A stretch of 57,880 nt of DNA from Ignavibacteriae bacterium HGW-Ignavibacteriae-1 (GTDB taxonomy: Bacteria; Bacteroidota; Ignavibacteria; Kapaibacteriales; UBA2268): positions 1-57,880 of the forward strand of contig PGYU01000016.1 in NCBI GenBank assembly GCA_002839825.1, given 5' to 3'. Below, one piece after another: positions 1 through 57,880 of this stretch. Both the position numbers and the translations under genes were made by a program. Below the pieces are notes generated by a model that saw nothing but the letters and a program-made list of their open reading frames with translations, did no database searches and was not told the DNA's origin. The number at the start of each line of letters is the position of its first letter. Position 1 is the stretch's first letter.

Positions 1-1283
1 AAATGCCACGCGAAATTATTCGTGCTATCGGCATTTTGAAAAAAGCTGCTGCAATGACTAATAACCAGCTTGGAACTTTGGGCTCTGAAAAGTTGGATTT
101 AATAATTCAAGCTGCCGATGAAGTAATTGCCGGAACTTTAGATGCTCATTTTCCGCTATCTATCTGGCAGACCGGCTCGGGCACACAATCCAATATGAAT
201 GCAAATGAAGTCATTTCGAACCGTGCTATCGAAATTGCAGGTGGTGTAATGGGCAGCAAAAGCCCAATTCATCCGAATGATGACGTAAATAAGTCGCAAA
301 GCTCAAATGATACTTTCCCAACTGCAATGCACATTGCAGCTGCCGAAATTTTGAATAATAAATTAATTCCGTCAGTGCAAGTATTGATGGATACATTGAA
401 TAAAAAAGCTATCGAATTTGATGATGTAATCAAAGTCGGCAGAACGCATTTAATGGATGCCGTTCCGCTTACTTTGGGGCAGGAATTTTCGGGCTACGTC
501 AAGCAATTGGAAAATGGTATCGAAAGAATCCGCTTGGTAATGCCCGGTTTGTTCGAATTAGCACTCGGCGGAACAGCCGTTGGCACCGGACTAAATGCAC
601 ATCCGCAGTTCGCTGTCAAATCAGCCGAAGCTATTGCATCACTGACAGGATTGCCATTCGTTACAGCACCCAATAAATTTGAATCACTCGCTGCTCATGA
701 CGCTCTGGTTTTTGCTCATGGAGCGCTGAAAACATTGGCAGCATCGCTCATGAAAATTGCTAATGACATTCGCTGGTTGGCTTCAGGTCCACGATGCGGA
801 ATCGGCGAGTTGACCATTCCCGAGAACGAACCGGGTTCCTCAATTATGCCCGGCAAGGTCAATCCTACTCAATCCGAAGCTATGACTATGGTCGTCGCTC
901 AAGTTATGGGCAATGATGCCACAATCAATTTCGCCGGTACTCAAGGCAATTTCGAGTTGAATGTTTTCAAACCCGTTATGATTTTCAATTTCTTGCAAAG
1001 CGCTCGCTTACTTGCCGATACTTGCGTAATGTTCAACGAGCATTGTGCTGTTGGCATCGAAGCGAATAGAACTCAAATCAGCCATTTTGTGAATAACACG
1101 CTAATGCTCGTAACTGCACTCAATCCTCATATTGGATATGACAATGCGGCAAAAATCGCAAAACATGCTCATCATCACGGAAAAACTCTGAAAGAAGCCG
1201 CAATCGAGCTTGCAATCTTGAGTGAGGAAGATTTCGACAGATTAGTAAATCCTGCTGATATGCTCGGTCCGAATATTAAATAA
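1..1283 (+). CDS. fumC: Fumarate hydratase class II (5'-truncated by window edge)
   Basis: Class II fumarase, which interconverts fumarate and malate in the TCA cycle in the cytoplasm. The visible part is 426 residues against about 460-467 for the family, and it aligns with E. coli FumC from about residue 40, so the start lies before base 1; the ATG at base 3 is internal. Diagnostic segments are [51 protein letters not shown] and the superfamily signature [13 protein letters not shown] near visible residue 277. The C-terminus [20 protein letters not shown] is also typical. A strong terminator follows the stop. Fumarate is an end product of the homogentisate route encoded further along the window, but there is no operon link. 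Confidence 0.96.
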
Positions 1284-1305
1284 CGATTATCACGATTTTT
1301 TTTGA

Positions 1306-1313
1306 TACATTTG
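1306..1313 (+). promoter_or_regulatory. Possible -7 promoter element for murB
   Basis: TACATTTG matches the Bacteroidota -7 consensus TAnnTTTG. It would place transcription start near 1320, inside the fumC terminator, so that the murB transcript carries only the right arm of that hairpin. No clear -33 TTG was found, so this is a partial match. Confidence 0.35.
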
Positions 1314-1342
1314 CGGAATAGTTCAACTGTTCCGCTTTTTTT
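1313..1342 (+). terminator. Rho-independent terminator after fumC
   Basis: Nine-base stem GCGGAATAG / CTGTTCCGC (one G-T pair) with loop TTCAA, followed by seven T residues. The T tract touches the murB ATG at 1343. Confidence 0.85.
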
Positions 1343-2359
1343 ATGATTGAAAACAAAAATATTTCCTTAGAAAATTTAAATACATTTGCTATTGATGCAA
1401 TTGCTTCATCAATGCTTGTTATCGAATCGGAAAGTGATTTGATTGACTTATACGATAGTGGATTTTTTGAAAAATCCGGATTCATTGTCCTTGGTGGAGG
1501 CTCCAATATTGTTTTTGTTGATGATGTTGTCCAAAGTCCGATTTTGAAAATTGAAATCAAAGGGCTGGAAATTGAAGATTCATCAGATTCGAGAACGATT
1601 ACGGCAGGTGCCGGTGAAAATTGGCACGAATTTCTTGAATTTTGCATCCGAAATCAATCTTACGGAATGGAAAATTTGGCTCTTATTCCCGGAACTGTTG
1701 GCGCTGCACCTATTCAAAATATTGGTGCTTATGGCGTTGAACAAGAAAATTGCTTTCTCTCGCTGAGAGCATTCGATGTCAAATCCGGACAATTCATAAG
1801 CTTCGGCAATGATGCTTGCCAATTTGCTTATCGTGATTCATTTTTCAAAAGACATAAAAATCAGTATATCATAACATCCGTTTCGTATAAACTTTCTAAA
1901 GAATTTGAGCCGAATATTTCATACAAGGATTTGAGCGATAGATTTGATGGTGTTGCGCTAAATAAAATTTCTCCGATAGAATTATTTGATGCAATTTGCG
2001 ATATCCGCCGCAAGAAAATCCCTTATCCCGAAAATACCCCAAATGCGGGCAGTTTTTTCAAGAATCCCGAATTGAATCTAGAATTTTATGATTTATTGAA
2101 GTCGAATTTCCCTGATATTGGTGGATTCGTCAATGGTGATAAAATAAAAGTTCACGCAGGTAAATTGATAGATTTAGCCGGATTGAAAGGACACAGAATG
2201 ACGAACTCAAATATTGGAGTATCTGATAAACATGCTCTTGTGCTGGTTAATTACGGCGGCGGAAAGGGGAGAGAGATATTTGAATTATCCGAATTTATCA
2301 TTGATACTGTCAAATCCAAATTTGGCATCAAGCTCGAGCGAGAGGTAAATCTTGTTTAA
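1343..2359 (+). CDS. murB: UDP-N-acetylmuramate dehydrogenase MurB (type I)
   Basis: FAD enzyme that reduces UDP-GlcNAc-enolpyruvate to UDP-MurNAc in cytoplasmic peptidoglycan precursor synthesis. At 338 residues it has the length of E. coli MurB (342). The FAD-binding segment VLGGGSNIVF is near residue 50, followed by AGAGENWHEF, ENLALIPGTVGAAPIQNIGAYG, the YRDSFFK segment and NAGSFFKNP with the proton-donating serine; it ends LEREVNLV with the conserved glutamate. Possession of the YRDS loop marks a type I enzyme. The start is fixed by alignment (LENLNTFAID) even though the ATG directly follows the T tract of a terminator and has no Shine-Dalgarno sequence. Its last 32 bases overlap the end of the convergent membrane-protein gene. 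Confidence 0.96.
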   Translation: MIENKNISLENLNTFAIDAIASSMLVIESESDLIDLYDSGFFEKSGFIVLGGGSNIVFVDDVVQSPILKIEIKGLEIEDSSDSRTITAGAGENWHEFLEFCIRNQSYGMENLALIPGTVGAAPIQNIGAYGVEQENCFLSLRAFDVKSGQFISFGNDACQFAYRDSFFKRHKNQYIITSVSYKLSKEFEPNISYKDLSDRFDGVALNKISPIELFDAICDIRRKKIPYPENTPNAGSFFKNPELNLEFYDLLKSNFPDIGGFVNGDKIKVHAGKLIDLAGLKGHRMTNSNIGVSDKHALVLVNYGGGKGREIFELSEFIIDTVKSKFGIKLEREVNLV

Positions 2360-3359
2360 GATTTGTAGGCAAATTCATATTGCCGATTAAAATCAAACCC
2401 AAAAATACCGGAATCCACAATCGGATTTCGATTAAATATCCTCCCAAAAAGCACACGAGCAAATAGGGTAGAGCAAATATTAAAAAAGCAAGTCCGGCTT
2501 TTTTTTCGACAAGTGACTCAAATCTCATAATCATGAGATATGTCAACGCAACAAAAAATGCTATTCCCGCAAAATTATAAATACTAAAAATATTTGAAAT
2601 ATATGTGAATTCTTGAATTACTGATTGCTCAAAACCGAGACTAAATCTCAAAGCTAAGTAAGTTGCTACGAATACTATAGTGCTTATGATAAGTTCAATC
2701 AGATGCTTTCTCGAGCCGACAAAGCCAATTAGCACAGCTCCGTGCATTGCCAACAAAAGTGCTGACGATTCGCGATTCAATGTGCTAATGATTATCACAA
2801 TCAAATATGCGAGGAACATTGTATTATCTGGCTTTTTCAGATGATTTAGGAGGAACATAAATCCCAAAATTTGGAGAAAATACGAAATATTGTCGTAAGA
2901 AACGATGACAAAATGGGAAAATACAATCAGCAAATTAACGATTAGCAACTCATTTATTAAACTTTTGGCTGAGTGTTCGCGGGATAAGTGGCTCGTCCGA
3001 TAGATAAACAATGTAGTCATTGTTATAACGCCAAAGAAAGTATTCAGCAAAAAGTAGGAAAGATAGACATGTGGCTCTGCTTGAAGTTTTTGCGATATAA
3101 TTCCTATTCGACTAATTTCACCCAATTGTGTTTGCCAATCGCGCATAAAATCAAATAGCATTTCCATCAAACCATAACTCAATATGCGATATTTGTATAT
3201 TCCCGAATAATATTGGGATGAAAACGAAAGTTCCGTGAAACTCCCGTGTGTATAAGCGGTAAAAAAATAAAAATATACGATTACATATAGCACAATAGGC
3301 AAAACAATGCAAAGGGAAATAAAAAGCAAATTCCTATGCAATGTGCCTACATTTATCAT
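2328..3359 (-). CDS. Multipass membrane protein, unknown function
   Basis: A 343-residue protein that is almost wholly hydrophobic, with about eight or nine membrane segments (first at residues 10-35, last at about 300-330). Landmarks are YKYRILSYG after the first loop, NRESSALL in the middle and EIRLWIPVF near the end. Such NRES and E-R-x-W-x-P motifs are seen in uncharacterised polytopic, GT-C-like families, but I do not recognise a defined one. The start codon overlaps the stop of the upstream subtilase gene by four bases (ATGA), so the two are probably translated together. The end overlaps murB convergently by 32 bases. A role in surface polysaccharide or in handling the secreted protease is speculation. 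Confidence 0.75.
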   Translation of the reverse strand: MINVGTLHRNLLFISLCIVLPIVLYVIVYFYFFTAYTHGSFTELSFSSQYYSGIYKYRILSYGLMEMLFDFMRDWQTQLGEISRIGIISQKLQAEPHVYLSYFLLNTFFGVITMTTLFIYRTSHLSREHSAKSLINELLIVNLLIVFSHFVIVSYDNISYFLQILGFMFLLNHLKKPDNTMFLAYLIVIIISTLNRESSALLLAMHGAVLIGFVGSRKHLIELIISTIVFVATYLALRFSLGFEQSVIQEFTYISNIFSIYNFAGIAFFVALTYLMIMRFESLVEKKAGLAFLIFALPYLLVCFLGGYLIEIRLWIPVFLGLILIGNMNLPTNLKQDLPLARA

Positions 3360-6300
3360 GGCAATACAACAAATTTGTTCTTGTTCGCAAAGACTTCGAC
3401 GCCTTCCGAGTTTGTTCCGCTGACTTCATATGTATAAATCCCCGGTGGAATAAGTGCTCCGTGTCTGTCTCTGCCGTCCCATTCAACGCCACCGTTGCCG
3501 TTGTTTTCCAATAAGCTGATAATTTCTACTCCGTCGAGGCTCATGATTTTGACAGTAGCAAATTGAGTTAAATTCGCAAAAAATATCTTTGGCTCTTCGG
3601 ACAGTACAATCGGGTGCGGGAAAACATACGGGTCTATCAGATCGTCCGATGAAATCACGAAACCGAGCGTATTGCCCGGACCTTTTGTAATTGGAGTGCC
3701 GTCCGTAGAATTGATATTATATGCCGAAATAGTGTAGTTGAATCCTCTTGAACCTCTGTCTCTCAGACTTTGGCTTATATTGAGCAACACTAATGTGGAA
3801 TCTGTAGAGCTGCGTTCTGCAAAAAGAACTTCTCCGAAAGGTTTCATTACATAATTCGCCCTATTTGACGAGCTTTCCAATTCAACCGGTTCCGAAAATT
3901 CTAATTGCAATAATGTTTCCGATAAAAAGATGAGTTTAACCAAAAATATTTCTTCTTCGACAGGTTCAGTGCTATAAGTGAAAAATGAAGAATCTGCTGT
4001 CACTAAATTATCAAATCTATCCAAAAATGGATTAATCACGAGTTTATAGTTTTTATTCGGTTCAAAATTAATCGGAAATGTAACGATAGCGACTGAATCA
4101 TAGCTTGTAATAGTGCTCGAGCTTGCTGATAAGTAATTACCTTCGTTGTCGAATAAGAGAAATATACCGGCTTCAAGATGATTATGCGGCAAAAATCCGC
4201 TGAATACTACCTCTACGACATTCTTGTCAGTACTTTCTGCACTTATAAATTTTGCAGGAGCAACAGCAAAAATAGTAGCAACATCTGTGTAATCACTCAA
4301 TTTGTCGGGCTTAGTGGAATTGAAGCTACGCAAGACAAATTCATAAACTCCGCCTGGAGTGAGCCCTTGAATTATCAGTTCATTAAAAGTAGTTTCTTTT
4401 ATTAAAACTGCATTGACATTATTGCCATCTTGAACTAATTGATATACCAAATATGTTTCGGCATCATCCATCATATCCCAAGTTAGTTTTCCGCTGACGG
4501 CATCGATTGCTACACCTTTGAAATTGGTTGGCATTTTGGGACCATCGAATCCCTTGCGATACTCGAAAAAACGCATCGAACTGAATGTTGTGAATCCGAT
4601 TTCGTTCATGCCGTTTCCATCAATATCTGCGATTAATGCTGAATTGGACAAAGTTGACGGATACCACCAGAATTTTTCAAATTCCTTGCTTTGCTTGTTG
4701 TACCTGTAAACATAAAGGTTCGGGAATGGTGAGAATATTATCTCATCACCAGGCTCGCCATCCAAATTTCCGCTCGAAATTCCGTTTCTGTAGCTGAAAA
4801 GTGTCCTTACAAAGCCTTGCTTCACGCCATAAAAATGTTCCTTCCAAATTTCCTCGTAACTGTTATGACCATCTGATTTTAAAACTCGTGCAGTCCAAAT
4901 ATTCGATGGAGCCTCATTATTCTGGAACAATATTTCGGATTCGGCAAACATGTGGATGATTTCGGGAATTCCGTCACCGTCAATATCGGCAGATGTCAGA
5001 AATTGATTTGAATTTGATTTTTTTGTAGAATCAACCCATTCGATGTTAAATGCACCGTTATCGTATTGATAAATAAGCACGTTGCTATTTGTATTCACAA
5101 AGCATAATTCAAGTTTTCCATCGCCGTCCAAATCAGCGATAGTAGAATTTCTTGTGATTGGGACATTTCTAAGGTTTTCAGGCAATTCTGCGGTTGTTTT
5201 TATTTTGTATTCACCGTTAACATGTTCATATACAAGATAGTGGCGGTTCTCAACTTCGTAACGGTAGCCTATCAATTCTTTTTTCCCATCGCCATCAAGG
5301 TCATACATTTGTTCGCCCCAAAATGAAGTTTCGACCGGATTCTTGAAAACTTGCTTAGCAAAAGGATTATCACCTAAGAAATTTCCTTGTTCCGAAACTG
5401 AATTAAATTGGGCTGTTGCAAAAATTTCAGGAATGCCATCGCCGTTCGAATCTCCCATACCGACAGGTATCCAAGCCGCAGCGGAAGTATCTCTGAGCAC
5501 GAGCTGTCCGGATTGGTACTGATAAATTTTTGTCGTCCCGATATTCAAACTCGACAAATCGTTTACAACAAATACCGGATTGCCATCGCCATATAAATCA
5601 TAGTGATTGTTATTAATGTAGGAACGATGAATTGAATAGGGTTTTGGGTCGAAATTTTCAGTCGTCCAAACATCATTTTCCACAGAAAATTCAAATTCAC
5701 GAGTCAAAGTATCACCGGAATTTGTAATCACTTCAGCTATTGCTTGATAAGTTTGCCCGGGAATAAGCCCCGAAAATATTTCGATTGAATGATAAATGCT
5801 CTTATGTTTGGATTGCTTCAAATATGTATATCCATCACTTCCATTTGCTCTATATTTCACTGTCATAGTGCCTTTTTTGGAGGTTTTGGCACCGATTAGT
5901 ATCACTCTTTTATCATTTGCAAATGCCGACACGACATTCAGATACTCGAATTTGGCGCTATCATTTTCATTCGTAATGTTTATAGTTATCCTGCGTTCGA
6001 TTGTCTTTTTGTTCTTGAGATTTACATAAAGCGACACATTATATTTTCCCGTCATTAAATTGCTAATATCAATTGAGCCGAGCTTGTCGTTGATTTTCTG
6101 ACGATTATCCGTGTAAACTTCGGTCCAAACATCCGGCAAAATTCCTCTGCCAATTTTAATAACATAGCTATCGAAAAGTGGAGTAGCAACAGAGCCGTAA
6201 ACATCAATAATTGGGGTTCTATCTATATAAAATTCAGTTTCATTTGTGGGTGAATCAATCGCAAATACCGATGCGCCGACAAAATTAACTGCTTCATAAG

Positions 6301-7663
6301 CATCTAAAATTCCGGAACCGAAGAACACATCCCAGCCTTCATCGCCGATGTCGTAAGATGTAGCTGATAAAATTCCATGAATTTCGCTCGGTTTCAAAGT
6401 CGGGTCAATTTCAAAAAGCATCGCTACAACGGCAGAAACGTGCGGTGCAGCAATTGAAGTTCCGGAAACATTGGCATAATCGCCACCTGCGACAGTTGTC
6501 ATGACTTGTTCGCCCGGGGCAACCAAATCTATGAACGAGCCGTAGTTGCTTCTACCGTATCTGCCACCCAAGTAATTCGTTCCGCCCACGTTGATAACTT
6601 CGGGATAAATTGATGGATAATGCTCGCCAAACCAGCCCGTATTACCTGCCGATGTTACCATGACACATCCGGCATTGTAAGCGAATTTAATTGCATCATA
6701 CATTATGGGCGATTCGTAGCGCTCGCCAAAGCTGAAATTCAGGACTTTTGCACCGTTCAGCACCGCATATATGATAGCTTTCGCAATGTCATCCGCTTCG
6801 GCATTTCCCGATATATCAAATGCTTTAGATGTTAAAATCCTCGCTCCGGGTGCCACACTTGCTATTCCAATTTCATTATTCGTAGATGCTGCAATTATCC
6901 CCGATACACTTGTGCCATGGTCGCCTTCATCTTCGGGAATTGGGTCGGGTGAAATATAATCGCCAAAATTAACCACATCTTGGTCAACAAAATCGTAGCC
7001 TATCACATCATCAACAAAGCCATTTCCGTCATTGTCAATTCCGTCAAAATCACCCGAAACACCGTTTCGGACTTCATTCACACTCCAAGCATCAAATCGC
7101 CCGTTACCATTTATATCTTCTTTAGAATTAATCCACAATCCGCCCATCAAATCGGGGTGTTCAAAGTCAATCCCTGTATCAATTACGCCAACAATTACGC
7201 CCTTGCCGTCAGCCTTTTCCCATGCTTTTAGAGCATTGATTTGCTTCAAATTCCATTGTTGGGAAAATAGTGAGTCATTTGTTTTAGCGATTTTATTGAT
7301 TGAATAAATATGATTTGGCGTAATGCTGATGAGGCTTTCATCATTTTGGAATAATTCATTCAATTTTTCAAACTCTTCTCTTGTAACTTTTACTTCGTAA
7401 TAATTGCCAAGCACACTGAGCAAGTTTTGAGCTTCAGCACTCATTAATTGGTCTGAAATTTTTTCGGTATTAATCATTTCGTTCCGGAAAACTTTCTTCA
7501 CTTCTAAATCGAAATTAACTCCGGCGATTCGTTGCTCGAGATTGCCGGTGTATTTGATAATGTAGGAGGCGCTTTCTGCAGATTGAAGTTCAACCGAGGG
7601 ATTTAAATGAATTGATAATGCCACAATTGCATATGCAATTAAAAATCTTATGTTCATGCTCAT
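3356..7663 (-). CDS. Secreted subtilisin-family (S8) protease with FG-GAP/VCBS repeats and FlgD-like C-terminal tail
   Basis: A 1435-residue exported serine protease. The N-terminus is a signal peptide (hydrophobic residues about 6-20), followed by an inhibitor-like propeptide to about residue 130. The S8 domain has the full triad: Asp162 in GVIDTGID, His249 in DEGDHGTSVSG and Ser403 in SGTSIAAPH. Between Asp and His lies a calcium-type insertion (DINGNGRFD, DFDGIDNDGNGFVDD). Beyond it come several integrin-like FG-GAP/VCBS repeats recognisable by DGDG motifs (LDGDGKKEL, LDGDGKLEL, IDGDGIPEI), an fn3-like segment, Ig-like domains and a C-terminal FlgD-Ig-like strand set (GGVEWDGRDRHG, PPGIYTYEV), as in many T9SS cargos. 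It is likely a large surface or secreted protease. It is coupled by a 4-base overlap to the downstream membrane protein. Confidence 0.93.
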   Translation of the reverse strand: MSMNIRFLIAYAIVALSIHLNPSVELQSAESASYIIKYTGNLEQRIAGVNFDLEVKKVFRNEMINTEKISDQLMSAEAQNLLSVLGNYYEVKVTREEFEKLNELFQNDESLISITPNHIYSINKIAKTNDSLFSQQWNLKQINALKAWEKADGKGVIVGVIDTGIDFEHPDLMGGLWINSKEDINGNGRFDAWSVNEVRNGVSGDFDGIDNDGNGFVDDVIGYDFVDQDVVNFGDYISPDPIPEDEGDHGTSVSGIIAASTNNEIGIASVAPGARILTSKAFDISGNAEADDIAKAIIYAVLNGAKVLNFSFGERYESPIMYDAIKFAYNAGCVMVTSAGNTGWFGEHYPSIYPEVINVGGTNYLGGRYGRSNYGSFIDLVAPGEQVMTTVAGGDYANVSGTSIAAPHVSAVVAMLFEIDPTLKPSEIHGILSATSYDIGDEGWDVFFGSGILDAYEAVNFVGASVFAIDSPTNETEFYIDRTPIIDVYGSVATPLFDSYVIKIGRGILPDVWTEVYTDNRQKINDKLGSIDISNLMTGKYNVSLYVNLKNKKTIERRITINITNENDSAKFEYLNVVSAFANDKRVILIGAKTSKKGTMTVKYRANGSDGYTYLKQSKHKSIYHSIEIFSGLIPGQTYQAIAEVITNSGDTLTREFEFSVENDVWTTENFDPKPYSIHRSYINNNHYDLYGDGNPVFVVNDLSSLNIGTTKIYQYQSGQLVLRDTSAAAWIPVGMGDSNGDGIPEIFATAQFNSVSEQGNFLGDNPFAKQVFKNPVETSFWGEQMYDLDGDGKKELIGYRYEVENRHYLVYEHVNGEYKIKTTAELPENLRNVPITRNSTIADLDGDGKLELCFVNTNSNVLIYQYDNGAFNIEWVDSTKKSNSNQFLTSADIDGDGIPEIIHMFAESEILFQNNEAPSNIWTARVLKSDGHNSYEEIWKEHFYGVKQGFVRTLFSYRNGISSGNLDGEPGDEIIFSPFPNLYVYRYNKQSKEFEKFWWYPSTLSNSALIADIDGNGMNEIGFTTFSSMRFFEYRKGFDGPKMPTNFKGVAIDAVSGKLTWDMMDDAETYLVYQLVQDGNNVNAVLIKETTFNELIIQGLTPGGVYEFVLRSFNSTKPDKLSDYTDVATIFAVAPAKFISAESTDKNVVEVVFSGFLPHNHLEAGIFLLFDNEGNYLSASSSTITSYDSVAIVTFPINFEPNKNYKLVINPFLDRFDNLVTADSSFFTYSTEPVEEEIFLVKLIFLSETLLQLEFSEPVELESSSNRANYVMKPFGEVLFAERSSTDSTLVLLNISQSLRDRGSRGFNYTISAYNINSTDGTPITKGPGNTLGFVISSDDLIDPYVFPHPIVLSEEPKIFFANLTQFATVKIMSLDGVEIISLLENNGNGGVEWDGRDRHGALIPPGIYTYEVSGTNSEGVEVFANKNKFVVLP

Positions 7664-7685
7664 ATTTACTCGCGAAATAATAAAA

Positions 7686-7716
7686 GAGTGCCATTACTTA
7701 AGACGTAATGGCACTC
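7686..7716 (-). terminator. Rho-independent terminator after the cysteine-repeat lipoprotein gene
   Basis: A perfect 12-bp stem (GAGTGCCATTAC / GTAATGGCACTC) with a 7-base loop. On the minus strand it is followed by TTTTATTATTT. It lies 27 bases past the stop at 7743 and separates that gene from the subtilase. Confidence 0.85.
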
Positions 7717-7742
7717 AAAAGTTTTATAGAAAATGAAAAAAA

Positions 7743-9986
7743 TTATTTTTTGCTCAATTTCTTGACTAAATAATTGTCATTTTTGCAGCTGATTTCGTAC
7801 TGGAATTCAATACCATTGTATCCTTCGTACATTATGTCTATACCGTATTTGCCTTCGCATAATTCTTTAATCAATACGTAGCCGTTTTCGACTATGCCTT
7901 CGCGTTGAACTTTGCCATCTTTCCAAAGTCTGACCTTTGCACCGTTCAAAGCTTCTTCGGTTTCGGCATCTTGAACTGCGATTTTGATTTGACCATCGCA
8001 ACAAACAGCTTCGAGTTTTTTATCAATTGTGATATCGTCGTGGCATTCTACACTTGTTTCAAATTCAATAGCTTGATAGCCTTCTTTCATCATCACGACT
8101 TTATAGCTTCCATTGCACAATATTTTACCTGTAGAAGCGGTGCCATTTTGTGTTTCCAAAGTTTTCTTGACTGTGCCGCCCTGCATCAACTTTATTTTCA
8201 CTCCGTTCAATGGATTGCCTTCGCCATCTTTTACGATAAAGTTGATATTGTTATCGCAACATTCATCTTCTTTAGCGGTTAATTGAATAGTTTTTTCAAC
8301 ACCTTGCTCGCAATCTTCGATATAAACATAATCTTCCGTAACTTTGTAATTTTCATGCGCTACGCGAATCCAATATTTGCTCACACAAAGCTTAGTGAAT
8401 TCGACACCACCGTTATCACCTGTTTTCTTAATATCTTGGAATTTATTATCCAATCGTGTGATTTTGACTTCTGCATCCGGAATTGGATTATTAGTGGTTT
8501 TATCTCTTACAATGATTTTCAAAGAACCGCAACAATCTTCGCTATTCTCTTTAACTAAAGTCTTTTCAACGGTAATATTCTCTCCACAATCGAAAATTTG
8601 GTAACCTTCTTGACCTTTGTAGGTGTCTTTTAGGATAGCATAGGAATATTTGCCTTTGCATAACTCGTTATATGTGAGTTTGCCTTCTTCATTAGTATAA
8701 TTGTCTTCTACTAACTTCCCATCGCGATAAAGGTTCACTCTTGCATTACTGATTGCATTACCATCTTCATCTCTGACAACAAAATTTAATGAATTGTTGC
8801 AACATTCTTCTTCTTTTTTAATTAAAGTTTTTTCTACTGAAATGTTTTCTTCACACTCGAAAATATGGTAACCTTCAAGACCTTTGTACGTTTCTTTTAG
8901 GATAGCATAGGAATACTTGCCTTTGCAAAGTTCATTGTAAGTGATTTTTCCTTGGTCATTTGTTCTTCCATCATGAACAGCCTTGCCGTTACGATAGAGT
9001 ATGACTTTTGCTTCGTTAATTGGATTACCGTTTTCGTCTTTAACCAAGAAATTCAAAGTGTTGTTGCAACATTCTGAGTTATCTTCTTTAACCAAAGTTT
9101 TATTAACAGTAATATTTTCTTCGCAATCAAAGATGTGGTATCCTTCGAGCCCTTTGTAGCTATCTTTAAGAATAGCGTAGGAATATTTGCCTTTGCATAA
9201 CTCCTTATATGTGAGTTTGCCTTCTTCATTTGTTTTATTGTCTTCTACTAACTTGCCATCGCGATAAAGGTTTACTCTTGCATTGCTGATAGCATTACCA
9301 TCTTCATCTGTGACAACAAAATTTAGAGTGTTGTTGCAACATTCTTCTTCTTCTTTGACTTTCATTTTAATAGTCAAATTTAAAGTATCACAACTTACTA
9401 TTGTAAAATCTTCTTCAACTACTTTATAGCCATCGAGAGCGAATCTCAGCCAATATTTACCGGCACACAATGCCCCAAAGCTTTGAATACCTTCGCTATC
9501 GGTATATTTCTTTTCGCTCCAATCCTCTCCTCTTGCAACTTTAACTTCGACACTATCAAGGGGTTCGCCGGTTTCGTAATCTAAAACTTGAACGGTCAAA
9601 TCACCGCAACAAGAATCTTCTTGCAGGAGTTTGAAAACTACAGGAGTTTTTCCGGCTTCTGATTTATGTGCGTCGAAAAATGTTTCAAAGTCTCCGGAAA
9701 TTGTTGCGTATTCGGCATGTGTGACTCTGTAAGTCAATCCTTCCTTGTTGATTGGGATTGATGTAAGAGTAAATTTTCCTTCTATATCTGTGATATCGCT
9801 TGCAATCAATTTGTCTTCTAAACCGAATATTTCGATATTTGCATTTTCAATTGCTTGGTCTTCGCCATTTTTCACAAAGCCTGTGAAATCTTCTGTCAAA
9901 GCCGGGCTTGATGAATTGTCGTTACAAGAAACGAACAAAATCGCAACAAGTGCTAATGCGGAAATAAGGTACTTGAAATGACTCAT
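7743..9986 (-). CDS. Lipoprotein of seven cysteine-patterned Ig-like (CarboxypepD_reg/CNA-B-like) repeats
   Basis: A 747-residue lipoprotein. Signal peptide with lipobox LFVSC (Cys21), so it is membrane-anchored on the periplasmic or outer face. After one cysteine-free domain (about residues 30-122) there are seven repeats of about 90 residues, each opening with a CC pair (Cys126, 216, 306, 395, 485, 576, 662) and continuing ...G.P/AI..A.V.LYRDGK...T...G...ELC.GKY......GY......C. The strand pattern resembles carboxypeptidase-regulatory/prealbumin-like or CNA-B-like beta sandwiches. Four conserved cysteines per repeat suggest internal disulfides. Repeats 3, 4 and 5 are very alike, suggesting recent duplication. 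GGGAG lies upstream of the ATG. It stands alone with its own terminator. Molecular function unknown; a stalk or adhesin is plausible. Confidence 0.85.
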   Translation of the reverse strand: MSHFKYLISALALVAILFVSCNDNSSSPALTEDFTGFVKNGEDQAIENANIEIFGLEDKLIASDITDIEGKFTLTSIPINKEGLTYRVTHAEYATISGDFETFFDAHKSEAGKTPVVFKLLQEDSCCGDLTVQVLDYETGEPLDSVEVKVARGEDWSEKKYTDSEGIQSFGALCAGKYWLRFALDGYKVVEEDFTIVSCDTLNLTIKMKVKEEEECCNNTLNFVVTDEDGNAISNARVNLYRDGKLVEDNKTNEEGKLTYKELCKGKYSYAILKDSYKGLEGYHIFDCEENITVNKTLVKEDNSECCNNTLNFLVKDENGNPINEAKVILYRNGKAVHDGRTNDQGKITYNELCKGKYSYAILKETYKGLEGYHIFECEENISVEKTLIKKEEECCNNSLNFVVRDEDGNAISNARVNLYRDGKLVEDNYTNEEGKLTYNELCKGKYSYAILKDTYKGQEGYQIFDCGENITVEKTLVKENSEDCCGSLKIIVRDKTTNNPIPDAEVKITRLDNKFQDIKKTGDNGGVEFTKLCVSKYWIRVAHENYKVTEDYVYIEDCEQGVEKTIQLTAKEDECCDNNINFIVKDGEGNPLNGVKIKLMQGGTVKKTLETQNGTASTGKILCNGSYKVVMMKEGYQAIEFETSVECHDDITIDKKLEAVCCDGQIKIAVQDAETEEALNGAKVRLWKDGKVQREGIVENGYVLIKELCEGKYGIDIMYEGYNGIEFQYEISCKNDNYLVKKLSKK
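7746..9611 (-). repeat. Seven tandem ~270-bp coding repeats
   Basis: Unit pitch in residues is 90, 90, 89, 90, 91 and 86, measured between successive CC pairs. Units beginning at residues 216, 306 and 395 are the most similar; NELCKGKYSYAILK recurs almost unchanged. Confidence 0.9.
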
Positions 9987-10073
9987 AATAATCTCCCTGA
10001 AAATATATAATTATAGATTTATCATATTTACACATGAAACGTAAAAAGGAAACAAAATATTTATAAAAAAATT

Positions 10074-11963
10074 TTAATCTGATTCTTCAATCACATCTAA
10101 TATTTCTTCCAATATCACTTCTTCAATCATATCATCAATAATTTCAGGATGTTCGGTAATTGCCATCAATTTATGTTGTTCGTTAGTTTCGTATAGTTCG
10201 GGATTGAAGAAGGCTTTCAGTAATTGCGATGCAATCGGTGCAGCAACTGCTCCTCCAAATCCTGCATTTTCGATAAATACACACATTGCAATTGTTGGGT
10301 TTTCTTTTGGTGCGAAACAAACAAACCAAGCATGGTCTTTGCCATGTGGATTTTGTGCTGTTCCGGTTTTTCCGCAAACCTCAACATCCGGCATACGAGC
10401 AATTGCAGCCGTACCGCCTGAAAGATTGACCACATCGGACATTCCGTTTTTGATTATCTCCATAATTCTACTATCAATTTCAAGCTTTTTCCCGTATTGT
10501 TCGAGTGGCTCCATTTTGTTTGATAAATTATTCCGAATGTGGGTAACAATGCGCGGACGATAGTAAGTGCCACCGTTTGCAATTGCTGCCGTGTAAGCCG
10601 CCATTTGCAAAGGCGTTGTGGAGATTTCGCCCTGCCCGATACCGTAATTTACCATTCTTCCAGAGAAATTAATTTTCCCTAATCTTTTTTCCAACCACTC
10701 TCGAGTTGGGATAAGTCCGGGATTTTCGTGAGGCAAATCTATTCCGGTTTTATGTCCGAAGCTGAACATATCTGTATATTTTTCGAATAAATCAATTCCT
10801 AATTTCATGCCCAAAGTATAGAAATAAGTGTTGCATGAAGTCTGAATTGCGCGCCGAGTACTTACATTTCCGTGTGCACCATGGCATTTCCAGAATCTGC
10901 CGCCGTATTGCAAACCGCCACCGCAATAAATCGTGGTGTTCTCGTTTACGATGCCTTCTTGCAGTGCTGCAATCGCTATAAGCATTTTCCAAGTCGAACC
11001 CGGCGGATATTGCGATTGAATTGCTCTATTCAACATTGGAGAAGCAGGGTCATTCATAAGTCCATTGTACAAACTTGAAGAGATTTTGCCGCTGAAATCA
11101 CGCGGGTCATAATCAGGTTTGCTGACTAAAGCCAATACCGAACCGTCTTGCGGATTGATAGCAACAACTGCTCCACGCCTGTCTTTAAGAAGCAATTCGG
11201 CGTGTTCTTGCAATCGTTTGTCAATACCAAGATGAACATCGAAACCGTTTTTAGAAGGTATGTCGCTTCTACCGTTATCGAAACTTGCTACTCGTTGCCC
11301 AAATTTGTTCACGGTCACAAATTGAATGCCCTCTCTACCACGCAAATCACCATCAAAAGTTCTTTCGATTCCTGATTGACCGATTTGATCCCCTTGGTAT
11401 AAAAAAGGGCTATTTGCAAGTTGATTTTTAGAAATTTCGCGCGTATAACCGAGCAAATGAGCCATATGACCTTCAAATTCATAAAGCCGTTTTGAATCTA
11501 TCATGATTTCGATTCCGGGCAAATGGTCGCTATATTCTTCAATAAGCGAAACTGTCCTGAAATCTGCATCTCTGTGTATTTTTATCGGAATGAATTTCGA
11601 TGTACCTTTGTTTGCCTCATATAATTTTGATATTTCGGCAGAATCAACTTCTAATATCGAACACAGAAGTGGAATAGAGGACTGTTTGAAATCATTTGGA
11701 GTAAGTGTCACCGAAAATGAAGGCTCATTATGAACCAACATTTCACCATTTCTGTCAAAAATATTACCCCTAAACGGCTCTATTCTAACGGTTTTTATTG
11801 CTTGAGCTTCACTATCGGAACGATATTTTTTGCCCTCGATTATCTGTAATTGAGCCAATCTTCCGGTAAAAACTAAAAAAATTGCAATAATGAAAACCTT
11901 GAGAAACAGATTCCTGCCCCTATTTTCAAATGTATTGTCTGCATATCTGAGATTAATTTGCAT
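10074..11963 (-). CDS. mrdA: Penicillin-binding protein 2 (elongasome transpeptidase)
   Basis: Class B PBP that cross-links peptidoglycan during side-wall growth. It is a 629-residue inner-membrane protein with one N-terminal anchor (residues about 22-40), then the dimerisation domain (EPFRGNIFDRNGEMLVHN) and a transpeptidase domain with the nucleophile Ser323 in PPGSTWK, the SxN motif in QTSCNTYFY and KTG at residue 532 (CGKTGTAQN). The short acidic C-terminal tail is rich in Glu, Ile and Asp. PBP2 rather than PBP3 is favoured by the HGAHG/CHGAHGNVSTRRA segment and by length. Its start overlaps the end of the O-antigen ligase gene by 11 bases. The usual partners mreC, mreD and rodA are not in the window. 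Confidence 0.94.
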   Translation of the reverse strand: MQINLRYADNTFENRGRNLFLKVFIIAIFLVFTGRLAQLQIIEGKKYRSDSEAQAIKTVRIEPFRGNIFDRNGEMLVHNEPSFSVTLTPNDFKQSSIPLLCSILEVDSAEISKLYEANKGTSKFIPIKIHRDADFRTVSLIEEYSDHLPGIEIMIDSKRLYEFEGHMAHLLGYTREISKNQLANSPFLYQGDQIGQSGIERTFDGDLRGREGIQFVTVNKFGQRVASFDNGRSDIPSKNGFDVHLGIDKRLQEHAELLLKDRRGAVVAINPQDGSVLALVSKPDYDPRDFSGKISSSLYNGLMNDPASPMLNRAIQSQYPPGSTWKMLIAIAALQEGIVNENTTIYCGGGLQYGGRFWKCHGAHGNVSTRRAIQTSCNTYFYTLGMKLGIDLFEKYTDMFSFGHKTGIDLPHENPGLIPTREWLEKRLGKINFSGRMVNYGIGQGEISTTPLQMAAYTAAIANGGTYYRPRIVTHIRNNLSNKMEPLEQYGKKLEIDSRIMEIIKNGMSDVVNLSGGTAAIARMPDVEVCGKTGTAQNPHGKDHAWFVCFAPKENPTIAMCVFIENAGFGGAVAAPIASQLLKAFFNPELYETNEQHKLMAITEHPEIIDDMIEEVILEEILDVIEESD

Positions 11964-13386
11964 TTGCCGTTGATTCCGATAAACTCTTTTGATTTATGAT
12001 TCTTTCCAAAATACAAATTAATGCAATTATCATCGCAGTTACAAATATTCCGTCTCGATAAAAGAATTGAGAACTTGTATAATTTGATATCAATAAGGAC
12101 ATGAAAATCCCGATTATCGAGTAAATAAGCGATTTCTCAAAATCACTTCTTGCTTTGGGCAGCAAATTAATAGTTTTGAACACATAAAATGTCAAAAAGG
12201 AAAAATAAAATAGCGATAGAGGAATGCCAAGTCTATAAGGCAAGAACAAATAACCGTTATGAATGATTGATGTGTGTTTGGTCTGCATTCTTATCGGTTC
12301 GTAATAATGAAAATGTTTTCCAAGTCCGTTTCCACCGAGAGGATTTTCATAAATCAAATCCATCACATGCTGCCATTCAATCAATCTTGACCTTAATGAA
12401 ATATCATCTCGAACTTTTGTTGAAGATAATAATCTTGTCTTCGATGCCTCATAAAGCAATGTAATATTATCCCGCATTAACAAAAATGCAGATGAACCAA
12501 TGAATATGATTAATAATCCGACTGATAGCGCCATACGTATCTTTTTCTGAAACGGCACAATCAAAAAAATCAAAAACGACGACAAAACAAGTATCACCCA
12601 GAAGGTCCGTGAAAAGGTACTAAATAAAAATGCCACGGACATTGCAGTGAAAATTATTGAAAAAATCCTGACTTTTAGACTATCTGTTGTAATCAAAAAT
12701 ATCAAACCAACCAATGAGGCTGCTGTGTAAAGAGTTTGATTGGTACTCATCGAATGAATCAATTCATAAGCATAAACCATCTTGGCGGTGACCCTGATGT
12801 AGTAATCGTAAAGTTGATATGTGCCAACTCCTGCAATTACAATCGCAAAAACGAGTAAGACCTTCTTGATGTCGGCTTCGGTACGAACAATATCTCGAAT
12901 TGGGAAGTACAGTAATACAATTGCCATCATAAGTGTTTCGCGTAGCCAGAGTTCGGGGTCTGCGTCATTCATCATGACAATTATCAAGTTTAGTGGTATT
13001 AATATAAAAAATGCGAGAACTAACCAATCACCAATATTTTCGACAACTTTTTTTCTGACTACAAACATTCGATGAAAGAACCATGCAACAATGCTGCCTA
13101 AGAAATAGAATGCCATAACAGCATCTAAAGCAGAAACTCCGCCACCGGTTGTTTGAAAAAAAATCCCGGTTAAAATCAATAGCGTATAAAGCCAAATTTT
13201 CGGTTTTACAGTAACAAAGTAGAATAGTGGGACAATGGCGATGACCGGCAAAATATAAAGCATGACATCAAAATAAACCGAACCAATTATAATCGCTGCG
13301 AAAAATATACTCGAAAGAATAAGTCCGAAAATCAGCAATTTATCTGAGAACAAAAACTGCTTTTTATGAGCATCAAGCGTTTGCAT
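11953..13386 (-). CDS. O-antigen ligase/polymerase family (Wzy_C) membrane protein
   Basis: A 477-residue protein with about 12 membrane segments. The Wzy_C hallmark is the large periplasmic loop with SLRSRLIEWQHVMDLI, NPLGGNGLGKHF and SIIHNGYLFLPYRLGIP (about residues 345-410), which in WaaL/Wzy-type enzymes carries the conserved arginine and histidine. It probably joins or polymerises surface polysaccharide at the periplasmic face of the inner membrane. It is directly followed (11-base overlap) by PBP2 and preceded, after a 3-base gap, by a Wzz-type protein, so the three genes form one transcript. Whether it is a ligase or a polymerase cannot be told from sequence. Confidence 0.85.
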   Translation of the reverse strand: MQTLDAHKKQFLFSDKLLIFGLILSSIFFAAIIIGSVYFDVMLYILPVIAIVPLFYFVTVKPKIWLYTLLILTGIFFQTTGGGVSALDAVMAFYFLGSIVAWFFHRMFVVRKKVVENIGDWLVLAFFILIPLNLIIVMMNDADPELWLRETLMMAIVLLYFPIRDIVRTEADIKKVLLVFAIVIAGVGTYQLYDYYIRVTAKMVYAYELIHSMSTNQTLYTAASLVGLIFLITTDSLKVRIFSIIFTAMSVAFLFSTFSRTFWVILVLSSFLIFLIVPFQKKIRMALSVGLLIIFIGSSAFLLMRDNITLLYEASKTRLLSSTKVRDDISLRSRLIEWQHVMDLIYENPLGGNGLGKHFHYYEPIRMQTKHTSIIHNGYLFLPYRLGIPLSLFYFSFLTFYVFKTINLLPKARSDFEKSLIYSIIGIFMSLLISNYTSSQFFYRDGIFVTAMIIALICILERIINQKSLSESTANAN

Positions 13387-13389
13387 TTC

Positions 13390-14547
13390 TTAGCTGCCGA
13401 TAGAACGTAATTGTGTTCTGACATTTTGGAAACCACGAAGTAACACGAGTATGAATATCGAAAAAATAAAAGCTCCTATAAATGCACCTGCTACAATAAA
13501 CATTCGCTTTGGCTTTTCCTTGCGTTCAGCCGGAACAGCCGCATCTAACACGAACAAATTCTTTACTTTCTTAATCTCGTCTAATTTGGTTTTTTCGACC
13601 ATTGGCAATATAAACGCTTTTACTTTAGAATATGTTTCGAATTCAGTGAATAATTTCATGAATTCCATGCCTTCTTCAGCTGCGTCTTCAAGCGAAAAAT
13701 TACCTGCAAATCCCGGCTTTGATGTCACTTCGGCGATTTTTTTCCGGGTTTGTTCCTTGAGCGTCAGAATTGATTTTGTCATGTAATCATCTTCGCCCAA
13801 GTAAGATTTGTAATATTCGTAAGCGATGTCATTCTTGATTTCTTCAGCTTTCAAATCCGACAAGGCTTTGCTCATAGCTGAAGCTTGGTCGGTTGGCGAA
13901 AAAATCAAAGTACGGCGGGAGAATTTTTCCAATGTATCGGCAAGAAAAGATATTACCGAATCGGTAGCATGTATCTGCTTATTCATGAATTGCAAATTGA
14001 AAGCCGCTTCTTCGTTGAATAGCTTTGTAGCCAAATCATTTGCTACTTCACCAAATCTGTTAGCCATGTCGGCTGCTCTTTGGGGGCTTTCATCAATAAC
14101 ACTGATGTAATAATTCCCTTCTTTCTCGTAAGTAATGTCCAAATTCGAGCTGAATTTCATTCGAATTTTTGCCATCATAGAATCCGGAATATCATATACT
14201 TTCGGCAAATCAAACTCTTTGATAATGGTATCAACTACAGACCGGCTGTGAAGTATTACAATGAATGAGTAACCTTCGCCTGCTTGACCGCCTAATTTGG
14301 TCAAACCGAAATCCTTAAGAGTTGATGAAATTGCACCCATCGAGCCACCCATCATTCCATCGTTGGATTGAGGAGGTACCAAGTTTACGGTAGATTTGTA
14401 TTGGTTGGGTATCAAAAGAGCTACCCAAATTGATAATCCGGTTACTACCAAGGTGAATATTACGATAAACCACTTGTGCTTTAATAAAAATGCTAAGAAG
14501 AGTATCGAAGAGAACTCCTCATTTTTTTGATTCAATTCAGTTGACAT
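13390..14547 (-). CDS. Wzz/GumC-type polysaccharide chain-length determinant
   Basis: A 385-residue inner-membrane protein with the polysaccharide co-polymerase layout: first membrane helix at residues about 28-50 (WFIVIFTLVVTGLSIWVALL), a long periplasmic helical region (about 55-345), and a second helix near the C-terminus (MFIVAGAFIGAFIFSIFILVLL). PNQYKSTVNLVPPQ after the first helix is the Wzz proline-rich motif region; AAVPAERKEKPKR before the last helix is also typical. No cytoplasmic tyrosine-kinase domain is fused. It lies 3 bases before the Wzy_C gene and likely sets chain length for that system. GAGAGGAT precedes the ATG. Confidence 0.88.
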   Translation of the reverse strand: MSTELNQKNEEFSSILFLAFLLKHKWFIVIFTLVVTGLSIWVALLIPNQYKSTVNLVPPQSNDGMMGGSMGAISSTLKDFGLTKLGGQAGEGYSFIVILHSRSVVDTIIKEFDLPKVYDIPDSMMAKIRMKFSSNLDITYEKEGNYYISVIDESPQRAADMANRFGEVANDLATKLFNEEAAFNLQFMNKQIHATDSVISFLADTLEKFSRRTLIFSPTDQASAMSKALSDLKAEEIKNDIAYEYYKSYLGEDDYMTKSILTLKEQTRKKIAEVTSKPGFAGNFSLEDAAEEGMEFMKLFTEFETYSKVKAFILPMVEKTKLDEIKKVKNLFVLDAAVPAERKEKPKRMFIVAGAFIGAFIFSIFILVLLRGFQNVRTQLRSIGS

Positions 14548-14579
14548 ATCCTCTCAGATAAATTTATTTTTCATAACAT

Positions 14580-14587
14580 CAAAAATA
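14580..14587 (-). promoter_or_regulatory. Candidate -7 element for the Wzz-Wzy_C-PBP2 operon
   Basis: TATTTTTG on the minus strand fits TAnnTTTG, about 33 bases upstream of the start at 14547. No good -33 TTG was seen. Confidence 0.35.
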
Positions 14588-14600
14588 GTCATTTTAACGC

Positions 14601-16373
14601 TTACTTTAAAGGACTGTCTAAAATTGGTGGTTTTTTATAATCGCGTTCACTATTTCTGATTTCAACATCCTCGAACAATAAATTGCCCGAAACGATTGAT
14701 ACACCTAAGTATTGGTCGCCACCTGTGATAAATGGCGATATTACCGCAGGCGAAAGAAAATTATGAACATAGTTACTGTTGCCCATCAAAAGTACGTCCT
14801 TGAAAGATTGCACATTTACGCCCGATAATTCTCCACCGCGAATGATTTCTCGTTTGCCGTCGGGAAATACCTTATATGCTTCCACTATTGTTATTACGTT
14901 GGTGCCCGTTGCAGGTTGGTATGCACCGTATGCAATCCTGAATAATGTCGTAAATAATATATTTTGATTTAAAAGCTTTGTGACAACAATTCCGTATGGC
15001 AATTCGCGTGCTTTGCAAAGTTCCATCATACGATTGATTAGCGAATCACTACTAACTGAATGCTCTTTATCACTGGTAAAAATAATGTTCGATAGCATCG
15101 CCGAGCCACCCCTTTTGTGGGCATTGGATTGTTTAACTCTGCGAGTGGGAATTCTTTCCGAAAGTAAATTTTTTAGATAACCATTTTCGACTAAATTCAC
15201 TTTACTTGGTTTCAATCCATCGCCATCGAGCTCGAAGCTACCAATAAATTTTGTATTGTACATTTGTTCGCTGATTGGGTCTGCGGTTACACTCAGGAAT
15301 TCGGGCAGAACTCGCCCGCCAATTTTATTTTGGAATGCCCCAAAACGGTCATTAAATGCAGTACCGCCTTCGGCAAGTGGAGCGCGTTGTGTTACGAAAT
15401 TCGGTGCGAAAGCTTGCCCAATCAATTCTCCAGCCGCAGCATCCGAGAAAACAACAGGTCCTGCATAAGGTTCATCTAATGGAACTGATTTTGTCATTTT
15501 GCTCAAAACATCAGCAACAGATTTCGCAGCTTTCATGAGCGAATCTGCTGATGGCAAGTCGTTCGGGCTTTTACCTAATGCGGTATAAAAATTCGCAAGT
15601 GGCATTCCGTCATTTGATTGGGTGAATGCAACAATTTCCAAGCCTGTATAATAATCAGTCGTGATGTATTCTGTGCCTTCACTGTTTACATAGTAAACTT
15701 TTTCGGGCAAATATTCCATTCCGACTGTTGCATTAATAATATCGGGATAATTTCTAAAAGAGTGAGATAATTTTTTCGCCAAATCTTCAAACTTTTTAGT
15801 TTCAAATGGCGGAATATTTTTGATGATTTTATTTTTCGTGGGTGCTGTTTCCAAGAAGTCAGGAATTGTATCTCGTCTCATCAAGCTCTTGAGAATAGCT
15901 TCTTTTTTGGAGTATAATTCCGCTGCTTGTTTGTATGCAGCATCTGTCGCAAGCCATAGCTCGCGTCTCAATGTCGAATAATCAAGCTCAATCGGAATTT
16001 GCCGATTTCTGAAATTTTCCTCATCATCGCTACTGCCGAAAAAACTCAGTCCAACATCGAAAAAGTTTGTATTGTCGAACTTGTAATCGCCAACACGCAC
16101 TCCTACATTCAGTAGAGCATAGCTCATGTTGTTCGATTCGGTCAACAAACCATAATCCGATTTCACATTATATACTTTGCGAAGTCTAAGCGAATATTCT
16201 ATGTAATAGGGCGCTCTGATTGATTCCAATTTCAGTTTCTTAAGCGAACGTGAAATTTCGTCCCTGAGTGCGTTCATTATTTCATCGTCATTTTTGGTAT
16301 CGTTGATTAAAGATAGGCTAAATGCGGTATTAATCAAGAAAATAACAATTATCAAAAATATTTTATTCATCAA
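14601..16373 (-). CDS. Exported TldD/PmbA-like protein lacking metal ligands
   Basis: A 590-residue protein with a signal peptide (MMNKIFLIIVIFLINTAFS). It is collinear with the neighbouring TldD-like protein: GPVVFSDAAAGELIGQAF aligns with the partner's GPAILSGEAAGVFFHEIF, and NKIGGRVLPEFLSVTADP aligns with KSIGRKILPDFIDVVFDP. At the catalytic position it reads ELIGQAFAP, so both histidines and the glutamate of HExxxH are gone, and the C-terminal ligand cysteine is also absent. TldD works as a heterodimer with a ligand-less partner (TldE/PmbA), so this is probably the structural subunit. Export is unusual, since E. coli TldD/E is cytoplasmic. It lies 38 bases downstream of the catalytic copy. 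Confidence 0.85.
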   Translation of the reverse strand: MMNKIFLIIVIFLINTAFSLSLINDTKNDDEIMNALRDEISRSLKKLKLESIRAPYYIEYSLRLRKVYNVKSDYGLLTESNNMSYALLNVGVRVGDYKFDNTNFFDVGLSFFGSSDDEENFRNRQIPIELDYSTLRRELWLATDAAYKQAAELYSKKEAILKSLMRRDTIPDFLETAPTKNKIIKNIPPFETKKFEDLAKKLSHSFRNYPDIINATVGMEYLPEKVYYVNSEGTEYITTDYYTGLEIVAFTQSNDGMPLANFYTALGKSPNDLPSADSLMKAAKSVADVLSKMTKSVPLDEPYAGPVVFSDAAAGELIGQAFAPNFVTQRAPLAEGGTAFNDRFGAFQNKIGGRVLPEFLSVTADPISEQMYNTKFIGSFELDGDGLKPSKVNLVENGYLKNLLSERIPTRRVKQSNAHKRGGSAMLSNIIFTSDKEHSVSSDSLINRMMELCKARELPYGIVVTKLLNQNILFTTLFRIAYGAYQPATGTNVITIVEAYKVFPDGKREIIRGGELSGVNVQSFKDVLLMGNSNYVHNFLSPAVISPFITGGDQYLGVSIVSGNLLFEDVEIRNSERDYKKPPILDSPLK

Positions 16374-16411
16374 ATTTTCCGTTTTTTTTATTTATTTACA
16401 ATTTCAAATGA

Positions 16412-18097
16412 TTAATTGGCTTTGTTTGTCATTACAGGTGAATCGAGTAGTGGCGGTTTTGCTTGTGATTTTGATTTCTTTTGCACTTCAATTGTGCTTA
16501 CAAGCAAACTTGGCGAGCACGCTGAAACAGGAACTCCGCCGGATTCGGCACCGCAAATACCATTGAAAATGCCCATGTCATCACCCGTTGCAATTATATT
16601 TGAAAAAGTTGTAAGCGGAGTGCCTATCAAGTCAACGCCACGAACGAGCTCGTCCGGTCTGCCGTCTGCATACACTTTATAAACAACCAATGGGGTAACG
16701 TTAAAAGCATTTGGAATTGTACGTGATGTGAAGGTGAAACCACCTGAGACCTCTACAAATAATAGCCCGTAATCTTTATTTTGCTTTTTGATTTCTTCGC
16801 GAAGATTTTCCCGCAAATCATCATTATTTACCGTTTTCGTTGATGTCACAATCATATTTGATTGGCGAGATACAACTTGAAATCCTTGCTGTCTTCTGCC
16901 ATGACCGTTAGAGTGCGAAAAGCCTTCGATTGGGGAGCGTGACATTAGGAAGTTGCTGAAAACGCCATCTTTGACTGTGACTACTTTCTCTGACGTAACG
17001 CCTTCGTCATCATATTTATAATATCCCGAAAGTGGAGTGCCGTTCAATGAGCTTTTTGTTGGGTCGAATACGACATCTATAAAATCGGGAAGAATTTTAC
17101 GCCCAATTGATTTTTTGAATGTTTGGCTCGAATTCGGGTCTTTTTCTCTGTGCCCTTCAACTCTATGACCGAAAATCTCGTGAAAAAATACTCCTGCTGC
17201 TTCGCCCGATAAAATTGCCGGACCTGTAAAAGTTTCTGCCATTGGTGCATTCCGCAATTCATTCAATAGCTCTATCATATCTTCAATATCTTTTGCGATT
17301 TGCTCTTTGCTTGGTAATTCCTCGGGTGTAAAGGCAAAATAGCTCCGATACAATGGCAAAGTCATCCCGTCATCAGCTTTGGTATAGGCATTCACAAATA
17401 TTCTGGCGCTTGTTTCAGACCAACTCATTTTGCTGCCCTCGGTATTGACGTAGTATTTGTGCTTAATTTCGGTGTTGAAGCGAACTGATGCCCCGAAAAT
17501 AAGAGGATGCCCGTTGAACATACCCGATAATTCACGTGCAGCATTGCTCCATTTCACTGTATCTACGGTAAATTCAAGTCTTTTGCCCGTATATGAAACG
17601 GGTTTTTCGCGCGAAAAGTCAGCAGATGAGTCTTCCTCAGCCACTTTGACAGCTTTATTTGTTATTGCTTTTTCATAAGTTTCAATTGCATTCTTGAAAC
17701 GTCTGTCGGTAGCAAACCAAATCATATTCCTTATAGCTTCTTCATCAGTTTCTAAGGGCAAAGTAATTGCACCGCCGGAACTCCCGAAATTAAACGGGTT
17801 ACCACGAATAATGTGAGTGTTGTCAAAATCATAATCTCCCACGCGCAAATCAATATCAAAAACTCGAGATTTGTCTTCGCCGGAACTCAAAATCTTGCCA
17901 AAGCTTGCTACAATTGCAGTTACTTCGACATCTGTGATGTTGTAGGAGATGAAATAAGGCGGGAATTCTTGCTTTTTGAGCTCATTCATGCTGCGCTTTA
18001 TTTCCGTCTGCATCGCTCGGAAAACCGCTTCTTCGGCGTTTATACGGCTCATACCGAATGCCGTAAACATCAAAGTTATTATTAATAGTTTTTTCAT
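16412..18097 (-). CDS. tldD: Exported TldD-family metalloprotease (catalytic subunit)
   Basis: A 561-residue member of the TldD/PmbA family, zinc-dependent proteases that in E. coli process microcin B17 and degrade unfolded or modified peptides. The metal site is intact: HEIFGH at residues 306-311 within FFHEIFGHRVEGH, and a conserved Cys515 in GICGAE near the C-terminus. The N-terminus is a clear signal peptide (MKKLLIITLMFTAFGMSRINA), placing it in the periplasm or beyond, unlike classic TldD. It lies 28 bases downstream of a BatA-like vWA gene and is followed by a ligand-less paralogue, so a heterodimer is likely. Substrate unknown. Confidence 0.9.
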   Translation of the reverse strand: MKKLLIITLMFTAFGMSRINAEEAVFRAMQTEIKRSMNELKKQEFPPYFISYNITDVEVTAIVASFGKILSSGEDKSRVFDIDLRVGDYDFDNTHIIRGNPFNFGSSGGAITLPLETDEEAIRNMIWFATDRRFKNAIETYEKAITNKAVKVAEEDSSADFSREKPVSYTGKRLEFTVDTVKWSNAARELSGMFNGHPLIFGASVRFNTEIKHKYYVNTEGSKMSWSETSARIFVNAYTKADDGMTLPLYRSYFAFTPEELPSKEQIAKDIEDMIELLNELRNAPMAETFTGPAILSGEAAGVFFHEIFGHRVEGHREKDPNSSQTFKKSIGRKILPDFIDVVFDPTKSSLNGTPLSGYYKYDDEGVTSEKVVTVKDGVFSNFLMSRSPIEGFSHSNGHGRRQQGFQVVSRQSNMIVTSTKTVNNDDLRENLREEIKKQNKDYGLLFVEVSGGFTFTSRTIPNAFNVTPLVVYKVYADGRPDELVRGVDLIGTPLTTFSNIIATGDDMGIFNGICGAESGGVPVSACSPSLLVSTIEVQKKSKSQAKPPLLDSPVMTNKAN

Positions 18098-18125
18098 AAT
18101 CGTACCATTTATATTAATTTATTTT

Positions 18126-20222
18126 CTAAACTTGTTCATTTTTTGTGACTCTCGAGATTATCATCTCTATAACGGCTGTAATCAAAGTCAGTAACAAAAA
18201 TATTTGCCATAATTCTGTACCGACCCTCGCTTGGCTGAGCCCTTGGTCAATTTCATCTATATCTTCAATAATATTCAAATTATTGTCTGCGAGCAACCTT
18301 GTTTGCACTTGTCCTGAAATTTTTGTCATATCAGGTTTCGTAATTTCGGATTCTGTGCTATTATGATTGACGGCAATTTGTGTAATAAAGTTACCCTTTT
18401 CATCAAAAATTTGGTAAAGCCCTTTGACGGTCATGTTTTCGAGCGAGACCACAGCACCGGACGGTAAATTGACTACATCGCGGAAAAATTCGTTGCCATT
18501 TGGGTCAACAATTCTAAAGCGATTAGTTCCGGCATATCTCTTAGGAATAATGATATTCGCCGAACTGCCAATGATTGATTCAATCGCTTTGTCCGATGAT
18601 GATGTGAGCAATATCATACTGCGGTGTATTAATGCCGGGAAAATTCCTACAAATGGAAAATCACTCCATTGTGTCGTGGGTTTGACTCCAAAGTAGTAAA
18701 CTTTGCCCTCGCCCACTTCATTTTCTACGAAAAATACGCCATCGGTAGATTTGATTATCGTTCTGCCACCGTAAACTTTTACCGCTCTGTAAATTTTTGG
18801 AGATTCGACATTTTTCGCTTCTGATTCATCTTTTTTGAACACATTATCAAAAATTGGATGCGATGATTCAACTATCGTAAATCGCCCGGGTTTGCTTGGT
18901 TCAAAAACTATTTCAGTGGAATTTCCCAATCCGAGCTTTGATGTGAAATAAGACATATCCGACATATTTTTTACATTCACAGGGAAAACCATTGCAGCCC
19001 CGCCATTTTCAACGTATTGCGAAATTCTGTCAAAATCGGCTCTTGCATAATCGCCACCGGCTAAAATTACTAAGTCGAATGATGTGAGATTTTGAGAAGC
19101 AAACAACTGTGGACTTACAACTGTAAGCGAATTTTCATTTTTTTCGTCAGATGCTCTCAATACATTTTCGATAAAAAATACATCCGTTGCTTCACCCGCA
19201 ATTAAAATTCTGGGAGACTCGGGAATGTGAAATCCGAAGAAATTAGTATTATCATAATCAAGAACATCATTCTCGGTCATAATTGTTGATTTGATTGGTC
19301 CGCGATTTTGTGGAGGAGCAGCAATTGCAACCGCAATGCTTTTCCCTGCCGGAACGTCAATCGCGCGTTGAGCGACACGCTGGTCATTGTACATCATGCT
19401 GACGACAGCGCCCTTTATGTCCGTATTTGAGCTATTGCGAATGTATGCTTCAACTTCGACGGGACGATTTGGAACGAATATGCTGCTCAAAAGGTTTAGC
19501 GAATCTATGCTCAAATTATTTAACGATGCTTTTGAATTTGCTCCGACGGGGATTAAAAAGAAGCTCACTGACGGGTCTTTCATCTTGATTGAATCAAACT
19601 CTGCTGTTTCAAACACATTTGATTGGAAGTCTGAGATTATGAAAATTTCTTTGTTCAAATTTTTCGCATCTTCCAAAATTAATTGGGCAAATTTCAAGCT
19701 ATTGTCCAACTGTGCCGGAAGCGGAGTGATTTTGATATTATTCAAATTTGATTCGATAAGTTCTGTGCTGGTCGCAAAAGTATTAAGCACGTCGAATTGA
19801 TTGTTTGCCATTTCGAAAAGTGCAATTTCATCGCCTTCGTTCATGTTTTGCATCAATGCACGAACTGCATTTTTAGCCTGATTCAATCTATTGCCGTATT
19901 CGTCTGATATATCCATACTAAATGAATTATCAACTATGATTACTACGCTCGATTTGGCATATGATTCAAAAAAGGGGAGAGAGCCCTCGATAGTTGGTCT
20001 GGCAAATGCCAAAACTGCAAAAATGATGATTAAAGTACGGAGAATCAGCAACAGAATTTGCTTTAGCTTTAGTTTGCGAATCTTTGTCTTTTGGAGCTCT
20101 TTGATAAATTTCAACGTAGAAAAGTCCACCGTCTTCAACTTACGGAGATTCAAAAGATGTAGTAGTAATGGGATACCTGCTGCTACAAGGCCAATTAAAA
20201 TCAAAGGATTCAGAAAATTCAT
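18126..20222 (-). CDS. BatA-domain and von Willebrand factor A membrane protein
   Basis: A 698-residue inner-membrane protein. The N-terminus has the BatA/aerotolerance-regulator signature (two hydrophobic segments; LIGLVAAGIPLLLHLLNLRK and LILRTLIIIFAVLAFARP). This is followed by a vWA domain whose MIDAS begins VDNSFSM near residue 95, a long beta-rich periplasmic part with a class-I-amidotransferase-like region (VILAGGDYARADFDRI), and a C-terminal helix (LWQIFLLLTLITAVIEMII). Such proteins are common in Bacteroidota near MoxR ATPase/DUF58 sets, but neither is adjacent here. It precedes the exported TldD pair and may be co-transcribed with it; a shared envelope role is inferred. Confidence 0.85.
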   Translation of the reverse strand: MNFLNPLILIGLVAAGIPLLLHLLNLRKLKTVDFSTLKFIKELQKTKIRKLKLKQILLLILRTLIIIFAVLAFARPTIEGSLPFFESYAKSSVVIIVDNSFSMDISDEYGNRLNQAKNAVRALMQNMNEGDEIALFEMANNQFDVLNTFATSTELIESNLNNIKITPLPAQLDNSLKFAQLILEDAKNLNKEIFIISDFQSNVFETAEFDSIKMKDPSVSFFLIPVGANSKASLNNLSIDSLNLLSSIFVPNRPVEVEAYIRNSSNTDIKGAVVSMMYNDQRVAQRAIDVPAGKSIAVAIAAPPQNRGPIKSTIMTENDVLDYDNTNFFGFHIPESPRILIAGEATDVFFIENVLRASDEKNENSLTVVSPQLFASQNLTSFDLVILAGGDYARADFDRISQYVENGGAAMVFPVNVKNMSDMSYFTSKLGLGNSTEIVFEPSKPGRFTIVESSHPIFDNVFKKDESEAKNVESPKIYRAVKVYGGRTIIKSTDGVFFVENEVGEGKVYYFGVKPTTQWSDFPFVGIFPALIHRSMILLTSSSDKAIESIIGSSANIIIPKRYAGTNRFRIVDPNGNEFFRDVVNLPSGAVVSLENMTVKGLYQIFDEKGNFITQIAVNHNSTESEITKPDMTKISGQVQTRLLADNNLNIIEDIDEIDQGLSQARVGTELWQIFLLLTLITAVIEMIISRVTKNEQV

Positions 20223-20317
20223 TTATTCTTCTGTCTTATTCTCATTTAGTAATAAAATTAATAGACGAACCAATCCCTCTAAATTATAATCATCATTGAT
20301 AGTATTGCAAATTAAAA

Positions 20318-21445
20318 TCAAAGTGCTTTTTCGTAAACGCGATATTTTTTGTAAACTTTTCCGTTCATAGAAGTAGTCAAACCTTTGTTCATCATCTCGT
20401 TATCTTCCAAAATCCATGATGCTTCAGCGTCATTCAGCTTCAATTTGTCGGCTCTTTCACCTGATTCGTAATATAATATTGCATCAAGTCCGAGTTTCTG
20501 GTATTCCGGCAAAACGCCAAGCACCATGATTCTCACTCTGTTGATTCTTCGCTTTTTAGTCAACATGTGCCAAATAGCGCCAATCATACTTCCGCTACGA
20601 TTGTATTTAAACACTTGGTTCAAATCCGGCAATGCAATATGAAAACCCGCAGGTTTGCCCTTGACATCAATAATGTAAACTAAACTCTGGGCTGCTATTG
20701 GTTTCAAATCTGCAGCCATAAAGTCGAATTCTTCATCCGTCATTTTCACAGCACCCCAATTTGGTTGCCAAGCTTGATTATATATTAACTTGAGTGATTC
20801 AATATCTTCAAGAAATTGCTTCTTATTTTTAAAATTGACTTCTCTTACTGTGACTTTATATTTTTCGCGCAAAAGCCCTTGCAATCTTTTCATTTTATCA
20901 GTTGCGAAATCCCTGTAATGCAACTTGTAAGCAAATAAATCCTTCACTTTGGCAAATCCTGCGTTTTCGATTATTTTCGGGTAATAGCGAGGGTTATAAG
21001 GCATAAGTATCTGCGGACTGTCGGCGAAGCCTTCAATCAATGTTCCAATTTCATCGTTGATTGATGGGTTGAGTGGACCTCTTGCATGTGTTAGCCCTTT
21101 AGATTTGAGCCAATTTGCAGCTTTGTCGAATAACAAATTCGCTACTTCTTGGTTGTCTATGCACTCGAAGAAGCCAAAGAAGCCCATTTTATCATTGTGA
21201 ACGAGATTGTGATTATCGTTTTTGATTGCTGCTATTCTGCCAACCACTTTGCCGTCGGATTCGACCATGAACAACTCCATTTCGGCATGTATGAAGAATG
21301 GATTCTTGTCCTTACTGAGTAATTTGATTCTGTCGGCGATTATTGGCGGTATGAAATATTGGTCGTTTTGATAAAAATTCCATTGCGATTTGATGAATTT
21401 CACCAAATCTGCTTTTGATTTAACTATTGTGACTTGCAAATTCAT
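20318..21445 (-). CDS. GNAT-like acyltransferase family protein
   Basis: A 375-residue cytoplasmic protein of a family widespread in Bacteroidota and usually called hypothetical or GNAT-like. Features: WNFYQNDQYFIPPI and a KDRNPFF-like segment (SKDKNPFFIHAEMELFMV) at the N-terminus, GRIAAIKNDNHN, GPLNPSINDEIGTLIEGF, then a second GNAT-like half with PAGFHIALPDLNQVFKY, the arginine-rich RVRIMVLGVLPEYQKLGLDA (an acetyl-CoA-site-like segment) and EASWILEDNEMMNKGL. The substrate is unknown. It is the last gene of a minus-strand run with the cupin and the S9 peptidase, 15 bases after the cupin stop. Confidence 0.75.
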   Translation of the reverse strand: MNLQVTIVKSKADLVKFIKSQWNFYQNDQYFIPPIIADRIKLLSKDKNPFFIHAEMELFMVESDGKVVGRIAAIKNDNHNLVHNDKMGFFGFFECIDNQEVANLLFDKAANWLKSKGLTHARGPLNPSINDEIGTLIEGFADSPQILMPYNPRYYPKIIENAGFAKVKDLFAYKLHYRDFATDKMKRLQGLLREKYKVTVREVNFKNKKQFLEDIESLKLIYNQAWQPNWGAVKMTDEEFDFMAADLKPIAAQSLVYIIDVKGKPAGFHIALPDLNQVFKYNRSGSMIGAIWHMLTKKRRINRVRIMVLGVLPEYQKLGLDAILYYESGERADKLKLNDAEASWILEDNEMMNKGLTTSMNGKVYKKYRVYEKAL

Positions 21446-21460
21446 TTTTATAAACTCCGT

Positions 21461-21961
21461 TTAAGTTGATTTTAAAATAAATTCTTTCAAATGCGGAAAT
21501 TCACGAGTGAGCTTTTCAGGATTGGCTAATTCAAAATCATCGTATTCAAACCCGGGTGCTACTGTACAGGCAATCAATACGAAGCTGTCATCATCGGCAA
21601 TTTTTGCAGTGAACCAAGTGTCTGCCGGTATGCTTATCTGTGGCATTTGCCCTAATTTAACATCAGTGCCGAGTATTTTTTTTTCTAATTTGCCATTTGG
21701 ATTGATTATTTCTATTATCGCCGCTGAGCCGTCATGGAAGAACCAAATTTCGTCTCCAAGCACTTTGTGTAATTTTGAAATGTCATTGCCTTCCAATAGG
21801 AAATATATTGATGTCATCAAATTTCGATTGCCACTAATTCTATCCGTCAAATTTTCCGACGGAACGGAGTATTGCGACCTAAATGTTTCGACATAATATC
21901 CGCCCTCAATATGTTTTTGCATATTGAGAGCTTTGATATATTCACTTGCTTTAGTATGCAC
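21461..21961 (-). CDS. DUF985/cupin_5 family protein
   Basis: A 166-residue single-domain cupin. The DUF985 pattern is clear: HIEGGYYVETFRS, SIYFLLEGNDISKLHKV, DEIWFFHDGSAAIIEI, ISIPADTWFTAKI and LIACTVAPGFEYDDFELA. The family is related to sugar epimerase-like or isomerase-like cupins and has no firmly assigned reaction. One base separates it from the upstream S9 peptidase gene and 15 from the downstream GNAT gene, so the three are one operon. Cytoplasmic, with no signal peptide. Confidence 0.88.
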   Translation of the reverse strand: MHTKASEYIKALNMQKHIEGGYYVETFRSQYSVPSENLTDRISGNRNLMTSIYFLLEGNDISKLHKVLGDEIWFFHDGSAAIIEIINPNGKLEKKILGTDVKLGQMPQISIPADTWFTAKIADDDSFVLIACTVAPGFEYDDFELANPEKLTREFPHLKEFILKST

Positions 21962-21962
21962 T

Positions 21963-24743
21963 CTATTTCCCGTAATAGGGTTTGCCGTCTTTAATCCATT
22001 TCGGAGCTTCTTTGCCCAAAACGTAATGGTCGAACCACTCTTTCATTTTAATTTGCCAATCCAATTTGTTTTCATATTTTCTTGGATGGTGTGGCTCTTT
22101 GTTGTATTCTACGAGTACACAAGGTTTATCTAATCTTCTGAGCGCAAGATATAGTTCTACACCTTGTGAAAACGGAACGGCTTCATCTTCGTTGCCATGT
22201 AAAATCAATAAAGGTGTGTTGATTTTTGGTGCAAGAAACACAGGAGAATTATTCATATAAGCATCCAAAGAATCCCACAAGTTTCCACCGATACGGCTTT
22301 GTTGCTTTTCGTATTGGAATTGTCGGGCAAGTCCGCTCTCGGTTCTAATCTGACTATATGCACTCGTCATATTGCCCACAGGAGCTCCTGCTGACGCAGC
22401 TTTGAACATATCGGTCTGGGTGATAACAAATGCTGTTTGGTATCCTGCCCATGAATGCCCTTGAATGCAAAGTCTATCTGGGTCGGCAATTCCGCGGTCA
22501 ATCAGCACTTTGAGTCCCGAAAGTATAGCATCGGTTGCATCATATCCAGGACGCCCGGTTTTATAAACGACATCCGGCACAAAAACTAAGTAATCGTCAG
22601 AAAGATATAATTGATAAATCGGGCGATGATTTATTCTTGGCTGGTAAAATGTATATGTTCTTGAAGAAAATCGCTCGTAATAATACACAAGCACCGGATA
22701 TTTCTTTTTCGGGTCAAAATTGTCGGGTTTCATAATATATCCGTCTAATGAATCTCCCAGCGGCGAAACCCATCTCACAATTTCTGTTGTACCCCATTTC
22801 AAATCTTTCATCTGAGGATTAATATCAGTGATTTTGACGGGATTGTCAAGCAATGGATTGTCTGCTATCCAAATATCAGGAAATTCGTCAAAACTTTCTC
22901 GCGAGAAAATCAACTTGTTATTCTTTGACCTGCCAAGAATTGTGAAAGTCTTTTCCTCGTAAAATCCTAATCCGGATTCTGTTGTAACGTTGATACCACC
23001 TGCTATATTCTCCTCGAAAAAGAACATATTTGTAGCTTTAGACTTTTCCGAATACACATGCACGTAGAATGTATCTTTGTTCATTATAGCTTTTTTTCTC
23101 GGGTCTAAATTCGTATATCGGTATTGTAGTTGATTTTTGCGTCCGAAAGTTGCGGACATATTTATAAATGAACCAGGGTCGGTAGTGAAAAATTTGTAGA
23201 AATCATATTTTTCGTTGATTAAAACATACTCATCATCTTGGAACCAACCACCAATGCCGTAGCTGCCGGCTTCGGCAGGAATATCGTTGTCAACATCATA
23301 AAAGGGTATAGGGACATTTATAGTTATGTTTGCTAAAGAATCTTTATTTGTGTCATAAATATGCCAATGTTTATTTTGGAAAAACAATACATGTTTCCCT
23401 TGTGGTGATAAATGTGCCGATTCGGCAAGCCTTGTCGCAATTTTTTTCTTGGTACCGGTTTGCAAATTGAATACATATAAATCGAAAAACCAGCCGTTGT
23501 ATGTGATTTCCTTTTGGTAAGGAGTGTTGTCGTAACCAATTGTGTAAATTGAATTATCGGCGGCAACGACGTTATTGCAAGACGAATCTGCCAGTTGGAA
23601 GAATCTTTTTGAACGAAGATTATACACAGATGTGAAAGTTCTGTCCTTGCTCTTATCCCACCAATTGACTTGGTTAGTGCTAATAAGTGGGTCATCCCAA
23701 TGCCAGATTAACTCGGAAGATTTTGTCAATACCGAATCAATGTTGTAGAAAGAGTCATCAGTGTAGGTGATTGCTTTTGTTTCGATTGTATCACGTTCGG
23801 CATCAGGTTTGAGCCCAATGAAAAGACTCAGACCGTCTTCGCTCCATTTTGTTTTGTTATTATATGGTATATACCAACCCTTTGGAGCAGTTTGAGGAGT
23901 CAAAGCTATCTGATATTGTTGAGCCCTGATTTCTTCCCATATCATCAAAGTGCCTTCTTTGGGAACACCTTCAGTCGTCAAAGTTGAGGAAATATATCCC
24001 AATGCTTTAGTTTTTGGAGCCCATGCCAATCCGGAGTAGAGTGTATTTTCGGCTTTATTTACCGCAAATTCAGGTGCAAATACTTCAAGAAGTCTTCGCA
24101 AATATATGCCGTCTCGTTCTCCATCGGGCGATGAAACACTATAAAAAATGTAAGCGCCCGCACTATCCAAAGTATATTCGGTAACGTAGTCCACACGAAT
24201 TTCAGTTTGCGAGAATAAATGCCTAATCACGAGTTCAGAACCAATAGGCTTCTTTTTCAGTTTTTCGCTCTTTTTGTCATCATCACCAAACTTGTGATAT
24301 ACGCACCATTTTGAATCATCGGAAAACTCAAAACTCTTGACATCTTTGATTTTGTGAATGCTTCCGGTTGTATTTTTGACTAATATAAAGCCATTTTTGG
24401 GTTTGTCTTTGGGAGTTTTTGCATTCTCCACTTCGAGCGATTTCGGCACCCAAGTAAAACCTGTATAGACACCGTCACGTGAAAAAACCGGGCGAGCGCC
24501 TCTTTCTATTTCAAATTTTGATGAGTCAGTTGTAGATTGAATGTAGCCTATGGGGTCGCCTCTATCAGGTGAGACGTGATATGCCACCCAAAAACCGTTT
24601 TCGCTGATAACCGGATTTTGGAGCGACTTGAATTTCATTGCATCGTCTAAGGTAAACGGCTTTTTGGCATGAGAGGGTAGGCTGAGTAAAATAAATGTTA
24701 GAAATAGAGAAATAATCCGAGAATAAACGACATATTGTTTCAT
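21963..24743 (-). CDS. Secreted prolyl-oligopeptidase (S9) family peptidase
   Basis: Serine peptidase of the S9/DPP family: a beta-propeller N-terminal part and an alpha/beta-hydrolase C-terminal domain. From the chosen start it has 926 residues. The nucleophile is Ser764 in GHSWAGY; likely partners are Asp in HGNEDEAVPFSQG and His in NKEPHHPRK. YPVLVYYYERFSS opens the hydrolase domain. An in-frame ATG at 24821 would add 26 residues, but MKQYVVYSRIISLFLTFILL at 24743 is a classic signal peptide start, and a TAnnTTTG element at 24776-24783 lies between the two. Probably periplasmic or outer-membrane associated. It is the first gene of the S9-cupin-GNAT operon. Confidence 0.93.
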   Translation of the reverse strand: MKQYVVYSRIISLFLTFILLSLPSHAKKPFTLDDAMKFKSLQNPVISENGFWVAYHVSPDRGDPIGYIQSTTDSSKFEIERGARPVFSRDGVYTGFTWVPKSLEVENAKTPKDKPKNGFILVKNTTGSIHKIKDVKSFEFSDDSKWCVYHKFGDDDKKSEKLKKKPIGSELVIRHLFSQTEIRVDYVTEYTLDSAGAYIFYSVSSPDGERDGIYLRRLLEVFAPEFAVNKAENTLYSGLAWAPKTKALGYISSTLTTEGVPKEGTLMIWEEIRAQQYQIALTPQTAPKGWYIPYNNKTKWSEDGLSLFIGLKPDAERDTIETKAITYTDDSFYNIDSVLTKSSELIWHWDDPLISTNQVNWWDKSKDRTFTSVYNLRSKRFFQLADSSCNNVVAADNSIYTIGYDNTPYQKEITYNGWFFDLYVFNLQTGTKKKIATRLAESAHLSPQGKHVLFFQNKHWHIYDTNKDSLANITINVPIPFYDVDNDIPAEAGSYGIGGWFQDDEYVLINEKYDFYKFFTTDPGSFINMSATFGRKNQLQYRYTNLDPRKKAIMNKDTFYVHVYSEKSKATNMFFFEENIAGGINVTTESGLGFYEEKTFTILGRSKNNKLIFSRESFDEFPDIWIADNPLLDNPVKITDINPQMKDLKWGTTEIVRWVSPLGDSLDGYIMKPDNFDPKKKYPVLVYYYERFSSRTYTFYQPRINHRPIYQLYLSDDYLVFVPDVVYKTGRPGYDATDAILSGLKVLIDRGIADPDRLCIQGHSWAGYQTAFVITQTDMFKAASAGAPVGNMTSAYSQIRTESGLARQFQYEKQQSRIGGNLWDSLDAYMNNSPVFLAPKINTPLLILHGNEDEAVPFSQGVELYLALRRLDKPCVLVEYNKEPHHPRKYENKLDWQIKMKEWFDHYVLGKEAPKWIKDGKPYYGK

Positions 24744-24775
24744 ATTGTTACCATTAAAATTAAAAACTTCATTTT

Positions 24776-24783
24776 CAAATTTA
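24776..24783 (-). promoter_or_regulatory. Candidate -7 element for the S9 peptidase operon
   Basis: TAAATTTG on the minus strand matches TAnnTTTG. It would put the transcript start around 24770 and give a leader of about 27 bases, which supports the 24743 start codon. Confidence 0.4.
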
Positions 24784-24886
24784 GCAAATTTCAAAGTAAG
24801 TGCATTTATTAACATATCCAAATCAAAAATATGCTTTTTTTATATTGTTATAAACAAATTAAACTCAAAAAAATTACAAATTTGAT

Positions 24887-24894
24887 TATATTTG
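24887..24894 (+). promoter_or_regulatory. -7 promoter element of the cobalamin operon
   Basis: TATATTTG fits TAnnTTTG exactly. Transcription would begin around 24900, which is where the riboswitch P1 strand begins. Confidence 0.5.
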
Positions 24895-24898
24895 TATG

Positions 24899-25072
24899 CG
24901 TCGTTGAGTGAAAAAGCATGAAAATGTTTTAGGAAACAGGTGGAAATCCTGTGCGGTTACGCCGCTGTAACGGAGTACGATGCAACTTATGTCGTGAAGA
25001 CAGCCACTACCGAAATAGGTGGGAAGGCAAGTTGCAAAGGATGATACCGAAGCCAGAAGACAGACTCGACGA
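24899..25072 (+). promoter_or_regulatory. Cobalamin (B12) riboswitch
   Basis: The conserved core is clear: GGTGGAAATCCTGTGCGG followed by TTACGCCGCTGTAACGG (about 24939-24973), the J6/3-type region and the AGCCAGAAGAC box at 25051-25061. P1 is probably CGTCG at 24899 paired with CGACG near 25067. Between the aptamer and the ATG at 25202 there are competing short stems (CTCATT at about 25075 with AATGAG near 25119; CGTTTG/CAAACG at 25100-25117; AAATCG/CGATTT with a T run at about 25139-25162) that could form the expression platform. AGGAG at 25192 is the downstream ribosome site. Adenosyl- or aquocobalamin binding should lower expression of the uptake operon that follows. Confidence 0.93.
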
Positions 25073-25201
25073 TACTCATTGGAGTGTAATTTGACACAGC
25101 GTTTGCGTAAACAAACGTAATGAGAAATTGGTACCGCCAAATCGAAATGACTTACCGATTTTTCTTACGAAAAAATTTTATATATACTTTTAGGAGTTAC
25201 T

Positions 25202-27580
25202 ATGGCTAAATTCTATTATTTTGCTGCTATATTGGTCATACTTATTGTTGTGGCAATGCCATTGTCATCGCAACAATATAGCCCACATCAAGCTCTGTAT
25301 ACCGGATACACACCGGTTCATATTGTCAAATCCCCCAACGATGGCACGATTCATGTTTTTTGTGCCGGAAAAGATGCAAATTACAATGGTCAACTTGATG
25401 AAGGTGATGAGTATCCATCATGGTTGATTATCACTGAGACCGAATTTGATGGGGAAATCAGCTTTGAAGCTGAAGAGAAATTTGAATTTGACTCATTTTT
25501 CAAATTTCCCAGCGGTGTCGAAATCTTTCGACCGGGATTCGATTGGGCAAATGATGTAGTTTATATACCGTTTGATGGCGTCATCAAAGCCTTCGATATG
25601 ATTGATTTCGATATTCACGATGACCAGGTAGCCTTTATCAATGCTACTTCTGTTGCTTTAGCAGGTGGGCACCTTTTGTTGACCGTAACCCCGGGAGCCG
25701 ACCAAGTAGGCAAACTTGATGTTTTGAATTTAACTTCGGGACAAGTCTTACAAAGTGTTACTGCCAAAGAAAACGTAATGCAATCAGTTTACTACCAATC
25801 ATCAAAAGGCATTTCGATAGCAATGTTGTCAAATGGACCTTATGGGGAATCAAACGGAGTTGTCCAATATGGCGCTATTAATCATATGTTCAATTTTGAT
25901 TTAGAGGACGAAGTTGTTGTCGGGAAAAGTCCTAACCATATGATATTCAATAATGGCAAATTGTATGTCTCAGTCAATGGAGACCATAAAATTGTCGAGA
26001 TTGACGTAGAAACTCATGAAACTAGAACATTTTATACAGGTACAATTGCATTCAATGGTCCACGAGATATTTTTGTTTCAGAAGGTAAATTGTATGTAGC
26101 CACTTATCAAGGCGATGTACGTGTTATAAATCTCGAAACAGGTTGTGTGGAAGTGATATCTTCTGAATATACTCGCAAATTTGAAACTATTCTGACTCAA
26201 AATGAATACCTTTTTAAGTTGGCTTCTTACGATGATTCATATGCAAGTTCAAATTTAGTAATTATAAGTAAATTCACAGATGAACCGCCATTTGACGAGT
26301 CAATTGTGTCCTACCCATTAGTTGGTATTAGACCAACAGGTTCATATTATGATTATGAACAAGAATTGTATCATGTCTTTTGCCTTGGTGACGATTCGCA
26401 ATCCCCTTCATGGTGGACAATTGATAAAGAAGGCGTCAGTACAAATAAATATACTTTTCCTTTAGGCAGTTTGAAAGAGCCATTCAAACCGGCTATTGAT
26501 GGAGAAAATCGTATAATTTACATTCCTCATAATAACTATATTGCTTCTTATAATTTGGACGATTTTGCAATTGATGACCCGGAAATAGCTCAAATTGATG
26601 CCGTAGCTCTTGATTTAGCCGGAAGTCATCTATTGGCTGCTGTCCAATTTGATGGTGCAGATTCTGTGATTGTACTTAATCTTCAGACCGGTTTACCTAT
26701 GCAACGTGTATATGCAGGCATGAATGTTCGCGACCTGAAGTATTATACTCAATTTGAAGAAGGAAATCCTAAACCAACCATTAGTATGGCAATTCTGACA
26801 GACAAAGAAGAATCAGGTTCAGAATCTCAATTGATGTTTGGTGCAATCAAGCAGAATATGGAATTTTTTACTCTAGATAATACGGTTGATGTTGGATTGA
26901 ATGCTAATCATTTAATTTTTTCGCAAACATTGCAATCTCTTTTTGTCACTTCTAAAGATGATTATTCTTTGCATCAAATTTTCCTAACTGATAATTCAAT
27001 TAAATCAACCAGACTTGGTACGATTGGCGCAGGTTATCCGGGTAAACCTTACGCTTTGCTCCATATGATTTGGGTTCCTACTTATAATAGTGATGTTAGG
27101 ACTTTTACATTGGACGCTTTTAATCAGCAAGTCTATCTCGAAGACATTCTAATTCTCAGACATCAAATTGAACAAATCAGCATGCAAATGTCTTCGTCTA
27201 TGCAAATGATTAATTCAATGCTTTTTGTTACACCTTACGAATCTGACGGCTCATATTCCAGTGAAGTGATTCTCATAGGAATTAATCCCTCATCTGTTGA
27301 AACGAATCCAAGAAATGTCAATAACGATTTGATTTATCCTAATCCAACGAATGGTAGTTTGGCTATAGTTCTTAACGATGATAGGTACAATATGTCGTAT
27401 ATCAGAGTGGATATATTTAACCAATTTGGTAAATTTGTCTTTTCGTTGGAAAATATTATTCCGTCAAATAATATGATTAATTTGTTGCTCCCAATCGAGA
27501 ATTTAGCATCAGGAGCATATTACATTACCGTTTCAGACGGTAGAATCAGCAAAACACAACCCTTGACTATTGTCAAGTAA
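25202..27580 (+). CDS. Secreted duplicated beta-propeller protein with T9SS tail, B12-riboswitch controlled
   Basis: A 792-residue exported protein (signal peptide residues 1-23, cleavage after SSQ). It holds two tandem copies of the same propeller-like domain, about residues 27-365 and 370-695. For example, VALAGGHLLLTV pairs with ALDLAGSHLLAAV, and VGKSPNHMIFNNGKLYVSV pairs with VGLNANHLIFSQTLQSLFV. A calcium-like loop DANYNGQLDEGDE sits near residue 58 of the first copy only. The C-terminus (IYPNPTNGSLAIVL, GAYYITVSDG) is a type A T9SS sorting domain, so the protein is probably anchored at the cell surface. It is the first gene after a B12 riboswitch and precedes a BtuB-like receptor, so a role in capturing corrinoids is inferred; direct binding is not shown by sequence. 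Confidence 0.85.
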   Translation: MAKFYYFAAILVILIVVAMPLSSQQYSPHQALYTGYTPVHIVKSPNDGTIHVFCAGKDANYNGQLDEGDEYPSWLIITETEFDGEISFEAEEKFEFDSFFKFPSGVEIFRPGFDWANDVVYIPFDGVIKAFDMIDFDIHDDQVAFINATSVALAGGHLLLTVTPGADQVGKLDVLNLTSGQVLQSVTAKENVMQSVYYQSSKGISIAMLSNGPYGESNGVVQYGAINHMFNFDLEDEVVVGKSPNHMIFNNGKLYVSVNGDHKIVEIDVETHETRTFYTGTIAFNGPRDIFVSEGKLYVATYQGDVRVINLETGCVEVISSEYTRKFETILTQNEYLFKLASYDDSYASSNLVIISKFTDEPPFDESIVSYPLVGIRPTGSYYDYEQELYHVFCLGDDSQSPSWWTIDKEGVSTNKYTFPLGSLKEPFKPAIDGENRIIYIPHNNYIASYNLDDFAIDDPEIAQIDAVALDLAGSHLLAAVQFDGADSVIVLNLQTGLPMQRVYAGMNVRDLKYYTQFEEGNPKPTISMAILTDKEESGSESQLMFGAIKQNMEFFTLDNTVDVGLNANHLIFSQTLQSLFVTSKDDYSLHQIFLTDNSIKSTRLGTIGAGYPGKPYALLHMIWVPTYNSDVRTFTLDAFNQQVYLEDILILRHQIEQISMQMSSSMQMINSMLFVTPYESDGSYSSEVILIGINPSSVETNPRNVNNDLIYPNPTNGSLAIVLNDDRYNMSYIRVDIFNQFGKFVFSLENIIPSNNMINLLLPIENLASGAYYITVSDGRISKTQPLTIVK

Positions 27581-27591
27581 ATGGTATAGAA

Positions 27592-29583
27592 ATGTTAAAC
27601 TGCATTATTGATAAAGTATTTTCTTCAAAAGCCTTGTGCATGAAGTTTCTTATTATATCGGTGATGCAGTTTTTCTTTTTTTACGGAAATTCTATTGCTC
27701 TCGAATCAATTGAAAACGACAGTTCGAGAGTTGTTTTCCCGACTATTTCTGTGGTTGCAACACGTGAAATTATGACACCATTGGCGGATTTTTCCGGTAC
27801 AAGTGTTATCAATTCTGATTTCATCAATAAAATCATGCCTATGCAAATTTCCGAAATATTGAATTTTACTCCCGGAATTAAAATCCGAGATTACGGTGGC
27901 TTAGGTGGAATCAAAACAATATCAATGCGTGGCAGCATGGCATCGCAAACAGTAATTATGCTTGACGGCATAAAACTTAACTCCTCACAGAACGGAATGA
28001 TTGATTTAAACGTGATTCCGGTCGCTTTGATTGACCGAATTCTGACCACAAGCGGAGGAATGTCCGCCATGCACGGGAGCAATGCAATGGGCGGAGTGAT
28101 TGATTTTGGCAGTAATTATAATATGCAATCAACTAAGATTATCACAAATTTCGGCAGTTTCGGTGAGCGCCTCGTTAGTCTGAGCGGTGGAACTAATTTG
28201 AGCGGATTAAATATTTCCGCTTTTGGGGAATATCGGACTACAAACGGCGATTATAGTCTAAATATAAATCAATACGGCAAAAAATATAATTATCATCGCG
28301 AGAATGCCGATTATTCGTGTTACTCTTTTGGGCTTATTTCCGGCTTTTCGCTTGATTCATCGAGCCATTTGCGATTTTCATCGATAACTAATATCGCTGA
28401 TAAAGGTGTGCCCGGTGCAGTTTTGCAAGGAAGCATCGAATCGCTAACTGCGCGTAGCGACGAATTTTATTCAATTTCTAGCCTGAGTTATTCTAAGCTA
28501 TTCTCAGAATCATTGCTTTTTACATCTTCGCTTTCGTATAAATATTCAGAAAATCATTTCATCGACAGCAAGTACGTGCCGCTCGACTATTCCGGCAATA
28601 CAAATTTCTATGCAAATGATTTGACTTTTTCAGGTAATTTACGATTGAAAAAAAAATATTTGGATTTGAATTTCTCAACTGAGCTATTTCATTCGCAATT
28701 GGTGGGCGATATGCTTGACAAAACTCTCGGCGGACAAGTTGACCGAAGTGGATTTTCCCTTGGATTGACATCAGAATTTCTGCAAATTTCAGACTATTTG
28801 CGAGTTGTGGCAGCTTCGAGATTGGACATGTTCAGCGATAATTCATCGGCATTGTCGCCATTTTTGGGTGTGATTTTAATGCCATTCAACGGCGTGATTG
28901 AAATCCCTATCAATATTTCGTATAATTTGCGAGTGCCATCCTTCAATGAATTGTACTATTTGAATTATGGCAATTCCGATTTGAAGCCCGAGCGTTCGAC
29001 ATCAGTGAATCTTGGTGTCAGAACTTATTTGAGCGAGCATCTCAATATCCAAAGCAATGTTTTTTACATCAACACAAGCGATATGATTCTTTCCGTTCCA
29101 AAATCGCCGGTTCAGTGGAGCGCTCAAAATGTAGGGAAAGTTGATTCTTACGGTTTTGAATTGGATTTGAACGGGATTTTATTCGATAATTTGCTCTCGT
29201 ATAGTTTTGCTTACACACGTATGAATGTGATTGACAAACAGCCCGAAACCCCAAACTATGATAAGTTACTGCCATATTTTCCTCAAGAGAGTTTCGGCTT
29301 AACTATGTTTGTAACTTATAGTGATTTCGTGCTCGGCAACACATTTAATTACTCATCTTTTGCATATTCACTGCGCGACAACAATCACAGTTCGATAATT
29401 GATAATTATTTGATTTATGATGTTTCATTGACCAAAAAATTCAATTTCGAGCAATACTCATTCCAATTGCGCCTTGATGTGAAAAATTTGTTTGATACCG
29501 AATTTGAAATCATCAAAAATTATCCTATGCCGGGCAGAATCTTCAGAGCATCTTTGCAATTCATTTACGGAGAAAATCAATGA
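27592..29583 (+). CDS. btuB: TonB-dependent outer-membrane receptor, BtuB-like
   Basis: A 663-residue receptor. After a signal peptide comes a TonB-box-like stretch (FPTISVVATR, residues about 48-57), a plug domain (ISEILNFTPGIKIRDYGG, MRGSMASQTVIMLDGIKLN, MHGSNAMGGVIDF) and a 22-strand-type barrel ending RIFRASLQFIYGENQ. The plug resembles BtuB/CirA, and the cobalamin riboswitch directly upstream of the operon makes vitamin B12 the likely substrate. Start: the ATG at 27592 is 11 bases past the previous stop; an internal ATG at 27640 (MKFLIISVMQFFFFYG) would give a more typical signal peptide, so the true start is uncertain. The next gene overlaps by four bases (ATGA). The energising ABC transporter BtuCDF is not in the window. 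Confidence 0.9.
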   Translation: MLNCIIDKVFSSKALCMKFLIISVMQFFFFYGNSIALESIENDSSRVVFPTISVVATREIMTPLADFSGTSVINSDFINKIMPMQISEILNFTPGIKIRDYGGLGGIKTISMRGSMASQTVIMLDGIKLNSSQNGMIDLNVIPVALIDRILTTSGGMSAMHGSNAMGGVIDFGSNYNMQSTKIITNFGSFGERLVSLSGGTNLSGLNISAFGEYRTTNGDYSLNINQYGKKYNYHRENADYSCYSFGLISGFSLDSSSHLRFSSITNIADKGVPGAVLQGSIESLTARSDEFYSISSLSYSKLFSESLLFTSSLSYKYSENHFIDSKYVPLDYSGNTNFYANDLTFSGNLRLKKKYLDLNFSTELFHSQLVGDMLDKTLGGQVDRSGFSLGLTSEFLQISDYLRVVAASRLDMFSDNSSALSPFLGVILMPFNGVIEIPINISYNLRVPSFNELYYLNYGNSDLKPERSTSVNLGVRTYLSEHLNIQSNVFYINTSDMILSVPKSPVQWSAQNVGKVDSYGFELDLNGILFDNLLSYSFAYTRMNVIDKQPETPNYDKLLPYFPQESFGLTMFVTYSDFVLGNTFNYSSFAYSLRDNNHSSIIDNYLIYDVSLTKKFNFEQYSFQLRLDVKNLFDTEFEIIKNYPMPGRIFRASLQFIYGENQ

Positions 29584-30500
29584 GACACTTTTTTTCAATA
29601 ATATTATTCATTTTTATACCTTTTATGTTGTTTTCGCAGGAATATGAGCAGGGCTTCATTGATACTGTTTATCAATTCACTCCCGGCGTTTATATTGAAG
29701 AAGTAGATTGGCAAAGTCATTTCCCACAAAATATTTTCGGACAGCCCTCAGATAAAGCAACTATACAAGTTCCGGCTTCAGCCACAGCAGATGTGCTTCC
29801 GTTTGGTATTGGTGGCGAAATCATAGTCGGTTTCAAGGGTAAAGCTTTGTTTAACGGTCCGGGCTATGATTTCATAATCTTTGAAAATGCCTTTTTGAAC
29901 CCGATAAATAAAGGGATTTTCGCTGAACCTGCAAAGGTTGCTGTTAGTCAAGATGGAATTAATTTTATCGAATTCCCCTACGATACTGAGACTTTGGAAG
30001 GCTTGGCTGGATTAACTCCCGTTATCGGTACTAAAGACCCATTCATTCATCCTGCATGTGGTGGCGACGCTTTCGATTTAGATGACGTTGGCTTGTCCTT
30101 CATCACTCATATTAAACTCACAGATTTTACGGACATCATCTTAACATTGGACACTAAACATAAATATTATAATCCCGAACATATTCTCTCAGGATTTGAT
30201 TTGGACGCAGTTTCAGCCCGTTATTTAGCTGATGCATCATTGGCAAGTATTATTCAATATGATAATAAATATGATTTTACGATTCACTCTAACTATGACT
30301 ATATTCAAGTGATTAGCAATGAATCTAATATTAATTTAATTGCATCTGTTTTTGATATATTCGGTCGCAAAATGAATTCTCACAATTTTAGTGATTATTT
30401 GCAAATTCCGATTAGCGGCTTCAGTTCAGGAATTTATTTAATGCAAATATCAGATTCACATGGTCAAATTCTATCAATTTACAAATTTGTCAAATTATGA
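29580..30500 (+). CDS. Secreted protein with T9SS tail in the B12 uptake operon
   Basis: A 306-residue protein with a signal peptide (to about residue 19, LFSQ). The central beta-rich domain is marked by GFKGKALFNGPGYDFIIFEN, PAKVAVSQDGINFIEFPYD and GGDAFDLDDVGL. I recall similar domains in cell-surface proteins beside BtuB genes of other phyla, but cannot name the family with certainty. The last 75 residues form a T9SS sorting domain (VFDIFGRKMNSHNF, SGIYLMQISDSHG). It overlaps the BtuB-like gene and the next lipoprotein gene by four bases each, so translation is coupled. A surface accessory role in corrinoid capture is likely from context. Confidence 0.82.
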   Translation: MRHFFSIILFIFIPFMLFSQEYEQGFIDTVYQFTPGVYIEEVDWQSHFPQNIFGQPSDKATIQVPASATADVLPFGIGGEIIVGFKGKALFNGPGYDFIIFENAFLNPINKGIFAEPAKVAVSQDGINFIEFPYDTETLEGLAGLTPVIGTKDPFIHPACGGDAFDLDDVGLSFITHIKLTDFTDIILTLDTKHKYYNPEHILSGFDLDAVSARYLADASLASIIQYDNKYDFTIHSNYDYIQVISNESNINLIASVFDIFGRKMNSHNFSDYLQIPISGFSSGIYLMQISDSHGQILSIYKFVKL

Positions 30501-31591
30501 TTTATAAATTAATTTCGCTTGTATTAATCATTTTGGGTGTAGCCTCATGCGTGAAAACACCGAGTAATCCTGCAATTTCGGAAGAAATCGAGGTGAATTA
30601 TGGTGATTGTCTCGTTCTGTGCGAAGGTTTGATGGGCTATGATAATTCGGAAATTACATATATTAATACCGCTTCGGGAAAGACAGTCGTTGAAGCATAT
30701 TCGCAAAGCAATGTCGGGTTTCGCTTGGGCGATACCGCAAACGACATTATAATCGAAAATGATACAATATATATATCCTCCACAATCGGGAATTTTATTG
30801 AAGTCATAAATCTTAAGAATTTAAAAACGATTAAAAGAATTAATCTTCCTGAAAATTCTGGACCTCGTAAAATGGAAATTGATTCTAAATATATTTACTG
30901 CACATTGCTGTTTGAAAGCAAAGTCGCATTGATTGAGCGCTCAATACTGGAATTCACGGGGCAATTGATTGATGTTGGTCCGCAACCCGAAGGGATTTGT
31001 CTCGGAAGTGCAGGAATAGTTTACGTTGCCAATTCAGCTTATGGAGATTTCAACGCTAATCACGAGTATGCGAGAACGATTTCAGTGATTGATGCAATTA
31101 CAAAAACGGAAGTTAATAAAATCGAAATCGGTCCAAATGTCTGCGAAGTAGTCTATAATCCGAAAAATCAAATGCTTTATGCTGCATATTATAACTTACC
31201 ATCATTAACTGATTCACTCGGTGGCATTGTAGAAATCAACACATCGGATAACTCAATTGGGCGACATTGGCGATGCAATCCTTTCAGATTGTCGCTGTCA
31301 ATTCAGGGTGATTCATTGTTTTTTATTGACCAAAAGCGCTCTGACAAGACTAAAACCAACGCTGCTGTATCATTTGTAGCTTTACAAAGCGGAAATTATG
31401 GAAATTTAATCACCACTGATAATAATGATATAATTTATGCACTTTCGGTTTCGCCAATTGATGGCTCTATTTGGGTTGGGAATGCTAAAAATCACCAATC
31501 AAACGGCATCTTATCTCAAATTAATGGAAATAGCTTGACCCGAAATATTCCGGTCGGTCTAAACCCCAATTGCATTGCTTTTGTCCGGTGA
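30497..31591 (+). CDS. BtuG-like beta-propeller lipoprotein
   Basis: A 364-residue lipoprotein; lipobox GVASC with Cys18. The mature part is a YncE-type beta-propeller (repeats such as DIIIENDTIYISSTIGNFIEV, GPRKMEIDSKYIYCTLLF, GPQPEGICLGSAGIVYVANS, GPNVCEVVYNPKNQMLYAAY). In Bacteroides, BtuG is a seven-bladed propeller lipoprotein that binds B12 on BtuB; this gene has the same architecture and sits in a riboswitch-controlled btuB operon, so the same role is proposed. It is coupled to the upstream gene by ATGA overlap. Its 3' end overlaps the convergent M50 gene by 33 bases. Conserved BtuG ligand residues cannot be checked here. Confidence 0.82.
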   Translation: MIYKLISLVLIILGVASCVKTPSNPAISEEIEVNYGDCLVLCEGLMGYDNSEITYINTASGKTVVEAYSQSNVGFRLGDTANDIIIENDTIYISSTIGNFIEVINLKNLKTIKRINLPENSGPRKMEIDSKYIYCTLLFESKVALIERSILEFTGQLIDVGPQPEGICLGSAGIVYVANSAYGDFNANHEYARTISVIDAITKTEVNKIEIGPNVCEVVYNPKNQMLYAAYYNLPSLTDSLGGIVEINTSDNSIGRHWRCNPFRLSLSIQGDSLFFIDQKRSDKTKTNAAVSFVALQSGNYGNLITTDNNDIIYALSVSPIDGSIWVGNAKNHQSNGILSQINGNSLTRNIPVGLNPNCIAFVR

Positions 31592-32320
31592 TTTCTTTAC
31601 CAGCACAAATTTAAAACTCAGATAAATAATATAAACCGAGAAAGCTAAAATTGTAAATGCCCAAAACCAATGGGGCAGAAGCAAGTTTTCAGCAATTACT
31701 TGAGTATCAGAGAAGTTTTGTTGTCCATCAACTACTGCTCCCTTTGAAAACAAATATCCGATTCCTTGGTACATGCTTGCAAATGCCTGAACAGCGAGCA
31801 ACTGTAATGTGATGGTTTTGACAATATCTTTGCCTTTGAAAGCTATAAAAGTGATAATTACCGAAAAGAGGAGAATCATTACGAAACCAAACCCGAACCA
31901 TGGACGTACCCACAGCAATGTAGAAATTATTAGGAAAAAATTCAATGAGTAAAGTGCAATTTCAGTGCTTCGCTTCTTAGTCGATGCTACTAAGAACAGA
32001 GCTCCGGCGATTGTCGGACCTATCGGACCTGCCGCTGCTACCAATGCATTGCCAAAATTCCCCAAGAACAATGATGAATAGCTGAATTGGGCGTAACCCG
32101 AGCCATTAGGAAAAATCACCAGCTTATTGAAACTTGCACCTAAAATGAGTGCCATTAATCCATGAGCTAATTCATGAAACCAAGTACCCAAGATAGTGAA
32201 AGGATATAGTATCATGTTCCCGAAAGGCACATTCCATAATATAATGGTGAGTAAGCCGAAAGCCATTACACCATAAATTGATTTATTTGTTTGAGATTTT
32301 ACTATTTCTTGATTCGTCAT
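31559..32320 (-). CDS. M50B-type membrane metalloprotease-like protein
   Basis: A 253-residue protein with about six or seven membrane segments and an HELAH zinc motif at residues 49-53 (TWFHELAHGLMALILGASF), typical of the Peptidase_M50B group distantly related to site-2 proteases. NGSGYAQFSY follows the motif, as in that family, and an asparagine- or aspartate-bearing third ligand is not obvious. Substrate unknown; in this family catalytic activity is often unproven. It is convergent with, and overlaps by 33 bases, the BtuG-like gene, and is divergent from uvrB. Confidence 0.82.
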   Translation of the reverse strand: MTNQEIVKSQTNKSIYGVMAFGLLTIILWNVPFGNMILYPFTILGTWFHELAHGLMALILGASFNKLVIFPNGSGYAQFSYSSLFLGNFGNALVAAAGPIGPTIAGALFLVASTKKRSTEIALYSLNFFLIISTLLWVRPWFGFGFVMILLFSVIITFIAFKGKDIVKTITLQLLAVQAFASMYQGIGYLFSKGAVVDGQQNFSDTQVIAENLLLPHWFWAFTILAFSVYIIYLSFKFVLVKKSPDKSNAIGV

Positions 32321-32392
32321 TAATATTTTATTCCTTATTTTTATAAGTTTTGACGTACTAATTTAATAAAATTTCTTTGAATCGAGAAAATT

Positions 32393-34435
32393 ATGAATAC
32401 ATTCAAGTTGAATTCGAGTTATAAACCTGCCGGTGACCAACCCAAAGCTATTCGAGAGCTGATTGAAGGGCTCGAAAGAGGGGACAAATACCAGACTTTG
32501 CTCGGTGTCACGGGCTCAGGTAAGACATTTACTATGTCTAATGTGATTCAGCATGTACAGAAGCCAACTTTGGTGATTTCGCCAAATAAGACTTTGGCTG
32601 CTCAGTTATATGCCGAATTCAAATCCTTTTTCCCCGAAAATGCGGTAGAATTCTTCATTTCCTACTATGATTATTACCAACCTGAAGCATATATCTCCAA
32701 ATCCGATACATACATTGAAAAGGATTTTGCTATCAACGATGAAATTGACAGGCTGAGGCTCAAAGCTACAAGTAGTCTTGTAGAAGGCAGACGTGACATA
32801 ATCATAGTTGCTTCGGTCAGTTGCATTTATAGTATCGGCAAAAAAGAAGATTTTGAGAAATTCCTGTTCCAAATGCGGAAAGGAATGTTTTTGCCACGGC
32901 AAAAGCTGCTTTATAAGCTGTCTGAGCTTCATTACGAACGTAACGATTTTGATTTTAAGCGTGGCAATTTCCGAGTTCGTGGTGATATTATTGACATTGT
33001 CCCTGCTTACGAGTCGGATTTGGGCTATAGGATTGAATTATTCGGAGATGAAATTGACAAAATTTCGACAATCGAAGTCAGTACAGGCAAGGTCTTAACT
33101 ATAGAAAATGAAGTAACGCTTCATCCTGCGAAACTATTCGTAACGCCCGAAGATAGATTAACTGTGGCTATGCAATTCATTCGTGATGAATTAGCAGAGC
33201 GATTAAAAGAGCTTCGATTGCAAGATAAATATTTCGAAGCACAACGCTTGGAGCAAAGAACCATGTTTGACCTTGAAATGATGAAGGAAGTCGGCTATTG
33301 CTCGGGTATCGAAAACTATTCAATGCATCTGACCGGCAGAACTTTTGGCGAAAGACCGCACTGTATATTCGACTTTTTCCCCGAAGATTATTTATTGATA
33401 ATTGATGAAAGTCACGTTTCTGTGCCACAGGTTCGGGGAATGTATAATGGTGACCGCTCGCGTAAAACGAGTTTGGTCGAGCATGGTTTCCGCTTGCCAT
33501 CGGCTATCGAAAACCGACCCTTGAGGTTTGACGAATTCGAATCATTGATTAATCAAGTCGTATTTGTCAGTGCAACTCCTTCAGATTTTGAATTGGAAAA
33601 ATGCGAGGGAGTTGTGGTTGAGCAAGTTATCCGCCCAACAGGATTGCTCGACCCGCAAATTTCAGTTCGCCCGATTAAGACACAAATTGATGATTTATTG
33701 GCTGAAATACGAATCCGAGTCGTTAAAAAAGAGAGAGTGTTGGTGACGACACTTACTAAACGCATGGCTGAAGATTTGACCGATTATCTTAAAAATCTAA
33801 ATATTCAAGTGGCTTATATTCATTCCGATGTAGATTCTCTCGAGCGCGTGGAAATCATTCGCAATTTGCGTTTGGGGCATTTTGATGTTTTAGTTGGGGT
33901 GAATCTTTTGCGTGAAGGGCTCGATTTGCCTGAAGTATCGCTTGTTGCCGTGCTGGACGCTGATAAAGAGGGTTTTTTGCGTAGTCAGACATCACTATTG
34001 CAAATTGCAGGGCGTACAGCGCGAAATGTTGATGGTTTGGTGATTCTCTACGCCGATAAATTGACTAAATCCATCAATCATCTAATTTCCGAGACTAATC
34101 GCCGCAGACAGCTGCAAACCGAATATAATACTTTGCATGGAATCAATCCGACCACAGTTTACAAATCATTGGAAGAAATTCTATCCTCAACTTCCATTGC
34201 TGATATTCATCACCCAGCAGTTGGGAGGATTAGCAAATCTGCAAATAGCAATGAAGTGAAAATCGCTGCCGAACCGGTTGTTAAATTCATGTCGAAAGAG
34301 CAAAAGAAAGATGTATTGAACCAAATGTTTGCACAAATGAAAGAATCCGCCAAAAACTTAGATTTCGAGCGTGCCGCCGAATTGAGAGATGAGATCAATA
34401 CACTCAAAAACGATTGGCAAATAGACTCAGATTAG
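32393..34435 (+). CDS. uvrB: Excinuclease ABC subunit B
   Basis: DNA-damage verification helicase of nucleotide excision repair, 680 residues (family usually 660-680). Walker A is GVTGSGKTFT (residues about 39-48), and the beta-hairpin region is VEFFISYYDYYQPEAYI with the conserved tyrosines. DEAD-type motif II reads LIIDESHVSVPQ, followed by VNLLREGLDLPEVSLVAVLDADKEGFLRS and QIAGRTARN. The C-terminal UVR motif (MKESAKNLDFERAAELRDEI), which contacts UvrC, is intact. Cytoplasmic. It stands alone, and its end overlaps the convergent acetoacetyl-CoA synthetase gene by nine bases. Confidence 0.98.
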   Translation: MNTFKLNSSYKPAGDQPKAIRELIEGLERGDKYQTLLGVTGSGKTFTMSNVIQHVQKPTLVISPNKTLAAQLYAEFKSFFPENAVEFFISYYDYYQPEAYISKSDTYIEKDFAINDEIDRLRLKATSSLVEGRRDIIIVASVSCIYSIGKKEDFEKFLFQMRKGMFLPRQKLLYKLSELHYERNDFDFKRGNFRVRGDIIDIVPAYESDLGYRIELFGDEIDKISTIEVSTGKVLTIENEVTLHPAKLFVTPEDRLTVAMQFIRDELAERLKELRLQDKYFEAQRLEQRTMFDLEMMKEVGYCSGIENYSMHLTGRTFGERPHCIFDFFPEDYLLIIDESHVSVPQVRGMYNGDRSRKTSLVEHGFRLPSAIENRPLRFDEFESLINQVVFVSATPSDFELEKCEGVVVEQVIRPTGLLDPQISVRPIKTQIDDLLAEIRIRVVKKERVLVTTLTKRMAEDLTDYLKNLNIQVAYIHSDVDSLERVEIIRNLRLGHFDVLVGVNLLREGLDLPEVSLVAVLDADKEGFLRSQTSLLQIAGRTARNVDGLVILYADKLTKSINHLISETNRRRQLQTEYNTLHGINPTTVYKSLEEILSSTSIADIHHPAVGRISKSANSNEVKIAAEPVVKFMSKEQKKDVLNQMFAQMKESAKNLDFERAAELRDEINTLKNDWQIDSD

Positions 34436-36385
34436 AGCTCTAATTTTTTCAAATTGCAATAATGAATCTTGATTGGCGATTGAAGTCTTATTTTTGACTT
34501 CAATTCCCGTAAGAACGTTTAAGACTGCAAGTTCTACTTTTTTCCCGTTTAAAGTGACCGGCACTTCAGAAATTTGATGAATTATTTTGGGTATATGTCG
34601 TGCTGTTAAATTTGTCTTAATCTCGGTTTGGATTTTATTGACCAATTCTGTAGTCAATTCACCATCGTTTTTCAGCACAACAAAAAGTACGATTTCTACA
34701 TCATTTTCCTTTGGCAACCCGATAACAATCGAGTCAGAAATTTCGTCCATCGCTTCTACGATTCTGTAAATTTCCGAGGTTCCGATGCGAACTCCTCCGG
34801 GATTTAAAGTAGCGTCCGACCTGCCATGCACGATGATACCACCATTTTCGGTAATGGTGATGAAATCGCCATGATGCCAAACTCCGGGGAATGTCTCAAA
34901 ATATGCGGCTTCGTACTTCTCATCGTCTGTATCATTCCAGAAGTAAACAGGCATTGATGGAAATGGTGCCGTGCAAACAAGTTCGCCTTTGCTATCCAAA
35001 ACAGCTTTACCGTTTTCGTCCCAAGCTTCTACTTTCATTCCTAAACCGCGACATTGGATTTCTTCAGAATAAACGGGTAAATTTGGATTTCCTAGCATGA
35101 AACATGAAATAATATCTGTACCACCGGAAATTGACGACAAACGCACATTAGATTTGACATTCGAGTAAACCCACTCAAAATTATCCTTAGAAAGTGGCGA
35201 GCCGGTGGACAATATTGTTTTCAATTCCGATAATTTAAAACTTTTAGACGGCTTTATTCCGGCTTTTTGACACGCACTTAAAAATTTCGGACTTGTGCCA
35301 AATACGCTTATTCCTTCTTCTTGAGCCATTTTCCACATTACATTCAAGTCCGGATAGGAGGGACTACCGTCATAAAGTACGACTGTGGCGCCAACACTCA
35401 ATGAGCTAACAAGCCAATTCCACATCATCCAACCACAAGTGGTGAAATAGAAAATTTTGTCCATATCTGTCAAATTCGTGTGTAATACCAATTCCTTCAT
35501 ATGCTGGAGCAAAGTGCCACCGGCTCCATGAACGATACATTTTGGGACGCCCGTTGTGCCTGACGAATACATTATATATATAGGATGGTCAAATTCGGAC
35601 ATTTCAAATTCAATTTCACCTGCTTTATTATCAAGCAGCTTATCCCAAGAGATATAGTCAAAGCCGTTTATATCAGCATTAATTTGATTGATTAGGACAA
35701 TTTTCTTAGTTTGGTCGAGTTTCAGGTGAATTTCATTGAGATTTTCAGCTAATGAAATTGTCTTGCCGTTGTATTTATAGCCGTCAACTGCAATCAGAAC
35801 CTTTGGTTCCACTTGTGAGAATCTGTCAACTACCCCGTTAACTCCAAAATCGGGTGAAGTGGACGTCCAAATTGCACCAATTGAAATCGTAGCCAACATT
35901 GCTATGATTGCTTGTGGATTGTTGCTGATATAACCTGCAACTCTGTCGCCTTTGCCAACACCAAGGGCTTTCAATCCTAAGGCACATTTCGCGGTCTTTT
36001 CGTACAATTGTCCATAAGTCATGTAAATCGGCTTGGAGTCCTCGGAATAATATGCAATTGCTATTTCGCTATCGCGGAATTTGAGCAGATTTTCAGCAAA
36101 GTTGAATCTTGCACCCTTAAACCATCTATAGTTTCGGATATCTGAATCCGGCAATGCAGAATTAATTTTCGAGATTACGCTTTTGTAGGGCTGCTCGGAG
36201 ATTACATCCATAAATTGCCAAATGTCCTCCCAGAAATTTGCAATGTATTTTATTGACCAATCGTATAGTTCGTGGTACGAACTGAGCTTTAATCCATATT
36301 TCAAATTAACGAAATTTATGAATTGGGTCATATTGGATTCATTTATATTCTCACCGGCAGGTGTCCACAAAGCTTGCTTTTTCAT
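34427..36385 (-). CDS. aacS: Acetoacetyl-CoA synthetase
   Basis: Adenylate-forming ligase that converts acetoacetate, ATP and CoA to acetoacetyl-CoA. At 652 residues it matches AacS length. Motifs: N-terminal MTQFINFVNLKYGL-YHELYDWSI, the AMP-binding signature YSSGTTGVPKCIVHGAGG, GGTDIISCFMLGNP, and HGRSDATLNPGGVRIGTSEIY. The C-terminal catalytic lysine is in VTLNGKKVELAV, where AacS differs from acetyl-CoA synthetase. It links to the hpd/hmgA genes 3 kb away, whose pathway yields acetoacetate, but it is on the opposite strand and transcribed separately. Confidence 0.94.
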   Translation of the reverse strand: MKKQALWTPAGENINESNMTQFINFVNLKYGLKLSSYHELYDWSIKYIANFWEDIWQFMDVISEQPYKSVISKINSALPDSDIRNYRWFKGARFNFAENLLKFRDSEIAIAYYSEDSKPIYMTYGQLYEKTAKCALGLKALGVGKGDRVAGYISNNPQAIIAMLATISIGAIWTSTSPDFGVNGVVDRFSQVEPKVLIAVDGYKYNGKTISLAENLNEIHLKLDQTKKIVLINQINADINGFDYISWDKLLDNKAGEIEFEMSEFDHPIYIMYSSGTTGVPKCIVHGAGGTLLQHMKELVLHTNLTDMDKIFYFTTCGWMMWNWLVSSLSVGATVVLYDGSPSYPDLNVMWKMAQEEGISVFGTSPKFLSACQKAGIKPSKSFKLSELKTILSTGSPLSKDNFEWVYSNVKSNVRLSSISGGTDIISCFMLGNPNLPVYSEEIQCRGLGMKVEAWDENGKAVLDSKGELVCTAPFPSMPVYFWNDTDDEKYEAAYFETFPGVWHHGDFITITENGGIIVHGRSDATLNPGGVRIGTSEIYRIVEAMDEISDSIVIGLPKENDVEIVLFVVLKNDGELTTELVNKIQTEIKTNLTARHIPKIIHQISEVPVTLNGKKVELAVLNVLTGIEVKNKTSIANQDSLLQFEKIRALI

Positions 36386-36459
36386 TACATCTCACATTAG
36401 TTTAACGTTTTGAATGACGTGAAACGATACTGAGTATTGAAAAGGAAAAAATTTGCTGT

Positions 36460-38685
36460 CTATTCAGTAGCTGATTTTGAAGGTTTGAGAGGGATTTTGA
36501 TAGTTAATTCGGTGCCCTTGCCAATTGTACTTTCGGCTTCAATCGAACCGTGATTCATTTCCATGAATTCTCTGCACAAAATTAGCCCCAGACCTGTGCC
36601 TTTCTCTCTTGAAGTGCCAAAAGTAGAATAATGTACATCAATTCTGAAGAGTTTTTTCAAATCAATTTCACTTATGCCAACACCTGTGTCCTTGACTTTT
36701 AATTCGCAATATTCGTTATTAATGCGAGTATTCAATGAAATTTCACCACCCTTAGATGTGAATTTAATTGCGTTTGACATTAAGTTGCGAATCACAGTAT
36801 TTATCATATTCGGGTCAGCGTATGCGTAAACAGAGCCACCGTTTCCGGATTGAATTGTGATTCCCTTGTTTTTGGCAGATTCTGAGAGCAATTTGACATT
36901 TTCGGTAACTAAAAATGATAAATCAATCATTTGGCGTTCCGGCTTCATAGCACCACTTTGTGCTTTCGACCAGAAAAGCAAATTTTCGAGCAAATTCGAC
37001 AAATGCAGTCCTGCCTTGTGGATTTGGGTAATCAAATCAACGTGTTGCTGCTCGGTCATCATCTTGAACTTAGTTTTGATTGTATCAGAGGACAGTACAA
37101 TAGCATGAAGCGGATTTTTCAAGTCGTGAGCTATGATTGTAAAGAACTTATCCTTAGTTGCGTTGGATTCAATCAATTTCTGCTCATTTTTACGCAAATC
37201 TTTGAGTATAAGTTCGAGCTTGTCTGTTTGTTCAGAAATCGTTTGATTTTTGGTGTTCAATAGTCTGTTTGTTCGCTGATTGGTTTTGTAACGGAAGTAG
37301 AACATTATGAGCAAAACGAAAATCAAGAATGTTATCATAATGAAAGATGTCTTCTGAATCTCGTTTATTCTGCGTTGGCTCTCATTTTGTTGCCTCAACA
37401 TTATGTTTTCTTTTTCCTTTTTGTCCACATCGTACGATATTTTCAATTCGGCAATTCTCTTATTGCTTTCTTCATTTATCAGACTATCTTTGGTGCTCGA
37501 ATATAGTTTGTAATAATCTAATGCCGAGCGGTAGTTGCCAATATCTCTATACAAATCATGGTAAATTTCATAAACTATCAGTAATTGCTTTTTGTCACCT
37601 AAATTGTTCGCAATTTCATTGGCTATATTAAGGTTGATAATAGCATCATCATAATTTTTTAACAAAATATATATTTGGGCTTTGGTAGTGAGTGGATGAA
37701 ATACTCCGGAGCTATCACCGGTTTCCAATCTTGAAGCTATCGCGCGAGTACAATAATCAAGTGCTTTGGGATAATTTTCCATTTGTTTATGTATCATACC
37801 AATGTTGTTCTGAATGATACCAATACCTTTCTTGTCTTTATTTTCTTCTCGAATAATAAGGGCTTTCTCATAAGAAGTCAAGGCTTCTTTCAATCTATTT
37901 GTTTCAAAGTAAATATTACCAATATTGGTTAATGAACGTGCCAATTCTGCTTTGTTGTTTACTGAACTACTCATTTCTATCGCTTTTTTATAAAAAGTCA
38001 ATGCATCTTCATACATATTGAGAGCATAATAAACCATTGCGATTTTATTATGAATATTGGCGTACTCACTGGTATCAGATGTGCTTTCCACGATTTTCAA
38101 CATTTCAAAGTAGTATTCAAGAGATTTGCTGAATTCACCAATATTAAAGCTAACCAACCCCATATTACTAAGTGATTTGTATATTTCATTTGTATCTCCT
38201 ATTGATATTCTAAGTTTCAAGGCTCTATCATAGAATTCTCTTGCTTCATGATAAGCTTTAATACTATAATAAATAACACCAATATTATTCAAGGACTGAG
38301 CCATGCCAACCCTATCTTTCTGAATTTCTCGAATCCTCAAAGCTTCGACATGGTTCTCCAATGCAATTTTATATTCACCAAGGTAATCATAAGCCAGCCC
38401 TATATTACTGTATGCATTTGCTATCTCAGTCAGGTAATTCTTTTGTAATGCAATTTTTAGAGAACGGTTTGAATAGTTGATAGCTTTTTGAGGGTCTTTG
38501 GCTACAATTTCCATTGCTAATTCATTCAGCTTGATAGCTTTTTGGTCATCGGGTAATGCGAATAAGAAATTTTCTACGTTTTCACTATCGTCTTGAGGGT
38601 TTTCAAAACAAAAAACCGAAACTGTACATAGCAATAATGTAACAATTAGTATAATCCGGTTAAATAGTCTTATAAATTGTTTCAT
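36460..38685 (-). CDS. TPR-containing sensor histidine kinase
   Basis: A 741-residue membrane kinase. Signal peptide or first helix at residues 8-25, then eight or more tetratricopeptide repeats (about 45-390; for example AYSNIGLAYDYLGEYKIALE, IYYSIKAYHEAREFYDRAL), a coiled-coil, a membrane helix (about 430-452), a second coiled-coil, HisKA with the phosphorylated His520 in IIAHDLKNPLHA, and a HATPase_c domain with N box NLMSNAIKF, G1 VKDTGVGI and G2 GTGLGL. The TPR part would be periplasmic, the usual layout in Bacteroidota. No response regulator is adjacent. A good promoter lies just upstream (38737-38766), so it is transcribed alone. Signal unknown. Confidence 0.93.
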   Translation of the reverse strand: MKQFIRLFNRIILIVTLLLCTVSVFCFENPQDDSENVENFLFALPDDQKAIKLNELAMEIVAKDPQKAINYSNRSLKIALQKNYLTEIANAYSNIGLAYDYLGEYKIALENHVEALRIREIQKDRVGMAQSLNNIGVIYYSIKAYHEAREFYDRALKLRISIGDTNEIYKSLSNMGLVSFNIGEFSKSLEYYFEMLKIVESTSDTSEYANIHNKIAMVYYALNMYEDALTFYKKAIEMSSSVNNKAELARSLTNIGNIYFETNRLKEALTSYEKALIIREENKDKKGIGIIQNNIGMIHKQMENYPKALDYCTRAIASRLETGDSSGVFHPLTTKAQIYILLKNYDDAIINLNIANEIANNLGDKKQLLIVYEIYHDLYRDIGNYRSALDYYKLYSSTKDSLINEESNKRIAELKISYDVDKKEKENIMLRQQNESQRRINEIQKTSFIMITFLIFVLLIMFYFRYKTNQRTNRLLNTKNQTISEQTDKLELILKDLRKNEQKLIESNATKDKFFTIIAHDLKNPLHAIVLSSDTIKTKFKMMTEQQHVDLITQIHKAGLHLSNLLENLLFWSKAQSGAMKPERQMIDLSFLVTENVKLLSESAKNKGITIQSGNGGSVYAYADPNMINTVIRNLMSNAIKFTSKGGEISLNTRINNEYCELKVKDTGVGISEIDLKKLFRIDVHYSTFGTSREKGTGLGLILCREFMEMNHGSIEAESTIGKGTELTIKIPLKPSKSATE

Positions 38686-39065
38686 ATCTGAATGCTAATA
38701 TTCACCTTTTTGTTCAAAATGTCTAAATTTCTTCAACAAATTTAACGAAGAATTTTATATTTCCAACACATTTTTTTTAATTTTTATTCGCAATAGATAA
38801 ATCATAACGATGGAATTCCGCATTGGTTAATGTTATGAGAAGATTTGTTTGAATTTTTTTTAAAAAATGAATCTTAATATCGGACTTTGATAAAGCATCT
38901 GGCATTGACTTTGTAACTATACAAGTGATTTTTAAATGGATGAACTGAAATGCAGGATGCACTTAATTGAAAAACAGAAATGTTTGGGTTTGTCACAAAG
39001 ACAATGGATAAGCAACTAAAACTTTTTTTTAATGTATTTTTTAATAATATTTTTGGAGTAATATA
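38686..39065. other. Intergenic region, no gene supported
   Basis: 380 bases. It holds the kinase promoter at its left end and presumably the promoter of the small protein at its right end (no convincing -7 element seen). Open frames of 60-75 codons here have no ribosome site and no recognisable product. No repeat family of the later region is present. Confidence 0.6.
38737..38766 (-). promoter_or_regulatory. Bacteroidota-type promoter for the histidine kinase
   Basis: On the minus strand, TTG (38766-38764), 19 bases, then TAAATTTG (38744-38737). This fits the -33 TTG / -7 TAnnTTTG consensus and would start transcription about 45 bases before the ATG at 38685. Confidence 0.55.
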
Positions 39066-39281
39066 ATGGAAATTTTCATCGCGATTCTTTGGTACTTTCA
39101 AATTTTAGTTTCGGGTGTAACTTACACTACAACTGAAGTTGAACAAATTATTCAGGCTAATCAACCTCTTATCGAATCAGTTCAACAAGACCCTGTTCTT
39201 GAAAACCAAATTATTGAGCTTTACGATGGTCAAATTGATGCTATCGAACCTGATAACGATTTAGAACCAATTCGTAACTAA
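39066..39281 (+). CDS. Small acidic membrane-anchored or exported protein, unknown
   Basis: A 71-residue protein I do not recognise. Residues about 3-18 are hydrophobic (IFIAILWYFQILVSG); the rest is strongly acidic with almost no basic residues (TEVEQIIQANQPLIESVQQ, DAIEPDNDLEPIRN). A good ribosome site (TTTTGGAG, seven bases before the ATG) and a private strong terminator 42 bases after the stop argue for a real monocistronic gene. The codons are mostly T- or C-ending (CTT, CCT, CGT, GGT, GTT, AAC, TAC), unlike the neighbouring genes, which suggests high expression. No cysteines. It precedes hpd but is separated from it by the terminator and by a promoter element. Confidence 0.72.
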   Translation: MEIFIAILWYFQILVSGVTYTTTEVEQIIQANQPLIESVQQDPVLENQIIELYDGQIDAIEPDNDLEPIRN

Positions 39282-39323
39282 TAAAATACTGACTTAGATT
39301 TTATCTAAATCACAGCAATGTAC

Positions 39324-39355
39324 GGTAACTCTGCAAAGAGTTACCATTTTTTTTT
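39324..39355 (+). terminator. Strong rho-independent terminator after the small acidic protein
   Basis: A perfect nine-base stem GGTAACTCT / AGAGTTACC with loop GCAA, then A and nine T residues. Confidence 0.93.
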
Positions 39356-39398
39356 GTGTTCAAATGTTTTTAGATTCAGTTACGTCGAAAATAATTAT

Positions 39399-39406
39399 TA
39401 GATTTG
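39399..39406 (+). promoter_or_regulatory. Candidate -7 element for hpd operon
   Basis: TAGATTTG matches TAnnTTTG, 35 bases before the hpd start; GGAG at 39431 is the ribosome site. No clear -33 TTG. Confidence 0.45.
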
Positions 39407-39440
39407 CGTAAATTATTTTTAGTATTGTAAGGAGAAAATT

Positions 39441-40610
39441 ATGGAAATGGATATTTGTTATGGTGGTGTACCAAGCAAAATTCCCCAGAATTCAATGGGA
39501 ATCAGAGGTTACGACTATATTGAATTCTATGTAGGCTCGGCAAAGCATGTAGCATTTTGGCACGCTAAAGCATTGGGTCTCAACATTGTGGCTTATCAAG
39601 GTCCTGAAACCGGAACCCGCGACCGTGTGTCATATTTGTTGTCGAATAAGCATAATATGAAGATATTGATTACATCGGCTATCCAACCCTCGACTTATGA
39701 TGTTCAGTCTTTCATCCACAAGCATGGAGATGGTGTCAAACGTTGGTGTGTGGAAGTGGTCAATGTTATTGAAACGTATAGTAAAGCTATCAAAAATGGA
39801 GCTGTTCCAGTTACCAAACCATATCGTCTTGAGGACAAGGATGGCTTTGTCGAACAAGCTGCAATACGATTATACGATGACACTGAAATCAATTTCATAA
39901 ACTACGACCATTACAAAGGGCTGTTCAAACCAGGATTTGAAGAACCTTTCTATAACTTCGAAATCCGACGCGAAGAATCAAATCTCAAAATCATTGACCA
40001 TATCGTCGGCAATGTACATGTAAACGAAATGGATTATTGGGAGAATTACATCAACCGTTCTTTAGATTTTGAAACTTTCATATTTTTTGGTCCGGGCGAT
40101 ATTTCCACAAAATATTCTGCTTTATTGTCCAAAGTTGTTCGTTCTAAGGATTCCGTTATCAAAAATCCGATAAATGAACCTTTCGATGCAGAACGCCAAT
40201 CACAAATTGAAGAATATACTCAGCAATACCACGGTTCGGGCATTCAACATGTGGCACTTGCAACCACTAATATAATCGAAACTGTTGCGAATTTGCGTGC
40301 AAATGGTATCGAATTTTTGGACGCTCCACCCAAAACCTATTACGATGACATAAAACGCCGTAGTGAAGAAAGAAGTGGTTTGGTGACCGAAGATATTGAT
40401 GAACTCGCAAGACTCGGTATTTTGTGCGACATTGAAATCTCGAGTGGCGGCTATTTGCTTCAGCTTTTCACTAAGCCGATATTTGACCGCCCGACGTTTT
40501 TCTACGAGATAATTCAACGCAGAAAAGGCGCATCAGGATTTGGACAAGGTAATTTCCTCGCATTGTTTGAAGCAATCGAAAGAGAACAAGCCAAAAGAGG
40601 CAATTTATAG
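39441..40610 (+). CDS. hpd: 4-hydroxyphenylpyruvate dioxygenase
   Basis: Fe(II) enzyme converting 4-hydroxyphenylpyruvate to homogentisate in tyrosine catabolism; cytoplasmic. At 389 residues it is in the normal range. Two VOC half-domains are visible: DYIEFYVGSAKHVAFWHAKALGL at the N-terminus and the catalytic C-terminal half starting IIDHIVGNVHVNEM. Iron ligands are His187 (IDHIVG), His270 (GIQHVALAT) and Glu356 (FFYEIIQRR). GASGFGQGNFLALFEAIEREQ at the end is the conserved C-terminal gate helix. First gene of an apparent operon with a HSDR_N-type gene (15 bases later) and hmgA. Confidence 0.97.
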   Translation: MEMDICYGGVPSKIPQNSMGIRGYDYIEFYVGSAKHVAFWHAKALGLNIVAYQGPETGTRDRVSYLLSNKHNMKILITSAIQPSTYDVQSFIHKHGDGVKRWCVEVVNVIETYSKAIKNGAVPVTKPYRLEDKDGFVEQAAIRLYDDTEINFINYDHYKGLFKPGFEEPFYNFEIRREESNLKIIDHIVGNVHVNEMDYWENYINRSLDFETFIFFGPGDISTKYSALLSKVVRSKDSVIKNPINEPFDAERQSQIEEYTQQYHGSGIQHVALATTNIIETVANLRANGIEFLDAPPKTYYDDIKRRSEERSGLVTEDIDELARLGILCDIEISSGGYLLQLFTKPIFDRPTFFYEIIQRRKGASGFGQGNFLALFEAIEREQAKRGNL

Positions 40611-40625
40611 TGAGTCATTATATAT

Positions 40626-41087
40626 ATGTATGTTGAATTAGCAAGATTGAATCTTCCGAATTTTCAATTCAAATTTGATGATTCAGATGGCGTTTTGAAG
40701 ATTTACGATTCGATTCGCAACAAATTCATTGTGTTGACGCCTGAGGAATGGGTTAGGCAAAATTTTGTTCGATATTTGAACGAGACTTTGTGCTATCCCA
40801 AATCTCGGACTAAGATTGAACACAACTTGAAATATGGCGAATTGAACAAAAGATGCGATATTATAATATATGATAAATCAGCGAAACCGCACATTATTGT
40901 GGAGTGCAAGGCATATTCAGTGAAACTTAGTCAATTAACGGTTAATCAGCTCGCTACATATAATTCGCAATTGGGAAGTAAATACTTGTGCATTACGAAT
41001 GGAATCAACCACTATTATTACGTTTTGAATCCGACAACTAATAAATACGATTCAATTAAGTCTTTTATAAATTATAACGACAACTAA
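40626..41087 (+). CDS. HSDR_N-type (type I restriction R N-terminal-like) PD-(D/E)xK protein
   Basis: A 153-residue stand-alone protein resembling the PF13588 HSDR_N_2 family common in Bacteroidota. The nuclease-fold core is visible: LTPEEWVRQNFVRYL, CDIIIYD with the Asp, IIVECKAY with the E-x-K pair, then LTVNQLATYNSQLGSKYLCITNG. DNA-binding or nuclease activity is plausible but unproven for these short forms, and no helicase or methylase is nearby. It is placed between hpd and hmgA with 15-base gaps on each side, so it is co-transcribed with tyrosine catabolism genes for no evident reason. No Shine-Dalgarno sequence is seen. Confidence 0.82.
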   Translation: MYVELARLNLPNFQFKFDDSDGVLKIYDSIRNKFIVLTPEEWVRQNFVRYLNETLCYPKSRTKIEHNLKYGELNKRCDIIIYDKSAKPHIIVECKAYSVKLSQLTVNQLATYNSQLGSKYLCITNGINHYYYVLNPTTNKYDSIKSFINYNDN

Positions 41088-41102
41088 AAATCGAGGTTCA
41101 TT

Positions 41103-42260
41103 ATGGCATTCTATCATAAATTAGGCTCTATACCCAAGAAAAAGCACACTACTTTCTACAAACCCGATGGTACTTTGTACCGTGAGGAATTAGTTAGTTC
41201 GAAGGGCTTTTCGGGGGTTTATTCTAATAAGTATCATCTGAATATGCCTACAAAAGCTACGAAAATCACCGAATTGCCCAAATTAGCCGATGAGGTTTGG
41301 CACGATGCGGAGCTAAGGCATTTCCATTTTTTGACCGATACTCTGAGAAAAGAAGGTGATTTTTTCAGCTCGAGAGTCTCATATCTCGAGAACAATCATT
41401 GCAAAATGTATGCTGCGAAGCCGACGACGAACCCGGATTACTTCTTCAAAAATGTTTATGCTCACGAGTATGTTTTTATTCATAGGGGCAGCGGTGTGTT
41501 ATTGTCAGATTACGGCTCTTTGCCTTTTGTCGAGGGCGACCAAATAATCATTCCTCAAGCGACAATTTATCAGATGCACTTCGATAGTTTCGATGATAAT
41601 AAAATTGTGGTAATCGAATCCGATACACCCTACGAAATTCCAAAACATTACAGAAATGAATACGGGCAACTCGAAGAGCACGCTCCATACGAAGAACGCG
41701 ATTTCAAAATGCCTCAATTCATGGAACCAAAAGGCGATTTGGGAGATTTTAGGATTTTGATGAAAGCCGGAAACCGCATTTTTGAATATATGCAGCCACA
41801 TCACCCATTCGACATCGGAGGTTGGGATGGATATTTATATCCATTTGCGTTCAACATCAAGGACTACAACCCCAAAGTTGGGCGAATCCATTTGCCGCCA
41901 CCTATACATTTATTATATCATACAAAGCATTTCGTTTTGTGCAATTTCAATCCGCGACCCTTTGATTGGCACGAAGATGCAATCCCGGCTCCTTATTATC
42001 ATTCCAACGTTGACAGTGCTGAGGTGTTGTACTATGTCGAAGGTGATTTCATGAGCCGTAAAGGTGTAGGACCCGGCTCAGTCACGCTGCATCCTTTGGG
42101 AATTCCTCACGGACCTCAACCCGGCAAGACCGAAGCCAGCGTAGGTGCAAAATTCACTCACGAATACGCCCTCATGCTTGACACATTTGAACCACTTTTC
42201 CCGACTACAAACGTACAACAGACCGAAGACCCGGCCTATCCGTACAGTTGGTTAGAGTAA
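41103..42260 (+). CDS. hmgA: Homogentisate 1,2-dioxygenase
   Basis: Opens the ring of homogentisate to maleylacetoacetate using Fe(II) and O2; cytoplasmic. At 385 residues it is the shorter bacterial form. Characteristic segments: YAHEYVFIHRGSGVLLSDYG and FVEGDQIIIPQATIYQMHF (cupin half), HPFDIGGWDGYLYPFAFNI, LCNFNPRPFDWHEDAIPAPYYHSNVDSAE, which carries the iron-site His and Glu region, and VTLHPLGIPHGPQPG with the final His ligands. GAGG lies upstream of the ATG. The next two enzymes (maleylacetoacetate isomerase, fumarylacetoacetase) are not in the window. Confidence 0.95.
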   Translation: MAFYHKLGSIPKKKHTTFYKPDGTLYREELVSSKGFSGVYSNKYHLNMPTKATKITELPKLADEVWHDAELRHFHFLTDTLRKEGDFFSSRVSYLENNHCKMYAAKPTTNPDYFFKNVYAHEYVFIHRGSGVLLSDYGSLPFVEGDQIIIPQATIYQMHFDSFDDNKIVVIESDTPYEIPKHYRNEYGQLEEHAPYEERDFKMPQFMEPKGDLGDFRILMKAGNRIFEYMQPHHPFDIGGWDGYLYPFAFNIKDYNPKVGRIHLPPPIHLLYHTKHFVLCNFNPRPFDWHEDAIPAPYYHSNVDSAEVLYYVEGDFMSRKGVGPGSVTLHPLGIPHGPQPGKTEASVGAKFTHEYALMLDTFEPLFPTTNVQQTEDPAYPYSWLE

Positions 42261-42282
42261 AACATCTGAACATTGTTTTTTT

Positions 42283-42392
42283 GTCTGAACTATGATTTTT
42301 TTGATTTAAATGATTTTAATGATTATGTATTTTATCTTTGTATGCTTCTTAATCACTTTAATCATAAAAATCATATTAATCATAGTTCAGAC
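42283..42392. repeat. Inverted-repeat element family B (complete, 110 bp)
   Basis: Perfect 15-bp terminal inverted repeats GTCTGAACTATGATT and AATCATAGTTCAGAC enclose an AT-rich core made of TGATTTTAATGATTA-like steps. It has no coding capacity and looks MITE-like or REP-like. Ends of the same family recur at 42543-42592, 44417-44445, 48644-48905 and 57290-57372. Confidence 0.85.
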
Positions 42393-42414
42393 AACAAAAT
42401 CATAAATTTAAACC

Positions 42415-42495
42415 AATTCATCCGATGACTCCCACAAATTTGCCACAGTTTTAATCAAACCAGTTCATCTGAGAGTACAAGTCATCGGATGAATA
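42415..42495. repeat. Inverted-repeat element family A (81 bp)
   Basis: 15-bp arms ATTCATCCGATGACT (42416-42430) and AGTCATCGGATGAAT (42480-42494) around a core with CCACAGTTTTAATCAAACC and an internal degenerate arm copy (TTCATCTGA). Other copies: 48988-49066, 55805-55885, 57381-57461, and a short one at 42608-42640. Confidence 0.88.
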
Positions 42496-42542
42496 AAAGA
42501 ATTCAAGAGCTTATTAATCATATCAATCCCAAAAATCACATA

Positions 42543-42592
42543 AATCATAGTTCAGGCAACATCACACAAATCATATTAATCATAGTTCAGAC
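42543..42592. repeat. Two solo right ends of family B
   Basis: AATCATAGTTCAGGC (42543-42557) and AATCATAGTTCAGAC (42578-42592), in the same orientation and 35 bases apart. With the elements on either side they fill the 520-base gap between hmgA and the next gene, which holds no gene. Confidence 0.7.
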
Positions 42593-42607
42593 AACAAGCT
42601 CAATCCA

Positions 42608-42640
42608 ATTCATCCGAAGACTCGAGCTCATCGGATGAAT
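42608..42640. repeat. Shortened family A element
   Basis: The two arms are nearly fused (ATTCATCCGAAGACTCGAG ... CTCATCGGATGAAT), with the ~50-base core deleted. Confidence 0.75.
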
Positions 42641-42782
42641 AAAAGAATTTTAAAAGCTTATTCCGCCACGTATTTGTAACAAAAAAAACTTCATATTTAC
42701 ATTATATAAAAATATTTCTATCGTATTTTGAAAAAAATGATTATGTTTATTATTGTACTTATAACAAAAATACGGTGATATA

Positions 42783-44414
42783 ATGAAAAAGTTATTATTC
42801 TTAAGTTGCTCTATTATGTTAGTCATTTTGTGGTCAAATTATACTTACTCTTTACCCAAACCCGGTGAGGATGAATTACAACGCAAACCTGTAAATGTCA
42901 GAGATTTACAAAAAAACACCATAAGCAGCATTGATTTTTATAATACAAATTATGGTATTATAGGACATAATGCAGCTACCACCAGAGGTGGTCTATTTTG
43001 GCCCCGAGGAACTTCAAATCAATACCTTTTTGCATCGGGATTCTGGTTTGGTGCACAAAAAATGAAGCCTGATAAGTCTGAAATGTACAAGTATGTTACC
43101 ATTAGTTACAATCCAAATAGTGGAATTTCATGGTTAGTTCCGGGAATTATAAGAGAGGAACAAGATAATGTTGATGCATCTAAATTATATATGCATCGGA
43201 TTTATTATTCTACCGATTTCAATGAAGCAACCGGACAAGCTTATGATAAATCAGACGGACCTGCTTGGCCCCTTTGGAAAAATTCTGACACACAACAACT
43301 TTGTGAATACTCAGAAAATGATTTTGAATATGATACAAATAGTAGAAATACTAATCGCTACCCATTAGGTCATTTAGTTATTTCTGATGAAGATATGTTT
43401 TGTACCTATAAAGATACCGATTTGAGTAGTTATGAAGGCGGGGCATTAGCTAGACGAGCACTGGGATATCCTTTACGACTTCAAGTATATCAAAGGGTTT
43501 TAACTTGGAATTCTGACCACACTTTGAAAGATTGTGCAATTGTGCAGTATCTTTTAACAAATGAATCACAAGACACCTTGAAAAATTGTTATTTTGCCCC
43601 TCTTTATGATATAGATATTGGTTTAACTTCAGAGCAAGCAAAAAACGATAGATTAAGATATTACGATTACGATAAATCTCTAAACTTAGCTGTTGGATGG
43701 ACAAATACGAACCTAGGTGAACTTGGTTCAGGGTATGGCTATATAGGAGTTTCTTTGATTGAAACACCAGCTATTGATGATGAAGGCTATATTAAGAAGG
43801 GTTTATCATACTATCCCTCTGACCAACAACTCGGAATTTCAACTTTTAAGAATTGGCCTATTGAAGAAGATCGAGCTCTTGATAATGAACGATACGACTT
43901 CATAAGTTCACATATCATAGATGGAGATACCGGTCCCGGAGATAAAAGATTGATGTTTTCTACCGGACCATTTCATTTACTACCAAAAGAAACTATAAGG
44001 GTTGCAGTACTAATTGCTTTCGCCATGCCTTGCAAAGGTGGCGAAGCTGATGGCACTACTGAAGACATATCTTGTGTAAACGGTCTTGAAGGGAAGGCCA
44101 AAAGAGCAATTAGTTATTATTATTCTCCTAAGACTTCAGTGGATGAAAATGCAAATCCTATAATTAATTTAGCCATCCACCCAAATCCCGCAAGCGAATA
44201 TATTGAAATTAGTTCTCCATTTATCAACCCTACGGTTAACCGTGGGGTTGATGAAAGTTCAGAAATCAAAATCTTCAATACACTTGGCGAATGTGTAATA
44301 TCTGTAGAGACACGGCATGCCGTGTCTCTACAAAGAATTGATATTTCGCATCTGCCTCGTGGCGTTTATTATCTCCGTATCGGCAATCGGACGCAGATGT
44401 TTGTGAAGATGTAA
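42783..44414 (+). CDS. T9SS cargo protein of unknown function with palindrome-bearing sorting domain
   Basis: A 543-residue secreted protein: signal peptide (residues 1-24), a large beta-rich body with ISSIDFYNTNYGIIGHN, GLFWPRGTSNQYLFASGFWF and LSYYPSDQQLGISTF, and a type A T9SS sorting domain from about residue 465 (HPNPASEYIEI, KIFNTLGECV, LPRGVYYLRIGNRT). I do not recognise the body; similar proteins are annotated only by the sorting domain. Two 30-bp palindromes lie in frame within the sorting domain (44223-44252, 44303-44332), encoding the loop residues NPTVNRGV and ETRHAVSLQ. The tail is nearly identical to that of the gene at 46423. Likely secreted to the cell surface. Confidence 0.85.
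   Translation: MKKLLFLSCSIMLVILWSNYTYSLPKPGEDELQRKPVNVRDLQKNTISSIDFYNTNYGIIGHNAATTRGGLFWPRGTSNQYLFASGFWFGAQKMKPDKSEMYKYVTISYNPNSGISWLVPGIIREEQDNVDASKLYMHRIYYSTDFNEATGQAYDKSDGPAWPLWKNSDTQQLCEYSENDFEYDTNSRNTNRYPLGHLVISDEDMFCTYKDTDLSSYEGGALARRALGYPLRLQVYQRVLTWNSDHTLKDCAIVQYLLTNESQDTLKNCYFAPLYDIDIGLTSEQAKNDRLRYYDYDKSLNLAVGWTNTNLGELGSGYGYIGVSLIETPAIDDEGYIKKGLSYYPSDQQLGISTFKNWPIEEDRALDNERYDFISSHIIDGDTGPGDKRLMFSTGPFHLLPKETIRVAVLIAFAMPCKGGEADGTTEDISCVNGLEGKAKRAISYYYSPKTSVDENANPIINLAIHPNPASEYIEISSPFINPTVNRGVDESSEIKIFNTLGECVISVETRHAVSLQRIDISHLPRGVYYLRIGNRTQMFVKM
44223..44252. repeat. In-frame palindrome, family C (loop 1 of T9SS domain)
   Basis: 30-bp palindrome with 15-base arms ATCAACCCTACGGTT / AACCGTGGGGTTGAT; only one position is a T-G pair. 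The second copy is at 48424-48453. Confidence 0.9.
44303..44332. repeat. In-frame palindrome, family D (loop 2 of T9SS domain)
   Basis: Perfect 30-bp palindrome with arms TGTAGAGACACGGCA / TGCCGTGTCTCTACA. GTAGAGAC...GTCTCTAC repeats are known as dispersed elements in several bacterial phyla. The second copy is at 48504-48533. Confidence 0.92.
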
Positions 44415-44416
44415 TT

Positions 44417-44445
44417 GTCTGAACTATGATTTTTGTCTGAACTAT
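44417..44445. repeat. Two solo left ends of family B
   Basis: GTCTGAACTATGATT and, directly after it, TTTGTCTGAACTATT, just past the stop of the T9SS gene. Confidence 0.7.
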
Positions 44446-44501
44446 TTTTTTATTACTTTAGCCTTTGCTTTTGAAATTATCATTATAAAAGGAGATTTTT
44501 C

Positions 44502-45944
44502 ATGAGAAGGTATGTACGTCTATTTCTTTTTCCATTGGGAATTCTGTTCCTTTTCGCTTTCCAACCTTCATCAAATGATGAGTACATTGTGATTGGTTGG
44601 AATGATCTCGGCATGCATTGTATGAACAAAGATTTTAGTAATCTCGCCATACTACCTCCTTACAACAATCTAATGGCTCAGGTTATCAAAAAAGGTAACT
44701 CAAGTACTAATCCTAAAGTTATTACAGACGAAATGAAAATTACATACGAAATACCCGGGAATACATATTCCGTCGGTAAAACTAATTTCTGGACTTATGC
44801 AAAGCACCTTTTCGGTGTTGATTTAAAAGACGATATTGGTTTAACCGGCAAAGGATTAACCGGAGTAATGGATAAAAAGGATAACTATTACCTTGCTGAA
44901 GGTATTCCGATAACTCCCTTTACTGATAATGACCATATAAATGAAGACCCATACCAATTAGCACATCTCAAAGTATATAATTCCAGTAACATAGTTATGA
45001 CTTCTACAAACACTGTGATACCGGTATCTACTGAAATGAATTGCGTTGGGTCCGGTTGTCATAGTAGTGAACAACACATTTTAAACAAACACGACAAGGA
45101 AGATGGTTTTGACCCAAATAAAAAACCGATATTGTGTGCTTCATGCCATGCTTCAAATGCACTGGGTACCAAAGGTCAGCACGAAGCAAAATCATTTTCG
45201 TTTATAATTCATGATAAACATGCAGAAAAAGCAAAAGATAATTGTTATAAGTGTCATCCGGGCGAAAAAACACAATGTTATCGTGATGTTATGTTGAAAG
45301 CAGGCTTGAAATGCCAAAACTGCCATGGAACCATGAAAGAAATTGCAAAATCTATTGAAAAAGGGCGTCAACCTTGGCTCGAAGAACCATCCTGTGGAAG
45401 TTCCATATGTCATGGTTCAGCTTTTGCTGAGGAGAAAGGTAAATTATATCGGCAATCAAAAGGTCATGGTGGCATTTATTGCAGTGCATGTCATGGTTCA
45501 CCTCATGCTATTGTGCCTACAGGTGAATTAACAAGAGATAATGTACAGAATGTTGCATTGCAGGGATATGAAGGAATTTTAGCCAAATGTGAAGTTTGTC
45601 ATGGTATAAAACCGGACGGTTTAGGTCCTCACAATATCCTGTTAACACAAGTAAAAATTGAGGATGAGAGTATATCGAGTAGTGGAACTAAATTTAACAA
45701 TCCATATCCAAATCCGGCGATAAATAAAATTACGATTCCTTTTGATTTAAACGAAGAAGGTAATGTAAATATTGAAATCTTTGATATGGCTGGTAATCAT
45801 CAAATTACAGCAGTCAATCAATTCCTTTTATCGGCACAGTACAGTATTGATGTGGATTTAAGGACATTAAATTCCGGTAGTTATGTCTATATTCTTTCCC
45901 TTAATGGAAAAAAAATTAAAGGGAATTTCAATGTTGCAAAATAA
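44502..45944 (+). CDS. Secreted multihaem cytochrome c with T9SS sorting domain
   Basis: A 480-residue protein with a signal peptide (residues about 5-22). It has five canonical haem c motifs (CASCH, CYKCH, CQNCH, CSACH, CEVCH) and two CxxxxCH variants (CVGSGCH, CGSSICH), hence up to seven haems. The N-terminal WNDLGMHCMNKDFSNLAILP segment recalls a family of multihaem proteins in metal-reducing and anaerobic bacteria. The last 80 residues form a T9SS sorting domain (NPYPNPAINKITIPF, EIFDMAGNHQI, LNSGSYVYILSLNGK), so the cytochrome is predicted to reach the cell surface. AAAGGAG is the ribosome site. Electron transfer to or from extracellular partners is inferred; no porin or partner cytochrome is adjacent. 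Confidence 0.9.
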   Translation: MRRYVRLFLFPLGILFLFAFQPSSNDEYIVIGWNDLGMHCMNKDFSNLAILPPYNNLMAQVIKKGNSSTNPKVITDEMKITYEIPGNTYSVGKTNFWTYAKHLFGVDLKDDIGLTGKGLTGVMDKKDNYYLAEGIPITPFTDNDHINEDPYQLAHLKVYNSSNIVMTSTNTVIPVSTEMNCVGSGCHSSEQHILNKHDKEDGFDPNKKPILCASCHASNALGTKGQHEAKSFSFIIHDKHAEKAKDNCYKCHPGEKTQCYRDVMLKAGLKCQNCHGTMKEIAKSIEKGRQPWLEEPSCGSSICHGSAFAEEKGKLYRQSKGHGGIYCSACHGSPHAIVPTGELTRDNVQNVALQGYEGILAKCEVCHGIKPDGLGPHNILLTQVKIEDESISSSGTKFNNPYPNPAINKITIPFDLNEEGNVNIEIFDMAGNHQITAVNQFLLSAQYSIDVDLRTLNSGSYVYILSLNGKKIKGNFNVAK

Positions 45945-45970
45945 AGGAATTTAAAATAAGATTTTGTCAC

Positions 45971-45989
45971 GTCAGGTGTTACACTTGAC
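45971..45989. repeat. Short imperfect palindrome, family E
   Basis: GTCAGGTGTTACACTTGAC; its near reverse complement GTCAAGTGTAAGACCTGAC is at 48699-48717, both followed by a GGGAC sequence. Confidence 0.65.
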
Positions 45990-46026
45990 GGGACAAATAT
46001 CCGGCAAGCGAATATATTACATTTCA

Positions 46027-46057
46027 AACTTCGGAAGTTTTGGAAACTTCCGAAGTT
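46027..46057. repeat. Palindrome family F in the decayed sorting domain (loop 1 position)
   Basis: 14-base perfect arms AACTTCGGAAGTTT / AAACTTCCGAAGTT with loop TGG. It occupies the place taken by family C in the two intact tails. Confidence 0.85.
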
Positions 46058-46102
46058 CTAAGGTTAAAATATAGAATACACTCGGCGAATGTGTAATGAC
46101 CA

Positions 46103-46121
46103 CCCTACGACAGGCTCAGGG
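46103..46121. repeat. GACAGGCTCAGGG element (loop 2 position)
   Basis: CCCTACGACAGGCTCAGGG resembles the dispersed CCTTCGACAGGCTCAGGG repeats of many bacterial genomes. Here it replaces the family D palindrome between GECV and RIDISHLP. Confidence 0.7.
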
Positions 46122-46232
46122 AACGGACACAAGAATTGATATTTCGCATTTGCCTCGCGGCGTATATTACGTCCGCATCGGCAGCCAAACACAGGTGTTT
46201 GTGAAGATGTAACAAACGTATCTCACCATATG

Positions 46233-46305
46233 GTCATTCTGAGCCGAAGGCGAAGAATCAAGCTTTAATAAAAGGCATGGATTCTTCACATTCGTTCAGA
46301 ATGAC
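46233..46305. repeat. GTCATTCTGA inverted repeat, family G
   Basis: Left GTCATTCTGAGC...GAAGAATC (46233-46259) and right GATTCTTCAC...TTCAGAATGAC (46280-46305). A non-coding dispersed palindrome type seen in Bacteroidota genomes. Confidence 0.8.
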
Positions 46306-46422
46306 AATTGACAAAGTTTTTTTCTTCCAAAATTTGTAACTTTATAAGCTTTCATTTGTTATTTTGGAATGTGGAGATTGTCAAAATGTAAAATGTTATT
46401 TAGTTATATATGGGAGATTGGT

Positions 46423-48615
46423 ATGAAAAATTTTGCTACCATTTTATTCGTGACTCTACTTTTTAGTAGTTCTTTATTCGGTTGGACTAAAGGTTCGTTT
46501 TTTCAACCTGAATTTATTTCAAACCCCTACAATGACGAAGAAATTGTTTTTATTGGTTCTTCCAAAATTGGTAATCAAAATGTTTGTAGATTAGATATTA
46601 ACACAGGTGAACTTGATTTTGATAGGATTTTATTACCATCTTCAGAAGGGGAACTCAAGGATGTCATTATCAATGGAGAATCTAAACGAATCGGATACCT
46701 TTTACAAGGGATAATAGCAATATTCAATTACATGGATTTTACGGAAATTGCAAATTTCACTTTTAATTACACAGGAGACTCGGAAGACACGAAAGTCAGC
46801 TTTTCAAAGGACGGAAATAAGGTTTACACTCTCAAAAAGAGCGAGTTAAGATTGTCTGTTTACGACATTCCATCCGGCACAAAATTAGACGAAATTATCA
46901 TTAATGCCAACCCTACATTTTATTCGGGTGCATTCCTCAATAGCGATAAAGACGAATTCGCTCTGATCATTAATGATTCGCTCGAAATATGGTCAATTTC
47001 CTCTCGAAGTCTTGACCGAAAAATCCCTTTTAACTCAAATGCAGAATTGATTCAGTTCAGAAATTCCGGCGATAATATTACATATAAAATTGGCAAAAAT
47101 ATTTTTATTGTTAGTTCACAAACTGGTGCCGAAATCTTTAGTCAGACATTGCCATTCGATATTTATTACTACGAATTTTCGGCAAATATGCAATATATGA
47201 TTTGTGATAAAGAACGTTTTGAACAATCAGTTTGGGACATAGTTGCTGATACTCTAATTTTTGAAGGTAATACTTATTACATTTCGGGTATTCACTACAA
47301 TTATATAAATTCAAATAAAACAAGACTTCTTGGAAATGAACAAGAATCAATGTATTGCGAAAGATACATGGAGGATGTTTATACCGAAGCAGTTTACTAC
47401 CTATATAATATTGATGATTATAAAAAGATTAATTCTTTAGGTGACGCTCATATTGGCAATCCAATTGATGCTATAATTAATCCGAATAATAAGCTTATTT
47501 TAATAAGTAGTAATAATGGTGATTATGATGAACCAAATTATATTCACGGATTAGTTGATGAAAATGGTGAATTTCTGAAATTTATACATGTTAACAGAGC
47601 CGCTATTGCGTTTTCGCATGATTCAAAATATGTTGCATTCAACGATACTTCGAGCCTCATGTTATATAATATCGAATCCGACATTGTCGATAAAACTCTT
47701 CAGACTCAGCGACAAACTCTTGGCACAATATTTTTCAGCCCTCAAAATGGCGGATTAATTATTTCGATTACCAATGACTATATTGATGTTTATGATTACA
47801 ACACATTGACATTGAATTATTCTAAGGAATTGACTCCAGAATCCGGTGATGGATATAAGTTTGTTAGCGACCTAAGCGGAAATATTACAATACTATATCC
47901 AACCGGTAAATACTTTGATTTTGATGCCGGGACAGGAGATTTAACAGAAATTACACTGAACAATCTACCCGAAGACAGGACATTCAGGGACATGACAAAC
48001 GACGGCAGATATATACTATGGTCATTTGGGAAAGACAGTATAGTAGTCTATGATACCAAAATCCAAAATATTAAATTTTCTTACAAACACGAGCTCAATA
48101 CTCCTTATGCTGAAGAACTTTCTATAGGATTTCTTGGAAATCATGAAATAGTTTGGTTTTCGTATATTTTTAGTCCGATTGAAAAGAGGAATGTATTTAT
48201 AGCTTATGATTTAGTTGAAAAGCGAGAATTTACATTAGACGGCGAAGGAACCCCAAGAGTCAGTATTGACGGCACAAGATTTATGACTTTGTATTGCCCT
48301 TATATATATTATTTAAACTCAATTCGGCTACCTGTTTCAGTAGATGAAGGTACATTACCGGACAACTCATTGACTATTTTCCCAAATCCAGCAACGGAAT
48401 ATATTACAATTAGTTCCTCCACTATCAACCCTACGGTTAACCGTGGGGTTGATGAAAGTTCAGAAATCAAAATCTTCAATACTCTCGGCGAATGTGTAAT
48501 ATCTGTAGAGACACGACATGCCGTGTCTCTACAAAGAATTATTGTTTCGCACTTGCCTCGTGGCGTGTACTACGTCCGTATCGGCAATCGGACGCAGATG
48601 TTTGTGAAGATTTGA
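46423..48615 (+). CDS. Secreted WD40/beta-propeller-like protein with palindrome-bearing T9SS tail
   Basis: From the chosen ATG it has 730 residues; the start is supported by GGGAG at 46412-46416 and the signal peptide MKNFATILFVTLLFSSSLFG. An in-frame ATG 54 bases earlier lacks both. The body is a string of propeller-like blades (NPYNDEEIVFIGSSKIGNQN, SFSKDGNKVYTLKKSELRLS, NPIDAIINPNNKLILISSN, FFSPQNGGLIISI). The last 80 residues are a T9SS domain (FPNPATEYITI, KIFNTLGECV, LPRGVYYVRIGNRT) almost identical at DNA level to that of 42783-44414, including both palindromes. Cell-surface location is predicted; ligand unknown. Confidence 0.87.
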   Translation: MKNFATILFVTLLFSSSLFGWTKGSFFQPEFISNPYNDEEIVFIGSSKIGNQNVCRLDINTGELDFDRILLPSSEGELKDVIINGESKRIGYLLQGIIAIFNYMDFTEIANFTFNYTGDSEDTKVSFSKDGNKVYTLKKSELRLSVYDIPSGTKLDEIIINANPTFYSGAFLNSDKDEFALIINDSLEIWSISSRSLDRKIPFNSNAELIQFRNSGDNITYKIGKNIFIVSSQTGAEIFSQTLPFDIYYYEFSANMQYMICDKERFEQSVWDIVADTLIFEGNTYYISGIHYNYINSNKTRLLGNEQESMYCERYMEDVYTEAVYYLYNIDDYKKINSLGDAHIGNPIDAIINPNNKLILISSNNGDYDEPNYIHGLVDENGEFLKFIHVNRAAIAFSHDSKYVAFNDTSSLMLYNIESDIVDKTLQTQRQTLGTIFFSPQNGGLIISITNDYIDVYDYNTLTLNYSKELTPESGDGYKFVSDLSGNITILYPTGKYFDFDAGTGDLTEITLNNLPEDRTFRDMTNDGRYILWSFGKDSIVVYDTKIQNIKFSYKHELNTPYAEELSIGFLGNHEIVWFSYIFSPIEKRNVFIAYDLVEKREFTLDGEGTPRVSIDGTRFMTLYCPYIYYLNSIRLPVSVDEGTLPDNSLTIFPNPATEYITISSSTINPTVNRGVDESSEIKIFNTLGECVISVETRHAVSLQRIIVSHLPRGVYYVRIGNRTQMFVKI
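48424..48453. repeat. In-frame palindrome family C, second copy
   Basis: Identical in its 30 bases to 44223-44252, and also encodes INPTVNRGVD. Confidence 0.9.
48504..48533. repeat. In-frame palindrome family D, second copy
   Basis: Same as 44303-44332 with one base changed (CGACATGCCG in the centre). Confidence 0.9.
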
Positions 48616-48643
48616 ACTATGATTTTGTCTGAACTATGCTTTT

Positions 48644-48905
48644 GTCTGAACTATGATTTTTTTGATTAAACTGATTTTTATGATTTGTATTTTTTTTGGT
48701 CAAGTGTAAGACCTGACGGGACAGAATCTTCTTACGTGACTTGTGTTAAAGATATATAATCGCTTCGCGATAAAACTTACCCCGAAGGGGTTGTATATCT
48801 ATAACTTTACACCCATGAGCCTAGACTCTTTACCCCGAAGGGGTTAAATCATTGCATTTTCTTCATCAAACTAATCAAACAAATCATATAAATCATAGTT
48901 CAGAC
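48644..48905. repeat. Family B element enlarged by nested palindromes
   Basis: Ends GTCTGAACTATGATT (48644-48658) and AATCATAGTTCAGAC (48891-48905) enclose 262 bases instead of 110. The extra sequence contains family E (48699-48717), ATCGCTTCGCGAT (48759-48771) and two copies of ACCCCGAAGGGGTT (about 48779-48792 and 48832-48845). This suggests insertion of other elements into a family B copy. Apart from repeats, nothing is seen in the 600-base gap from 48616 to 49218. Confidence 0.75.
48759..48846. repeat. Composite palindrome cluster (TCGCTTCGCGA and CCCCGAAGGGG x2)
   Basis: ATCGC-TTC-GCGAT followed by two direct copies of TTACCCCGAAGGGGTT-like hairpins 53 bases apart. No coding potential. 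Confidence 0.7.
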
Positions 48906-48987
48906 ATCAACTTAATCACACAAATCACGTAAATCATAGTTCAGATAACATCACCCAAATCACATAAATCATAGTTACGACAGAACA

Positions 48988-49066
48988 ATTCATCCGATGA
49001 CTCCCTCAAATTTGCCACAGCTTTAATCAACCAATTCATCTGAATACTCAAAGTCATCGGATGAAT
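48988..49066. repeat. Inverted-repeat element family A
   Basis: Arms 48988-49002 and 49052-49066 are identical to those at 42416-42494. Truncated family B right ends flank it (48932-48946, 48967-48976 and about 49114-49128). Confidence 0.87.
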
Positions 49067-49172
49067 AAAAGAATTGAAGCGCTTCTTCATCATCATAATC
49101 ACCCAAATCATATAAATCATAGTTCAGAAAAAAACTTATGTTTAGACATGCAATTTTTTAAGTTGATTTACG

Positions 49173-49180
49173 TATATTTG
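49173..49180 (+). promoter_or_regulatory. -7 element of the carotenoid operon
   Basis: TATATTTG matches TAnnTTTG. Transcription would start near 49187, downstream of the ATG at 49186, supporting the internal start at 49219. Confidence 0.45.
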
Positions 49181-49218
49181 TAGCAATGATATTTATAAAA
49201 TTTGGAGAAATTGAATGT

Positions 49219-49701
49219 ATGTTAAGAAGTTTAAAAATGTTTACTAACAACAAGCTATGCTTATCATTATTTGCGTTTTTAATCTTTTTAGCTTCATCAT
49301 ACACTCCTATTTCCGCTCAAGCTCCGACCGGCAAAATCACTGTCGAAGTGAAAGGTTTTGAGAACAACAATGGTAAAGCTCGCCTGCTCTTGTTTTCATC
49401 AAACGAAAAAAAGTATTTCCCCAAAGAAAAAGATAAAGCCTTAAGAAAAAATGTAGTTCCCATCGTAAACAATCGAGTGCAATTTACCTATGAAAATCTG
49501 CCTTTTGGTGAGTATGCCATAAGTGTACATCATGACGAAGATGAAAACGGAAAGGTTAACACCAATTTCATCAAAATTCCCAACGAAGGCTTAGGGTCAT
49601 CAAATGATGCCAAAGGGTTTATGGGACCTCCATCTTTTGACAAAGCCAAAGTAATTTTAAATAAAGAAACAATTTCAATTACTATTAATATAGTCAACTA
49701 A
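49219..49701 (+). CDS. DUF2141 exported protein
   Basis: A 160-residue secreted protein from the chosen start (GGAG at 49204, ATG at 49219). The in-frame ATG at 49186 lies at or before the predicted transcript start. A signal peptide (about residues 8-33, ending ISAQA) precedes a single beta-rich DUF2141 domain: ITVEVKGFENNNGKARLLLF, FTYENLPFGEYAISVHHDED, NGKVNTNFIKIPNEGLGSS and DAKGFMGPPSFDKAKV. The HDEDENGK loop looks like a calcium or metal site. Function unknown, but the family often sits beside carotenoid genes. First gene of the crt operon, 15 bases before crtN. Confidence 0.88.
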   Translation: MLRSLKMFTNNKLCLSLFAFLIFLASSYTPISAQAPTGKITVEVKGFENNNGKARLLLFSSNEKKYFPKEKDKALRKNVVPIVNNRVQFTYENLPFGEYAISVHHDEDENGKVNTNFIKIPNEGLGSSNDAKGFMGPPSFDKAKVILNKETISITINIVN

Positions 49702-49716
49702 AAAAATAAGGTTATA

Positions 49717-51216
49717 ATGAAAAAAAAGAAAGTCATTATTGTTGGGGCAGGTCCGGGAGGACTTGTTGCCGGGATGATATTGTCTCAGAAAGGATTTGAC
49801 GTACATATTTACGAAAAGAAAGCTATTGTAGGCGGGAGGAACGGATTTATTCAAGCTGGTGAATTTAAATTCGACTTAGGTCCGACATTCTTTTTGATGA
49901 AGGACGTTTTGGAGCGAATCTTTAAAATATGTAATAGAAATTTAGATGATTACGTCAAAATCACTCAGCTTGACCCAATGTACAAGTTGGTATTCAACGA
50001 CAAGACATTCGCTCCGACAACGGACAAAGAACGGATGGTGCTCGAAATTGAAAGAGTTTTTCCCGGTAGTTCCAAAGGATATTTGCAATATATCGAAAGG
50101 GAACAGAAAAAATACGATAGGCTTATCCCTTGTCTCGAAGTACCGTACGGCTCGTTGACTGATTATTTCTCTTTGAGATTATTGAAAGCATTGCCTTATT
50201 TGGATGGTCATTTAAGTTTGTTCGATGTGCTCGGGAAATACTTTGATGATGATTTTCTAAAAGTATGTTTTACTTTCCAAGCAAAATATATTGGAATGTC
50301 CCCATGGCAAGCGCCCGGACTTTTCAGCATATTATCATTTATCGAGCATGGAGGCGGAGTTTTCCATGTAAATGGCGGTTTGAATGAATTATCAAAAGCC
50401 ATTGCAAAAGTTATTGAAGAATGTGACGGAAATATTCATTTGTCTAAAGGTGTAAAAAAGCTAATAGTTGAAAATTCTGTCTGCAAAGGTGTTTTACTTG
50501 AAGACGGAAGCGAAGAAAGAGCCGACTACGTAGTTTTGAATGCCGATTTTGCACATGCTATGAAAAACTTGGTCGAACCGGCAGATAGGCGCAAATACAC
50601 AGACAAAAAGTTAAAAAAGATGAAATATTCCTGCTCAACTTTTATGCTTTATCTCGGACTTGATAAAAAATACGAAAAGCTTTATCATCATAATATCTTT
50701 TTTGCAAATGATTACAAGCATAATGTTGATGAAATTGTCAGTAATTCAATTATTCCGGATGACCCGTCAATTTATGTTCACAATCCAAGTTTGATTGATG
50801 ATTCATTGGCTCCTGACGGGAAGTCTTCAGTATATGTATTGGTGCCGATTGGCAATACAAGTGGCGGAATTGATTGGACTGCAAAAAAAGAAGCATTTAA
50901 AGAAAAGATTTTAAATATTTTAGAAACTAAAGCGGGAATAAATGATATTAGAAGCCATATTGAAGAGCTCAGAATAATTACGCCTGACGATTGGGAAAAT
51001 CAAATGGATATTTACGATGGCGCAACATTCAATCTGGGACACAATATGGGGCAATTACTCTATTTCCGTCCCCATAATGAATTCGAAGAATTCGCTAATT
51101 GCTATCTGGTTGGTGGTGGCACACATCCCGGAAGCGGATTGCCTACAATTTACGAATCTGCCAGAATTTCTTCCGAATTAATTCTAAAAAAAGAAGGGTT
51201 GAACTTATATTCTTAA
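49717..51216 (+). CDS. crtN: Diapophytoene/phytoene desaturase, CrtN-like
   Basis: FAD amine-oxidase-fold carotenoid desaturase, 499 residues, like S. aureus CrtN (502). The dinucleotide motif is VIIVGAGPGGLVAGM (GAGPGG at residues 10-15) with EKKAIVGGRNG following. It shares with CrtN the stretches FKFDLGPTFFLM, YSCSTFMLYLGLDKKYEKLYH, ANDYKHNVDEI, DDPSIYVHNPSLIDDSLAPDG and the C-terminal GGGTHPGSGLPTIYESA. It would desaturate the colourless C30 (or C40) precursor at the membrane. The other desaturase-like gene in this operon matches CrtP better, so the two are not simple duplicates. Chain length of the substrate cannot be told. Confidence 0.92.
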   Translation: MKKKKVIIVGAGPGGLVAGMILSQKGFDVHIYEKKAIVGGRNGFIQAGEFKFDLGPTFFLMKDVLERIFKICNRNLDDYVKITQLDPMYKLVFNDKTFAPTTDKERMVLEIERVFPGSSKGYLQYIEREQKKYDRLIPCLEVPYGSLTDYFSLRLLKALPYLDGHLSLFDVLGKYFDDDFLKVCFTFQAKYIGMSPWQAPGLFSILSFIEHGGGVFHVNGGLNELSKAIAKVIEECDGNIHLSKGVKKLIVENSVCKGVLLEDGSEERADYVVLNADFAHAMKNLVEPADRRKYTDKKLKKMKYSCSTFMLYLGLDKKYEKLYHHNIFFANDYKHNVDEIVSNSIIPDDPSIYVHNPSLIDDSLAPDGKSSVYVLVPIGNTSGGIDWTAKKEAFKEKILNILETKAGINDIRSHIEELRIITPDDWENQMDIYDGATFNLGHNMGQLLYFRPHNEFEEFANCYLVGGGTHPGSGLPTIYESARISSELILKKEGLNLYS

Positions 51217-51249
51217 GCCTTAATTGAAAATAAAAAAGATGCAAAGCAA

Positions 51250-52656
51250 ATGAAGCAAGGCAATTTGAAGCATGATGATATAGATTTATTATTACATAAG
51301 CAGAGAGATTTCTTCGATTCGAATAGGACCAAGGAGATTTCTTTCAGGATTGACATGCTCAAAAAGCTCTATGCGATAATCGAAAAGAACGAAAATAGAA
51401 TCATTGATGCATTATATTTGGATTTGCACAAAGGCATAACTGAGGCTTACACCAGCGAAATATCTTTTATTCTAAAAGAAATCGAAAAAGCTATATCTTC
51501 GTTAAAAAAATGGAATAAACCGAAGAAAGTGTGGACTCCACTAATCAATTTCCCTGCAAAAAGTTATTATTGTTACGAACCCTATGGCATAGCCCTAATA
51601 ATCGCACCATGGAACTATCCATTCGGATTGACTATGAGTCCATTGATTGGAGCAATATCCGCGGGGAACTGTGCGATTCTCAAGCCCTCCGAAATGTCAG
51701 TAAACACAGCCAAGTTGATGTCCGATTTGATAAACAGCAATTTCCCGCCCGAGTATATTAGAGTTGTCGAGGGCGATGCAGAAGCAGCTAAGTTGTTAAT
51801 TAATAAGCAAATTAATTATATTTTCTTTACGGGAAGCACAGAAGTCGGCAAAGAAATTATGAAATCAGCAGCCGAACATCTTATTCCGCTTACTCTTGAG
51901 CTTGGGGGAAAGAACCCGTGCATTGTGGATAATGAAGTTGATATTGATGTAACCGCACGACGAGTTATTTGGGGTAAATTTTTCAACGCAGGGCAAACTT
52001 GCATTGCACCCGATTATTTAATGGTACACAATGATATAAAAGATGATTTTATGAAAAGTTTGGTCAAAGCTGTCGATGAATTTCATCCTGATTTAACATC
52101 TGACAGTAAAGACTATTCGCATATAATTAATGAAAAACATTTTAAAAGAATTTGCGACTTGATGAAAGACGGAATTATATTGATTGGTGGGCAAACTGAC
52201 GAAACTAATTTATTTATTTCTCCAACTATAATTACCGAAATTGACTATGATTCCAAGATAATGCAAGAGGAAATATTCGGTCCTCTTTTACCAATAATGT
52301 TTTATGATAATTTAACGGATGTAATTAGTAAATTAAAAACTCTACCGAAGCCATTAACATTGTATTATTTTTCCAAAAATAAGAAAAATCAAGACAAAAT
52401 ATTAGCCGAAACTTCGTCCGGTTCAGTTTGTATTAATGGCACAATTCATGTAATTATGAATCAGAATCTTCCATTTGGCGGTGTGGGACAAAGTGGAATG
52501 GGCTCATATCATGGGCAAGCCGGCTTCGAAACTTTCAGCCACCGAAAATCTGTTATTAGAAAATCGTTCAAATTGGATTTCAAAGCAATGTATCCTCCTT
52601 ATAAAACGAAATTGAGCATATTAAAACAAATAATTAAAAGATTATATATTTTATAA
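51250..52656 (+). CDS. aldH: Aldehyde dehydrogenase of carotenoid pathway (AldH-like)
   Basis: A 468-residue NAD(P)-dependent aldehyde dehydrogenase of the ALDH3-like class. Conserved points: IAPWNYPFGLTMSPLIGAI, KPSEMSVNTAKLM, FFTGSTEVGKEIM, Glu217 in LELGGKNP, catalytic Cys251 in NAGQTCIAPDY and EEIFGPLLPI. The C-terminal tail is hydrophobic and basic (LKQIIKRLYIL), as in membrane-associated ALDH3 enzymes. In staphyloxanthin synthesis AldH oxidises 4,4'-diaponeurosporenal to the acid; its place between crtN and crtP supports the same role. Confidence 0.88.
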   Translation: MKQGNLKHDDIDLLLHKQRDFFDSNRTKEISFRIDMLKKLYAIIEKNENRIIDALYLDLHKGITEAYTSEISFILKEIEKAISSLKKWNKPKKVWTPLINFPAKSYYCYEPYGIALIIAPWNYPFGLTMSPLIGAISAGNCAILKPSEMSVNTAKLMSDLINSNFPPEYIRVVEGDAEAAKLLINKQINYIFFTGSTEVGKEIMKSAAEHLIPLTLELGGKNPCIVDNEVDIDVTARRVIWGKFFNAGQTCIAPDYLMVHNDIKDDFMKSLVKAVDEFHPDLTSDSKDYSHIINEKHFKRICDLMKDGIILIGGQTDETNLFISPTIITEIDYDSKIMQEEIFGPLLPIMFYDNLTDVISKLKTLPKPLTLYYFSKNKKNQDKILAETSSGSVCINGTIHVIMNQNLPFGGVGQSGMGSYHGQAGFETFSHRKSVIRKSFKLDFKAMYPPYKTKLSILKQIIKRLYIL

Positions 52657-52684
52657 AATTAAAAAAATTAATTCGAGAAATAAA

Positions 52685-54187
52685 ATGTCAGAAAATAGTA
52701 CAAAAAAGAAAGTCATAATAATTGGCGCCGGTTTGGGAGGTATTTCTGCAGCTATTATGTTGAAAATTAATGGCTATGATGTAGAAATATTTGAAAAAAA
52801 TGAAAAAATCGGTGGGAAACTCAACACAATAAAAGAGAATGGTTATACATTCGATTTGGGTCCTTCGATTCTTACTCTACCGCAATATTTCAAAGTATTG
52901 TTTGAAGCTTCCGGCAGAGATATGAGTGATTACATTCCCATCCAAGAAGTCAGACCACACTGGAGAAATTTCTTCGAAGACGGCACAGTAATAGACTTAG
53001 ACCCCGATATGAAAGTAATGAAAAAAGAGCTGGATAAACTCGGTCCTGATGCATACTCAGACTTCCGAAAGTTTATGGAATATTCGGAAAAACAATACGA
53101 TATTCTCGCTCCCGGTTATTTCGATAGCGGACTCGATTCAACTTTCGACTTCATGAAATTCTACGATTTTTCGGCAGTTTTCAAGATTGATTTTTTCAGA
53201 ACGATGCATGGCAGAATCGCCAAAATAATTAAAAACCCATATTTAATTGATATTTTTGATTATTTTATTAAATATGTCGGATCATCTGCGTATAATGCGC
53301 CGGGATTTATGAACTTAATGCCAACAATTCAGTTCAGATATGGCTTGTGGTATGTGCCCGGAGGAATGTACAACATAGCATTGGGCTTCAAAAAATATAT
53401 GGATGAGCTTGGAATTAAAGTTCATTTCAATTCTGAGGTTACCAAAATAATTGCGGAGGAAAACAAGGTAAACGCCATCGAGGTGAACGGCAAAACGCAT
53501 TATGCAGATATTATCGTTTCAAATATGGAAGTCATTCCCGCGTATAAAGATTTGTTAAATGAAGATGATAAATTTCTTGGTAAAATGGAGAAATTTGAGC
53601 CGTCTTGCTCAGGGCTTGTGCTGGACATAGGTCTCGATATTCAATATCCGCAACTTGCTCATCATAATTTCTTGTATTCACAGCACCAAAAAGAGCATTT
53701 TGATTTAGTATTTAACAAAAAAATGATGCCTACAGACCCAACAATTTATTTGGTGGATAGTTCGAAATCCGACCCAAGCGTGGCTCCGCCGAATTGTTCG
53801 GGATTGAAAATACTTCCGCATATTCCATATATCAACGAAGAAAATCCTTATACGATGGACGATTATATTAAATTAAAAGATACAATTCTTATTAAACTCG
53901 AACGAATGGGACTGACAGACCTTCGTAAACATATAGTTTATGAGCATTTACTTACTCCAATTGATATTGAAAAAATGTATAAATCAAACAAAGGATCAAT
54001 TTACGGAGTAGTTTCAGATTTCAAAAAGAATTTCGCTTTTAAATTACCTAAAAAAAGCAAAAAATATAAAAATCTTTACTTTACAGGCGGCACAGTAAAT
54101 CCCGGAGCCGGGATGCCAATGGTTTTACTTTGTGGGCAAAACGTTTGCAAAGCAATTATCGAGGATGATAAGAAGAATGGAAATTAA
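52685..54187 (+). CDS. crtP: Carotenoid terminal oxidase, CrtP/CrtNb-like
   Basis: A 500-residue FAD protein very similar to S. aureus CrtP (497), which oxidises the terminal methyl group to an aldehyde. Shared segments: IIIGAGLGGISAAIML (GAGLGG at residues 14-19), FDLGPSILTLPQYF, IKYVGSSAYNAPGFM, GLWYVPGGMYNIA, ISNMEVIPAYK-like (VSNMEVIPAYKDLL), YPQLAHHNFLYS, DPTIYLVDSSKSDPS, LPHIPYI, GLTDLRKHIVYEHLLTP and GTVNPGAGMPMVLLCG. These are clearly CrtP-type rather than desaturase-type. The downstream glycosyltransferase gene overlaps by 11 bases. Confidence 0.93.
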   Translation: MSENSTKKKVIIIGAGLGGISAAIMLKINGYDVEIFEKNEKIGGKLNTIKENGYTFDLGPSILTLPQYFKVLFEASGRDMSDYIPIQEVRPHWRNFFEDGTVIDLDPDMKVMKKELDKLGPDAYSDFRKFMEYSEKQYDILAPGYFDSGLDSTFDFMKFYDFSAVFKIDFFRTMHGRIAKIIKNPYLIDIFDYFIKYVGSSAYNAPGFMNLMPTIQFRYGLWYVPGGMYNIALGFKKYMDELGIKVHFNSEVTKIIAEENKVNAIEVNGKTHYADIIVSNMEVIPAYKDLLNEDDKFLGKMEKFEPSCSGLVLDIGLDIQYPQLAHHNFLYSQHQKEHFDLVFNKKMMPTDPTIYLVDSSKSDPSVAPPNCSGLKILPHIPYINEENPYTMDDYIKLKDTILIKLERMGLTDLRKHIVYEHLLTPIDIEKMYKSNKGSIYGVVSDFKKNFAFKLPKKSKKYKNLYFTGGTVNPGAGMPMVLLCGQNVCKAIIEDDKKNGN

Positions 54188-55301
54188 TAATATAATTTTG
54201 CTCGCAATAGCAATTCCATCATTTCTTTGCGGATTCTACTTTCTTTACAGAATCAAGCTTTGCAGAGATTATAATTTGAATTCTTCTAATCAAAAAATTG
54301 CAATTATTATTCCTGCAAGAAATGAAGAACATAATATCGGGAATTTATTAAGCTCAATCAAACAACAAACTTATAAGGTTGACGAAGTGATAGTGGTAAA
54401 TGACAGCTCGACCGACAGTACGAAAGAAGTTGCGGAAAGTCTGGGGGCAATTGTGTTGGAGTCCGCCCAATTACCCGAAGGATGGAAAGGTAAGCCCTGG
54501 GCTTGCTGGCAAGGAGCGCAATTTTCTTCCAGCGATGTTTTTATATTTCTTGATGCCGATACAATTATCGAACCCGCCAGATTGAAAAACATCGTTGATT
54601 CATATTTATTCGAGCTGCAAGAATCCGAAAAATCGAATGGTGTTGTGATGTCAATTGCACCATTCCACAAAATCGAAAAACTTTACGAGGAATTATCTGC
54701 AATATTTAATATTATAATGGTTGGCTCAATGAATGCATTTACACCATTCAAAAGCAATCAACCAACCGGATTGTACGGGCAATCGCTCATTGTCAGCAAA
54801 AAGAATTATTTTGAAATTGAAGGACACTCCTCAGTCAAAAATAAAATCCTCGAGAATGTTTTTATGGCTCAGAAATTCCAAGAAAAGGGCACCCGATTAG
54901 TGTGCTTGGGTGGCAAAGGCTCACTATCGTTCAGAATGTATCCCGACGGTTTCAGAGCATTGATTGACGGATGGACAAAAGCTTTTGCCTCGGGTGCAGG
55001 TCAAGCTTCGTTATCTGCGTTATTGACAAGCATATTATGGATTTCAGCCGGATTTATAATAAGCATCGCACTGCTCTTCAACTTATTTGTAGGCGATTCA
55101 GTCATTTTGTGGCTCATTTTATACGTGGCATATTCACTGCAAACTTATTGGATGCTTCGACGTTTGGGGAGCTTTAGTTTCCTCACTGCATTGCTTTTTC
55201 CGGTAAATTTGGTCTTTTACGTAATTGTTTTTTCACGCTCATTGTATTATCTGATTTCCAAAAAATCAATTAATTGGAAATCGCGAAATGTAAATTCATG
55301 A
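54177..55301 (+). CDS. crtQ: Carotenoid glycosyltransferase, CrtQ-like (GT2)
   Basis: A 374-residue family 2 glycosyltransferase. An N-terminal membrane helix (residues about 5-25) precedes AIIIPARNEEHNIGNLLSSI, VIVVNDSSTDST, the nucleotide-sugar DxD-like motif FLDADT (Asp126, Asp128) and FRMYPDGFRALIDGWTKAFA with GAGQ. Two or three helices follow near the C-terminus. In S. aureus CrtQ esterifies glucose to diaponeurosporenoate; the same operon position and motifs support that here. The start at 54177 (MEINNIILLAIAIPS, preceded by AAGAAG) is preferred over in-frame ATGs at 54132 and 54165. It overlaps crtP by 11 bases. Confidence 0.88.
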   Translation: MEINNIILLAIAIPSFLCGFYFLYRIKLCRDYNLNSSNQKIAIIIPARNEEHNIGNLLSSIKQQTYKVDEVIVVNDSSTDSTKEVAESLGAIVLESAQLPEGWKGKPWACWQGAQFSSSDVFIFLDADTIIEPARLKNIVDSYLFELQESEKSNGVVMSIAPFHKIEKLYEELSAIFNIIMVGSMNAFTPFKSNQPTGLYGQSLIVSKKNYFEIEGHSSVKNKILENVFMAQKFQEKGTRLVCLGGKGSLSFRMYPDGFRALIDGWTKAFASGAGQASLSALLTSILWISAGFIISIALLFNLFVGDSVILWLILYVAYSLQTYWMLRRLGSFSFLTALLFPVNLVFYVIVFSRSLYYLISKKSINWKSRNVNS

Positions 55302-55311
55302 TGGAAATAAA

Positions 55312-55794
55312 ATGCTAATAGAATTGCCAATTGTTTGGACGATAATAATTAATATAGTTTTGTGGTTTATTATTCACATGTCCTTTGCGTATATTATCAC
55401 AATTTTGCCCGCTTCATCTATAAATACTAAGCTTTGGATATACAAAAAGCGAGATTGGGAGCAAAATGGCAAAATTTACGAAATCTTTTTCAATATAAAA
55501 AGTTGGAAAGGTTTGCTTCCGGACGGTGCCGCTTTGTTCAAAAAAGGATTCAGAAAAAAAAGCATGGCAACCAAAGACAGAGACTACATGAAACTTTTCA
55601 TGATTGAAACCTGTAGGGGAGAGTTTGTTCATTGGCTTGTAATTCTATTTTCGCCAATATTTTTCATATGGAATCCCTTGTGGGCGGGCTGCGTCATGAT
55701 TGTTTACGCACACATCGCAAATTTGCCCTGCATCTTAGCCCAAAGATACAACAGAATTAGATTCGCAAGAATCCTTGCAGATAGTAATAATTAA
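55312..55794 (+). CDS. crtO: Glycosyl-carotenoid acyltransferase, CrtO-like
   Basis: A 160-residue membrane protein matching S. aureus CrtO (165), which adds a fatty acyl chain to the glucosyl group as the last step of staphyloxanthin synthesis. Shared landmarks in order: KIYEIFFNIKSWKGLLPDG, IETCRGEFVHWLVIL and YAHIANLPCILAQRYNRIR. Membrane segments lie at residues about 8-30 and 108-145. Last gene of the operon, 10 bases after crtQ. A family A repeat begins 10 bases after its stop. Confidence 0.9.
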   Translation: MLIELPIVWTIIINIVLWFIIHMSFAYIITILPASSINTKLWIYKKRDWEQNGKIYEIFFNIKSWKGLLPDGAALFKKGFRKKSMATKDRDYMKLFMIETCRGEFVHWLVILFSPIFFIWNPLWAGCVMIVYAHIANLPCILAQRYNRIRFARILADSNN

Positions 55795-55804
55795 GCAATA
55801 TAGC

Positions 55805-55885
55805 AATTCATCCGATGACTCCCTCAGATGAGTCACAGCTTTAATCAAACCAATTCATCTGATAGGACAAGTCATCGGATGAATT
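55805..55885. repeat. Inverted-repeat element family A
   Basis: 16-bp arms AATTCATCCGATGACT (55805-55820) and AGTCATCGGATGAATT (55870-55885). The right edge supplies the stop codon of the minus-strand gene ending at 55884. Confidence 0.88.
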
Positions 55886-56456
55886 AATTAAAAACCACGA
55901 CAACACCAATCCGGTTGTAGCCGACAACACCAATCCGGTTGTAGCCGATATAAAAATCATAGTCAAGACTTGATATAAACGAATTTTTATTATTATATGC
56001 TTTAATCGCTTTGTGAAACTGATTATTACTGCTGATTAATAGCACTCCTCCCACCAAATCAAGCGTCAAAGCCAAAACGGCTCTAATATTGAATTTGGTT
56101 GCATCATAACCATAGCTTTGATTTTCAAAGGGAGAGTGACCACCGCTTTTGCCTATCACCAAACCCCTATAAATTGTATAAGCTGTTAATAACGCTCCTG
56201 TTGTAAGAATTATATTGCTCCATGTTTTATTTTTGGTGGAGGATTTCATCAGTGCCTGACTATTTGAGTTGCGAGCAAGAATGTCCCTGATGTCATCTTT
56301 ATACTGCTTTGTGTCGCCCAAGTAATAGCTGTTATTCCAAAACGAGTAATCAACTCTGATTGTATCGGTAGCATTTTGCGCCAACGTTTGCCCTGCCGCA
56401 AGAAATGAAATCAATATTGTGATTGCAAGAGTGAACTGTTTGAATACTTTTGTCAT
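55884..56456 (-). CDS. Exported or membrane protein, unknown, paralogue of the gene at 57460
   Basis: A 190-residue protein with a signal peptide (to about residue 26, AAGQTLAQ), a SYYLGDTKQYKDDIRDILARN segment, two membrane helices (about 75-95, LTTGALLTAYTIYRGLVI; about 128-145, LALTLDLVGGVLLI) and a C-terminal SLDYDFYIGYNRIGVV tail. GYNRIGVV is present twice because of a 24-bp tandem duplication. It is similar along its length to the partial gene at 57460-57880. I do not recognise the family. Its ATG overlaps the Imm8 stop by four bases, so it is coupled to the immunity genes. The stop codon lies at the edge of a repeat element. Confidence 0.75.
   Translation of the reverse strand: MTKVFKQFTLAITILISFLAAGQTLAQNATDTIRVDYSFWNNSYYLGDTKQYKDDIRDILARNSNSQALMKSSTKNKTWSNIILTTGALLTAYTIYRGLVIGKSGGHSPFENQSYGYDATKFNIRAVLALTLDLVGGVLLISSNNQFHKAIKAYNNKNSFISSLDYDFYIGYNRIGVVGYNRIGVVVVFN
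55900..55947. repeat. 24-bp exact tandem duplication in the 3' end of a gene
   Basis: ACAACACCAATCCGGTTGTA plus GCCG occurs twice in a row, in frame (eight codons). The paralogue at 57460 has a single copy. Confidence 0.93.
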
Positions 56457-56818
56457 ATTTGCTCCTTATAGTCTTCAAATTCCCATCTACCTATCCTGCC
56501 AATTTTTGATCCTATTTCGTCCCAAGTATCTCCTCTTGTAGTTTCAACAAGGGTTTTTAATTTAGAAAAAATGCGTTGATAGTTGTATTCAAATACAATT
56601 AAATAATGTCTTCCAATAATAATATCAGAATCATCGTGATTAGAAATTAACCACTTTGGAGTACAAATAGTAATATCGAAGCTTTCTTCGCCTCCCAATT
56701 TCGCTTCTCCTACTATTAATCTAGCTAAAATACAAAAATTATCGTTAGTAACAGGAATATAGTCGGATAGGGGAATTCCAATATCTGAGCTATAAAAGTT
56801 TTTTAAAATAGATTTCAT
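56453..56818 (-). CDS. Immunity protein 8 (Imm8) family
   Basis: A 121-residue cytoplasmic protein with the Imm8 pattern: MKSILKNFYSSDI, GEESFDITICTPKWL, IGRHYLIVFEYNYQRIF, GDTWDEIGSKIGRIGRWEFEDY. Imm8 members neutralise polymorphic toxins delivered between cells. No toxin gene is visible in the window, so this may be an orphan immunity gene or belong to a toxin beyond 57880. One base after the stop of the 111-residue gene and overlapping the next gene by four bases. Confidence 0.82.
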   Translation of the reverse strand: MKSILKNFYSSDIGIPLSDYIPVTNDNFCILARLIVGEAKLGGEESFDITICTPKWLISNHDDSDIIIGRHYLIVFEYNYQRIFSKLKTLVETTRGDTWDEIGSKIGRIGRWEFEDYKEQI

Positions 56819-56819
56819 G

Positions 56820-57155
56820 TTATTTGTTAATTAAAGTGATAATTTGATTTAATCGGTCTTTCGTTATTTCTCCATTTATTTCAGGATTAGCTAATTCAAA
56901 CACAGCTTCTTGCATTACTTCATTTTCAAACTCTAAATCATCTCTACATTCAATAGCATTAGCCCAATTTGATAAAGTTTCAAAATCAATTTCATTCTTG
57001 ATACTTCTATTCAAAATATTAGAGAAATCCTCTTTACTGATTTTAAACAATGGCTCTTCAATATCCCAAGGGTACTCAGATAGCTCTTTTCGTAACATTT
57101 CAATATCACCTTGAATGAGAGCCAATTCCTTTATAATTTCTATTCTACTTCTCAT
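56820..57155 (-). CDS. Small helical protein, probably immunity-associated
   Basis: A 111-residue protein with a coiled-coil-like N-terminus (IIKELALIQGDIEMLRKELS), then LFKISKEDFSNILN, FETLSNWANAIECRDDLEFE and an ending FELANPEINGEITKDRLNQI. The NWANAIECRDD and ELANPEINGE segments resemble small proteins I associate with immunity clusters, but I cannot name the family. One base separates it from Imm8, so the two are co-translated. Cytoplasmic, no cysteine motif beyond one Cys. Confidence 0.65.
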   Translation of the reverse strand: MRSRIEIIKELALIQGDIEMLRKELSEYPWDIEEPLFKISKEDFSNILNRSIKNEIDFETLSNWANAIECRDDLEFENEVMQEAVFELANPEINGEITKDRLNQIITLINK

Positions 57156-57459
57156 AACTAAATTTGCTTACTAGGTTCATCATCAATCGAGTGTTCTAAT
57201 TCTCTTTCCATTTTTATACCTCATACACACTTAAAATAATCTTTGAATTCACTTTTCTATTTTACGAAACTACGAAAAAAATTTGGAAATTGATTTTTAT
57301 GATTACATATTTTGTCTTTGTATGCTTCTTCATCATATTAATCACTCTAATCATATAAATCATAGTTCAGACAAAATAGCAATTCATCCGATGACTCCCA
57401 CAGATTTGTCACAGTATTTATCAAACCAATTCCTCTGAATAATCCAGTCATCGGATGAA
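57156..57459. other. Intergenic region with repeats only
   Basis: Contains a truncated family B element and a family A element, described separately. A 17-codon minus-strand frame (57211-57158, MERELEHSIDDEPSKQI) lies directly before the immunity genes but has no upstream extension, so it is not called as a gene. Confidence 0.6.
57290..57372. repeat. Family B element lacking its left end
   Basis: Core TTTTGTCTTTGTATGCTTCTT matches that of 42283-42392, and the right end AATCATAGTTCAGAC is at 57358-57372. The GTCTGAAC left end is missing. Confidence 0.78.
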
Positions 57460-57461
57460 TT
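57381..57461. repeat. Inverted-repeat element family A
   Basis: 16-bp arms at 57381-57396 and 57446-57461. As at 55805-55885, its right edge TTAATTAAAAACCAC forms the stop of the adjoining minus-strand gene. Confidence 0.88.
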
Positions 57462-57880
57462 AATTAAAAACCACAACAACACCAATCCGGTTGTAGCCGA
57501 TGTAAAAATTATAGTCAAGATTTGACGAAAGCGAATTCTTATTATACTCTTTAATTGCTCTGTTAAACTTTTTATTACTGTCGAGTAATTGAATAATTGC
57601 CGCCAAATCAACCACTATTGCTAAAGCGGCAATTATCACCGAAGTTGAATTATCATTACTACTGTACATTCCTGAGTAATATGGATTAGTTACTTTATCG
57701 GTATAATAGTTCCAAATTGAATAAAGAGCTGCGCCGGTCAATAATGTTCCCGCAGATAGCGTAATATAGCCCCATGTCTTATTAGTGGAGTAGGATTTCA
57801 CTAACTTTTGCGAACTTGGATTTGCATAAAGAATATCCCTTATTTCACTTTTCGAGTGCTCCATGTCGCCCAAGTAATAG
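57460..57880 (-). CDS. Membrane protein, unknown, paralogue of 55884-56456 (5' end outside window)
   Basis: Open to the window edge; the visible 140 residues begin YYLGD, matching SYYLGDTKQ of the paralogue, so the start lies beyond 57880 and the ATG at 57873 is internal. IRDILYANPSSQKLVKS, two membrane helices (LSAGTLLTGAALYSIW; VIIAALAIVVDLAAIIQLL) and SNLDYNFYIGYNRIGVVVVF at the end follow the same order as in the other copy. Only one GYNRIGVV unit is present. Function unknown. Confidence 0.72.
   Translation of the reverse strand, partial: YYLGDMEHSKSEIRDILYANPSSQKLVKSYSTNKTWGYITLSAGTLLTGAALYSIWNYYTDKVTNPYYSGMYSSNDNSTSVIIAALAIVVDLAAIIQLLDSNKKFNRAIKEYNKNSLSSNLDYNFYIGYNRIGVVVVFN

Follow-up and report, generated by a model that had tools for sequence, protein, structure and literature searches.

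How two 30-nucleotide palindromes come to lie in frame within the sorting domain of a surface-protein gene, and how far such inserts extend beyond it, is the question raised by a stretch of DNA from Ignavibacteriae bacterium HGW-Ignavibacteriae-1 (contig PGYU01000016.1; 57,880 nucleotides, all of which were analysed and are called the window). An original prediction, made from the letters alone, had placed one near-perfect and one perfect palindrome in the C-terminal domain (CTD) of the gene at 42783–44414 (forward strand). Both were confirmed at the positions given: 44223–44252 (ATCAACCCTACGGTTAACCGTGGGGTTGAT; type A) contains one mismatched pair among 15 and 44303–44332 (TGTAGAGACACGGCATGCCGTGTCTCTACA; type a), with a 28 nt GTAG...CTAC core at 44304–44331, contains none. 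Translation bore out their read-through as INPTVNRGVD and VETRHAVSLQ, respectively. The same two palindromes were found, as had been claimed, in a second surface-protein gene on the forward strand (46369–48615), at 48424–48453 (type A) and 48504–48533 (type a), with one mismatched pair each; the true start of this gene is probably 46423, an internal ATG of the open reading frame (ORF) that opens at 46369. These four are the only loop-free 30-mers of the window with at least 14 of 15 pairs. In 100 simulated order-1 Markov windows such 30-mers had a mean of 0.02 and a maximum of 1, by which chance palindromes were ruled out. A search with the pattern GTAGAGACGCGCCAC, a mistyped form, gave zero matches.

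The tails of the two proteins exceeded the curated cut-offs of TIGR04183 (31.1 and 34.3 bits; cut-off 23) and PF18962 (44.2 and 43.5 bits; cut-off 27) and are assigned on these profile scores as T9SS type A sorting domains; in the PF18962 search of the genome the domains spanned 44175–44408 and 48376–48606 (forward strand). The CTD was modelled with a mean pLDDT of 76.3 and an Ig-like β-sandwich CTD fold. The best PDB match of the model was the mirolase CTD (8qb1; E 4e-4), and chain D of a T9SS substrate complex (8glk) was matched with E 2.6e-3; searched by sequence, the PDB yielded two matches, both weak (E 0.018 and 0.92). Both palindromes had been expected in loops between β-strands. In the model type A (residues 34–43) falls in a loop between strands 26–30 and 46–51 that is predicted to be disordered (pLDDT below 50 at residues 36–43); type a (residues 61–70) takes in the end of strand 57–63, a β-hairpin turn and the start of strand 69–73. 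Profile and fold are shared with T9SS type A sorting domains in general (TIGR04183, PF18962; 8qb1), whereas palindromic inserts at two sites set the present domains apart.

An orphan CTD remnant with one internal stop and no body, absent from the original prediction, lies at about 45999–46212 (forward strand). It carries different repeats at the same two sites: type C at 46026–46058 (site 1) and type e (CCCTACGACAGGCTCAGGGAACGG) at 46103–46126 (site 2), the latter read as LRQAQGT in a codon phase unlike that of most e copies. The cytochrome-like protein encoded at 44502–45944 (Cytochrome_C7 match) also has a T9SS CTD, for which the palindrome scan reported nothing. The segment 42660–46302 (forward strand), which comprises the 42783 gene, the cytochrome gene and the orphan CTD, is absent at this place from a sister genome (G002). 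Intergenic copies of a further palindrome, type c, with three mismatches each, are located at 42608–42640 and 49034–49066. Large inverted and direct repeats built from TTTTGTCTGAACTATGATTT and AATCATAGTTCAGACA occupy 42276–42600 and 48640–49140, flanking the CTD gene cluster in a BIME-like arrangement.

The PF18962 search of this genome (G000) gave 216 candidates, from which 150 CTDs were scored. A strong DNA palindrome (arms of 13, one mismatch allowed, A+T-only ones removed) was present in 30 of the 150. Palindromes lying wholly inside CTDs numbered 49, in 30 CTDs; those merely touching CTDs numbered 50, in 31 CTDs. Relative to a fixed anchor motif, 26 of the 49 were centred 22–28 nt before it (site 1) and 19 were centred 52–61 nt after it (site 2), and four (types A, b and d) could not be placed, in two CTDs with no detected anchor. 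Wherever position is measurable, CTD palindromes occupy one or both of two fixed sites. In the scan of the 150 scored CTDs, sequences that share one site are mutually unrelated. Site 1 holds types A (ATCAACCCTACGGTTAACCGTAGGGTTGAT), B (AACCTTCCGAAGGTTTCGAACCTTCGGAAGGTT), C (AAACTTCGGAAGTTTTGGAAACTTCCGAAGTTT), D (AACAAGGGGTTGCAACCCCTTGTT), E (AGATGGACTCCACTTTCAAAGTGGAGTCCATCT), F (an imperfect CCCCCTCT repeat) and, in the same-genus genome G001, G (decayed ATCAAGCCCA...TGGGCTTGAT); site 2 holds types a (GTAGAGACACGGCATGCCGTGTCTCTAC; relatives a2 and d), b (AGATGTCCAACATCTTGGAGATGTTGGACATCT), c (ATTCATCCGATGACTCCCAGTCATCGGATGAAT) and e (CCCTTCGACAGGCTCAGGGAGCG, less symmetric). The elements are about 24–33 nt long, and on our reading several types (B, C and b) are composed of two inverted 15-mers, each nearly palindromic, with a 3 nt spacer. 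At C40:553330 and C5:33684 of this genome were seen, in that order, a type A copy shortened by an in-frame 12 nt internal deletion and a chimera of types B and C. Two findings had been named that would speak against the original prediction, sorting domains otherwise free of palindromes and conservation of the same residues without palindromic DNA. Neither was seen: many other CTDs carry palindromes, and the peptides of site 2 (VETRHAVSLQ, VETIHELSLQ, VGTQRAVSLQ or VETQHAVSLQ) are every one palindrome-encoded. What it had not foreseen is that one site accommodates many unrelated palindrome families, differing between orthologues.

The two sites are filled in varying combinations. Complete CTDs were used for the counts of combination and phase (36 from G000, 17 from G001, 23 from G002 and one from G015), truncated matches and matches of 60 bits or less being dropped. 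Across the three same-genus genomes, type A was paired with a/b/c/e 11/3/5/9 times and type B 4/4/5/3 times (chi-square test of independence p 0.34, kinship ignored). Rarer types fill fewer combinations, a2 occurring solely with A and D mostly with b. The copying of one CTD cassette carrying both palindromes was ruled out, since types combine across sites. Codon phase is single for A (37/37), B (18/18), a (18/18), b (15/15) and c (12/12), and type e occurs in two phases (19 and 2 copies). The fixed phase of each type, and its fixed orientation as read, argues against frequent independent transposition.

Types A, a/d, B, b and c were found at 90 places genome-wide, of which 48 are in CTDs and 42 elsewhere; none of the 90 is in a non-CTD ORF of at least 150 aa. 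The genome-wide search proposed for the two window palindromes put type A at 15 places, all within Pfam CTD matches, and the GTAG family at 18 places, 11 of them in CTDs. The type A count leaves out three loose-pattern matches with two mismatches; one, at C12:108262, is an A-like palindrome that follows a CTD at a distance of about 40 nt, and the other two lie in long ORFs and look like chance matches. The fraction outside CTDs varies by type (B 20/30, c 14/18, a/d 7/18, b 1/9, A 0/15). In G000 no copy of type A or b is clearly intergenic, the sole non-CTD copy of b lying in a truncated CTD-like stretch (C7:3937). A sample of 554 kb, chosen around CTDs and palindromes, was scanned in addition. 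Within this sample, which unlike the above counts is not genome-wide, 4/5 copies of C and 2/2 of D are in CTDs, 7/19 non-CTD copies of B lie at most 600 nt downstream of a CTD, and strong palindromes of any kind touch CTDs (33 kb) 50 times, with three inside other long ORFs and 79 elsewhere. Full consensus strings gave 95 copies in the sampled DNA, 55 in CTDs and none of the other 40 in a long ORF, a few loop variants being missed. As DNA, the CTDs themselves form a dispersed repeat, an 82 nt tail having 33 matches. At C19:85538, C33:17700 and C26:13952 of this genome, CTD tails lie beyond intact CTD genes and near other repeats, as if CTD ends scatter.

A CTD query was matched in 11 of the 30 genomes searched, this genome included, with 39 matches here, 32 in G001 and 43 in G002 (both of the same genus) and one or two in each of eight others. 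In G001 and G002 the same two CTD sites are used and hold either palindromes seen here or further ones; type b occurs at nine places in G000, eight in G001 and none in G002, a species-specific spread. A pattern composed of the GTAG palindrome and the next β-strand was found in three of 294 genomes of the class (a sample that did not include G001), and such site 2 places number nine in this genome, nine in G002 and ten in G584, a member of another genus of the family. The CTDs of G584 have GTAGAGACACAGCATGCTGTGTCTCTAC at site 2 and other palindromes, for example GTAGAGACAGGTCTCAGACCTGCCTCTAC, at site 1, and GTAG-type palindromes are present in a further genus (G015), yet with another sequence. 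An exact scan for type A in genome_contigs (84,980 species), from which this genome or very near records were possibly omitted, gave one assembly, JAGXRP01, on four contigs. Coding copies thus cluster in CTDs, and the two sites are shared between this genus and a second one of the family, which supports the earlier suggestion that the sorting domain may be a tolerated landing site.

Orthologous genes were compared as pairs of reciprocal best bodies with at least 70% identity and complete CTDs. Among the three same-genus genomes, 22 of 24 such pairs (body identity 72–96%) hold different types at one site or at both, with unclassified sites ('-') counted as a type (site 1 only, six; site 2 only, five; both, 11; neither, two); on classified labels alone 21/24 differ, and the pairs share genes and are hence non-independent. 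The genes at C12:124451 and G002:C4:276951 have 97% identity over the first 480 columns, with types B and A, respectively, at site 1 and c in both at site 2. The first 480 columns of C12:6265 and G002:C3:41559 are identical to two decimals; B is common to both at site 1, and site 2 has c in one and a in the other. In the aligned DNA the replaced tracts measure about 75–115 nt by eye, with matching flanks on either side. The inserts of a protein domain are thus reshuffled in frame, and unusually fast, while the rest of the gene stays much alike. A further pair, L294 (G002) and L076 (G000, C12:21308), are orthologues with 80% identity in a 304-position alignment, and the L294 protein has ten additional residues (30 nt) at site 1, where a variant of A sits. 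Neither CTD belongs to the DNA-related CTD group, so the insert is unlikely to have come from copying of a whole cassette; the shorter L076 form may hold half a type B palindrome, so that it is perhaps not a pristine empty site.

Within a type, identity is 0.92–1.00 for the palindrome, 74–81% for the stretch between the sites (mid) and 62–79% for the stretch before site 1. CTDs of G000 with the same site 1 type are 0.72/0.77/0.72 identical over left/mid/tail, and those with a different type 0.71/0.75/0.71; palindrome type is hardly linked to flanks in this genome. The mid stretch follows site 1 type in G002 (0.81 versus 0.66), and flank differences by type are small in G001, where pairs are few. 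Among 25 distinct GTAG-family sequences, both-sided, pair-keeping changes occur at 8/14 pairs, and 25/350 pair cells are broken. Such paired changes fit the upkeep of the palindrome, whether by selection or mobility or by hairpin-templated correction, a mechanism that could keep palindrome arms matched. Conservation of the encoded peptide was ruled out as the cause, as both the unrelated palindromes and the paired changes alter the peptide.

The sorting domain had also been proposed as a recombination module for swapping surface-protein bodies. In 7/8 testable orthologues, judged by eye in regions chosen around CTDs and with no control, collinearity with sister genomes is lost within or at the CTD (C12:124451, C12:6265, C26:14094, C2:13656, C38:6232, C28:48376 and C5:94146); at C12:121510 it continues past the CTD. 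Some of the seven blocks have a second break on the upstream side of the gene. The block that C12:6265 has in common with G002 is approximately the gene alone, with an upstream break as well, and in comparison with G001 collinearity starts inside the CTD, the protein body in G001 being different. G002 also has an additional stretch of about 9 kb, with four more CTD genes, downstream of the second CTD gene of the window. Other breaks exist, for example at an intergenic palindrome (C2:12141). These patterns are no more than suggestive of gene gain, loss and re-joining at CTDs; the breaks in collinearity favour the proposal, but we infer recombination from gene order rather than observe it.

A single Y1 transposase match was found in G000 (C31:26142; about 1150–1960 of L292), for which a REP-associated family was the best match; this RAYT-like protein scored 63.9 bits to NF047646, below the NCBIfam cut-off of 80. 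AGACTTC[CG]GAAGTCT palindromes lie on both sides of the gene; they have CTTC[CG]GAAG in common with types B and C, yet are not identical to them. The AGACTTC[CG]GAAGTCT repeat has 21 occurrences in the sampled 554 kb. G002 has three IS200-type Y1 transposase genes, at least one of them beside palindrome arrays; that of locus L291 (G002:C14) adjoins arrays of CCCACGGTTGAAACCGTGGG and CCCACGAATTTATTCGTGGG. G001 gave no PF01797 match at E 0.01, although its CTDs have swapped too.

The comparisons with known elements draw on portions of the articles cited. REPINs and RAYTs comprise dispersed small palindromes, often in inverted pairs, and a palindrome-flanked Y1 tyrosine transposase gene (PMC3116915, PMC2817692, PMC8266576), TnpAREP recognition being treated in PMC8266576. 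The present elements are alike in dispersed palindromes and a palindrome-flanked Y1 gene, but the link between transposase and CTD palindromes is only putative. Intragenic REPs with GTAG/CGTC tags (Di Nocera et al., 2013; PMC3733652) are 20–40 bp long, often form inverted dimers and are mostly intergenic, sometimes being read through in genes; recB of two Xanthomonas species carries different REPs at about the same site (PMC3733652). The CTD palindromes are likewise 20–40 bp, multi-copy and dispersed, A and b in G000 only among CTDs and the CTD-like remnant. By eye, an unpaired GTAG/CGTC tag is absent: types a and d start with GTAG, which is paired to CTAC, types A, B, C, D and c lack any tag on the 5' side of their hairpins and b has GTAG on one side only. 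They are therefore not filed as GTAG/CGTC REPs. The genes that host intragenic REPs are, as far as the cited text describes them, diverse and unrelated, with many DNA-repair genes among them, whereas coding copies here are almost confined to one domain family, with two fixed sites, exchange among unrelated types and, in most types, no unpaired tag. Rickettsia palindromic elements (RPEs) are in-frame, translated palindromic repeats in protein genes (reviewed in PMC2229807). They measure 105–146 bp and occur in many unrelated genes, with no one-site swapping described in the portion of that review drawn on; the 24–33 nt elements found here fall outside this size range. In Nematomorpha mitochondria, perfect inverted repeats are kept inside translated genes (PMC6649704), but both arms encode conserved protein, in contrast to the variable loop peptides described here, which differ between orthologues. 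Literature searches for T9SS, sorting domains or Por secretion together with palindromes or gene conversion returned nothing relevant by title and start of abstract, and in a search by DNA string the titles listed were unrelated. Intragenic REPs and RPEs are thus already known; a two-slot, one-domain swapping system was not found in print.

We regard it as probable that two loops of the CTD were entered by REP-like palindromes, which have since spread among CTDs by short-patch exchange, so that the two places serve as exchangeable slots. Palindromes from dispersed REP-like families would occasionally have entered the loops, where an in-frame insert would be harmless. Within each genome they would then have passed between CTDs by such exchange, either as gene conversion or as a RAYT/IS200-type transfer of single-strand hairpins. 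The match between the arms would be maintained by hairpin-templated correction, and the repeated CTD ends would also be points at which neighbouring genes are gained, lost or re-joined. Constant phase together with CTD-only types favours copying among CTDs, uniform palindromes with little flank linkage favour near-precise palindrome exchange, and from both we propose REP-like seeding followed by short-patch spread. For A and b, which have no clearly intergenic copy in G000, a REP origin would rest on analogy. Ordinary gene conversion among the approximately 35 DNA-similar CTD paralogues, with palindromes that are old, passive and not mobile today, would likewise account for the constant phase of each type, for the confinement of A and b to CTDs or a CTD-like remnant in G000 and for replaced tracts that exceed palindrome length, and the 33 matches to the 82 nt tail supply the repeat on which it would act. 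This reading is possible but rather unlikely: the palindromes are far more uniform than the flanks and in G000 unlinked to them, they occur in CTDs of little DNA similarity (for example C40:93440, with no match to the 82 nt tail, and L294), and many copies of B (20/30) and c (14/18) lie outside CTDs.

Active transposition, in which a RAYT/IS200-type transposase targets the two CTD sites and replaces hairpins, appears improbable. The Y1 genes in G000 (one) and G002 (three), of which that of G000 and at least one of G002 adjoin palindrome arrays, the two codon phases of type e at site 2 and the additional palindrome families that fill both sites in another genus would be consistent with it, but G001 has no PF01797 match, nearly every type is single-phase, the GTAG tag is missing from most CTD palindromes and the palindromes beside the G000 gene differ from those in CTDs. 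Slightly less probable still is a function, whereby an mRNA or DNA hairpin or variable loop peptides would benefit the sorting domain, perhaps by signalling recombination or by varying a surface epitope. Palindrome-keeping changes on both sides and the use of a single frame where others are open (for example in types B and C) point towards such a role; against it, 120 of the 150 scored CTDs of G000 have no strong palindrome, hairpin-templated correction could match the arms without selection, and T9SS proteins commonly lose the CTD once exported. Each genome is assembled in multiple contigs, some contigs stop close to a CTD (G000 C23 and G002 C27) and 18/780 CTD pairs share exact stretches of at least 55 nt, so that some junctions could be assembly errors. 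That the whole pattern arose from CTD repeats misjoined in short-read assembly is nevertheless scarcely credible, as it recurs in separately assembled genomes and in another genus, the CTD frames of complete genes remain open and single-site swaps sit within otherwise collinear genes.

Intragenic palindromic repeats so far described are scattered over varied, unrelated proteins, whereas those described here keep to two addresses within a single domain, across dozens of genes. As orthologues of sister species differ more often than they agree, they provide a natural experiment in which one slot is filled by many palindromes. This opens the questions of how repeats move, whether by transposase or gene conversion, and whether coding palindromes drive gene shuffling. 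The T9SS sorting domain seems to accept much sequence change at two positions, which may aid the design of secreted fusions. It is doubtful, though conceivable, that the slots belong to a working exchange system, in which cruciform or hairpin formation starts recombination and constantly reassorts palindromes, CTD segments and whole neighbouring surface-protein genes; if true, this system would be a natural cassette mechanism that remodels the secreted surface proteome.
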